From Auritidibacter sp. Marseille-P8566 (GTDB taxonomy: Bacteria > Actinomycetota > Actinomycetes > Actinomycetales > Microbacteriaceae): a stretch of DNA of 50,529 nt. Of this stretch, positions 1 to 50,529 are shown piece by piece. Position numbers and translations under genes: made by a program. Position 1 is the stretch's first letter. Every line of letters starts with the position of its first letter. The notes beneath the pieces were generated by a model, which was given only the letters and a program-made list of their open reading frames with translations, ran no database searches and was not told the DNA's origin. The stretch spans positions 1 to 50,529 of the forward strand of contig CAMDEV010000002.1 in the NCBI GenBank assembly GCA_945896925.1, in the 5' to 3' direction.

Positions 1-586
1 AGATTACGTCGGTGCCATTATGGAGCTCTGCCAGGGTAGACGCGGTGTGATGCTAGACATGCAGTATTTCGGAACTGACCGTGTTCAGCTTCGCTACGAC
101 ATGCCTCTAGCTGAAATTGTCTTTGACTTCTTTGATCAGTTGAAATCAAAGACTCAGGGTTATGCCTCTTTGGATTACGAAGAGAACGGCCTAGCTGAGG
201 GAGACCTAGTGAAGGTTGACATTCTGCTTCAGGGTGAACAGGTAGATGCTTTTAGTGCGATTGTTCACAAGGACAAGGCTTATGCCTACGGTGTGATGAT
301 GACCGGAAAGCTGAGAGAGCTTATTCCTCGTCAACAGTTTGAGGTTCCTATTCAAGCTGCTATCGGAGCGAGAATTATTGCTCGTGAATCTATTCGCGCA
401 ATGCGTAAAGACGTTCTAGCTAAGTGTTACGGAGGAGATATCTCCCGTAAGCGCAAGCTTCTAGAGAAGCAAAAAGAAGGAAAGAAGCGCATGAAGATGG
501 TGGGACGAGTAGAAGTTCCTCAAGAAGCTTTCATTGCCGCACTCTCATCTGATAAAGAGAAAAAAGGCGAGAAGAAGGGCAAGTAA
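1..586 (+). CDS. lepA: Elongation factor 4 (LepA), C-terminal part; CDS begins upstream of window
   Basis: Open in frame from position 2 ([15 protein letters not shown]...), LepA C-terminal motifs ([49 protein letters not shown]). Confidence 0.95.
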
Positions 587-1815
587 TGGCCCAACTGCCT
601 AAAGGTCAAGTTGCACCCACTGATGGGTTACTTCCCGAACAAGCAAAGCTAGATGCAGATAAGCGAACCTTTCACGCATACATCCACGTTCCATTCTGCA
701 GAGTGCGCTGTGGTTACTGTGACTTCAATACCTATACCGCTCAAGAGATAGGGTCATCTTCACAAAGCACCTTCGCTAGAGATTTGGGTTCTGAGATCAG
801 CTTCTCTAAGACAGTTCTAGAAAACTCTGGGATTCCTAAGCGAGAAGTGTCAACTGTCTTCTTTGGCGGTGGAACACCAACTCTGCTACCAGCTGAAGAT
901 TTAGTTGGCATGCTTGAAAACCTTAGGGAAGCCTTTGGAATAGCTAAAGAAGCTGAAATCACCACAGAAGCAAATCCAGATTCTGTTGATGAAGAATACT
1001 TTCAAAAACTAAAAGACGCCGGCTTCACCAGAGTGTCCATTGGTATGCAATCTGCTGTTCCTCATGTTCTAAAGGTTCTTGAACGAACCCATAATCCTGA
1101 AAACGTTGCTAAAGCAGTATTAGCTGCAAAGAAGTTTGGCTTACAAACAAGCGTTGACCTAATCTACGGAACGCCAACAGAAACATTAGAGGACTGGATT
1201 CAATCCCTTCAGAATGCAATTTCATATGACACCGACCACATCAGTGCATACTCACTCATTGTTGAACCAGGCACAAAACTTGCTAGACAGATAAAGATTG
1301 GCGAAGTAGCTATGCCTGATGAAGATCTACATGCAGAGATGTATGAGGTTGCTGAAGAGTTATTGACTAAAGCTGGGTTTAGTAACTACGAAGTGAGTAA
1401 CTGGTCAAAGAGTGTTGAATCTAGATCTAAACACAACATCGCTTATTGGCAGTCCATGGACTGGTGGGGTTATGGGCCAGGAGCTCACAGCCACGTAGGT
1501 GGTGTTCGTTGGTGGAATGTAAAGAACCCAGCCGCATACACTGACCGTCTTATTGGTAACTCTTCTCCTGCCTTAGAGCGAGAGCTAGTTGACGAGGAGA
1601 ACAGGGACATCGAGAGAGTCATGCTTGAGGCAAGACTCTCAGACGGGATGAGCCTTGACTGGCTCAAAGAGAAAGGCTTTGCAACTGCCGAAGCCATCTC
1701 TAGCCTCTTAGCTGAAGGGCTTATTGATGGCCCAAAGGCATTTGCCGGCAAATTAACCCTTACTTTAAAGGGAAGACTTTTAGCCGATTATGTCGTCCGA
1801 AAACTGCTCGGTTAG
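586..1815 (+). CDS. hemW: Radical SAM coproporphyrinogen III oxidase-like HemW
   Basis: CxxxCxxC radical SAM motif (HVPFCRVRCGYCDFNTY), GGGTPTLL, position next to lepA/hrcA. Confidence 0.92.
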   Translation: MAQLPKGQVAPTDGLLPEQAKLDADKRTFHAYIHVPFCRVRCGYCDFNTYTAQEIGSSSQSTFARDLGSEISFSKTVLENSGIPKREVSTVFFGGGTPTLLPAEDLVGMLENLREAFGIAKEAEITTEANPDSVDEEYFQKLKDAGFTRVSIGMQSAVPHVLKVLERTHNPENVAKAVLAAKKFGLQTSVDLIYGTPTETLEDWIQSLQNAISYDTDHISAYSLIVEPGTKLARQIKIGEVAMPDEDLHAEMYEVAEELLTKAGFSNYEVSNWSKSVESRSKHNIAYWQSMDWWGYGPGAHSHVGGVRWWNVKNPAAYTDRLIGNSSPALERELVDEENRDIERVMLEARLSDGMSLDWLKEKGFATAEAISSLLAEGLIDGPKAFAGKLTLTLKGRLLADYVVRKLLG

Positions 1816-1853
1816 TCCAAAATAGTAAGTACAGAGATTAAAGGGGTTCCCAA

Positions 1854-2348
1854 ATGGCTTATTGTTCAGCATGTCAGATTGAAGTTTCTAACGCTAAGTT
1901 CTGCACTACCTGCGGTAGACAACTAGTCGATGCCTCAGCTCCAGTAGCTGATCAAGTTTCAGCACAGGCGGCAGCGCCGGTTGCGACCAGTAAAAGCAGC
2001 CTTGCAATGTGGGCTCATCTAGCGCCACTCATTGCAGCGTTCGTAGGATTCGGAATCACAGCATTCTTTCTTTGGCTTCCGGGGCTTCTGATTAGAGGCA
2101 GTGCAAAGGCAACAGAGTTTGATCGCCGCCATGCAACCGAGTCGCTGAACTTCCAACTCAGTCTTCTTGTATACATCGCCGGTGGAATAGTTTTCTCATT
2201 AGTAACACTCGGAATTGGTTTGCTCATAACAGGTCCAGCTCTAGTGGGTCTAGCAATTGCTGCACTAATCTTCAACATAATGGCTATTGCAGCTGCTAAT
2301 GGTGGTAGAGAATATCGCTACCCACTAACGATTAGGTTCGTAAAGTAA
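1854..2348 (+). CDS. Zinc-ribbon DUF4870 membrane protein
   Basis: N-terminal CxxC-x-CxxC ribbon (MAYCSACQ...CTTCGRQL) and TM segments with FDRRHATESLNFQLS motif. Confidence 0.8.
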   Translation: MAYCSACQIEVSNAKFCTTCGRQLVDASAPVADQVSAQAAAPVATSKSSLAMWAHLAPLIAAFVGFGITAFFLWLPGLLIRGSAKATEFDRRHATESLNFQLSLLVYIAGGIVFSLVTLGIGLLITGPALVGLAIAALIFNIMAIAAANGGREYRYPLTIRFVK

Positions 2349-2372
2349 AGGTAAATAAAAAGGGGGAGTAAA

Positions 2373-2972
2373 ATGGCATTTTGTAGTATCTGTCAAATTG
2401 ATGTTGGATCTAGCAAGTTCTGCACTACTTGCGGAAGACCAGTTGAATCATCTGAATCTAATCAAGTAATAGACCAACCAAGCACTCAAAGAATTTCTTA
2501 CAGCAGAGCTTCTTTCGTACATTGGGCACCTCTAGCACTTGCAACTTTGGGAGTAATAATCTCTCCGCTACTGTATGGGGAGTTAGCGATGAATTTCACT
2601 CCGTCAATGTGGTTGATTCCGACTCTGGTCTCAATCTTCCCTTTGCTAATTATGTGGTTACCGGGCTTGATTATTCGAGTTAGTTCAAAATCAACACCAT
2701 TTGACATTAGGCACGCTAATGCTTCACTGAACTATCAGATCAGCCTCTTCATTTACATCAGCCTATTCATGCTATTTATCTTTGCGCCTACGATTGGCTC
2801 ATTTCAAACTGGTGGTATTGGAAGTTCAGGGCCCTGGATAGTTCTGGCTTTTGGTTTACTTTTTCTACTAGTCTTTGGCATCGCTGCTCTGGTCTTCAGT
2901 ATTAGCGCTGCTGTTGCTGCCGGCAGCGGGCAAGAGTATCGCTATCCAATTGCAATCCCATTCTTGAAGTAA
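2373..2972 (+). CDS. Zinc-ribbon DUF4870 membrane protein, paralogue of preceding gene
   Basis: MAFCSICQIDVGSSKFCTTCGRPV; FDIRHANASLNYQIS; same ending (EYRYPIAIPFLK vs EYRYPLTIRFVK). Confidence 0.8.
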   Translation: MAFCSICQIDVGSSKFCTTCGRPVESSESNQVIDQPSTQRISYSRASFVHWAPLALATLGVIISPLLYGELAMNFTPSMWLIPTLVSIFPLLIMWLPGLIIRVSSKSTPFDIRHANASLNYQISLFIYISLFMLFIFAPTIGSFQTGGIGSSGPWIVLAFGLLFLLVFGIAALVFSISAAVAAGSGQEYRYPIAIPFLK

Positions 2973-2974
2973 TA

Positions 2975-3001
2975 TTGGCACTCTAGGGATAAGAGTGCTA
3001 A
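2975..3001 (+). promoter_or_regulatory. CIRCE operator (HrcA binding site)
   Basis: TTGGCACTC-N9(TAGGGATAA)-GAGTGCTAA; matches CIRCE consensus TTAGCACTC-N9-GAGTGCTAA with one mismatch, upstream of hrcA. Confidence 0.92.
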
Positions 3002-3029
3002 CGCTCTTATCCAGTCCCTAACATCTGGA

Positions 3030-4070
3030 GTGGTGATGATCTCGGTTCGCAATTTGGCTGTGCTTAGAGCCATTATTGAGGACTTTATTGCAACCAATGA
3101 ACCCGTTGCCTCTAAGTCTCTAGTTGAAAGACACAACTTCGGTGTTTCTAGCGCAACCATAAGAAACGACATGGCTGCCCTTGAAGAAGAGGGATACATC
3201 ACAGCCCCGCACACCTCTTCTGGACGTATCCCAACCGACAAGGGCTACCGAGTGTTTGTAGATCAATTGATTCAGGCAGAAGCTGAATCAGTTGAGATTA
3301 GAAAGAGCTTCTCAGAACTGAGAAAGCAGTTTTCTAAGACTCTCGATCAACTGACCGACCTGGATGAACGTCTAGAGACTTCAGCTCAACTACTCGCTAA
3401 AGCAACAGGTGAAGCAGCCGTGATTCAATATCCAAACCTAAACAGTGTTTTGGTTAGAGCCATTGAGTTAGTCAAGGTATCTACTAACCGAGCTCTGGTG
3501 ATCCTGATTACGGAATCAGAACGCATTCAACAGCACATAGTGGTTTTTCCAGTGGAAGTCTCTGAAGATCAACTTCACCAAATTAGAAGCAAAGTTAATG
3601 CTGTCGCAACAGGTGTTTTGATTGATGATTTGCCCGCACTACTAAAGAAGTCTTTAGAGACTGTTGCTAGTGCTGACAAAGCGATCATGCAGAAGGTTTT
3701 TGAAGGAGTGTTAGTTCTTATCGATAGCAACCGTCAAGACAAGATTGCTTTCGCTGGCGCTACTAACCTGGTTCGAAACGAAGATCAGTTTGCCGGTGGC
3801 CTGCCATCTTTGCTTGAAACTTTAGATCAACAAAAAGACTTGTTTGATTTCCTTTCGAAAGTTGAATCAGTCCAACCTAAAGCAATTATCGGTTCAGAAA
3901 ACAGTGTTGTTGAACTAAGCAACAGTTCACTTCTGCTTTCTTCCTACACAGATCAAGGTCAAGAACTTGCCAAGGTGGCACTGGTAGGTCCAACCCGAAT
4001 GAACTATTCAAAGAACCTAGCTGCAGTGCTTGCTCTAGCCCATCTACTATCCAAAGACATTGAGGAATAA
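3030..4070 (+). CDS. hrcA: Heat-inducible transcription repressor HrcA
   Basis: HrcA N-terminal wHTH ([52 protein letters not shown]); CIRCE upstream; dnaJ downstream. Confidence 0.95.
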
Positions 4071-5152
4071 TGGCTGATCACTATGAAGTGTTAGGTGTTG
4101 AGCGTAACGCTAGCCAAGAAGAGATCAAGAAGGCGTATCGCAAGCTAGCTCGCCAACTACACCCGGACATGAACCCTTCTGATGAAGAGCAAGAGCGATT
4201 CAAGCTTGTCACTCACGCTTACGAAGTTCTAAGTGATCCACAATCTCGTCAGCAATACGACATGGGCGGTAACAATCCATTTGGAGATATGGGTGGGTTT
4301 GGCTTCGGAGACATCTTTGAGAACTTTTTTGGTAGTGGGCAACGCGGTCCTCGCCAGATGGCGGAACGTGGTCAGGATGCACTGCTAAGAGTTGAGCTAA
4401 GCCTTGCTGAAGTAGTCACAGGTGTTGAGAAGCAGATTGAGATTGATACAGCAGTTACTTGCGCTACCTGTCTTGGAACTACAGCAAGACCTGGTACCAC
4501 TGCCAAGGTATGTGACATCTGTCATGGTTCAGGACAGATTCAACGTCAAGTTAGATCGCTGCTAGGAAACGTTGTTACCTCTGCTCCCTGTGGTTCATGT
4601 CGTGGTTATGGTCAAACTATTCCAGATCCTTGTGTTGACTGCCGTGGTCAGGGAAGAACCAGAGCGCGAAGGACACTGGATCTGAACATTCCTGGTGGCG
4701 TTGAACACGGGCTAAGACTTCAGCTAACCGGTCAAGGTGAAGTTGGCTTCGCAGGAGGTCCTGCGGGAGACATATACGTAGAGATAAGCGTTTGTGCAGA
4801 TGAACACTACGAACGTGACGGTGATGATCTCAGTGCAACTCTTGAAATACCGTTACACGATGCAGTTCTAGGAACTGTGATATCAATTGAGACATTCGAT
4901 GGTTCCCAAGATGTTGAAATCAAAGCAGGATCACAGAGCGGTGATATTGTCACCCTCAAGGGCAAGGGCATCAAGCATCTAAGACATAACGGCAGGGGAG
5001 ATCTCCATATCCGTATTCAGGTGCAGACCCCAAGCAAGATTGACGCGAAAGAGAAGGAACTCTTCAAAAAGTTATCTGAACTTCGAAAGGGAGATAAAGC
5101 ACACCTAGCGAAACTAAACCAAGGCACCTTTGGTCGTGGACGTAGACGCTAA
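4070..5152 (+). CDS. dnaJ: Chaperone DnaJ
   Basis: J-domain HPD (RQLHPDMNP), G/F region, CxxCxGxG zinc-finger repeats. Confidence 0.95.
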
Positions 5153-5877
5153 TGGTTGAACCACTTTTCTATAGTGAAAACATCAAATCAACAGCCGTTG
5201 GTTCAACTGCAGTTTTATCTGGTTCGGAAGCTAAGCATGCAGTGTCAGTTAGAAGAATGCAGGTTGGCGAAGCTATTCAGTTAACTGATGGTTTTGGCAC
5301 ACGAGTTAGAGGAACAGTTCTTGCCACTACTTCAGCTGCACTTGAGCTTTCAGTTACGGAAGTAATTCACGAGTCTAAGCCAGCCCTTGAAATCACTCTT
5401 GTCCAGGCTTTAGCTAAAGGTGATCGTGATGAACTTGCCATTCAAGCAGCAACCGAACTTGGAGTCTCAGCAGTTATTCCTTGGCAGGCAAGTCGAAGCG
5501 TTAGTCGCTGGGATAGCCAAAAGGAAGTTAAGGGCAGAGCTCGTTGGCAGCAGATAGTCAATGAAGCCGGTAAGCAAAGTTTGAGGGCCTTTTGGCCAGA
5601 AGTTCAGTCCTCGCTTTCAACCGCAGCTTTGGCTAAGGCTTTGGGGGGATATGACCTGGTATTGGTCTTAGACACCACAGCAACTAAGTTGCTCTCTCAG
5701 ATAACAGTTCCAAAGCTTGGTTCTATTGCGCTCGTGGTTGGTCCTGAGGGTGGTATCGAAGCCAGTGAACTAGAGCTTTTGCAGGCTGCTGGAGCAGAAC
5801 TGGTATCTCTAGGGGCTAATGTGTTGAGAACTTCAACAGCCGGTCCTGCGGTTATTGCAGCATTAACTCTCAGGTAA
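5152..5877 (+). CDS. rsmE: 16S rRNA (uracil1498-N3)-methyltransferase RsmE
   Basis: SPOUT motifs (VVGPEGGIEASEL, SLGANVLRTSTAGPAVIAAL) and gene order after dnaJ. Confidence 0.9.
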   Translation: MVEPLFYSENIKSTAVGSTAVLSGSEAKHAVSVRRMQVGEAIQLTDGFGTRVRGTVLATTSAALELSVTEVIHESKPALEITLVQALAKGDRDELAIQAATELGVSAVIPWQASRSVSRWDSQKEVKGRARWQQIVNEAGKQSLRAFWPEVQSSLSTAALAKALGGYDLVLVLDTTATKLLSQITVPKLGSIALVVGPEGGIEASELELLQAAGAELVSLGANVLRTSTAGPAVIAALTLR

Positions 5878-5914
5878 TGGCCAGAGCCTAAACTTAGACC
5901 AAGAGGAGTTTTCA

Positions 5915-6238
5915 TTGGATTGTATTTTTTGCAAGATCACCAAGGGTGAGCTACCAGCAACTTTCGTAGCTGAATCAGAACATGCTGTTGCCTTCAATGA
6001 CATTTCACCTAGACAACCGGTTCACGTACTAGTCGTGCCACGTGTTCATTACACCGATGTTGCCGAACTTGCTGTCTCAGATGCAGCTGTATTAGCCGAT
6101 GTCATACAACTTGGTGTTCGAGTTGCCGAACTAACTTCAACTGGTTCATTCAGGCTTCAGTTCAACACCGGTGCTGAAGCAGGACAAACCGTCTTCCACG
6201 CGCATGCCCACATCACTTCAACTACTCCGAGGGCATAA
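5915..6238 (+). CDS. HIT family protein (histidine triad); TTG start
   Basis: DCIFCKI...GQTVFHAHAHI histidine triad. Confidence 0.9.
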   Translation: MDCIFCKITKGELPATFVAESEHAVAFNDISPRQPVHVLVVPRVHYTDVAELAVSDAAVLADVIQLGVRVAELTSTGSFRLQFNTGAEAGQTVFHAHAHITSTTPRA

Positions 6239-6239
6239 C

Positions 6240-7238
6240 TTGCCAAAACTTCCTAAGTCAAACCAGACCACTCTAAGTTTCTCTATAACCGAAGTCGACC
6301 CTGTCGCAATCTTTGGCACTGAAGATTCTCTTCTTCGTTCGGTTGAGGCTTCTCACCCAGAAGTCAGTGTTTTAGTAAGAGGCAATGAAGTTACCTTGAG
6401 CGGAGCAGAGAGCGAAGTATTCGCTGCCAAGAAACTTATCGATGAAGCTATTGGGTTATCGCTAAAGGGTGTTGCTCTAGTTCCAGCGGATATTGCTAGA
6501 AGTGCAAAAGTGATTGAACAGTCACTTTCTCCAGCTCAGATGCTAAGTCAAAGCATTCTCTCTTCAAAGGGAAAGAGCATAAGACCTAAGACCATAAACC
6601 AGAAGAACTATGTTGATGCTATTGACGAGAACACCATTGTCTTTGGAATAGGTCCTGCCGGAACTGGTAAAACTTACTTAGCAATGGCTAAGGCAGTTCA
6701 AGCTTTGCAGCGTAAAGAAGTTAGCCGGATCATTCTTACTCGTCCTGCTGTTGAAGCAGGTGAGCGACTAGGTTTCCTGCCTGGCACACTCACCGACAAG
6801 ATTGACCCTTACTTGAGACCACTCTTTGATGCACTGCACGAAATGATGGATCCTGAGTTGGTTCCAAAGCTGATGGCTACTGGAACCATTGAAGTTGCTC
6901 CGTTAGCTTTTATGCGCGGCAGGACTTTAAATGATTCCTTCATCATTTTGGATGAAGCTCAGAACACTACACCTGAGCAAATGAAGATGTTCCTAACCCG
7001 TCTCGGTTTTAACTCAAAGATGGTTGTAACCGGAGATGTGACTCAGATTGATTTACCAACAGGTAATTCAGGTTTGAAGGTCGCTACCAGCATCCTGACT
7101 AACGTTGATGACATGAAGTTCTGCCAATTAGATTCTTCAGATGTAGTTAGACACTCGCTGGTTGGAAGAATCGTAGATGCCTATGCCAAGTTCGAAGCTA
7201 AGGCTAACCAGAAGATAAATAAGGGTTCAAGTCGATGA
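6240..7238 (+). CDS. phoH: PhoH-like ATPase; TTG start proposed at 6240, just after the HIT stop
   Basis: Walker A GIGPAGTGKTYLA, Walker B SFIILDEAQNTTPEQMK; the provided ORF start at 6171 overlaps the HIT gene in another frame. Confidence 0.9.
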   Translation: MPKLPKSNQTTLSFSITEVDPVAIFGTEDSLLRSVEASHPEVSVLVRGNEVTLSGAESEVFAAKKLIDEAIGLSLKGVALVPADIARSAKVIEQSLSPAQMLSQSILSSKGKSIRPKTINQKNYVDAIDENTIVFGIGPAGTGKTYLAMAKAVQALQRKEVSRIILTRPAVEAGERLGFLPGTLTDKIDPYLRPLFDALHEMMDPELVPKLMATGTIEVAPLAFMRGRTLNDSFIILDEAQNTTPEQMKMFLTRLGFNSKMVVTGDVTQIDLPTGNSGLKVATSILTNVDDMKFCQLDSSDVVRHSLVGRIVDAYAKFEAKANQKINKGSSR

Positions 7239-7699
7239 GTATTGAAATAGAAAACGAGTCTGGAGTCGAGGCTCCTCTTGAAGAGATTCTGAATCTTGCT
7301 GATTTTGCTCTAGCCAAGATGCACATTGATCCTGCAGCTGACATTGAGATCTTGCTAGTTGATGAGAATGTAATGGAGTCATACCATCTCGACTGGATGC
7401 AGGAGAGTGGACCTACCGATGTCCTCTCTCAACCTATTGATGGACTAAGACCAGGTAAACCCAATTCGCTAACTCCAGCTGGTCACTTAGGCCTAATCGT
7501 GCTCTGCCCTCAGGTTGCTAAAAAGCAGGCTGTTACAGCAGGTCACTCCGAACTTCAGGAAACACTTATCCTGGTTGCGCATTCAATCCTGCATCTTCTG
7601 GGCTATGACCATGCCGAGAAGGAAGAAGAGAAGGAAATGTTCGCACTTCAGCAGGAGATCGTCAGAGAGTATTTAAAGAGCGCGGAGGATTCTCGCTAG
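7235..7699 (+). CDS. ybeY: Endoribonuclease YbeY
   Basis: HSILHLLGYDHAEKEEEKEMF metal-binding motif (HxxxHxxGYDH). Confidence 0.93.
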   Translation: MSIEIENESGVEAPLEEILNLADFALAKMHIDPAADIEILLVDENVMESYHLDWMQESGPTDVLSQPIDGLRPGKPNSLTPAGHLGLIVLCPQVAKKQAVTAGHSELQETLILVAHSILHLLGYDHAEKEEEKEMFALQQEIVREYLKSAEDSR

Positions 7700-8827
7700 A
7701 TGCTAATCCTCGCCATAGTTATTGCAGTATTACTTGCACTGATCACCTTACTTCTAGCAGTTGCTGAAGCTGCCATCCGTCTCAATGACGAAGATGACAG
7801 ATCAACTGACGGCATTTCCTTCACCAGAACAGCACTGGTGGGTGTCTTTGGAATAGTAGTTAGCCAATCCTTCACACCTGGAAGATTCAATTGGTATGTG
7901 GTCGCAATATTCTCATTGCTAATAGTTCTTGGTTTAGTGCTCTTAATTCAGGTGGTTGGTAAGACTGTTGGCAAGCACGCCTTCGGTAGAAGAGTTCTAA
8001 AGATACTTGCCCCAATTATTCGTTCAATCAACATTCTCTTCACTCCGCTATCACTGCCAGTTGAAGAAACAGCAGAGTTTGAACAGGAACTTATTGATTC
8101 CGTAGAAGAGCTATCTGAAACCATTGCTCGAGAAATCATGGTGCCAAGAATCGATATGGCAGTTATCTCAGCTGAAGCTTCGCTCCAAGAGTCAATGACT
8201 GCTTTCTTTAGATACGGCTTCTCAAGACTTCCGGTTATCGGTAAGAATCTTGATGATGTCAAAGGTGTTCTCTACATCAAGGACGTTGCTCGACTTATTC
8301 ATGAGAACCCTGATAAGGCAGCAAGCCTAAAGAGCATCGAAGTTTCAAGAGGTGCAATCTTTATTCCAGAGAGCAAGCCGGTTGATGATCTACTTCAGGA
8401 GATGCAGAAGTCCTCAACACACATTGCATTAATCGTTGATGAATACGGTGGGGTTGCGGGTCTAGTCACAATGGAAGATGTCATCGAAGAGATTGTTGGA
8501 AACATCTCTGATGAGTATGACAATGACCTACCTGATGTTGAAGTGCTAGAGGATGGCTGGGTTAGGGTTAGTGCAAGGCTAGGTTTGGAAGAACTTGGTG
8601 AACACTTCGAGATTGAACTAGAAGATGAAGATGTTGACAGTGTCGGTGGTCTTCTAGCTAAAGTCCTTGGAAGATTACCTGGGCGTTCAGATCAGATTGA
8701 ATTCTCTGGACTTGAGATAAAGGTTGAACGAATTGAAGGAAGACGTAAGAGAGTTATGACTGCACTTGTTCGCATGACCGAAGACCTAATTGCAGCTAGA
8801 GCTGCTTTCGAAGTAGATGGCGACTGA
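7700..8827 (+). CDS. CBS/CorC_HlyC-domain hemolysin/transporter-associated protein
   Basis: IMVPRIDM, CBS pair (YGFSRLPVIGKNLDDVKGVLYIKD; HIALIVDEYGGVAGLVTMEDVIEEIVG), CorC_HlyC C-term. Confidence 0.88.
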   Translation: MLILAIVIAVLLALITLLLAVAEAAIRLNDEDDRSTDGISFTRTALVGVFGIVVSQSFTPGRFNWYVVAIFSLLIVLGLVLLIQVVGKTVGKHAFGRRVLKILAPIIRSINILFTPLSLPVEETAEFEQELIDSVEELSETIAREIMVPRIDMAVISAEASLQESMTAFFRYGFSRLPVIGKNLDDVKGVLYIKDVARLIHENPDKAASLKSIEVSRGAIFIPESKPVDDLLQEMQKSSTHIALIVDEYGGVAGLVTMEDVIEEIVGNISDEYDNDLPDVEVLEDGWVRVSARLGLEELGEHFEIELEDEDVDSVGGLLAKVLGRLPGRSDQIEFSGLEIKVERIEGRRKRVMTALVRMTEDLIAARAAFEVDGD

Positions 8828-9714
8828 GCGAATTTAGATCAGGCTTTGCAACCTTTGTTGGAAGACCAAACGTAGGTAAGTCAACTCTCACCAATGCTTT
8901 AGTAGGGGAGAAGATTGCCATCACTTCTTCCAAGCCACAGACAACCCGTAGGGCTATCCGAGGAATCGTAAACACCGAGAGAGCGCAAATCATCTTGGTT
9001 GACACTCCAGGACTACACAGACCTAGAACACTCCTCGGTCAAAGACTTAATCACCTAGTTGAAAACACCCTTGGTGAAGTTGATGTCATCGGGTTATGCA
9101 TTCCTGCTAACGAGAAGATAGGCCCAGGGGATGCTTTCATCAACGAACAGATTGGTGCATACCGCAGAGCTAAGTTGGTTGCCCTCGTTACTAAGAGTGA
9201 AACGGTTTCGAGAGATGCGCTAGCAAAGCAGTTAGTTGCGGTCTCTGAACTTCGTGAATGGGCTGCCATCATTCCGGTTAGCGCTGTTTCAGGGGAGCAG
9301 CTAGATGAACTCAAAGAGGTTCTAGGTACTCTGCTTCCTGTCTCTAAAGCGCTATACCCAACGGACATGGCAACTGAGGAAACCCTAGAAGAACGCATCT
9401 GTGAGCTCATCAGAGAAGCCTCTCTAGAAGACTCAAGAGAAGAACTTCCGCACTCTCTGGCTGTGACCATTGACGAGATGGGTAAGAGAGAAGATTCCAA
9501 CATCTTTGACATCCACGCCAATCTTTGGGTGGAAAGAGATAGCCAAAAGGCTATTGTTATCGGCAAGGGTGGCTCTAGGCTCAAGCAGATTGGCTCTGAG
9601 GCCAGGGTTGAGATCGAGAAGCTTCTAGGTCACAAGGTGATGCTCAGAATTCATGTGAAGGTAGCACCTGATTGGCAGAGAGACCCTAAACAACTGGGTC
9701 GCTTGGGAATGTAA
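8824..9714 (+). CDS. era: GTPase Era; apparent CTG start codon overlapping the upstream TGA
   Basis: Frame reads [45 protein letters not shown]...[9 protein letters not shown]; G1-G3 motifs lie upstream of the first conventional start offered by the ORF track (8995); KH domain at C-term. Confidence 0.88.
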   Translation: [296 protein letters not shown]

Positions 9715-9734
9715 GGCTGTGTTAGCCTAGGTTT

Positions 9735-11611
<1,877 letters not shown>

Positions 11612-11621
11612 TACTTGAATA

Positions 11622-12347
11622 GTGCCAACCTATCGAGATGAAGCAGTTGTTCTGCGTACCCACAAACTGGGTGAAGCAGATCGTATTGTCACTCTGCTCA
11701 CTCGTTATCACGGTCAAGTTAGAGCTGTTGCTAAAGGGGTTAGAAGAACTGCCTCAAAGATTGGCTCAAGACTTGAACCATTCATGGTTGCGGACATCCA
11801 GTTCTACGAAGGTAGAAATCTAGATACCGTAACCCAGGTTGAATCCATTGGTGCATACGGTTCTGCAATATCTGATGACTATGGTTCTTTCACTGTTGCC
11901 AATGTCATGGCAGAGACAGCAATGAGGCTTACCGGAGATGAGCGAGCAACTCAGCAGTATTTGCTTCTTGTTGGTGGGCTTAGATCTCTAGCAAACAAAG
12001 AACATAAGCCGGAACAGATTCTTGATAGCTATCTGCTTAGAGCTTTAGCTGTTGCTGGTTGGGCTCCTAACTTTGCTGATTGCACAGGGTGCAATATGGC
12101 AGGACCGCATCAGGCATTCGTTATTCAAACCGGTGGTGTCGTCTGTGATTCTTGTATGCCTCCAGGGGCAGCGATTATTAATAAAGAGGTAACTGTGTTG
12201 CTGGGAGCATTGCTTTCCGGTGAGTGGGAGCATGTTGAGGCAGCCACGGAGCAGGCTAGGTCTTCTGCATCGGCTATCGTAAGTGCATACAGTCAATGGC
12301 ATATTGATCGAGGTTTGAAGTCGATGAATCACTTGGAGCGCATGTGA
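11622..12347 (+). CDS. recO: DNA repair protein RecO
   Basis: [41 protein letters not shown]-terminal zinc Cys. Confidence 0.92.
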
Positions 12348-13087
12348 GTAAGAAGTTCTCTGATGTCCCAGAGCACATTGCCATCGTTATGGATGGTAAT
12401 GGTCGCTGGGCTAATGCCAGAGGTCTCACTAGAGTCGAAGGTCACCGTGCCGGTGAAGCAGCTCTAATGGATGTTATTGAAGGCGCAATCAAAGCCGGAG
12501 TGAAGTATTTAACAGTTTTTGCTTTCTCAACTGAGAACTGGAAGAGATCTCCAGATGAGGTTAAGTTCCTAATGAACTACAACCGAGAAGTGCTCAGACG
12601 TAGAAGAGATCAGCTAAACGGTTGGAATGTGAAGATCCGCTGGGCAGGTAGAAGGCCTAAGCTTTGGCCAACTGTTATTGATGAACTGCTGACAGCTGAA
12701 AAGCTCACCGCAAAGAACACCGGCCTTACCTTCACAATGTGTGTGAACTATGGCTCAAGAATCGAAATCCTCGATGCTGTCAATCAGATTGTCGAAGACA
12801 GTAACTCAGGCAAACTCAAAGGTAAGGTCACTGAGAAGACCATCCAGAAGTATTTGCTGACTAAGAACCTGCCCGATGTTGACCTCTTCATTCGTTCTAG
12901 TGGGGAGCAGCGCATCAGCAACTTCCTGCTTTGGCAATCTGCGTACGCTGAGTTCGTCTTCCTTGATGTCCTGTGGCCAGACTTCAATAGAGAGCACCTC
13001 TGGGGAGCTATCGAGCAGTATGCCAAGCGCAATAGACGCTTCGGTGGGGCAGTGGACAAGCCTAAGAAAGCCAAGCGCTCAGGCTAA
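12344..13087 (+). CDS. uppS: Isoprenyl (undecaprenyl) diphosphate synthase
   Basis: [55 protein letters not shown]. Confidence 0.93.
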
Positions 13088-13135
13088 ACTTATCTAGCAC
13101 CGTAAGCCAACGGCGCTAAACAATAGGGAGCAACA

Positions 13136-14515
13136 ATGGCCACCCCAACACGTCTTGACTCAGTCATTTCTCTCGCTAAGCGCAGAGGTTTTGTCTTTCC
13201 AGCAGGTGAAATCTACGGTGGAACACGTTCTGCCTGGGATTACGGACCTTTGGGAGTCGAACTCAAAGAGAACATCAAACGCCAGTGGTGGCGAGCAATC
13301 GTAAACTCCCGTGAAGACATCGTAGGTCTAGATAGCTCGGTAATCCTTCCTCGCAAGGTCTGGGAATCTTCAGGTCACGTCAAAGAGTTCGTTGACCCAC
13401 TAATTGAGTGCACCTCTTGTCACAAGAGATTTAGAGCTGATCACCTAGAAGAAGCATTTGAAGAGAAGAAGGGCAGAGCACCTTCTTCAATGAGTGAAAT
13501 TGCCTGCCCTAACTGTGGTGGCAAAGAAACTTGGACCGAACCTAAGCTATTCAATGGACTTCTAAAGACCTATCTAGGTCCAGTTGAGGATGAGTCTGGA
13601 CTGCACTATCTGCGCCCTGAAACAGCTCAGGGTATCTTTGTGAACTTTGCCAATGTGCTAGGGGCTTCAAGAATGAAGCCACCATTCGGCATTGGTCAAA
13701 TCGGTAAGTCATTCAGAAACGAAATCACCCCAGGTAACTTCATCTTTAGGACTAGAGAGTTCGAACAGATGGAAATGGAATTCTTTGTTGAGCCAGGAAC
13801 AGATGAAACTTGGCACGACTACTGGATCAACGAAAGACTGAACTGGTATTTAGATCTAGGTATCGATAAAGATAACCTTCGTTTGTTTGAACACCCGAAG
13901 GAAAAGCTTTCACACTATTCCAAGCGAACAGTTGACATTGAATACAAGTTCGGTTTCCAAGGTTCAGAGTTTGGTGAGCTAGAAGGTATTGCTAACCGAA
14001 CAGACTTTGACCTAACTACCCACTCTCGTGAATCAGGTGTTGACCTTTCATACTTCGATCAGGCTAAGGGTGAGCGTTGGACTCCTTACGTGATTGAACC
14101 AGCTGCTGGTCTTACCCGTTCACTTATGGCATTCCTAGTTGATGCCTATGCTGAAGATGAAGCACCTAACACCAAGGGCGGTGTTGATGTGAGAACTGTT
14201 CTGCGTTTGGACTATCGACTAGCACCGGTAAAGGTCGCGGTTCTTCCGCTTTCACGTAACGAAGATCTATCGCCAGTTGCTAAGAACCTAGCTCAAGATC
14301 TTCGTGGACATTGGAACATTGAGTTTGATGACTCTGGTGCCATTGGTAGAAGATACCGTCGTCAGGATGAGATCGGAACTCCGTTCTGTGTGACTGTCGA
14401 CTTTGATTCTCTTGAGGATCAAGCTGTGACAGTTCGTGAACGAGACACCATGGCTCAGGAGAGAGTATCGCTAGATAAACTCCGCGGATACTTGGCTGAG
14501 AAGCTAGTCAAATAA
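13136..14515 (+). CDS. glyS: Glycyl-tRNA synthetase (class II, single-chain type)
   Basis: [71 protein letters not shown]. Confidence 0.95.
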
Positions 14516-14521
14516 CCTAAC

Positions 14522-15688
14522 GTGAATACACCAGCACTTCAGTATGGCGAGATTGCGATAAGCATTCCTGTCGTCTTAGCCCCGATGGCAGGGATAACCA
14601 ACACCGCCTTCAGAAGGCTATGTCGTGAGTATGGTGGTGGGTTATACGTATCTGAGATGGTGACCTCTCGTGCTCTAGTGGAAAGAACTGAAGAGTCAAT
14701 GCGACTTATCGGGCATCACGAGAGTGAAGGAACCAGATCTGTTCAGCTCTACGGAGTTGATCCAAAGACAATTGCAGAGGCAGTAACAATGCTGGTGGCT
14801 GAAGATAGAGCAGATCACATTGACTTGAACTTTGGTTGCCCTGTTCCTAAAGTCACGCGTAAAGGTGGTGGGGCAGCGCTTCCTTATAAGCAAGATCTGT
14901 TCTCTGCAATTGTGAATGCCGCTGTTAGAGCCGCTGGAGATATTCCAGTGACAGTCAAGATGCGTAAAGGTATTGACGCGGATCACCTAACTTTTTTGGA
15001 TGCAGGAAAAGCAGCTAGAGATGCCGGTGTTGCAGCAGTTGCACTGCACGCTAGAACCGCATCCGAGTATTACTCAGGTAACGCTGACTGGTCAGCGATT
15101 GCAGAGCTAAAGAACTCGCTCAGTGATGTTCAAGTGCTAGGCAATGGTGACATTTGGTCTGCAGGAGATGCCATCAGAATGATGCGTGAAACTGGCTGCA
15201 ATGGAGTAGTTGTTGGTAGAGGCTGCCTAGGTAGACCTTGGCTTTTTGCTGACCTGCAGGCAGCTTTTGAAGAGTATGCGAAGAACCCAAACTCTGATGC
15301 AGCCATTGATCCAGTCCAACCAAACCTTGGCCAAGTTGCGACGGCATTCAAGAAGCATGCAGAGTTACTGGTTGAGTTCTTTGAATCTGAAGAGCGAGCC
15401 TGTCGAGACATTAGAAAACACGTTGCCTGGTATTTCAAGGGTTATCCAGTTGGTGGAGAGTTCAGAGCATCACTTGCTCAGGTTGAATCACTTCAGCAGA
15501 TGGATGATATTTTGGGGACTATCGACTGGTCTGCTCCATACCCAGGTGAGCTAGCCGAAGGTCCGAGAGGACGCCTAGGGGGAGCTAAAGTCTGTGCTCT
15601 GCCAGAGAATTGGTTGCAATCAAGAGAACTTCAGGGAGACCAGCGTAAAGTGCTCTTAGAAGCAGAACTATCGGTATCGGGAGGATGA
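14522..15688 (+). CDS. dusB: tRNA-dihydrouridine synthase (DusB-like); GTG start
   Basis: VLAPMAGITNTAFRRLC; HIDLNFGCPVPKVTRKGGGAALPY; ALHARTASEYYSGNADW. Confidence 0.92.
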   Translation: MNTPALQYGEIAISIPVVLAPMAGITNTAFRRLCREYGGGLYVSEMVTSRALVERTEESMRLIGHHESEGTRSVQLYGVDPKTIAEAVTMLVAEDRADHIDLNFGCPVPKVTRKGGGAALPYKQDLFSAIVNAAVRAAGDIPVTVKMRKGIDADHLTFLDAGKAARDAGVAAVALHARTASEYYSGNADWSAIAELKNSLSDVQVLGNGDIWSAGDAIRMMRETGCNGVVVGRGCLGRPWLFADLQAAFEEYAKNPNSDAAIDPVQPNLGQVATAFKKHAELLVEFFESEERACRDIRKHVAWYFKGYPVGGEFRASLAQVESLQQMDDILGTIDWSAPYPGELAEGPRGRLGGAKVCALPENWLQSRELQGDQRKVLLEAELSVSGG

Positions 15689-15694
15689 TCAGAC

Positions 15695-16960
15695 ATGGCT
15701 GAATACAGCGACTTTGATCGTGAAAGATTCCTTACCGAGAGTGGTACCAGTAGAAGTGCTAGAACTGAATTTGCTAGAGACAGAGCGAGAGTTACCCACT
15801 CATCAGCGCTAAGAAGACTTGGAGCAAAGACTCAGGTTCTAGCACCAGGAGCTGGAGACTTTGCTAGAACACGGCTAACTCACTCTTTGGAAGTTGCTCA
15901 AGTTGGGCGCGAGATGGCCGTCGAGTTTGGAATTGATCCAGATGTTGTTGACACTGCTTGCTTGGCTCACGACCTAGGTCATCCACCTTTTGGTCACAAC
16001 GGTGAGAAAGCACTGAATGAGTGGTCACAGGATTTTGGTGGCTTTGAAGGCAACGCTCAAACCCTGAGGTTGATTACCCGTATCGAGCAGAAGGTTTATG
16101 ACTCAAGCGGACAGTCTTTTGGATTGAATCTAACCAGAGCAACCTTGGATGCTTGCTGTAAATATCCTTGGACTAGAGAGTTTGCAGTGAATGACACTGG
16201 AGCAGACAGGTCAGTGAAGTTCGGTGTCTACGAAGATGATGTTCCTATTTTCAACTGGATCAGAAATGGAGCGCCAGATCGTTTGAAGTGCTTTGAAGCA
16301 CAGATTATGGACTTCTCTGATGACGTCGCTTATTCAGTGCACGACTTCGAAGATGCAATCGTAGAGGGCTTTATTCAGCTTGAAGAACTTACTGTTCAAG
16401 CTAATGAGGATGCAATCGTCACTGAGATTGAACGCTGGAATGGTAATCGTATTCCTAGACATGAACTGGTTTCAGCAATGAACAGACTGCAGAGTAATCA
16501 GTTCTGGCTAAACACTTGGCAGGGTGAACCAAGCCAAGCCGGTCAGTTGAAGAATCTAACCTCTAACGTGATTGGCTCATTTGTTTCTAGAACAACTGAA
16601 GCAACCTTTGCTAGCAACCCTGGTTCTACCTTTGCAAGATACGCAGCAGATGTTGTCGTGCCACCAGAGGTTGAAGCAGAGATAGCCATCTTCAAGGGTT
16701 TGGTTTCATACTTCCTAATGTCAGCAAGAGATAGACAGACATACTACGAGTGGCAGCGAGTACTTCTAATTGAACTTGCAGATGAACTACTTGCTACTAA
16801 TGGTGAATACCTAGACCCATTCTCGAGAATCGCCTGGGCTAATGCTAAAGATGAAGTGCAGAAGCACAGAGTGATTGTTGATCAGATTGCAGTATTCACG
16901 GATGCTGCTGCACTGAAACTGCATAACGGACTTATTGGCTCGAAGCGAAGAAGCTTCTAA
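15695..16960 (+). CDS. dgt: Deoxyguanosinetriphosphate triphosphohydrolase-like protein
   Basis: HD motif LAHDLGHPPFGHNGEKALNEW; RTRLTHSLEVAQVGR. Confidence 0.93.
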   Translation: MAEYSDFDRERFLTESGTSRSARTEFARDRARVTHSSALRRLGAKTQVLAPGAGDFARTRLTHSLEVAQVGREMAVEFGIDPDVVDTACLAHDLGHPPFGHNGEKALNEWSQDFGGFEGNAQTLRLITRIEQKVYDSSGQSFGLNLTRATLDACCKYPWTREFAVNDTGADRSVKFGVYEDDVPIFNWIRNGAPDRLKCFEAQIMDFSDDVAYSVHDFEDAIVEGFIQLEELTVQANEDAIVTEIERWNGNRIPRHELVSAMNRLQSNQFWLNTWQGEPSQAGQLKNLTSNVIGSFVSRTTEATFASNPGSTFARYAADVVVPPEVEAEIAIFKGLVSYFLMSARDRQTYYEWQRVLLIELADELLATNGEYLDPFSRIAWANAKDEVQKHRVIVDQIAVFTDAAALKLHNGLIGSKRRSF

Positions 16961-18825
16961 TGGCAGGCAGAATTCCACCTCGAGATATCGAGGCTATTAA
17001 ACACCGCACCAACATCGCAGACATAGTTGGGGAGTATGTTCAGCTGAAGGGAGCAAGTGTTGGTTCGTTAAAAGGTTTATGTCCTTTCCATGATGAGAAG
17101 TCACCTTCGTTTAACGTCCGCCCTGATCAAGGTTTTTACCACTGCTTTGGTTGTGGCGAAGGTGGCGATGTATACAAGTTCCTACAAAAGCTAGAAAACA
17201 TTACTTTTTACGAAGCTGTTGAGAAGTGTGCTGCCAAGATCTCTTACCAAATCACCTACGAGGCTGGTTCTGGAAGAGATGAGGGAGTCAATCGTGCCAG
17301 GTTGCTAGCTGCTAACGAAGCGGCAGCAAAATACTTCCAGCAGCAGTTAGATACTCCTGAAGCTCAAACTGCTAGAGAGTTTCTAACCCAGAGAAAATTT
17401 GATCAAGCAGCCTCTGTTCACTTTGGCTTGGGTTATGCACCTAAAGGCTGGAATGGTCTTGGGGATGCCCTAAAGGCTCAGGGTTTTACTGAGGAAGAAC
17501 TAGTCAAGGTAGACCTTGTTGTCTCTAAAGAGGGCAAGAGCTACGACAAGTTCAGAGGAAGACTGGTCTGGCCGATTAGGGATGCAACGAACTCTGTAAT
17601 TGGCTTCGGTGCACGAAAGATTTACGAAGATGATCCGCTGGCTAAATACATCAACACTGGAGAGACACCGGTCTATCACAAATCCCAGGTTCTCTACGGT
17701 TTAGATCTTGCTAAGAAAGACATAGCGTCTAAGCGTCAAGTAGTTGTCGTTGAAGGTTATACAGATGTGATGGCCTGTCACCTTGCTGGTATCACAACAG
17801 CAGTTGCTACTTGTGGAACTGCTTTTGGTGATGACCACATTAGAAGAATCAACCAACTCTTTGGCTCTAGTGATGCACCTGCTCAAGTGATCTTTACTTT
17901 CGATCCTGATGCAGCTGGTCAGAAAGCTGCGATGAGAGCTTTTGAGAGTTCCGGGAAGTTCATCGCCAGCACTTTCGTTGCGGTTGGACCAGAGGGGCTT
18001 GACCCTTGTGATCTAAGAATCAGCAGAGGTGATAGCGCAGTGCTTCAGATGATTGAAACTAAAAGACCAATCTATGAGTTTGCTTTAGACCAAAAGATTT
18101 CAGGTCACGATCTAACTTCATACCCAGGCAGGTTATCTGCGGCAACTGCAGCTGTTAGCGTCCTAACTAAGATTTCTGATCTAGGGGCAAGAGAAGAATA
18201 TGTTCGAATTCTTGCTGGCAAGGTACAACTTGGTAGCGATGAAATCAACCGCCTTCTTTCAGCTGAAGTAGCAAAACTTAGAAGCTCCGCAGTTGCCGGA
18301 GCTAGACGTGGAATGGACATCGACCCAGGTGAGCCACCACTTCCTGAGGATGCACCAGAGTTCCCTGCACCCAATTTGAATGATCCAAACACCAGGCTCG
18401 AACAAGAAGTCCTCGCAGTTATTTTGCAAGCACCAACTTCGCTTACTGAAGAAGGTGTTTTGCTTATTTGCCAACAGATGTTTGCAACACCTGCGTATGT
18501 GGTTATTGCAGACGCTGCCGCTCAGTCAATCGCATCGTTAAAGCAAGCTGACTGGTTCACCCAGATTGTTTCTAAGACTCCAGAAGTGCTGCATAATCTA
18601 CTTCGTCAGTTAGCAGCCAAAGAATTACCGATCAGAGATGCAGAGCAACTAAATGAATATGCTCTAAGCGTGGTGAACTCTGCACGCAAGAAGATAATGA
18701 TGAGGCAGAAGAGTGCACTTGTTGCGGCTCTTGGTTCATTGGATGTTGAAGCTCAACCAGATGAGCACAATCGCATTCAGCAGGCATTGGTTGTTCTAGA
18801 GGGTCAGATTAGGTCCATAGAGTGA
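16960..18825 (+). CDS. dnaG: DNA primase
   Basis: CHC2 zinc finger (CPFHDEKSPSFNVRPDQGFYHCFGCGEGGDVYKFL), TOPRIM EGYTDVMACHLAGI..TFDPDAAGQKAA. Confidence 0.95.
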   Translation: MAGRIPPRDIEAIKHRTNIADIVGEYVQLKGASVGSLKGLCPFHDEKSPSFNVRPDQGFYHCFGCGEGGDVYKFLQKLENITFYEAVEKCAAKISYQITYEAGSGRDEGVNRARLLAANEAAAKYFQQQLDTPEAQTAREFLTQRKFDQAASVHFGLGYAPKGWNGLGDALKAQGFTEEELVKVDLVVSKEGKSYDKFRGRLVWPIRDATNSVIGFGARKIYEDDPLAKYINTGETPVYHKSQVLYGLDLAKKDIASKRQVVVVEGYTDVMACHLAGITTAVATCGTAFGDDHIRRINQLFGSSDAPAQVIFTFDPDAAGQKAAMRAFESSGKFIASTFVAVGPEGLDPCDLRISRGDSAVLQMIETKRPIYEFALDQKISGHDLTSYPGRLSAATAAVSVLTKISDLGAREEYVRILAGKVQLGSDEINRLLSAEVAKLRSSAVAGARRGMDIDPGEPPLPEDAPEFPAPNLNDPNTRLEQEVLAVILQAPTSLTEEGVLLICQQMFATPAYVVIADAAAQSIASLKQADWFTQIVSKTPEVLHNLLRQLAAKELPIRDAEQLNEYALSVVNSARKKIMMRQKSALVAALGSLDVEAQPDEHNRIQQALVVLEGQIRSIE

Positions 18826-19742
18826 GTATCGATCTAAAGAAGGTTGCGATAGAACCTAAATCTTTTCCTGCCTATGAAGAAGCTGTAATTCAATCTGGCT
18901 GCTTGGTTTCCAAACTGGATGAATCAGTTGGTGCTCTGATTTGGACAGATTATGCGAACCCTAAAGGTTTAGCTGATGCTATTGCTAGTAATCCGCAGCT
19001 CACTTTTGTTCAATTACCGTTTGCGGGGGTGGATGCTTTTACCGAAGTGCTTTCGGCACCCGTTCGATTTGCTTGTGCAAAGGGTTCATACCGTGAACCG
19101 GTAGCTGAACACGCTTTGACTTTAGCGCTGTCTCTAGCCCGAGTAATACCTGAGCGTGTTCGAGCAAAGAGCTGGGGCAGGAAGTTCGCCGACTCTTTGT
19201 ATGACGCCAATGTTTTGATTGTTGGTGCCGGTGGCATTACTGAAGAACTAATCGGTTTACTAAAACCATTCCGTTCAAAGATCACCGTAGTTAGAAACCA
19301 GGTTCAGCCATTGGCAGGAGCTGATGTAGTCCTAGGTTTAGAGTCTCTTAATGAAGCTCTTCCTGAGGCAGACTTCGTCTTTTTAGCCTGTTCCCTGACA
19401 GATAAAACTAGGGGTTTATTCAACCTAGATAGGTTCGCTAAGTTCAAGCCCACTGCCTATTTCATCAACATTGCTAGGGGGCCGATTGTTGTAACGGATG
19501 ACCTAGTGGTTGCCCTAAATGCAGGTCTGATTGCAGGGGCTGGGGTGGATGTGACTGACCCAGAGCCACTACCCGATGGTCATGCACTCTGGGAGGCACA
19601 GAACGTCATAATCACCCCTCACACGGCCGATACCAATGCACAGGTCATCAGGATGTTCTCCATTCGTATCAAGGAGAATCTGGCCGCTTATCAGGGTTTA
19701 GGGGACTGGGTAGGGCTAGTTGACCCAGAACTTGGTTACTAA
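18822..19742 (+). CDS. D-2-hydroxyacid dehydrogenase family protein
   Basis: NAD-binding VLIVGAGGITEELI; FINIARGPIVVTDDLVVALNAGLIAGAGVDVTDPEPLPDGHALWEAQNVIITPH. Confidence 0.88.
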   Translation: MSIDLKKVAIEPKSFPAYEEAVIQSGCLVSKLDESVGALIWTDYANPKGLADAIASNPQLTFVQLPFAGVDAFTEVLSAPVRFACAKGSYREPVAEHALTLALSLARVIPERVRAKSWGRKFADSLYDANVLIVGAGGITEELIGLLKPFRSKITVVRNQVQPLAGADVVLGLESLNEALPEADFVFLACSLTDKTRGLFNLDRFAKFKPTAYFINIARGPIVVTDDLVVALNAGLIAGAGVDVTDPEPLPDGHALWEAQNVIITPHTADTNAQVIRMFSIRIKENLAAYQGLGDWVGLVDPELGY

Positions 19743-19804
19743 TACCTAGTGTTAGCGGCATCCCATAGTTTTTGGTAAAGTATTCAGGTTGCCTAAAGCA
19801 ATAT

Positions 19805-19880
19805 TCCTCGGTAGCTCAATTGGCAGAGCAATCGGCTGTTAACCGATAGGTTCTTGGTTCGAGTCCAAGCCGGGGAGCCA
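19805..19880 (+). tRNA. tRNA-Asn (anticodon GTT), CCA encoded
   Basis: TCCTCGG...CTGTTAA...GGTTCGAGTCC...CCGGGGAGCCA; cloverleaf arms pair. Confidence 0.95.
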
Positions 19881-19906
19881 TATAAGTCCCAACTTTGGAG
19901 GAGCCC

Positions 19907-21163
19907 ATGTTTCTCTGGATCAGAGACCAGAAATGGCTCCCAACCATTTGTTTAGCCCTTATCGCACTTGTTGTCTTTGGGGTTAGCGATTATCTCTTCC
20001 AAGGAATCGATACATTACCTGCAACCTTGCTTCTGGTTAGTTCCGTAGCATTCTCAAGAGCCTTGCCTTGGCTTTCTATCGCATTATTCTCAGTTGGAAT
20101 CTTGACTCCACAGTTCCTCGATCTAGACCCTCAGTTAGCTCAGTTGCTAGCAACTTTTAGCCTCTTGGTTCTAGCTGCATATGGAACAAAGTTGCAGCGA
20201 AGAGTTGGATACGCACTCAATGTGGTTATGGGTATCGCATCTTTTGTTTGGTTGCTTATAACTCTTCCGGTTGGTGGGTCTTTCTATGGAATTGAACTGC
20301 CAACGCTTGAGTCTAAGTATGTAATCTTTACTGCAGGTTTCGTTGCCATGATTGCTGTGAACGCCAACGCTTGGTTCTTCGGCAGGTTGCTTATCACTCG
20401 TATCACTCACGTAGGAACAGATTTCGATCGAGCAATCTTGGAACGAGAAATTGCAACAACTCAGTTATCTCTTGCAGAGCAGGATAGACGCTTCGAGATT
20501 GCAAGAGATGTGAATGATTTACTGCTTGAGCAAGTGAGTGCGACTCTGACCTCGGCCGAAGCTGGCATTTATGCGGCAAAGTCTGATCCAACTGTTGCAC
20601 CTAGAATCTTGGAAAACATTTTTGAAGGTGTGAAGAAAGCTCATGCTGAAATCAGACGCCTGAGCGACCTACTTGGTCTTCAAGATGTGAAAGCACTAGC
20701 GCTACCAGGACTTAGAGATCTTCCAAAGACATTTGTCAGTTACCGTGAGTTTGGTTATGGAGTGAACTACCGCTTAACCGGTGAGCCGCTAAGTCTTGAT
20801 GATGGTGCCGAACTCGTTCTATACAGAATTGTTTTCGACTCGCTGGAGAACATCAGGCAACACACTCCTCAGGGAACGGAAGTCGATGTTGATTTCATCT
20901 GGCAGGGAGATGCCATGCAGGTGGTTATCAAAGACAACGGTGAAGAAACTAGAAACCGTTTAGAGCAGGCAATCTCTGGATATACCGCCCAAGAGGATCA
21001 CCGAGCACTGGTTGAAAGACCAACCGGAGCAAACCTCAATGCTCTTCAGGAAAGAGCTGCTCTTTACGAAGGTGCTATCGAGTTTGGCAAAGTTCCAGGT
21101 GTTGGATTCACAGTTTCTGCTGCATTCCCAAACATTGCTAAGTATCGGAAAGCAACTAACTAA
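19907..21163 (+). CDS. Membrane histidine-kinase-like protein (HisKA_3/HATPase type) with degenerate H-box (probable pseudokinase)
   Basis: N-terminal TM segments; FEIARDVNDLLLEQVSATL aligns with HisKA_3 'R-x-V-H-D-LL' but has N for H; ENIRQHT N-box, DNG, GANLNALQERA; start 19907 preceded by GGAGGA. Confidence 0.75.
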   Translation: MFLWIRDQKWLPTICLALIALVVFGVSDYLFQGIDTLPATLLLVSSVAFSRALPWLSIALFSVGILTPQFLDLDPQLAQLLATFSLLVLAAYGTKLQRRVGYALNVVMGIASFVWLLITLPVGGSFYGIELPTLESKYVIFTAGFVAMIAVNANAWFFGRLLITRITHVGTDFDRAILEREIATTQLSLAEQDRRFEIARDVNDLLLEQVSATLTSAEAGIYAAKSDPTVAPRILENIFEGVKKAHAEIRRLSDLLGLQDVKALALPGLRDLPKTFVSYREFGYGVNYRLTGEPLSLDDGAELVLYRIVFDSLENIRQHTPQGTEVDVDFIWQGDAMQVVIKDNGEETRNRLEQAISGYTAQEDHRALVERPTGANLNALQERAALYEGAIEFGKVPGVGFTVSAAFPNIAKYRKATN

Positions 21164-21838
21164 GTGGCAGCAGATATAAGAGTTGCTCTAGTTGGGGGAT
21201 CAGATGCTTTGAGATCTTCTAGAAGAGAAATTATCTCAACTGCTAAACACCTCAAAGTCATTCACGATTCTGATGGCTTTGGGTTGACCCCAGCGGAATT
21301 AATAGAAATAAACTTTGATGTTGCAGTAATTGAACTTCGGTTAGAAGGTCAATCAGCGCTTGAATACATCAGAACTATGTTCGTACTTGCCAAGATCTCA
21401 AAGCAAACCTTTGGTCGAATAATTATTGCAACTCAGTTCAGTGAAGAGAAACTAAGGCTTGAAGCGATTCAGGCTGGAGCAGTTGATGCAGTGTTTGTTA
21501 GCGATGGAATGCAGTCGCTGATATCAAAGATTGAGCTATGTGCGGATGAAATAGCCGATTACGCAATACGAGAGTTGCTTCCATCACTACCTAAGCCTGA
21601 GTTGTCACAAGAGGAGTACCAGCAGGTGTCTGTTGCCCTGGATACCTTAGATGAAAAAGAAGCCAAGGTACTCAAAGGTTTCTGTGAGCTAAAGACCGAT
21701 TCTCAAATTTCCAGTGCTGTCCACGTTCCAAAACTAAAGGTACGTCAGACGTTAGCTAAGGTTCAGAACCTATTGTTGTTAGACACCAGATCGCAGCTTC
21801 TTTTGAAGATGTTCAACCTGGGTGCTTTAGCCCTCTAG
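21164..21838 (+). CDS. Response-regulator-like protein with atypical receiver and LuxR-type HTH
   Basis: FDVAVIELRLEGQSALEYI aligns with 'PDVxLLDLxLPGxxGLE' with E for D; C-terminal LDEKEAKVLKGFCELKTDSQISSAVHVPKLKVRQTLAKVQNLL. Confidence 0.75.
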   Translation: MAADIRVALVGGSDALRSSRREIISTAKHLKVIHDSDGFGLTPAELIEINFDVAVIELRLEGQSALEYIRTMFVLAKISKQTFGRIIIATQFSEEKLRLEAIQAGAVDAVFVSDGMQSLISKIELCADEIADYAIRELLPSLPKPELSQEEYQQVSVALDTLDEKEAKVLKGFCELKTDSQISSAVHVPKLKVRQTLAKVQNLLLLDTRSQLLLKMFNLGALAL

Positions 21839-22393
21839 TTTGTCTTGCCCTGGTAGCCAACTTTGGTCAGGGACACCCCAACCACGTTCTTTGATAATCC
21901 CGGCGACATCGGACTTGTGAGGTTCTGCAAGGCGGTCAACATAAAGTGTTCCATCTAAGTGATCGAATTCGTGTTGGAAGATTCTGGCAAACCAGCCTTC
22001 AGCTTCGATGTGAACTGGGTTCTGTTCGAGATCAACACCTTGTAGAACGGCTCGTTCAGCCCTCCTAAGCGGGAATCTTTCACCAGGCACACTTAGACAG
22101 CCTTCGCTCTCAGATTCCCAGTCTGCTTCACCTGTTGGTGTTTCAGAGAGTTCAAGTGTCGGGTTGATAACCACACCACGCTGTGGGGTGCCATCTTCGG
22201 CATCCCAGTCGTAGACGAATACTCTCAGCCCAACGCCCACCTGCGGGGCAGCTAAGCCCACTCCTGGGGCTTCGTCCATGGTTTCAAACATGTCTGAAAC
22301 CAGGTCTCTGAGCTCTTGATTGAACTCTGTAACCTCTTGGGCTCTGGTGTGTAATACGGGATTACCGGTAATCACTATGGGTCTGATGGGCAT
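21827..22393 (-). CDS. def: Peptide deformylase
   Basis: GVGLAAPQVG, EGCLSVPG, QHEFDHLDG. Confidence 0.96.
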   Translation of the reverse strand: MPIRPIVITGNPVLHTRAQEVTEFNQELRDLVSDMFETMDEAPGVGLAAPQVGVGLRVFVYDWDAEDGTPQRGVVINPTLELSETPTGEADWESESEGCLSVPGERFPLRRAERAVLQGVDLEQNPVHIEAEGWFARIFQHEFDHLDGTLYVDRLAEPHKSDVAGIIKERGWGVPDQSWLPGQDKLEG

Positions 22394-22470
22394 TACTCAA
22401 ATTTACCCTAAAGGCTAATCAGGCTCTGCTTCACTAGGCTTAGAGGAAGACAAGAACAGGTGGGGAAGCC

Positions 22471-23388
22471 TTGAAGGTTATAGCGATTGGTTTAGCACTG
22501 CTTTCAGCAGTCGCACTCGCTATCGGGGCTCAATTACAAAACGACGCTGTTGGGATTCAGAAGAAGGCTGCGCTTTCTGGAAGATCCCACGTCAGCTTTA
22601 GGCAGCTCCTAGATCTGCTAAAGCACCCTAGGTGGGTTACCGGTTTAGCCATTTCCGCTTTTGCTCTTGTCCTCCAATTCACTGCTCTGTTGCTAGCTCC
22701 GCTTATCTTGGTGCAACCGATCGGAGCAATCGCTCTTGTAATTACTTCCATCCTGAATGCCAAAATTACGAAAACAAAACTGAATCAAGCATCTGTCTAT
22801 GCAATTGCTCTCTGTACAGCAGGGCTTGGAGCTTTCGTGATTATGGCTCACCAAGTTGCTGTTGAACCAGAAATTGACGACAATAGCCTGCTTCTAATCC
22901 TTGGGTTAGCAATCTCACTCATTGCAATCTTCAGTTACATCTTCTTCAGTGGGGCGAGTAAATTCCGACCACTGACTTTCATCATCGGTGCTGGTGTGCT
23001 GTATGGGTTCGTGGCAACCCTCACCAGTGTGGTTGTGAAAAGACTTTTCTACCAAGACGGCTTCAACCGAATTGTCAGTGGAAATATTGAATGGGCAACT
23101 GATTCTCTAACGGTGCTAGCACTGCTGAGCATGTTGGCCGCAGCCTTCCTTGGCGGTTGGTTTGTTCAAAACGCTTATGCCTCAGGTCCGCCAGATCTGG
23201 TCATAGCGGGCCTTACCGTCATTGACCCACTAATTGCTGTGAGCATCGGTGTGATCATCTTGAATGAGGCCATGAATGCGCCACTGCCTATCATGCTTGG
23301 CTTCCTAGGCTCTGGAGCAATGGCAGTTATGGGTGTTTACCTACTTTCCAGGGTGCATCCCCAGGTGAGTGCAACTGCCTCAAAATAG
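22471..23388 (+). CDS. DMT/NIPA-like multi-spanning membrane transporter; TTG start
   Basis: Multiple TM segments; AIGAQLQNDAV, LVQPIGAIALVITSILNAKITKTKL, IDPLIAVSIGVIILNEAM. Confidence 0.7.
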   Translation: MKVIAIGLALLSAVALAIGAQLQNDAVGIQKKAALSGRSHVSFRQLLDLLKHPRWVTGLAISAFALVLQFTALLLAPLILVQPIGAIALVITSILNAKITKTKLNQASVYAIALCTAGLGAFVIMAHQVAVEPEIDDNSLLLILGLAISLIAIFSYIFFSGASKFRPLTFIIGAGVLYGFVATLTSVVVKRLFYQDGFNRIVSGNIEWATDSLTVLALLSMLAAAFLGGWFVQNAYASGPPDLVIAGLTVIDPLIAVSIGVIILNEAMNAPLPIMLGFLGSGAMAVMGVYLLSRVHPQVSATASK

Positions 23389-23469
23389 CGCCTATCGGGT
23401 AAACTTGCCTTGCGGTCAGATTGACTCCCATTTTGAATTTATGTCAACAGAAAAGACAGGTATTTAGCC

Positions 23470-24927
23470 TTGGCTGAATCGATTAGACATCCAGGAGAAC
23501 CACTTAGGGTTCTTATTGCTTCCGATACTTTTCCACCCGATATCAACGGTGCAGCTCGCTTCACCGAACGTCTAGCCGGGGGATTAGTTAGAAATGGCAA
23601 TAACGTTCACGTCATTGCCCCCGCCATCGATAAGAACTATGGAACTTTCACTGAAACCCACGATGGTGTTGAGATGACAGTTCACCGACTTAGGTCACGT
23701 AAGTTGATTATTCACAAGACCCTCAGGTTTGTTTCACCGCTAACACTTAAGAAGAAGATAGATCCAATTCTGGATAGTTTTCAACCAGATGCAATCCACT
23801 CACAGTCACACATTTCTTTGGGTAGAGCTCTCGCTAAGAGTGGCCAAGAAAGAGGCATCAACCTCATTGCAACCAACCACCTCATGCCCGAAAATCTGCT
23901 CCGCTATCTTCCACTACCTAAATTTTTAGAGAAGCGCTTCATCGCTGCACTCTGGAAAGACAGTGGTCGAGTGTTTTCCAGGTTCGACCAGGTAACTACT
24001 CCAACCAGAAGAGCAGCTCAATTACTTGAACAATCTGCTGGCATTGAAAATGTATTGGCGATTAGCTGTGGAATTGATGCAACTAAGTTCACCAACAACA
24101 CTCCAACCACAAACAAGCCTTTTCGAGTTCTGTTCCTTGGACGTTTGGACTGGGAAAAGCACATTCACAATCTGCTGAGAGCAGTTGCAAAATTGCCTAA
24201 AGAGATTGATTTCCATGTTGAGATTGCTGGAGATGGCAACCAGAGAAAATACCTAGGTGATCTAGCATCAGAGCTTGGTATCGCTGGCCGGGTTACATTC
24301 TCAGGACACATCACAGAAGAAGAACTTCCTCTGGCATATGAGAAGGCAACAGTATTTGCCATGCCTTCAATCGCTGAACTGCAATCAATTGCAACCATGG
24401 AAGCTATGGCTTCGGGAAGACCGGTGGTTGCAGCAAACGCAATGGCACTTCCACACCTAGTTCACAATGGTGACAATGGATATCTCTTTGAACCAGATGA
24501 CGTTGATGATTTCAGCAATGCTCTTCTAAAGATTGCAACTGCAAATCAAAAGGAACTTGATCGCCTTTCTGAGAACTCTTTGCACCTAATTCAGTCCCAT
24601 GACATCAAGCGCACCTTAGCTATCTTCGAAGGTCTATACAGATCTGAAGAAGGTTCTAAACGTGAGACCGATGACAACATGCCTGAATACATGAAACCAA
24701 TTGGTCGTTTGAGCGTTGCGGTGAGAAGAGCTGAACTTAGGATGCGTAAGCAAACGCTTTTAGCCTTAGGCAAGATTTCAGACCTAGGGGATGAGATCAA
24801 GGATGGTCTGGAAGAACTTAGAGACGATGTGAAGCGTCAAGCTAAGAAGGTTGACAAGCAAGTGCGCAAGGGTGTCAGGAAGACCGTCACCAGGGCCAAG
24901 AAGGCCATCAAGCGCATGGAAGAATAG
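23470..24927 (+). CDS. GT4-family glycosyltransferase with Lys/Arg-rich C-terminal extension; TTG start
   Basis: DTFPPDINGAARFTERLAGGL; LGRLDWEKHIHNLLRAVAKL; PSIAELQSIATMEAMASGRPVVAANAMALPHLVHNGDNGYLFEPDD. Confidence 0.88.
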   Translation: MAESIRHPGEPLRVLIASDTFPPDINGAARFTERLAGGLVRNGNNVHVIAPAIDKNYGTFTETHDGVEMTVHRLRSRKLIIHKTLRFVSPLTLKKKIDPILDSFQPDAIHSQSHISLGRALAKSGQERGINLIATNHLMPENLLRYLPLPKFLEKRFIAALWKDSGRVFSRFDQVTTPTRRAAQLLEQSAGIENVLAISCGIDATKFTNNTPTTNKPFRVLFLGRLDWEKHIHNLLRAVAKLPKEIDFHVEIAGDGNQRKYLGDLASELGIAGRVTFSGHITEEELPLAYEKATVFAMPSIAELQSIATMEAMASGRPVVAANAMALPHLVHNGDNGYLFEPDDVDDFSNALLKIATANQKELDRLSENSLHLIQSHDIKRTLAIFEGLYRSEEGSKRETDDNMPEYMKPIGRLSVAVRRAELRMRKQTLLALGKISDLGDEIKDGLEELRDDVKRQAKKVDKQVRKGVRKTVTRAKKAIKRMEE

Positions 24928-24936
24928 AAACCACAC

Positions 24937-25013
24937 GGGGTGTTAGCTCAGCCGGTTAGAGCAGCGGACTCATAATCCGTCGGTCGCGGGTTCAAGTCCC
25001 GCACACCCCACCA
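24937..25013 (+). tRNA. tRNA with CAT anticodon (elongator Met or lysidine-type Ile2), CCA encoded
   Basis: GGGGTGTTAGCTCAGCCGGTTAGAGC..GACTCATAATC..GGTTCAAGTCCCGCACACCCCACCA. Confidence 0.93.
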
Positions 25014-25019
25014 GAACTA

Positions 25020-25056
25020 AAGAACGCTGCAAGTAAACCTTGCAGCGTTCTTTTCG
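25020..25056. terminator. Bidirectional intrinsic terminator between tRNA(CAT) and the convergent Ig-repeat gene
   Basis: AAGAACGCTGCAAG-TAAAC-CTTGCAGCGTTCTT followed by TTCGTTT; 14-bp perfect stem. Confidence 0.85.
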
Positions 25057-25057
25057 T

Positions 25058-28000
25058 TTAGAAGGCTCTAACTGGTCTTACGGGTTGAGTTGAAGTCGAA
25101 TTCAACTGTCTGCTGCTCAAGCCATCGAGGCCGACTGTATTTTCATATCTAGCATCGCCGTAGTGGGTGTGGACTCCTGAGTACTGGTTGGACAACCAAT
25201 AGCGAGTGAAGTAATTGAGATTCCACGCACCGGTGAGTCTTCCGGCGATGTATGCGTTCTTAACGGCATCCATTTCCTCTCTATTTGGCAGATACCAATC
25301 ATCGATCTGTACGCCCTTGTAGCTTGAAACGTAAGCTAGGGCTGCGGTCACCGCACATGGATTAGTAGCGTATGTGCCAACAGAATCAACTACCGCATAG
25401 CTGTTGTATTCACCACGGCCCAAAATAGTCGCATCAGATGTAATCAGCGCATCTCTACCAGCGGTACCTTGTCCTGAGCCATAAAGAACAAACGTTGGGT
25501 CTGCTGAACCACCAAACCATGAATTAGTGGCTGCTTCTAGGTAATGACAAGTGTCAGTGGTTGTAGGACCACATAGGAACCCGGTTTCATTCACGTGGAC
25601 AACTTTTCCTCCACCAGGACCGATGTCACCAAGGACACAAATTCCACCTGCAGCACAGGTAAGCCTGACTTCCAAGTTGAAGGTTTTACTCATTGTTCCG
25701 ACGGGGTTGGTCGCTGTGATGGTGTGTTCAGTGGTGCTGGTTAGCTCGGTTGGAATGCCAGTAATCAGACCAGTTTCAGCGCTATAGCTGAGGCCTGCTG
25801 GTAGTGATGGAGTGATCTCAAAACTCGAGATAGCTCCTCCGGTGCTAGTGATGCTATAGAGAGAAGGGGTTTCTTGAACATAGGCAACAAGGTTGTCCTG
25901 CGATAGCGAGAAGACGGGCGGATCGATGATTGTCAACGCGAAGGTTGTTTCGGAACTACCCGCAATGTTCGAGCCTGTGATGGTATAGACAACTTCAGTC
26001 TGAGGGCTAGTTGGAATTCCAGTTAGCAGACCAGTCGTGGCGCTAAAAGTCAGTCCTGCAGGTGCAGCAGGGGAAATCTGATACGTGGTTGGAGTTCCAG
26101 CTAGCTGGTTCAGCGAGTATCCAACTAGTGAAACACCCTTAATGCCAGTTTCACTGCTCGATGACAAGGATATTGAAGGTGCGCTGTAAACGCCGAGGCT
26201 GAAGGTGTGACTATCTGAACCAGCGATATTGGTTCCAGCGATGGTGTATGTCACAGGTGCTTGGTCGGCGGTAGGAGTTCCTGAAATCTGCCCTGTCGAT
26301 TCACTGAACGATAGACCAGCTGGAAGCTCCGGGGAGATGTAGTAAGCGCCTATTGGTCCACCAGTGTTGGAAATGGTGTAGCCAACTATTGGCGTATTGA
26401 CCACGACACTTTCAGAGCTATTACTTAGAGTGAATTTTGGTGCGGCAATCACCTCAAGGGTAAATGTTGTGTCGCTTCTACCTGCAACGTTAATTGCAGA
26501 AATTGTATAAGTGGTTGCACTCTGCGCGTTTGTAGGTTTACCGCTCAGAATTCCGGTGTTTACATTAAATGTCAGACCTGCTGGTGCAGCTGGCGAGATT
26601 TGATATGAAGTTGGTGTTCCGAGATTTGAGGTTATCGTGTAACCGGTAATGTTTGATCCCTTAATTGCAGTCTCTTCAGTTGAAGAGAGCTCAATCCCAG
26701 GTTGAGAGTAGATAGAGAGTTGAAAGGTGTGGCTGTCTGACCCTGCAACGTTTGTTCCAGTAATTGTGTATGTAGTTGGATCCTGATCAGATAACGCGGA
26801 GCCTTCGATCAGCCCTGTATCTGCATTCAGAATTATGCCCTCTGGAAGAGCGGGGCTGATGGTGTAATTGGTAATTCGACCCCCCGTGTTGGAGATGGTG
26901 TATCCAGTGATTGGTTGACCATTCACAGCAGCTTCATTGCTCTTACTTAGGCTAAAACTTGGTGCAGCAAAAACTTCAATTGTGTATGTCTGTGAGCTCG
27001 ACCCAGCAACGTTTACTGCAGTAATAGTCCAGGTAACGAAGGATTGAACAGTGCTGGCCACGCCTGAAATTAGACCAGTGACTGTATCGAAAGAGAGCCA
27101 AGATGGCGTTCCTTCGCTGATCTCAAAACTCTCGATAAGACCTCCGGTGCTAGTTAGCGTGTAACCAGTTAAGGACTGACCAACTGCCAAGTTCTCTGAA
27201 TTGCTAGAAATCTGGAAAGCTGGCGGTAAAAATAATTTGATTCTGTATTGAAAACTTGAAGTACCGCCTGGGTTTGTACCGGTGAACGTGTAAATCTCGT
27301 TTGTTTCAATTTCTACTTGGGCTGAACCAGAAATTTCGCCGGTTAGTGAATTTAGCGTTATCCCTGAAGGTAGTTCTGGTGATACCGACCAGTTCGTTAC
27401 CCTTCCACCGCTATTAGATACCGTGAAACCTGAAACTTCAGTGCCCGTAGCGAGCCTCTCAAGGTCACCTGAAGAGCTAAAACCAATTGGATTCTTTGGT
27501 GTCATCGTTAGAGAAGGAGCATCTAGAACTTCGATTGAGAAAGTTTTCGTTAGGAGCCCGGCAATGTTCTTTCCCGTAACTGAGTATTCGGTCTTTGCCA
27601 TGGAGCTACTGGCAGTTCCGCTCAATGTGAAACCGGAAGAGTTGAAAGTTATTCCCGCCGGTAGCGCTGGGGTTACTGTCACCTCAGACATCAGTCCACC
27701 GTCAGAGAATAGCCACTGACTGTCGAAAGGAATTCCTGTGCCGAGAATAGCGTCCGGGTCGGAGCCATTCGCACCCAGTGAGAAGCTAGGTGGTGCGAGA
27801 ATTTCGAGGCTTATAGTTTTCTTTGAAACACCCGCTGGATTTGTTGCAATGATTGTGTACTTCTTTTTGTTTTGTGGATTCGTTGGAGTTCCTACGAGCT
27901 TCCCTGTCTTACTATCGATTCGCATTCCAGCTGGTGCAGCTGGTTTGATTGAGTACTTATAAACCCTTCCACCAGTACTCTTGATGCTGTAACTCTTGAA

Positions 28001-28750
28001 CGCCTTATTTGGTGAAACCAAGAAATTAGTTTTAGATAACTTCACAGAAGGTTTAGAGACTATTTCAATCGTCAATTTCTTTGTGCTAGTTCCGCTGATA
28101 TTCGTCGCAGAAATGAGATAGCTTCGCTTTGGCTGCAACTCTGTTGGTCGTCCAGTGATTTTTCCATTCGCTGTGTTGAATGAGAGACCAACTGGCAACT
28201 CGGGAGAGATACTGAAAGTTGTTGCCGATCCGCCTATGTTTTTGAGACCGAAAGTCTTCATTCTTTGGTTGACGCCAAGGTCTAGAACGCCAAGTTTGAG
28301 AATTGGAACGCGGATTACTTGGATTGAAATCGTTTGAGATGTTACACCGCTCGAGTTTCGGGCAATTACCTTGTATTTTTTAGCTTTTTGCCAGAAACGT
28401 GGTTTACCTGAGATTTCACCAGAATTTGTATTAAGTCTTAGACCGCTAGGTAGCTTAGGGGAGACGCTAAACGATCTAATCTGTCCGCCAGTGCTTCTTG
28501 AAGTAGCAACAGTGGTGCTCGTTGAAGTACTGAGAACTGCCCTGTATACGCTGAGAGTAAATCTTGGCTTAGCAAGTGGCGTAGCGGTAGGAGAAGGTGT
28601 TGGAGCTAGATGGGGAGTCGGTTTAACACTGCTTTGATAGCTTAGATTAGCTCTGGTTGCAGAACCTGAAACAGCTGAAGCGCTGGTAGCGCCAATGGCT
28701 GCAGGAATTGATAGTGTGAACGCCAAAAGCACCGTGCAAAATTTCTTCAT
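25058..28750 (-). CDS. Large secreted protein with tandem Ig-like (He_PIG-type) repeats and a C-terminal GPGGG/DUF1566-like domain
   Basis: Signal peptide MKKFCTVLLAFTLSIPAAIGATSASA; about 11 repeats with motif 'GYxIxxxGGxIxxYxISPxLPAGLxFxxxTGxIxGxPT...YTITxxNxAGxxxxTFxLxV'; C-term GDIGPGGGKVVHVNETGF...DDWYLPNREEMDAV...YWLSNQ...QPVRPVRAF. Confidence 0.85.
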   Translation of the reverse strand: MKKFCTVLLAFTLSIPAAIGATSASAVSGSATRANLSYQSSVKPTPHLAPTPSPTATPLAKPRFTLSVYRAVLSTSTSTTVATSRSTGGQIRSFSVSPKLPSGLRLNTNSGEISGKPRFWQKAKKYKVIARNSSGVTSQTISIQVIRVPILKLGVLDLGVNQRMKTFGLKNIGGSATTFSISPELPVGLSFNTANGKITGRPTELQPKRSYLISATNISGTSTKKLTIEIVSKPSVKLSKTNFLVSPNKAFKSYSIKSTGGRVYKYSIKPAAPAGMRIDSKTGKLVGTPTNPQNKKKYTIIATNPAGVSKKTISLEILAPPSFSLGANGSDPDAILGTGIPFDSQWLFSDGGLMSEVTVTPALPAGITFNSSGFTLSGTASSSMAKTEYSVTGKNIAGLLTKTFSIEVLDAPSLTMTPKNPIGFSSSGDLERLATGTEVSGFTVSNSGGRVTNWSVSPELPSGITLNSLTGEISGSAQVEIETNEIYTFTGTNPGGTSSFQYRIKLFLPPAFQISSNSENLAVGQSLTGYTLTSTGGLIESFEISEGTPSWLSFDTVTGLISGVASTVQSFVTWTITAVNVAGSSSQTYTIEVFAAPSFSLSKSNEAAVNGQPITGYTISNTGGRITNYTISPALPEGIILNADTGLIEGSALSDQDPTTYTITGTNVAGSDSHTFQLSIYSQPGIELSSTEETAIKGSNITGYTITSNLGTPTSYQISPAAPAGLTFNVNTGILSGKPTNAQSATTYTISAINVAGRSDTTFTLEVIAAPKFTLSNSSESVVVNTPIVGYTISNTGGPIGAYYISPELPAGLSFSESTGQISGTPTADQAPVTYTIAGTNIAGSDSHTFSLGVYSAPSISLSSSSETGIKGVSLVGYSLNQLAGTPTTYQISPAAPAGLTFSATTGLLTGIPTSPQTEVVYTITGSNIAGSSETTFALTIIDPPVFSLSQDNLVAYVQETPSLYSITSTGGAISSFEITPSLPAGLSYSAETGLITGIPTELTSTTEHTITATNPVGTMSKTFNLEVRLTCAAGGICVLGDIGPGGGKVVHVNETGFLCGPTTTDTCHYLEAATNSWFGGSADPTFVLYGSGQGTAGRDALITSDATILGRGEYNSYAVVDSVGTYATNPCAVTAALAYVSSYKGVQIDDWYLPNREEMDAVKNAYIAGRLTGAWNLNYFTRYWLSNQYSGVHTHYGDARYENTVGLDGLSSRQLNSTSTQPVRPVRAF

Positions 28751-28830
28751 GCGCCGATAGTACAAAATAAGTCGGATCAGGCTGATTTCTATGTACAGGT
28801 GTATATGTCATTTAGGCCTCCTCATACTGG

Positions 28831-29928
28831 CTAGAAATCAAGTTTTGCGCGAAATTCGGTCAACCCCCGGTCATTGAGTGATAGCTCCCAAGAACCGTGT
28901 AGGTTAGCCACCCAGGTATCGATGATTGCTGTGCCGGTTCCTTTATTCAGTGCGCTGGAGTTAAGTGGCGCTCCATCATTTGTAATCACCAGAGTTAAAC
29001 TTTGCTTATTCGTCTGGATAAGTTCTATCTCGATATTCTTGGCAGCCCCGTGAACAGCGGCATTTAGGGTAACCTGTTCGGTTATTCGATAGAGAGCTAA
29101 GCCTATAGATTTAAGTCGAGAGTACTCAACTCCGTTGGCTCTGATATTGATTTTCACAGTGTTTCGGTAAACGTCAAGTAGTGGGGTCAATAGAGAATCA
29201 AAAGTCAGAACGTCTAAATTTGGTGAAAGCGCTCTGCTAGCGTCTCTGATCTCAATTCTTCTCATAAGTTCGAGTTCATCAACAATTGATTGGAATCGGC
29301 TTCTAGTGGCTGGAGGAACGCTCTTCATAGCTTCAAGAAGTTGGTGATTTATAACGACGAGACCCGATTGCAGCGTGTTATGAAGATATTTTGAGACTAA
29401 CTCTCGTGTTTCTTCCTCTGATTCGATAATTAGACTTCGCTGTTTCACTAATTCTTTAACAAGCTCCTCCTTGGCTGTTAGCTCCTCATTTAGGCGGTTA
29501 GCGACGACCGTCGAAATGATCTGAAATAGAAGTAAAGCGGTGAAGATTCTCAAGGCGGCTCTTGAGAAATCTATGGTTGGATCTGGAAAAAAAACATTCA
29601 CTAGGAAATAGTGTGGAGCAATCCAAAAGATGTTGGCTGCAATGTAGATAAGAAACTTAAGTGAAATCTTTGTTTGTGAAGAAATTAACTTTTTAGAGTA
29701 GTTCAGAATCAGAGATAATCCGACTATAAGAAAAAAGATGCCGGCAATGACGCTTAACGCTGTCTTTACTGTCCATGCCACCGTGAGCGAGGGCTGTGCA
29801 ACAGATAGCGTGACCGATGTGGCACCTATCATTGCGGCTACAACGGCAGGGGTTTGATAATGCCATGGTGCCTTTGCTGCGGGAACGATGGAATTTCTGA
29901 GGTTTAGGCCTTTCTCGAACCTAGTCAT
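28831..29928 (-). CDS. Membrane sensor histidine kinase-like protein
   Basis: TM segments; SKYLHNTLQSGLVVINHQL with His retained; LYRITEQVTLNAAVHG; LVITNDGAPLNSS; next to response regulator. Confidence 0.75.
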   Translation of the reverse strand: MTRFEKGLNLRNSIVPAAKAPWHYQTPAVVAAMIGATSVTLSVAQPSLTVAWTVKTALSVIAGIFFLIVGLSLILNYSKKLISSQTKISLKFLIYIAANIFWIAPHYFLVNVFFPDPTIDFSRAALRIFTALLLFQIISTVVANRLNEELTAKEELVKELVKQRSLIIESEEETRELVSKYLHNTLQSGLVVINHQLLEAMKSVPPATRSRFQSIVDELELMRRIEIRDASRALSPNLDVLTFDSLLTPLLDVYRNTVKINIRANGVEYSRLKSIGLALYRITEQVTLNAAVHGAAKNIEIELIQTNKQSLTLVITNDGAPLNSSALNKGTGTAIIDTWVANLHGSWELSLNDRGLTEFRAKLDF

Positions 29929-30613
29929 CGCCGAACCAACCCAGATCAGGGTTCGACCTTAGATAGCGAAGAACTGCGGTAGTTCTCAAATCTGTGCCTG
30001 GTTCTGGATCTGGTACGAGAATCTTATATATCTTGGTCAACTCGGCTCGAACGGTAATCGGTGCCAGGCCAAGCTCTTGAGAAGTCTTGCCAGTGTCATA
30101 ACCCTGACATAGCAGGGACATGAGCTTTATTTGCCTCGGGTTAAGTTGCCTGAAATATTCAGCAGATGATGGGCTTGCTTCCTCGGCCTTAACGTTGTGG
30201 CTTTTACCTAAAGCGGAGTCAACTAGCACTCTAGAGATGTATTTACCGTCCAGTTCTGCGGTCTTTGCGATAGTAGACCAACCCATGTAGTAGTCACCTT
30301 GATCGGTTGGTTTAGCGCTTGAGGCGTATTGGGAGAAGAATACGATTCCAATGTCTGAGTTTCTGGATCTAATTTGATGTGCTAACTCAATTCCGGAAAT
30401 GCTGCTTTGACCTAGAGAGATGTCCAGCAGCGCAGCATGGAACACTTGACTGTCTATTTTTGCCAAAGCGTCCGCACTGTTGCCAACACTCACAATCTCA
30501 AGTTCAGGCTGATTTCTAAGTAGCTTTGAAACGATGCTTAAAAGCGTTGGATCGTCCTCTACGTAAATGACCCTAGTTTTTTTCAAGTGGACCTCTGGGA
30601 ATCTCTCCAGCAC
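29921..30613 (-). CDS. Response regulator, receiver plus LuxR-type HTH
   Basis: RVIYVEDDPTLLSIV, AALLDISLGQSSISGIEL; LNPRQIKLMSLLCQGYDTGKTSQELGLAPITVRAELTKIYKIL. Confidence 0.82.
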   Translation of the reverse strand: MLERFPEVHLKKTRVIYVEDDPTLLSIVSKLLRNQPELEIVSVGNSADALAKIDSQVFHAALLDISLGQSSISGIELAHQIRSRNSDIGIVFFSQYASSAKPTDQGDYYMGWSTIAKTAELDGKYISRVLVDSALGKSHNVKAEEASPSSAEYFRQLNPRQIKLMSLLCQGYDTGKTSQELGLAPITVRAELTKIYKILVPDPEPGTDLRTTAVLRYLRSNPDLGWFGDD

Positions 30614-30829
30614 CTAAGAGTGTGCATTCAACGATATTAAGGTACGAGGAGACCACTGACTAACAAAGATGCGCTTGGCAGTTAATTCAGCGAAAGTAGA
30701 AGGCTTCAATTTTTGCCTCTTGTCTATAAGGGCTAAAGGCCGTGCTTAGAACTTTGCGAAATATAGAGAACTCAACTTCCACCCGAGTTTTTCGAGTAAG
30801 CGTTCTCGCAGTGAACCAAGATTGCTGTA

Positions 30830-30843
30830 TGTAATCGTTATCA
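30830..30843. promoter_or_regulatory. Candidate LacI/MalR-family operator upstream of the CBM41-like gene
   Basis: TGTAATCGTTATCA; matches TGWAANCGNTNWCA. Confidence 0.6.
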
Positions 30844-30963
30844 TATTGCGACCGAAAAACCCTCACTAAACCAACTTAGGGGCCTCTTTAGGTGTTATTT
30901 TCTTAGTAATTCGATTGCCGAAAGCTTCGAAGAAATTAACCATCAAACTGGAGGCATTCACAC

Positions 30964-32298
30964 ATGAATCGTCAAATCAAGCGGGCTCTAGGGACCGTAG
31001 CAGCACTAAGTCTTGGCCTAGCTGGCTTTGTTGGAGCAGTAGCTCCAGCTCACGCAGCAGCAAGCACAACATTCAAGATCCACCTAAACGTTCCAAAGTC
31101 AGTAGCACAGGACTGGAACCTATGGCACTGGGGCACAGCAGTTGCCTCTATCAACAACACCATTGGTGAATCAACTCAGACCATCGACGGCGCTTCATGG
31201 ACCGGCGACTCAACTCCTAACTTCGTTGGCGAAGATGCCTACGGTGCTTATGCAGAGTTCACCCTTCCTGTATCAGTAACTGCGCTAAACAACGTTATGC
31301 GCACCACTGAGTCATGGGATGGCCAGGCTGCAGTTGAGGCAGTCGAAGACGACCCTACAACTGAGGACACCGACGAGACTGTTGCAGCTAAGCCTGAAAT
31401 CGCAGCTGCTGACAAGCCATTCGGTGGAGACAACATTTTCCCTGCTGGCGAAAGCTGGTGGAACGTTGGTACTCAGAAGCGTGAGTACCCAGAAGTTCGC
31501 TCATTCAAGGTGCACCTAAACACCTCTTTAAAGCTTGCTCAGTCACAGGGTTGGAACCTATACAGCTGGAACACATCTGTAGCCGCTCCAAAGCTTGTTG
31601 ACCACTTCGTAACCACTACAACCACTAAGAAGGTTGGGAAGAAGACTGTTAAGGTAACCACAAAGACCTACCCATACAAGGGCAAGGTTGGGGCGACCAT
31701 TACTGGTTGGCCATTCGTTGGTGAAGACAAGTACGGTGCTTACGCAATCGTAAAGACCATGGCTGTTTACTCTGAGAATGCAGGTTTGGTTCTACGTCGT
31801 TCAACTCCTACCAGTGAGTGGGCTGGCGTTCAGTCAGGCGACTACAAGAAGGACAACAGCAACGGTCTAAACCCGAACATTACCGATCTATACCTAGCAT
31901 TCGGTACCAATGAGACCTATACCAAGGCTCCTGCGTTCGTTGGTCGTTACGGTGCAACTGCAACCTACGCAAACGGCAACATCACTGTTACTCCAGTTCG
32001 TCCAGCAGCTGCATCTCTAAAGGGTATGTTCCCTACAAAGATCGAAGTTAAGGCGATCAAGGGTGCAACTGTGAAGACCTGTACTATCCAGAACCAGGCA
32101 ACAAACGCTGTATTCGCAAATGCAAGCTTTGGTCTTCCAGAGTCTTGTGACATCGCGGTAACAGCACCTGCTGCCGGTGACGATGCACAGACTTGGAACA
32201 TCTTCGTTCAGGCATCAGCATTCGGTGTTGGTACTGGCCCAGGTGCAACAGACAAGGCAAACGCGAAGGTAACTATCGAAGCTCCTGTAGTTCCGTAG
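30964..32298 (+). CDS. Secreted protein with two CBM41/PUD-like carbohydrate-binding modules
   Basis: Signal peptide ending AHAAAS; two copies of 'FK[IV]HLN...WNLW/YxW...FVGEDxYGAYA...' resembling the pullulanase-associated CBM41 module. Confidence 0.7.
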   Translation: MNRQIKRALGTVAALSLGLAGFVGAVAPAHAAASTTFKIHLNVPKSVAQDWNLWHWGTAVASINNTIGESTQTIDGASWTGDSTPNFVGEDAYGAYAEFTLPVSVTALNNVMRTTESWDGQAAVEAVEDDPTTEDTDETVAAKPEIAAADKPFGGDNIFPAGESWWNVGTQKREYPEVRSFKVHLNTSLKLAQSQGWNLYSWNTSVAAPKLVDHFVTTTTTKKVGKKTVKVTTKTYPYKGKVGATITGWPFVGEDKYGAYAIVKTMAVYSENAGLVLRRSTPTSEWAGVQSGDYKKDNSNGLNPNITDLYLAFGTNETYTKAPAFVGRYGATATYANGNITVTPVRPAAASLKGMFPTKIEVKAIKGATVKTCTIQNQATNAVFANASFGLPESCDIAVTAPAAGDDAQTWNIFVQASAFGVGTGPGATDKANAKVTIEAPVVP

Positions 32299-32318
32299 TT
32301 TCAACCTTCAAAAGCGCG

Positions 32319-32346
32319 GTGGGGTCCTAGGTTTCTAGGACCCCAC
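32319..32346 (+). terminator. Intrinsic terminator after CBM41-like gene
   Basis: GTGGGGTCCTAG-GTTT-CTAGGACCCCAC then TTCTCTTTA. Confidence 0.85.
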
Positions 32347-32365
32347 TTCTCTTTATCTGGGAGTA

Positions 32366-32379
32366 TGGAAACGATTTCA
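32366..32379. promoter_or_regulatory. Candidate LacI/MalR-family operator upstream of pullulanase gene
   Basis: TGGAAACGATTTCA; near-match to TGWAANCGNTNWCA. Confidence 0.65.
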
Positions 32380-32438
32380 TAACGACCCGATAAAGGTGCC
32401 GCCAATGCTAAGACCTAAGAATTAGGCTCTATGTAAGC

Positions 32439-32455
32439 GCTAAACACGATTTAGC
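32439..32455. repeat. Inverted repeat GCTAAA-N5-TTTAGC in pullulanase promoter region
   Basis: GCTAAACACGATTTAGC, perfect 6-bp arms. Confidence 0.5.
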
Positions 32456-32494
32456 CTTTTGGAAACTGTAAGCGATGGATATTTTGAGGAAGAA

Positions 32495-35170
32495 ATGAAA
32501 TTTAGCATCACCAAGACAACCAAAAGATTCCTATTGCCAGCTGTATTGGCCTTGTCCCTCATCGCCCCCGTCTCAAGTGTTTCCGCACCTGCTGAAGCAG
32601 CTGGATCTTGCCCAACAGCTCAGTGTGCTCAGCTAATCGTGCACTACAAGCGCAACACTCCAAGCAATTACGGTGACTGGGGGCTTTGGCTTTGGGCTCT
32701 CAAAGGTGCATCTAACCTTCCTGCCAGCACGGTGACCCCATTCTTCTCAAACGTTCTTGACAGCGATGGCTGGGCAAAAATTGACACCCAGGTGCCAATT
32801 AGCGCTAACGTGACACAACTTGGTCTGATTCCTCGGAGAAAAGACGGTTGGACTAAGGACGTTGACCTGGACCGCATCGTCAACTTGGATGAGAACAAAT
32901 TTGCTGAAATCTGGATCAAACAGGACGACCCTTACCTATACAAGGACAGAAACTTCACTATCCCAGCAGAGATCTGGGGATCATCCATTGAATCTCTTCG
33001 AACAATCAAAGTAACGCTCAGTAAGGCAAACGGAACAGCTGGTCCTGGTTTTAGCATCTTGGGTGATGGCGCTCCAGCGATTGCAAGTGCGGAAAAGATT
33101 AAAGATCTCAACGGTGGGCTAACTTCCAGCAATAAGCAGTGGTTGATCACAACAGCAACAGACATTCCTCTTGGTGCGGTTCTGAACATCAACCACACCG
33201 ACGCTGATCCTTTGCGCACTTTCGGAACAAAGAAGCTTGTTGCAGCTGGCGTATTCACAAGCCAAGCTTTCAAGGACCTCTACACCTACACCGGTGAAGA
33301 TCTGGGTGCAACATACACTGCAGCGGAAACAAAGTTCAGAGTTTGGGCTCCGACAGCCAGTGAAGTTTCTCTTGCAACCTACGCAACCAATAACACCAGC
33401 GCTGAAAATGCTGTCGTTACACCGATGACCTCTGATGTCAAGGGAACCTGGGTTGCCACACTTCCTGGAAACAAGAACGGTTTGATTTACAACTACCGAG
33501 TAACTGTTGGTGGGGTAACTGAAGAGGCTGTCGACCCGTACGCACGTTCAGTCACACTCAACGGAAACAAGGGTGTTGTTCTTGACCTTGCAACAACCAA
33601 CCCAACTGGTTGGGCAACACACACTAAGCCGGCTTTCTCAGGTAAATTGACTGACGCTGTCATGTATGAGTTGCATGTTCGTGACGCTTCGATTGACCCT
33701 TCAAGCGGCGTTAGCGCCGCTAACCGTGGAAAGTTCCTGGGCCTTGCTCAGCTAGGAACAACAACTAAAGTCGGTAAGACTTCTGCTTCAACCGGTCTCA
33801 GCCACTTTAAGGATCTTGGCGTAACTCACGTTCAACTTCTACCTTTCTATGACTATGCCTCCGGTGGTTCTGAAGACAGCCCAACATTCAACTGGGGTTA
33901 CGATCCAAAGAACTTCAACGCTCCAGAAGGTCAATACTCATCAGACCCGAACAACCCAGTTGCTCGTGTGAAAGAGCTTAAAACTGCAATTATGGCAATG
34001 CACAAATCTGGTCTTCGTGTGACTATGGACGTTGTTTACGGACACGTTGCTAGTGCAACTGAATTCAGTCAGCAGCTAATTGTTCCAGGTTACTGGTTCA
34101 GACGTGACGCAAACGGAAACCTAACCAACGGTTCTGGTTGTGGAAATGACGTAGCAACTGAGCGTCCTATGGTTCGTAAGTTCATTGTTGACTCAATGAA
34201 GTACTGGACAAAGGAATACAAACTTGATGGATTCCGTGTTGACCAAATGGGTCTATGGGATGTCACAACTATGAATGAAGTCAGAGCTGGAGTTAGCTCA
34301 GTAGAACCTAAGGCAACCATCATTGGTGAAGGTTGGACCATGGGACCTTCAATTGGTGTTCCTCAGGGAATCCAGAGCCAACTAGTCAACATGCCAGGCA
34401 TCGGTGCATTCAACGACGGTATTAGAAATGCTGTGAAGGGTAGCGCAGATGGATCAGACCCTGGTTACGTAAACGGAAACCCATACGGCACATTGAATTC
34501 TGTGAAGGCTGGCGTAATTGGAAACACCAGCACTAGCAAGGTTGTGGTTCCTTGGCTAACTCTTGAAGCAGGTCAGGCTGTTAACTACGCTGAAGCACAC
34601 GACAACCTAAGTCTCTTTGACAAGCTTTGGCTGGTAAATGGTGGAACCTCAAGAACACAGGTTGCTAAGCAGTCACGTCAGATTGCTTCTATCTTGTTCT
34701 TGGCACAGGGAACACCGTTCATCCAGGCTGGTCAGGAATTCCTTCGTTCAAAGGAAGGCGAGCCAAACAGCTACAACTTGCCTGACTCAGTTAACAGCTT
34801 GAAGTGGGGAGAACGAGTCAAGGAAGCTTTGACCGTCAACTACTACAAGGGACTAATTGCAATTCGTAAGGCTCACCCGGCGTTCAGAATGAGCACTCCG
34901 GCTTCAATCACAGCAAACGTGAAATTCCTAACTGCTCCTAACGACACCCTTGCTTATTCGATCAACGGAAAAGCGGCAGGGGACAAGTGGGGAACGATTG
35001 TTGTGATCTCAAACCCTAACGCCACCACACAGAAAGTCACACTTCCAAGTGTTGGTGACTGGAAGGTTGTTGTGCAGGGAGACAAGGCTGGAGTTGACAC
35101 CCTCACGACACTGAAGAAGGCAAAGACAGCTTCAGTGCCAGCTAACAGCACATTGGTTTTATACAAGTAA
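32495..35170 (+). CDS. Secreted type I pullulanase (CBM41-like, CBM48-like, GH13 catalytic domain)
   Basis: Signal peptide; FNWGYDPKNFNAPEGQYSSDP; LDGFRVDQMG; IIGEGW; EAHDNLSLFDKLW. Confidence 0.92.
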   Translation: MKFSITKTTKRFLLPAVLALSLIAPVSSVSAPAEAAGSCPTAQCAQLIVHYKRNTPSNYGDWGLWLWALKGASNLPASTVTPFFSNVLDSDGWAKIDTQVPISANVTQLGLIPRRKDGWTKDVDLDRIVNLDENKFAEIWIKQDDPYLYKDRNFTIPAEIWGSSIESLRTIKVTLSKANGTAGPGFSILGDGAPAIASAEKIKDLNGGLTSSNKQWLITTATDIPLGAVLNINHTDADPLRTFGTKKLVAAGVFTSQAFKDLYTYTGEDLGATYTAAETKFRVWAPTASEVSLATYATNNTSAENAVVTPMTSDVKGTWVATLPGNKNGLIYNYRVTVGGVTEEAVDPYARSVTLNGNKGVVLDLATTNPTGWATHTKPAFSGKLTDAVMYELHVRDASIDPSSGVSAANRGKFLGLAQLGTTTKVGKTSASTGLSHFKDLGVTHVQLLPFYDYASGGSEDSPTFNWGYDPKNFNAPEGQYSSDPNNPVARVKELKTAIMAMHKSGLRVTMDVVYGHVASATEFSQQLIVPGYWFRRDANGNLTNGSGCGNDVATERPMVRKFIVDSMKYWTKEYKLDGFRVDQMGLWDVTTMNEVRAGVSSVEPKATIIGEGWTMGPSIGVPQGIQSQLVNMPGIGAFNDGIRNAVKGSADGSDPGYVNGNPYGTLNSVKAGVIGNTSTSKVVVPWLTLEAGQAVNYAEAHDNLSLFDKLWLVNGGTSRTQVAKQSRQIASILFLAQGTPFIQAGQEFLRSKEGEPNSYNLPDSVNSLKWGERVKEALTVNYYKGLIAIRKAHPAFRMSTPASITANVKFLTAPNDTLAYSINGKAAGDKWGTIVVISNPNATTQKVTLPSVGDWKVVVQGDKAGVDTLTTLKKAKTASVPANSTLVLYK

Positions 35171-35219
35171 CAAGTCCTTGAAACTCAACAGCAGTATCTA
35201 TCAAGAAAGAGAAAGAAAA

Positions 35220-36485
35220 ATGAAGCAAACAACTAGAAAAGTGGTTGGCCTGATCGCCGCACTAGGTGTTGTTGGTGCCGGCGTTTCTATCGGTACTCCA
35301 GCATCTGCTGCCTCTACTCTGACCGTCTGGGCAGATAAGGGCACTATCGACACAATCAAGTCTCGCGTGACAGCCTGGGATAACGCCAACGCTGAATACA
35401 CAGTTCAGCTTGTTGAGCAGGACTTTGGTCTAGTTAGAGACAAGCTAAAGACTGCTGTTCCAAAGGGTCAGGGTCCAGATATTCTTGCTGGTGCTGCACA
35501 CGACTGGATCGGTAACCTAGTTGCCGCTAACGTGCTACTTCCTATTGACGCAAACCTACCGAACAACTTCAAAGACGACTTCGTTCCAGGTGCGCTACAG
35601 GCGATGAAGTACAACGGTAAGTACTACGGAGTTCCAGGTTGGACTGAAAACATAGCGATTCTTCGTAACGTTAAGAAGGCTCCAAAGCCGGTAAAGTCTG
35701 TCAACGACATCAAGGATGGCGAGCTGGGTGTTAACTACAGTGCTACCACTTCAGACCCGTACCACCTATATCCATTCCAGAGTATGTTCAAGGCTCCAAT
35801 CTTCACTACAGACTCTCAAGGTGACTGGACCAACACTGTTGGTATGGGCGGCACAAATGGTGCTAACTTCGCTAAGTGGTTGAAGCTAAAGGGAACCAAG
35901 TTCTTTGGTCCTCCAGCTAACGCAAAGATCCTCTGTGACTTCCTAAACCCAATTAACAAGACCAAGAAGACTGGTTTGATCAAGTACTGGGTAACTGGAG
36001 CATGGAACATCAACGCTATTGAAAACGGTGCTGGTGCATGTAAGACAGGTCTAAAGATTGGAAGCGGATACGCGATCGATCCATTCCCAACCGGTCCAAC
36101 TGGAATCAAGGCACAGCAGTTCCTAGGCATCAGAGGCTACCTAATGGTTGCCTCAGGTCCTGGTAACACAACCAACGTTACAGCAGCTGTAGACCTAATG
36201 CGTTTCATGTCTTCAGAAGCTACCCAGTTCAGTCTTTACGATAACTTCAACAAGACTCCTGCTAACAAGGCAGCTCTAAACCGCGCTAAGGACAACCCTG
36301 TCATTGCTGGTTTTGCAAACGCTGCTAACACCGTCCCGATGCCTAACTCTCCAGCGATGGATGCAGCTTGGACCATTTGGGGTAAGGCTCAGACAAGAAT
36401 CATTCAGGGTAAGGAAGCTAAACCTGATGTTGCTTGGGCCACAATGGTGAAAACCTTGCAGGCAACAATTAACAAAACTAAGTAA
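35220..36485 (+). CDS. malE: Maltose/maltodextrin ABC transporter substrate-binding protein (no lipobox Cys)
   Basis: MKQTTRKVVGLIAALGVVGAGVSIGTPASAASTLTVWADKGTIDTIKSRVTAWDNANAEYTVQLV; next to malF/malG. Confidence 0.87.
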   Translation: MKQTTRKVVGLIAALGVVGAGVSIGTPASAASTLTVWADKGTIDTIKSRVTAWDNANAEYTVQLVEQDFGLVRDKLKTAVPKGQGPDILAGAAHDWIGNLVAANVLLPIDANLPNNFKDDFVPGALQAMKYNGKYYGVPGWTENIAILRNVKKAPKPVKSVNDIKDGELGVNYSATTSDPYHLYPFQSMFKAPIFTTDSQGDWTNTVGMGGTNGANFAKWLKLKGTKFFGPPANAKILCDFLNPINKTKKTGLIKYWVTGAWNINAIENGAGACKTGLKIGSGYAIDPFPTGPTGIKAQQFLGIRGYLMVASGPGNTTNVTAAVDLMRFMSSEATQFSLYDNFNKTPANKAALNRAKDNPVIAGFANAANTVPMPNSPAMDAAWTIWGKAQTRIIQGKEAKPDVAWATMVKTLQATINKTK

Positions 36486-36490
36486 CAAAA

Positions 36491-36534
36491 CAGCGATAGT
36501 GGGCACCTCAAACGAGGTGCCCACTGTTTCGCTG
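36491..36534 (+). terminator. Strong hairpin between malE and malF (attenuator/terminator or mRNA-stabilising)
   Basis: CAGCGA..AGTGGGCACCTC-AAAC-GAGGTGCCCACT..TCGCTG; 12-bp perfect inner stem, outer 6-bp stem, no clear U-tract. Confidence 0.75.
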
Positions 36535-36596
36535 ATTAGCGTAAAAAGAAGTACTTTCTCAAGGCAAACTTTGAGAAAAGTTTGAAAGGACAAGGC

Positions 36597-38270
36597 ATGG
36601 CCCGAACTAAAGTCAAGGCTTGGAAATCTGAAACCCCAAGCTTGGCGGGCATCCTTTGGAAGCTTGGCACACTAGGTATCACCGACGCGATCGCTGTAAC
36701 CATGATTATGGTTCTTGTCGCTCAAGAGCTTTGGCTGGCAACAGCCGTTAGCATCGTGGTGCTTCTAGTTGTGAACTGGATTTACCTTCGTAAAGGTGGA
36801 CTCCCAGCAAAGTATCTAGCTCCAGGAGTTTTGTTCCTTATTGTTTTCCAGGTTTATGTTCTCCTCTTTAGCGGATATACCGCATTTACTAACTACGGAA
36901 GCGCTCACAACGGTGATAAAGCTCTAGCTGTTCAAACAATAAAGAACGCTGCTTACCGAACCCTTGATGGCGAGGACTACACAATCGCTTTGGTAAAGTC
37001 AGACTCCACCGGTGCTCGCGGTTTCCTAATGACCAGCAACGCCGATGGGCAGGTCTACGTCGGTGAAGATAACAAGCCAAAGGTTCTAATCCCTGAAGGT
37101 TCATATACTCTAAGCCCGCTTTGTGCTGATAAGTATGACGAGGACATTGAGAACTGTGCTCACGCAGCGGAGTCTGCAACTGGCTATACAACAGTCAAAC
37201 CTGAATCATTATCTGAACTAGAAAAGCGTAAGTACTCATCTCTTCGCGTTGAGATTGATCCAAATGATCCAACTATTGGCATCAAGTCTTCTGACTTTAC
37301 AATCGCTCTGCCAGTTCAAGACACCCTGCAGTATGACGCAGAGGCAGATACTTTCACTGCGCTAACTAATGACGACTACGGAACATTCATGGCAGGGGAT
37401 GTATTCAAGCCTGCCTCAGATGGTTACTTCCGCCTCAACGGTGACATCGATAGTCAAAAGCTTGACGGCGGGTGGCGTGTAGAAGTTGGACTTGCTAACT
37501 TCGAGAAGATTTTCACCGACGTGCAGCTCCGTGAGCCGTTGGTAAAGGTAATCACTTGGACCTTCATGTTCGCTTTCTTGACAGTGTTGACAACTTTCAT
37601 CCTCGGACTCCTTATCGCGTTCTTGTTCAACCATGAGAAGCTAAAAGGTAAGCGGATTTACCGTGCGGTGATGATTTTGCCATACGCGTTCCCTGGTTTC
37701 CTTTCGGCTTACGTTTGGGTCGGTCTTTTGAATCGTGAAAACGGTTTTGTGAACACCGTTCTCCTAGGTCAAACGCCAGGTAATGAAGGTAACTTCCCTT
37801 GGCTATTGGAAGAGAACCCAGCAAGATTGGCCGTATTGCTGGTAAACCTTTGGCTAGGTTTCCCATACATGTTCCTAATCACAACCGGTGCATTGCAATC
37901 GATTCCTTCGGAACTGAATGAAGCTGCTGAAATTGACGGAGCTTCTGCCTGGCAGAACTTCCGTTTGATTAAACTTCCTTTGCTTTTGATTTCCATTGCT
38001 CCGCTGTTGATTGCATCTTTTGCCTACAACTTCAATAACTTCACGATTATTTACCTGCTCACCAAGGGTGGTCCAAACGATTCTGGAATTACGGATTACG
38101 ACGTGGGTGGAACGGATATCTTGATTACGTTCGTCTATAAAATTGCTTTCTCCGGAACTGGTCAGAACTATGGATTGGCAAGCGCATTCTCAATTCTCAT
38201 CTTCCTTGTGATCGCCACAATTTCATTGATCAGCTTCAGAAGAACTAAGAAACTGGAGGACATCGTCTAA
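36597..38270 (+). CDS. malF: Maltose/maltodextrin ABC permease MalF with large extracytoplasmic insertion
   Basis: RVILPYAFPGF-like, EAAEIDGASAWQNFRLIKLPLL (EAA loop), NNFTIIYLLTKGGPNDSG; start 36597 preceded by GAAAGGA. Confidence 0.9.
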   Translation: MARTKVKAWKSETPSLAGILWKLGTLGITDAIAVTMIMVLVAQELWLATAVSIVVLLVVNWIYLRKGGLPAKYLAPGVLFLIVFQVYVLLFSGYTAFTNYGSAHNGDKALAVQTIKNAAYRTLDGEDYTIALVKSDSTGARGFLMTSNADGQVYVGEDNKPKVLIPEGSYTLSPLCADKYDEDIENCAHAAESATGYTTVKPESLSELEKRKYSSLRVEIDPNDPTIGIKSSDFTIALPVQDTLQYDAEADTFTALTNDDYGTFMAGDVFKPASDGYFRLNGDIDSQKLDGGWRVEVGLANFEKIFTDVQLREPLVKVITWTFMFAFLTVLTTFILGLLIAFLFNHEKLKGKRIYRAVMILPYAFPGFLSAYVWVGLLNRENGFVNTVLLGQTPGNEGNFPWLLEENPARLAVLLVNLWLGFPYMFLITTGALQSIPSELNEAAEIDGASAWQNFRLIKLPLLLISIAPLLIASFAYNFNNFTIIYLLTKGGPNDSGITDYDVGGTDILITFVYKIAFSGTGQNYGLASAFSILIFLVIATISLISFRRTKKLEDIV

Positions 38271-39142
38271 TGGCTCAGAAAAAGTTCAATATCTTTAGAT
38301 GGTTCCTAAGAACTGGGTGGCGTCACCTCGTAGGTCTTGTTGTTTGTATGTACGCAATTTTCCCAATTCTTTACATCTTGTCGACATCTCTTTATCCAAA
38401 CAACGACATCAACGACACGACAGCTTTGTTTGCCGAGATTTCTCCAGCAAACTACATTGAACTATTTGCTCAGGACACCAGACCCTTTGGTAGATGGTAC
38501 TTAAACACTGTGTACATCGGTGTCTTCACAGCTCTTGGCTCAGTGTTCCTGAGTGCGCTAGCTGCTTTCGCTTTCTCAAGGCTGCGATTCCGTGGACGTC
38601 GCGGGGGACTGTTGTCATTGATTTTGATGCAGATGTTCCCTTCCATCCTTGGTTTGGTTGCAATCTTCGGTTTGATGAGTGACATCGGACAGGTCTTCCC
38701 TCAGATTGGTCTAAACACCCAGGCTGGTTTGGTGTTGGTTTACATGGGTGGAGCACTCGGTGCTGGAACCTACTTGATGTATGGATTCTTCAACACAGTG
38801 CCTAAGGAAATCGACGAGGCTGCGACCATTGACGGTGCATCTCACGCACGAATCTTCTTCACGATCATTCTGAGATTGGTTGCACCGATTCTTGCAGTCC
38901 AGATGCTTCTTAGCTACATCGGTGTCACTAGTGACTTCGTGCTGGCATCCATCTTGCTGACAGACCCCAACCAGCTAACCCTGGCAACAGGACTTCAGCA
39001 GTTCATCAGCGACCCATACTCTAAGGACTGGTCGATGTTTGCCGCAGGTGCTGTGCTATCAGCTCTTCCGAGCTTGGTACTGTTCCTGTTCCTCCAGAAA
39101 TACATCACATCAGGTCTCACCGGTGGAGCTGTTAAGGGCTAG
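38270..39142 (+). CDS. malG: Maltose/maltodextrin ABC permease MalG
   Basis: EIDEAATIDGASHARIFFTIILRLVAPILAVQMLLSYI; AFSRLRFRGRRGGLLSLILMQMFPSILGLVAIF. Confidence 0.92.
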   Translation: MAQKKFNIFRWFLRTGWRHLVGLVVCMYAIFPILYILSTSLYPNNDINDTTALFAEISPANYIELFAQDTRPFGRWYLNTVYIGVFTALGSVFLSALAAFAFSRLRFRGRRGGLLSLILMQMFPSILGLVAIFGLMSDIGQVFPQIGLNTQAGLVLVYMGGALGAGTYLMYGFFNTVPKEIDEAATIDGASHARIFFTIILRLVAPILAVQMLLSYIGVTSDFVLASILLTDPNQLTLATGLQQFISDPYSKDWSMFAAGAVLSALPSLVLFLFLQKYITSGLTGGAVKG

Positions 39143-40697
39143 TTCTAAATACCTCTTTACCCGATTTATAGGTGGCTAGAACTTTAGTTTCTATTAGGTT
39201 TTGGGTTGTGAATGGGTTCTGATTTAGAACAACTGCATCAAAAGGCTGGTTTAGTTCAAGAGTGCCCTTTTCTATTGCATTGAGCATCAACTTCACGTTA
39301 GATGAGTATGCAGATATTCCCTGCTCGACTGAGACTGCTTGACTAGGGTTGTGCGGTTCTTGAGAATCTAGTTCTTTACGGTTAACAGCAACGGCTAGCC
39401 CCTTGACTGGGTTGTATGTTGAGATCGGCCAGTCGCTTGAGAAGACTGTTGTGACACCAGTTTCAAACATGTCTCTAAAGGCGTAGAGGCTCTCTAGACG
39501 GTCTTTGCCTAGTTGATTTAGGCAACTAAGCAGTAAGCCGTTGTTCTGAGCCCAGTAAGGCTGGCCACACGCCACAACACCTAAGTCAGCCATTCTAGTA
39601 AGCAGGCTTTGGTTAGTGAGTTCAGCATGGGCAATCACTGGGGGATAGCTGAAGGCATTTAGTTCCTCAAGAACATCTAAAGTCATTTCAGTTGCCGCAT
39701 CCCCAATTGCATGGACATGGATTTGGAACTCGTTCTCGTGTGTCAAGGCTAAAGCTGCCCGAAAGTCATCACGTGGCCAGGTTGCCTCACCGTGATGGTT
39801 TGTAGTCAGGTATGGCTGTGAAACCAGTGCAGTTTGACTGCCGAACACACCGTCTGCAAAGAATTTTATCGAGGTTCCCTTTATCTGCCCTTTGGTGCCT
39901 TCAAGTTCTTTCCTCATTTGTATGAAGTAATTGATTTCTTCGTTAAAAGACGAAGGGTCTGCCCTGAAGCAAAGTGTGTAATCGAGTTGAAGCCTGTTTG
40001 ATTTCCATGCTGCGAGGTAGGTTTCCGCCATTCCTCGATCAATCCAAGCGTCAACGCACTCAACAATTCCTGATTCAGCAAGTGCTCTATCGGACCAGAG
40101 TAAAGCGTCAACATCTTGTTCTTGGGAAAGTTTCGGGGCAAGATCCATTACCAAAGACATCGCTGGCCATTCGCGCAGTATTCCTGTCGGAACTCCAGAC
40201 TCATCAACATCAACGCTGCCAGCTTCTAGTTCTGGCAATTGCCCGCTCATAAGGCCAACAATTTCAAGTGCTTTCGTGTTTACCCAAAGAGTGTGATGGT
40301 CATCACCATGAAGCACGACTGGTAGGTCTCCAACTGCTCTATCTAGAGTCTCTCTGTGAAAACGCATATCGAGTGATCTATCGAACACGGCTGCGTCAAT
40401 CCAGTTGAGTTCTGGGTGCTCTGTTACGTAATTGGAGAGCGCTGTGACAAGAGCTTCTTCGGTTAGGCACTTACTTATGTCTAATCCTCTAGCTTCACGA
40501 CCTGCGAAGAGGGGATGCGCATGTCCATCTCTAAAGGCGGGAGATAGGAACTTACCTTGTAGATCAACTGACTGTCTTTCAGAGCTTTCATCGAAAGCTT
40601 GTTGGCCTACGACTAGTCCTTCAGTAGAAACGTATAGAACATCGGTAAAGGATGAATTTCCTAGATAGATTTCACCGTTGTAATACTTAGTAACCAA
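39132..40697 (-). CDS. Amidohydrolase family 3 (YtcJ-like) protein
   Basis: DGHAHPLFAGREARGLDI; VHAIGDAATEMTLDVLEEL; FSSDWPISTYNPVKGLAVAVNR. Confidence 0.85.
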   Translation of the reverse strand: MVTKYYNGEIYLGNSSFTDVLYVSTEGLVVGQQAFDESSERQSVDLQGKFLSPAFRDGHAHPLFAGREARGLDISKCLTEEALVTALSNYVTEHPELNWIDAAVFDRSLDMRFHRETLDRAVGDLPVVLHGDDHHTLWVNTKALEIVGLMSGQLPELEAGSVDVDESGVPTGILREWPAMSLVMDLAPKLSQEQDVDALLWSDRALAESGIVECVDAWIDRGMAETYLAAWKSNRLQLDYTLCFRADPSSFNEEINYFIQMRKELEGTKGQIKGTSIKFFADGVFGSQTALVSQPYLTTNHHGEATWPRDDFRAALALTHENEFQIHVHAIGDAATEMTLDVLEELNAFSYPPVIAHAELTNQSLLTRMADLGVVACGQPYWAQNNGLLLSCLNQLGKDRLESLYAFRDMFETGVTTVFSSDWPISTYNPVKGLAVAVNRKELDSQEPHNPSQAVSVEQGISAYSSNVKLMLNAIEKGTLELNQPFDAVVLNQNPFTTQNLIETKVLATYKSGKEVFRTSP

Positions 40698-41294
40698 CTA
40701 GCCACGCTCGTTGAGATAGCAAACTCCGCAGAGCGATTCGTAGGTCACTTCAACACCGTCGATTGCAACTTGGTCACCGTGGAAGATGAACTCACCGTCA
40801 AACTTCCTACCGTTGAACATAGCTTTTCTGCCACAACGACAAATGGTTTTTAGCTCTTCCAAGCTGTGTGAGAGTTCCATGAGCCTAAGTGATCCTGGGA
40901 AACCAACAGTTAGGAAATCTGTCCTAATGCCGAAGGCAAGAACTGGAACACCATCCAACACTGCAAGTTCAAAAGCTTGATCCACTTGTTCTCTGGTTAG
41001 GAATTGAGCCTCGTCAATCAGGAGGCAGGAGAGATTCTTGATTCCCGGGATGATCAGTGAATCATTGGAATGCTCGTGCGCTAGTTCGCGAAGATTTGAA
41101 TCTGGGGTAACTAGGAAGTCAACTCTGCGGTCAACTCCGAGCCTAGAAACGATTGTTGAATCACCTTTGGTGTCGATGGCTGGCTTGGCAATTAGGACCT
41201 GCTGGCTGCGCTCTTCGTAGTTGTGAGCAACCTGCAAAAGGGCAGTGCTCTTGCCGCTATTCATCGCACCATAACGGAAATACAACTTAGCCAT
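40698..41294 (-). CDS. tdk: Thymidine kinase
   Basis: YFRYGAMNSGKSTALLQVAHNYEER; LLIDEAQFLTREQVDQ; zinc CRCGRKA..CGVC. Confidence 0.94.
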   Translation of the reverse strand: MAKLYFRYGAMNSGKSTALLQVAHNYEERSQQVLIAKPAIDTKGDSTIVSRLGVDRRVDFLVTPDSNLRELAHEHSNDSLIIPGIKNLSCLLIDEAQFLTREQVDQAFELAVLDGVPVLAFGIRTDFLTVGFPGSLRLMELSHSLEELKTICRCGRKAMFNGRKFDGEFIFHGDQVAIDGVEVTYESLCGVCYLNERG

Positions 41295-41441
41295 TTATCA
41301 GCCTTTCTGAGCCAATACCAATGCTAGAGCGGAACTGACTTAGGTTTGCGCATTTAGGCCAGTAGTCGTAATCTATAACTCTCTGGAACACATCAGGACG
41401 TTGGGGAAGACGCACCTAGTGTCTGTTTCGGAGGTTTCGCC

Positions 41442-41909
41442 ATGGCCAGAGGCCAGATACCCAGCAGGTTAGTGATTCACGCCTGCCCGGCTTCCGAGGT
41501 TGGCCGTATTCAAATCGTGAGCAATTGGACTAATCAAACTCTACTTCTAGGTTTTCAATCGGGTTCAGCCGACCTGAAACTTACCTATATCGAGGCAGAA
41601 CATTTAGTCTCTGAAATAGCTCAAATACCTGGCTGCACCTTTGAGCTCATTCAGTCAGGTAAGGATGCCGGTGTCCTGTTCATGCACCAGCCAGGCCTTG
41701 GAATATTTAGGGGAGACCTCAATGGAGCTGGTTCAATTACTCTCAGCGAAGATCGGCTACAGGCAATGCTTGATGAGTCATCGGGAAATCACAGAGAGTT
41801 CACCAGACTGTTGAGGTTAGCGCTGGGTCAGTCTTGGGACGACTTGTTAGAACCTTTTAGAGCTCAAGAGTATTCAGAGAATGTCGTGTTACTAAACCGA
41901 GCAGGTTAG
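41442..41909 (+). CDS. DUF3145-family protein
   Basis: HACPASEVGRIQIVSNWTN...LGIFRGDLNGAGSITLSEDRLQAML...LRLALGQSWDDLLEPFR; adjacent to FAS-II cluster. Confidence 0.8.
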   Translation: MARGQIPSRLVIHACPASEVGRIQIVSNWTNQTLLLGFQSGSADLKLTYIEAEHLVSEIAQIPGCTFELIQSGKDAGVLFMHQPGLGIFRGDLNGAGSITLSEDRLQAMLDESSGNHREFTRLLRLALGQSWDDLLEPFRAQEYSENVVLLNRAG

Positions 41910-43141
41910 TTGTATGAACGGAATGCGATAACAGCGTTGTGTCCACCAAAACCAAATGAGTTTGAGATGGCAAGTAAGTTACCGCCTAGGGGGCGAGGGC
42001 TTGTTACAACATCAAGGTCGATTGCTGGGTCTGGGTCATCTAGATTAATCGTCGGTGGAGCAATCTTTTCGTGAAGAGCAAGAATAGTGAAAACTGCTTC
42101 TATAGCTCCAGCACCACCTAAAAGGTGACCGGTAGAAGATTTTGTAGCTGAAACTGGAATGCTCTTTAGGTGATCACCGAATACACGCTTCAGTGCATTG
42201 TATTCAGCAATGTCACCAACTGGAGTGCTAGTTGCGTGGGCGTTGATGTGTCCAACGTCCTCAGGCTTAGCGTTAGCCATCTTTAGTACACCGAGAACAG
42301 CTCTAGCAGCAGCAGAACCCTCAGGGTCCGGGGCGGTGATGTGGTGAGCATCGCTAGTTACATAACCACCGGCTAACTCTGCATAAATCTTTGCGCCACG
42401 AGCAAGTGCGTGCTCTTCAAGTTCTAGGACGATGGCTCCAGCGCCTTCACCCATGACAAAACCGTCTCGGTTGATGTCATATGGACGTGATGCCTTGGCG
42501 GGCTCATCATTGCGGCGTGAAAGAGCGTGCATCGAAGCGAAGGCTGCCATCGGCAGTGGATGCATAGCTGCTTCACAGCCACCAGCAACAACAATGTCGA
42601 TTTCACCTGAACGAAGACGAGTTATCGCATTTGCGATAGCTTCAGTTCCTGAAGCACAAGCCGAAACAGAAGTTCTAACTCCACCACGAGCAGAGATGTC
42701 CATACCGATTGCAGCTGCTGGACCATTCGGCATCAGCATTGGCACAGTCATAGGAAGTACTCTTCTTGGACCTTTGGTTAGAAGAGTGTCGTAGGCATCG
42801 AGAAGTGTCCAAACACCACCGATCCCCGTGGCGAACTCAACAGAAAGACGTTCTGGATCGAAGCTTTGAACTGCTGCATCGGCCCACGCTTCTCTTGCAG
42901 CGATAAGAGCGAACTGGCTAGAAGGGTCTAGTCGTTTAGTTTCTTGGAGAGTGAGTATCTCACTGGCTGCAACCTTGGCTCGGCCAGCAAATGTAACAGG
43001 TAGTTCGTGTCTAGTAATCCACTCATAATCGAGCGTTACTATGCCGGACTCACCGGCAAGCAGGGCTTGCCAGGTTGTCTGGACGTTGCCACCGAGTGGC
43101 GTCGTAGCGCCAAGCCCGGTAACAACGATTTTTTGATTCAA
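41906..43141 (-). CDS. fabF: Beta-ketoacyl-ACP synthase II
   Basis: VSACASGTEAIANA, HINAHATSTPVGD, ATKSSTGHLLGGAGAIE. Confidence 0.94.
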   Translation of the reverse strand: MNQKIVVTGLGATTPLGGNVQTTWQALLAGESGIVTLDYEWITRHELPVTFAGRAKVAASEILTLQETKRLDPSSQFALIAAREAWADAAVQSFDPERLSVEFATGIGGVWTLLDAYDTLLTKGPRRVLPMTVPMLMPNGPAAAIGMDISARGGVRTSVSACASGTEAIANAITRLRSGEIDIVVAGGCEAAMHPLPMAAFASMHALSRRNDEPAKASRPYDINRDGFVMGEGAGAIVLELEEHALARGAKIYAELAGGYVTSDAHHITAPDPEGSAAARAVLGVLKMANAKPEDVGHINAHATSTPVGDIAEYNALKRVFGDHLKSIPVSATKSSTGHLLGGAGAIEAVFTILALHEKIAPPTINLDDPDPAIDLDVVTSPRPLGGNLLAISNSFGFGGHNAVIAFRSYN

Positions 43142-43147
43142 GAGTTA

Positions 43148-43396
43148 TTAGCCCTGAGCTGAGGTGATGAAGTTAACTGCATCAGCAACGGTTAGTAGGT
43201 TCTTGACTTCTTCATCTGGAATCTTCACTGAGAACTTCTCTTCAGCGTTAACCACGATGGTCATCATTGAGATTGAGTCGATGTCTAGATCGTTGGTGAA
43301 AGACTTTTCCATCTTTACTGAGTCGGTGTCGATACCTGTCTCTTCGTTTACGATGTCTGCGAGTCCTGCTAGTACTTCGTCATGCGAAAGTGCCAT
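43148..43396 (-). CDS. acpP: Acyl carrier protein
   Basis: FTNDLDIDSISMMTIVVNAEEKFSVKIPDEE, phosphopantetheine Ser (DSI). Confidence 0.94.
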   Translation of the reverse strand: MALSHDEVLAGLADIVNEETGIDTDSVKMEKSFTNDLDIDSISMMTIVVNAEEKFSVKIPDEEVKNLLTVADAVNFITSAQG

Positions 43397-43435
43397 TGAT
43401 TTTGCTCCTTGTTGGTTTGTTTTCTTGGGTTAAGT

Positions 43436-44440
43436 TTAGGGCAGAACTACTACTTGAGCAGCGAAGGCAAGCCCAGCGCCAAAGCCTATTTGGAGGGCCA
43501 GACCGTCAGATTTCACAGTGCCATCCTTGAGCAACTGGTGCATTGCTAGTGGAACGCTTGCGGCTGAGGTATTGCCGGTGGTTACTATATCTCTCGCCAC
43601 AGCAACAGATTCAGGCAGTTTTAGCTGCTTTACAAGCTCATCAATGATTCTGATGTTGGCCTGGTGAGTTACCAGAGCTGAGAGGTCTTCAGCCTTGATA
43701 CCTGCAACATCAAGTGCCTGCTGAGCGACCTTGACCATCTCCCAGACAGCCCACTTGAACACAGTCAGACCATCCTGACGAAGAGTTGGCCAGCTTGCTT
43801 CTCCATCTCTGAAATCAAGAAGAGATCCGGTCATGCTCACTGATGACCAATGCGAACCATCTGAACCCCAAACAGTCGGAGAAATACCTGCTTCATCGGC
43901 TGGACCGACGATTGCAGCACCTGCACCATCACCTAGAAGGAATGAGATGGAGCGATCAGTTGGATCGATGAAATCACTTAGCTTTTCGCCACCAACAACC
44001 AACACGTATTTAGCAACTCCAGATCTAACTAGAGCGTCAGCTTGAGCTATTCCGTAGCAGTAACCGGCACAGGCTGCAGAGATGTCAAAAGCAGGAGCTG
44101 GGTTAGCCCCGATAAGTTCAGCAAGCAGAGTAGCAGCTGAAGGGGTTTGATAGGGGTGAGTGATGGTGCTGAAGATTACGGCACCAATCTCAGAGGGCTC
44201 TATTCCGGCACCTTTGATTGCTTCATTAGAGGCTTCGACTGCCATGTCCATCAAAGACTGATCTTTGTCTGCTCTGGCACGAGTAATTACTCCGGTGCGT
44301 TGCCTGATCCACTCGTCACTTGAATCAATCGGACCAGCGATCTCATCGTTGGTTACCGTTAGGTGTCCACGAGATGCGCCCAGCGAGTAAATCTTGCTGA
44401 AGCGGACAGTTTCAAACTGATTCAGTTTTGCATGTGACAT
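43436..44440 (-). CDS. fabH: Beta-ketoacyl-ACP synthase III
   Basis: DISAACAGYCYGIAQAD; THQANIRIID; TGNTSAASVPLAM. Confidence 0.94.
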   Translation of the reverse strand: MSHAKLNQFETVRFSKIYSLGASRGHLTVTNDEIAGPIDSSDEWIRQRTGVITRARADKDQSLMDMAVEASNEAIKGAGIEPSEIGAVIFSTITHPYQTPSAATLLAELIGANPAPAFDISAACAGYCYGIAQADALVRSGVAKYVLVVGGEKLSDFIDPTDRSISFLLGDGAGAAIVGPADEAGISPTVWGSDGSHWSSVSMTGSLLDFRDGEASWPTLRQDGLTVFKWAVWEMVKVAQQALDVAGIKAEDLSALVTHQANIRIIDELVKQLKLPESVAVARDIVTTGNTSAASVPLAMHQLLKDGTVKSDGLALQIGFGAGLAFAAQVVVLP

Positions 44441-44446
44441 AACTAA

Positions 44447-45358
44447 CTACTTCCTTAGGCGTGAAATCAGATTATTAGCAGATTCAATATCTGCTGGGGA
44501 CTTGAGTGCAACTATTTCAACACCTGGCATACCACGTTTGGCTAAGCCAGCAAGAGTTCCAGCAGGGGATACCTCAATAACGCCAGTGACACCAGCTTCC
44601 ACCATTGCACTCATGCATAAATCCCAACGAACTGAGTTAGCAACCTGTCCGACCAGAAGGTTAATAAACTCAGACCCAAATTGTACTAGTTGACCTGCTT
44701 GGTTAGACCAGATAGTTAGCTGAGGGTCTGAAACGTTAAGTGTCTTTGTGAATACTTCTAGTTCTTCAACGGCTGGAACCATGAAGCTTGTGTGAAAAGC
44801 ACCGGCAACACTAAGCGGAATAACCTTCGCATATTCTGGAGGGCTTGCTACGAGAGCTTGAATTGCTTCCTTTGAACCAGCAGCAACAATCTGACCTGCA
44901 CCGTTGTAGTTGGCACCAGATAGGCCAAGCTCTGAAAGCTTTGCAATCACGATATCTTGATCCCCGCCAAGAATTGCAGCCATTGATTGCTCGGATGCTG
45001 AAGCAGCCTTCGCCATCGCTCTTGCTCTAACATTTACTAACTGCATGGATTCAGTGTTGCTGATTATTCCTGCAAGACTTGCTGCGCTTAGTTCACCAAC
45101 CGAGTGACCAGCTACACCTGAAACATCTTTTAGGTTCAGAAGGTTTGCGCTTGCAATACTGGCTGCAACGATTAGTGGTTGTGCGATAGCTGTATCGCGA
45201 ATTGTCTCTTCGTCGCTTAGAGTTCCGTGCTTAATCAGATCTACTGAAATGGTTTCTGAGAACTCTTCTAGTTGTGTTTTGTATTCCGGTAGCTCAAGCC
45301 ATTCGTTGAGAAAGCCAGGTTTCTGAGAACCTTGACCTGGACAAAGAATAACTAACAT
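44447..45358 (-). CDS. fabD: Malonyl-CoA:ACP transacylase
   Basis: LCPGQGSQKPGF; VAGHSVGELSAASLAG; GAFHTSFM. Confidence 0.93.
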   Translation of the reverse strand: MLVILCPGQGSQKPGFLNEWLELPEYKTQLEEFSETISVDLIKHGTLSDEETIRDTAIAQPLIVAASIASANLLNLKDVSGVAGHSVGELSAASLAGIISNTESMQLVNVRARAMAKAASASEQSMAAILGGDQDIVIAKLSELGLSGANYNGAGQIVAAGSKEAIQALVASPPEYAKVIPLSVAGAFHTSFMVPAVEELEVFTKTLNVSDPQLTIWSNQAGQLVQFGSEFINLLVGQVANSVRWDLCMSAMVEAGVTGVIEVSPAGTLAGLAKRGMPGVEIVALKSPADIESANNLISRLRK

Positions 45359-45361
45359 CGA

Positions 45362-48124
45362 CTAAGCGTCTCCGCCTGAAGCTCCTGAAGTTCCAGCTGT
45401 TACATCTAGCAAACGATACTTATCAATTGCTAATTGTGGAATGTGGGCTGCAACTTCACCTCGAGAAGCCAGTTGTTCAAGAACGCGAACAACAATCGAC
45501 GGACCATCGATCTTGAATGCACGTCTTGCTGCAGCTCTTGTGTCCGAGAAACCGAAGCCATCTGCACCTAGAGTTGCATACTCACCAGGAATCCACTTGC
45601 GAATCTGATCTGGAACCTGGTGCATGTAATCAGAGACACCAATGAATGGGCCAGGAGAACCAGCAAGCTTATTGGTTAGGTATGGAAGCGGTGCTGACTC
45701 TGATGGGTATAGGAACTTCTGCTCATCGCAAGCCAAAGCATTTCTTCTTAGCTCTGACCAAGATGTAACGGACCAAATGTCTGCAGAAACATTCCAGTCA
45801 TCCTGCAATAGTTGTTGAGCTTCGTAAGCCCAAGGAACTGCAACACCGGAAGCAAGAATCTGGGCTTTCTTAGTTGAAGGTGCACCAACACTGATTCGGT
45901 GGATACCATTTAGGATTCCATCGACATCAACACCAACAGGTTCTGCTGGTTGAACGATTGGCTCGTTGTATACGGTTATGTAGTAAATGACGTTTGGGTC
46001 AACGTGGGAACCGCCATACATTCTCTCGATACCAGCCTTGATGATGTGACCAATCTCGTATCCGTAAGCAGGGTCATAGGTAATAACACCAGTGTTGGTT
46101 GCAGCAAGGATTGGTGAGTGTCCGTCAGCGTGCTGAAGTCCTTCACCGGTAAGTGTTGTTCTACCTGCGGTTGCACCAATCATGAACCCACGGGAAAGTT
46201 GGTCGGTCGCAGCCCAGATTGCATCTGCTGTTCTTTGGAAACCAAACATCGAGTAGAAGACATAGAACGGGATTAGCGGCTGACCCTGAGTTGCATATGA
46301 AGTTGCAACTGCAGTGAAAGCTGCTACGGATCCAGCTTCGTTAATACCGGTGTGCAGGATCTGACCTGCTTCTGATTCCTTGTATGAAAGTAGTAGGTCA
46401 CGGTCAACTGAGATGTAGTGCTGTCCTCTTGGGTTGTAGATCTTTGCGGTAGGGAAGAAAGCATCCATACCGAAAGTTCTAGCCTCATCAGGAATGATTG
46501 GAACAATTCGAGGGCCTAGCTCTGGAGTCCTTAGCAGATCCTTCAACAAACGTACGAACGCCATTGTGGTTGCAACTTCTTGAGTTCCAGAACCACCCTT
46601 AGCGACATCCCAAACCTTAGCTTCAGGAAGTTCGAATGAAACGTACTTGCTTCTTCGCTCTGGTAGGTAACCACCTAGAGCCTTACGACGCTCGTGCATG
46701 TAATCAAGTTCAGGAGCAGACTCAGGCTTAAAGTATGGAGGCTGGTATGGATCAGCTTCTAGTGCTGCATCGCTAATTGGAATGTTTAGGTCATCTCTAA
46801 ATGACTTTAGGTTCTCCAGGGTTAGCTTCTTCATCTGGTGGGTAGCGTTTCTACCTTCGAATGATTTACCTAGACCGTAACCCTTGATGGTCTTTGCCAA
46901 GATCACTGTTGGCTGACCCTTGTGAGCCATAGCTGCAGCGTATGCTGCGTAGATCTTTCGGTAGTCGTGTCCTCCACGCTTTAGAGTCCAGATCTGTTCG
47001 TCTGTGATACCGTCAACCAGCTTTGCGGTGCGAGGATCTCTTCCGAAGAAGTTCTCTCTAATGAAGCCACCGTCCATGGTCTTGTATGTTTGGAAATCAC
47101 CATCAGGAGTGGTGTTCATCAAGTTCACGAGAGCACCGTCGTTGTCATTAGCAAGCAGTGAATCCCACTCGCGACCCCAAATAACTTTGATGACGTTCCA
47201 ACCAGCACCGCGGAAGAAGGATTCAAGTTCCTGAATAATCTTTCCGTTACCACGAACAGGACCATCTAGTCTCTGCAGATTGCAGTTCACAACGAAAGTT
47301 AGGTTATCTAGTCCATCGTTAGCTGCAAGCTGAAGTGCACCTCGTGATTCAACTTCGTCAAGCTCGCCATCACCCAGGAACGCCCAGACATGTTGGTCTT
47401 GAGTGTCTTTGAAACCACGACCAGCAAGGTATCTGTTTGTTTGTGCTTGATAAATAGCGTTGATTGGTCCAATACCCATTGACACGGTAGGGAACTGCCA
47501 GAACTCTGGCATCAGTCTTGGGTGCGGATAAGAAGATAGACCTCCACCAACGTGTGACTTTTCTTGTCTAAAACCATTTAGTTGATCTTCTGAAAGACGA
47601 CCCTCAAGGAAAGCTCTTGCATAAGGGCCAGGGCTTGCGTGACCCTGAATGAAAATCTGGTCTCCACCTGAAGGGTGGTCCTGTCCCTTGAAGAAGTGAT
47701 TGAAACCAACTTCGTAAAGAGACGCGGAAGATGCAAATGTTGAGATGTGTCCACCAACTGCAATTCCTGGACGCTGAGCTCGGTGCACCAAGATAGCTGC
47801 GTTCCAACGCATCCAAGCGCGGTAGGTGCGTTCAATTGTTTCGTCCCCAGGGAAAGCTGGCTCGTCAGCGGTTGCGATGGTGTTGATGTAATCGGTAGTT
47901 GGAATAGATGGAACATTCAATTGAAGTTCGTGTGAGCGACGAAGGAGGTTGAGCATGATTTCGCGAGCACGGGCCTTGCCGTGAACTCTAGCTAAAGCAT
48001 CAAGTGATTCGAGCCACTCTCTGGTCTCTTCTGGATCTTGATCTGGTGTGCTGCTTGCAAAAGCGTCCTGGTTGTTAACGGACAACTTATCCTCGTTTCG
48101 ACTCTTCAGCTTGAAGCCATTCAT
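45362..48124 (-). CDS. aceE: Pyruvate dehydrogenase E1 component (homodimeric type)
   Basis: [74 protein letters not shown]; start at 48124 (MNGFKL) preferred. Confidence 0.95.
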
Positions 48125-48163
48125 GGCGTCTTCAAGCAAAAATGGTAACCTAGCCCTGTTCGG

Positions 48164-48183
48164 ACCCTAACTAAGTTTAGGGT
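48164..48183. repeat. Inverted repeat ACCCTAA-N6-TTAGGGT in the divergent aceE/peroxiredoxin intergenic region
   Basis: ACCCTAACTAAGTTTAGGGT, perfect 7-bp arms. Confidence 0.55.
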
Positions 48184-48235
48184 TTGTTCGCAGTGCTTAT
48201 TTGGATTAGCCCTTAAACCTACCGAAGGAGTTTTC

Positions 48236-48700
48236 ATGTCACTACTTATTGGTGATCTATCCCCAGACTTTACCCTGCCAAACCAATTTGGCGAAGATGT
48301 GACACTAAGCCAATTCCGGGGAGTAAAGCCTGTGGTTTTGGTCTTTTACCCGCTTTCTTTCTCAGGTATCTGTACTGGTGAATTGTGCGAAATTAGAGAC
48401 AATTTCGCCAATTTTGAGTCAAAAGACGTCGAATTGCTAGCTATTTCGGTTGACAGCAAGTATGTCCAGAAGGTTTTCGCTGAGCACGAGGGCTACAAGT
48501 TCTCGGTTTTGGCTGATTTCTGGCCTCATGGAGGCGTTGCTAAGGACTATGGAGTGTTTCTAGAGGAGCACGGAATCTCTAACCGAGCGACCTTTGTGAT
48601 CGATAAAGACGGTGTTTTGGTGTCAAAGTTCGTAACCGCACCGGGTCAAGCTCGTTCTCTAGATGAATACGATCGCGCTCTGGCAACATTGACCGCCTAG
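48236..48700 (+). CDS. Peroxiredoxin (AhpC/TSA, AhpE/BCP-like)
   Basis: PDFTLPNQFGEDVTLSQFRG; VFYPLSFSGICTGELCEIRDNF. Confidence 0.92.
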   Translation: MSLLIGDLSPDFTLPNQFGEDVTLSQFRGVKPVVLVFYPLSFSGICTGELCEIRDNFANFESKDVELLAISVDSKYVQKVFAEHEGYKFSVLADFWPHGGVAKDYGVFLEEHGISNRATFVIDKDGVLVSKFVTAPGQARSLDEYDRALATLTA

Positions 48701-48747
48701 CCTAGGGTATAGTTTTCTAAGCGCCACTTGGCGCTGCGTCGAGAGTC

Positions 48748-48820
48748 GGGCCTTTAGCTCAGTTGGTAGAGCGCCACGCTTACACCGTGGATGTCATCGG
48801 TTCGAGCCCGGTAGGGCCCA
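48748..48820 (+). tRNA. tRNA-Val (anticodon TAC), CCA not encoded
   Basis: GGGCCTTTAGCTCAGTTGGTAGAGC..CTTACAC..GGTTCGAGCCC..AGGGCCCA followed by CTT. Confidence 0.94.
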
Positions 48821-48831
48821 CTTTTCGACTT

Positions 48832-48869
48832 TTACTGCCTTGAGGCATAGGTATATGCCTCGGCAGTAA
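48832..48869 (+). terminator. Hairpin downstream of tRNA-Val
   Basis: TTACTGCC-TT-GAGGCATA-GGTA-TATGCCTC-GGCAGTAA; 16 bp with a 2-nt bulge. Confidence 0.65.
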
Positions 48870-48878
48870 GATTTGCCT

Positions 48879-50529
48879 ATGGAATCCAACCAATTTTTAC
48901 CTCCCGTTCGCAAGTCTCTAACTTTCGAAGAACTGGCTGCCAGAGTCGAATACGCAACCTCCACACGCATGGGCCTAGAGGCCATGATGGATCTTGTCGT
49001 CGCCCAAGAGGCTCTAAGAGCCCAAGAAGACAAAGAAATCGAAGAGTGGCTAGAGCAGATGGAAGCCAATGGTTCGCCAGAGGCACTTCGAGCAGCAGAA
49101 AACTTCCGAAGAACTCAGTCTGGACAAGCAGAGCTTCCTCAGGTTCAAAGCCAACCAGTCGTTGAAGAAGTAGAAACAAGCACAGGCACTTTCTCTTGGT
49201 TTACTCAACCAGATCCTGAAGAAGAAGTTGAAGAAGAAGTTGAAGAAGTAGTTGTAGCAGAGATTCCATTAGCGGAGGCAGTCGAGGAAATTCTCGAAGA
49301 AGAAGAGCCTGTTGTCGAACAAGTTCTGCTTGAGGAATCCATTCCGGAAGAACAAGAAGGAATCCAGGGCTGGTCACTTGTTGAACCTGTAGCAGTTGAA
49401 CCTGTTGGTACTGAAACGGCAGACGAGTTTGAGCATCTACTTGCAAGCGCTGCAGCTGAAGAAGAAATGACTGCACTCGAAGAACTGGAAAACGTATCTG
49501 AAACTGATTCAGTTGATCAAGAGGACGCTGCCGGAAACATTCTCATTCCATCGGACGAACACAGAAACAGAAAACCTATTTCACAATTACTTGTTTGGTT
49601 AGGTGTCAGTGCCACAGTTGTTCCAGTTCTACTCACTTGGCTTCTAATTACCTTTGGTTTGAGTGCTAACGCTGTGATCGCAGATCTGGTTGCAGGTTAC
49701 TTTGTTGCTGGAACAGTAATAGCCACCGCAAGCTTGGCTGGTAAGCGCAGTGGACTCTCAACATCAATCGTGTCTAGAGCCGTCTACGGTGTTTGGGGTA
49801 ACGCGATTCCAGGAACTCTAGTTTTCGTGGTTAGAGCAACTGTTGCAGCTCTTCTGATTGCCTTCACTGCACTTCTCATTAATGGAACTGACCCGAGTAT
49901 TCCTAACCTGACCGAATCTGCAGCAACAATCGGAACTTTCGATTTAACTTTCGGATTGGTAGCATCTGTGATTGCTGTTCTGCTGGTAACTGCAGTCAGT
50001 TTCGTCAGAGCAATCGGCTCTCGAGTGCTTCAGGTTGTGCTTAGTTCATCGGCATTAGCGGCGACAATCATTGCTCTTGCCGGTATCTCAACCAAGAAGC
50101 TTGAATTAGTAACGCCAGGAGTCGCTGAAATCACATCTAAGGAATCCTTAGTTGGTTTCGCCCTTGTAGTGATGGTGGTAACTGTTCTATGGGCTGCTGT
50201 TGCGCCTAATCTTGCGAAAGCCATCCCAATGCGTGAGCGAGGTCTACGAGTATTTGGTTGGGTAGCGGTTGCTAACTTTATAGCTCCTGCCCTGGTAGCT
50301 ATCACAGCACTGAGTTGGCTTGGCCCTCGAGCTAAGCAGCTTGCTGTCATCGTCCCATTAGATCTCAGCGCACTGCTGAAGATTGTCATGGAGTTACCTC
50401 AGTACTCAAGGATCGCTTTGGTTACCGGCGTCGCAATTACTCTCAGCTATGCACTGTTACTTACTCTGAAAACTGCAGTGTTAGACCTAACAGCCTTACT
50501 ACCAATAAAGAGGGTTACAGCGTCACTTC
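48879..50529 (+). CDS. NCS1 (cytosine/purine permease)-like membrane protein with long acidic N-terminal region; truncated by window end
   Basis: Open frame from ATG 48879 to window edge; about 230 aa Glu-rich N-term then TM region with GLSTSIVSRAVYGVWGNAIPG motif; missing from ORF track because no stop in window. Confidence 0.65.
   Translation, partial: MESNQFLPPVRKSLTFEELAARVEYATSTRMGLEAMMDLVVAQEALRAQEDKEIEEWLEQMEANGSPEALRAAENFRRTQSGQAELPQVQSQPVVEEVETSTGTFSWFTQPDPEEEVEEEVEEVVVAEIPLAEAVEEILEEEEPVVEQVLLEESIPEEQEGIQGWSLVEPVAVEPVGTETADEFEHLLASAAAEEEMTALEELENVSETDSVDQEDAAGNILIPSDEHRNRKPISQLLVWLGVSATVVPVLLTWLLITFGLSANAVIADLVAGYFVAGTVIATASLAGKRSGLSTSIVSRAVYGVWGNAIPGTLVFVVRATVAALLIAFTALLINGTDPSIPNLTESAATIGTFDLTFGLVASVIAVLLVTAVSFVRAIGSRVLQVVLSSSALAATIIALAGISTKKLELVTPGVAEITSKESLVGFALVVMVVTVLWAAVAPNLAKAIPMRERGLRVFGWVAVANFIAPALVAITALSWLGPRAKQLAVIVPLDLSALLKIVMELPQYSRIALVTGVAITLSYALLLTLKTAVLDLTALLPIKRVTASL

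Follow-up and report, generated by a model that had tools for sequence, protein, structure and literature searches.

The gene pair at the locus

The window analysed here is a stretch of 50,529 nucleotides from a draft genome (0.94 Mb, 71% complete) of a species taken to belong to Rhodoluna, a genus of tiny freshwater bacteria. Next to a tRNA-Asn gene it carries two adjacent genes, coding for a histidine-kinase-like and a response-regulator-like protein. Both frames are open and intact; a GGAGG ribosome-binding site lies immediately 5' of the ATG codon of the first gene, the stop codon of which directly abuts the GTG start of the second. The features are as follows.

19805..19880, plus strand: tRNA-Asn(GTT), a constant neighbour of the pair
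19907..21163, plus strand: predicted pseudo-histidine kinase of HisKA_3 type, ATG start, with membrane N-terminus, DHp and HATPase_c
20513..20515, plus strand: Asn (AAT) at the phospho-acceptor His site, from codon and Rhodoluna alignment
20516..20518, plus strand: Asp following the acceptor site, kept; acidic in 62 of 63 Rhodoluna proteins
20528..20530, plus strand: Glu (GAG) where the HisKA_3 DxxxQ phosphatase motif has Gln, a residue kept by 49 of 63 Rhodoluna proteins
20849..20851, plus strand: N-box Asn of the ATP-binding domain, kept; 98% in Rhodoluna
20933..20935, plus strand: G1-box Asp, invariant; 100% in Rhodoluna
21164..21838, plus strand: atypical response regulator of NarL/FixJ type, GTG start, with pseudo-receiver and LuxR-type HTH
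21194..21199, plus strand: Gly-Gly replacing the acidic pair (VGGSD), from codons and alignment
21332..21334, plus strand: Glu (GAA) at the acceptor Asp, Glu57, from codons and alignment

Some 8 kb further downstream, an open reading frame on the minus strand (29921-30613) has a significant receiver match (PF00072).

Residues and folds of the two proteins

The acceptor-site Asn of the kinase-like protein is Asn203 when numbered from the ATG, or 207 if the longer open reading frame with its TTG start is used, and, to judge by this codon, phosphotransfer at the normal His is impossible. The D/ExxxQ phosphatase motif is absent as well, the window reading DxxxE. The HATPase_c domain is present with its N, G1 and G2 boxes, including the G1-box Asp, the adenine-binding residue of such domains; from these motifs, ATP binding by the protein is plausible. 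A previous sequence-only reading of this DNA had stated that the nucleotide-binding elements remain, which is true of most residues; the G2 segment (GANLNALQERA), however, is without the second Gly of the usual GxG, a residue kept in 61% of Rhodoluna proteins.

In the regulator, the conserved-Lys region reads AVFVSDG and contains no Lys, while the Thr of the T/S site is present (IATQF). Only T is thus left of the five receiver residues, which places the protein among the pseudo-receivers or atypical response regulators, defined as receivers without at least one of D, DD, T and K (PMC12632262). Both substituted acceptor codons, as well as the missing acidic pair and Lys, were found exactly as the sequence-only reading had claimed.

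Its view of the two proteins as kinase-like (HisKA_3) and response-regulator-like is borne out by Pfam, by AlphaFold2 models and by fold matches in the PDB. For the kinase-like protein, HATPase_c scores above the Pfam cut-off and HisKA_3 slightly under it (22.3 vs 24 bits); for the regulator, Response_reg is under the cut-off (18.9 vs 30.2) and Pfam gives no HTH match. The low HisKA_3 and Response_reg scores are expected, since motif residues have been lost. The kinase-like model (pLDDT 83.6) consists of a multi-helix membrane part, with weak similarity to DUF7134, followed by DHp and CA domains, and matches DesK, DivL and other histidine kinases. The regulator model (pLDDT 93.6) comprises a receiver and a four-helix HTH, its top fold matches being the NarL/LuxR-family regulators VraR, LiaR, NarL and DesR, and the protein probably binds DNA through this LuxR-type HTH.

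Conservation and selection in Rhodoluna

The genus set comprised 67 Rhodoluna genomes, with the kinase-like gene found in 63 and the regulator gene in 60, and the two are adjacent, at a single syntenic position, wherever both sit on one contig. The 63 kinase-like proteins that cover the acceptor site (the window's included) have Asn (28), Ser (21), Thr (13) or Ala (1) there, and never His. The reported frequency of a missing His is 0.3% of HisKA_3 domains (56 of 16,025), and that of a missing Asp 2.0% of receivers (PMC12632262); set against the former rate, absence from 63 of 63 proteins is more than chance. No convincing replacement His was found in these 63 proteins, nor any likely substitute of the kind that the earlier reading had considered: the most conserved are the N-box His (86%) and, next, a residue of the membrane-linker region (75%). 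The first G2 Gly is retained in 98% of the genus, and the second G1 Gly position is occupied by Glu in Rhodoluna and by Arg in the rest of the family. Seven high-quality Rhodoluna genomes were examined for a second HisKA_3 protein and none has one, so no sister HisKA_3 kinase is at hand as a phosphate donor; other canonical kinases and regulators are present in the genomes. The protein L089, from genome G052, departs from the other Rhodoluna in that its N, G1 and G2 boxes are damaged, and may represent a single decaying lineage.

The regulators are less uniform. Their acceptor site is Asp in 45 of 60, Glu in 10, Asn in 2, Gly in 2 and Ala in 1; the first acidic residue is Asp in 34 of 60, and the Lys of the conserved position is absent from all 60. 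With the acceptor Asp retained in most of them, and the first acidic residue in many, regulators beyond the window's clade may still undergo some phosphate chemistry. This clade comprises 13 genomes, 12 of them with a usable regulator, and there Gly-Gly replaces the acidic pair, the Lys is missing, and the acceptor alternates between Asp (7) and Glu (5). Glu is the commonest replacement in aspartate-less receivers (PMC4395418). The suggestion that it mimics phospho-Asp in the window is weak, given this alternation and the prior loss of the acidic pair and Lys.

The phosphatase-motif Gln has become Glu or Asp in the 13 genomes of the window's clade and in G027, and is still Gln in the remaining 49. 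Wherever the regulator is usable, loss of this Gln is accompanied by loss of the regulator's acidic residue, and the latter is also seen without the former; a link between the two is only suggestive, as the pattern was spotted post hoc and reflects no more than about two events. The regulator of two relatives (L077 and L078, genomes G041 and G042) consists of a receiver alone, without HTH, and in G003, G004, G010 and G013 the HTH is degraded; DNA binding is hence not what all of these regulators have as their output.

Selection was assessed as pairwise Nei-Gojobori dN/dS on 20 pairs of close relatives, many of which have saturated dS and hence no ratio. The kinase-like gene gave values of 0.03-0.08, with its DHp-CA half at 0.02-0.06 and its membrane half higher (0.04-0.30); the window's own copy gave two usable ratios, 0.033 and 0.039. 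Ratios for the regulator, where dS was computable, were 0.05-0.09, and it changes more rapidly than the kinase core. Purifying selection on both genes is strong in the genus (dN/dS mostly 0.03-0.09). For the window's regulator itself the comparisons have saturated dS or run off the end of the relative's contig and yield no ratio, and its intact frame together with 65-67% identity to the nearest relatives suggests that it is not decaying. With its His gone and its gene under purifying selection, the kinase-like protein is a candidate for the pseudo-histidine kinases, homologues that lack a core function yet retain a part in signalling, a role that is putative here.

These data uphold the earlier view that selection and not decay has shaped the pair: ratios are low, frames are open, and the kinase-like gene persists in 63 of 67 genomes. 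Two broader claims of the sequence-only reading stand in part. The pair was said to have departed from His-Asp phosphotransfer, and there is indeed no His at the normal site, but most other Rhodoluna regulators keep their Asp. The partners were also said to have degenerated together; both are degenerate in the window, but the process was stepwise, the His having been lost by the base of the genus and the regulator residues later and unevenly.

The wider family in Microbacteriaceae

The locus follows a recurring order, dnaG, a dehydrogenase-like gene (hydroxyacid dehydrogenase-like), tRNA-Asn, the kinase-like gene, in some cases AzlC, def, a transporter-like gene and a glycosyltransferase, and this order allows syntenic orthologues to be named. 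In the other Microbacteriaceae these are mostly proteins of about 300-340 aa with one membrane helix. A further orthologue, G092, has Gln at the acceptor site and, by eye, no evident N-terminal membrane helix. No short orthologue was found outside the Microbacteriaceae in an order-level sample of 119 genomes at E <= 1e-45, a threshold that would miss diverged ones, and the order-level matches outside the family spanned the membrane part too.

Among 92 syntenic family rows the acceptor site is His in 55 and another residue in 37 (Gln 22, Gly 8, Asn 2, Leu 2, Asp 2, Phe 1). The residue was gained or lost at least nine times on the family tree, a quick tree with SH-aLRT support only, and it is present in all of the kinases used as outgroups, 26 of DUF7134 type and 9 neighbouring canonical ones, so that the direction is most simply loss. 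On the evidence of this tree the acceptor His is dispensable for the core role of the family protein, because it has come or gone so often in a family whose outgroup kinases all possess it. Orthologues with canonical His, which the earlier reading had regarded as evidence against itself, do exist in other genera of the Microbacteriaceae, but there are none in Rhodoluna and the loss is repeated in the family. The Gln position of DxxxQ is variable outside Rhodoluna (His, Leu, Gln, Arg, Ala).

A branch with SH-aLRT 99.7 sets Rhodoluna together with the syntenic family apart from the other sequences. An orthology of the Rhodoluna proteins with the DUF7134-type kinases was considered and rejected as the poorer topology, its tree being 24 log units worse, with a p-AU of 0.086 at which it is not formally rejected. 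The first topology run included the poorly aligned L106-L108, which fell among Rhodoluna; the second was made without these and without the long Rhodoluna rows G052 and G062, so that more than one thing changed between the two runs.

In many Rhodoluna (L155-L207, e.g. L204:5928-6599) the regulator gene is followed by one resembling AzlC; in other genera such a gene comes after the pseudo-kinase, and the window's clade has none. In several larger Microbacteriaceae genomes (L202, L205, L223 and L201), a canonical His-bearing kinase and a LuxR-type regulator adjoin the kinase-like orthologue. The Rhodoluna regulator may have been derived from such a canonical regulator adjoining the family gene. 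Pseudo-kinase orthologues with no such regulator alongside occur in Pontimonas-type g30, g67, Cryobacterium and G092.

Proposed mechanism and alternatives

We propose that a nucleotide-binding membrane pseudo-histidine kinase controls the atypical regulator by direct contact and not by phosphotransfer, a proposal that we hold to have about an even chance of being correct. The membrane-anchored protein, which keeps its DHp region and a CA domain of nucleotide-binding type, would not autophosphorylate at the normal site; nucleotide occupancy and the membrane part would instead determine which conformation the DHp/CA core adopts, and this core would hold or release the regulator through direct DHp-receiver contact. 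No Asp phosphorylation would then be involved when, in the window's species, the regulator acts by way of its LuxR-type HTH. The conserved DHp and nucleotide core, the faster-evolving membrane part and the adjacent pseudo-receiver fit such contact-based conformational control. That the two proteins interact is suggested by the adjacency of their genes, and we infer likewise ATP binding, dimerisation, partner contact, DNA binding, the direction of control and the signal.

A rather unlikely alternative is that the protein has lost its kinase activity and serves as a phosphatase-only sensor, dephosphorylating the regulator by means of the HisKA_3 DxxxQ motif, for which the His would be unneeded. 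The motif is the phosphatase motif of NarX (PMC3510030), HisKA_3 phosphatase activity does not require the His (PMC12632262), and the Gln of D/ExxxQ and the acceptor Asp persist in 49 of 63 kinase-like proteins and 45 of 60 regulators, respectively. Nevertheless, the window's clade has Glu or Asp for this Gln and a regulator without the acidic pair, the Lys is gone from all 60 regulators, the Gln position is variable outside Rhodoluna, and a phosphatase activity as the general role of HisKA_3 pseudo-histidine kinases is opposed by PMC12632262. We regard this explanation as a serious one for the other Rhodoluna, not for the window's clade.

It is similarly improbable that the two proteins have separate roles, the regulator binding DNA constitutively, with an activity that depends on how strongly it is expressed, and the pseudo-kinase having an unrelated role in the membrane. 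The orthologues that lack an adjoining regulator and the faster evolution of the regulator relative to the kinase core are consistent with this, but adjacency throughout Rhodoluna and the abutting stop and start codons in the window speak for a joint function. An unconventional phosphorelay, in which the regulator receives its phosphate from another DHp residue, a different kinase or acetyl phosphate, appears very unlikely; canonical kinases and regulators occur elsewhere in the genomes and many Rhodoluna regulators retain the Asp, but no substitute His is likely and the window's regulator is without D, DD and K. Conversion of the pair into pseudogenes in a streamlining genome is scarcely credible, as the several lost catalytic residues and the damaged boxes of G052 are outweighed by the open reading frames and by persistence in 63 of 67 small genomes, and the dN/dS values rule out decay for the genus generally.

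Relation to known systems

The pair shares its fold, domain order, membrane anchor and gene adjacency with DesK-DesR and other HisKA_3/NarL-type systems, and differs from these in lacking the acceptor His and Asp, the acidic pair and the Lys and, in the window's clade, the phosphatase Gln. DivL of Caulobacter, which acts in signalling, likewise has no acceptor His and keeps its DHp and CA domains; DivL, however, is reported to sense whether a response regulator is phosphorylated (PMC4211667), whereas here the neighbouring regulator is a pseudo-receiver. The aspartate-less or pseudo-receiver regulators ChxR, RitR, JadR1 and RedZ have the same receiver fold with the phosphorylation site lost, but here the pseudo-receiver adjoins its own pseudo-histidine kinase and the arrangement is conserved genus-wide. 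Pseudo-histidine kinases are integrated in signalling and pseudo-receivers are controlled by ligands, dimerisation or modification (PMC12632262); the same review, from 2025, describes the way in which the latter are switched as a mystery.

The two proteins each belong to a known kind. In the literature searched, which was covered in part, we found no paper on such an adjacent, genus-conserved pair or on recurrent His loss in a HisKA_3 family. With the preferred reading of direct contact, the pair could be a phosphate-free 'two-component' system in which nucleotide occupancy of the kinase core switches a pseudo-receiver transcription factor, within a family that repeatedly sheds its His; we advance this broader idea tentatively and consider it somewhat doubtful. 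The loci form a graded series, with the His present in other genera, the Asp in most relatives and both gone in the window, which offers a natural test set for phosphate-free signalling by the two-component fold. The His-less sequences of the family, 63 in Rhodoluna and 38 elsewhere, outnumber the 56 of the census in PMC12632262, a comparison that is indicative only as the samples differ.
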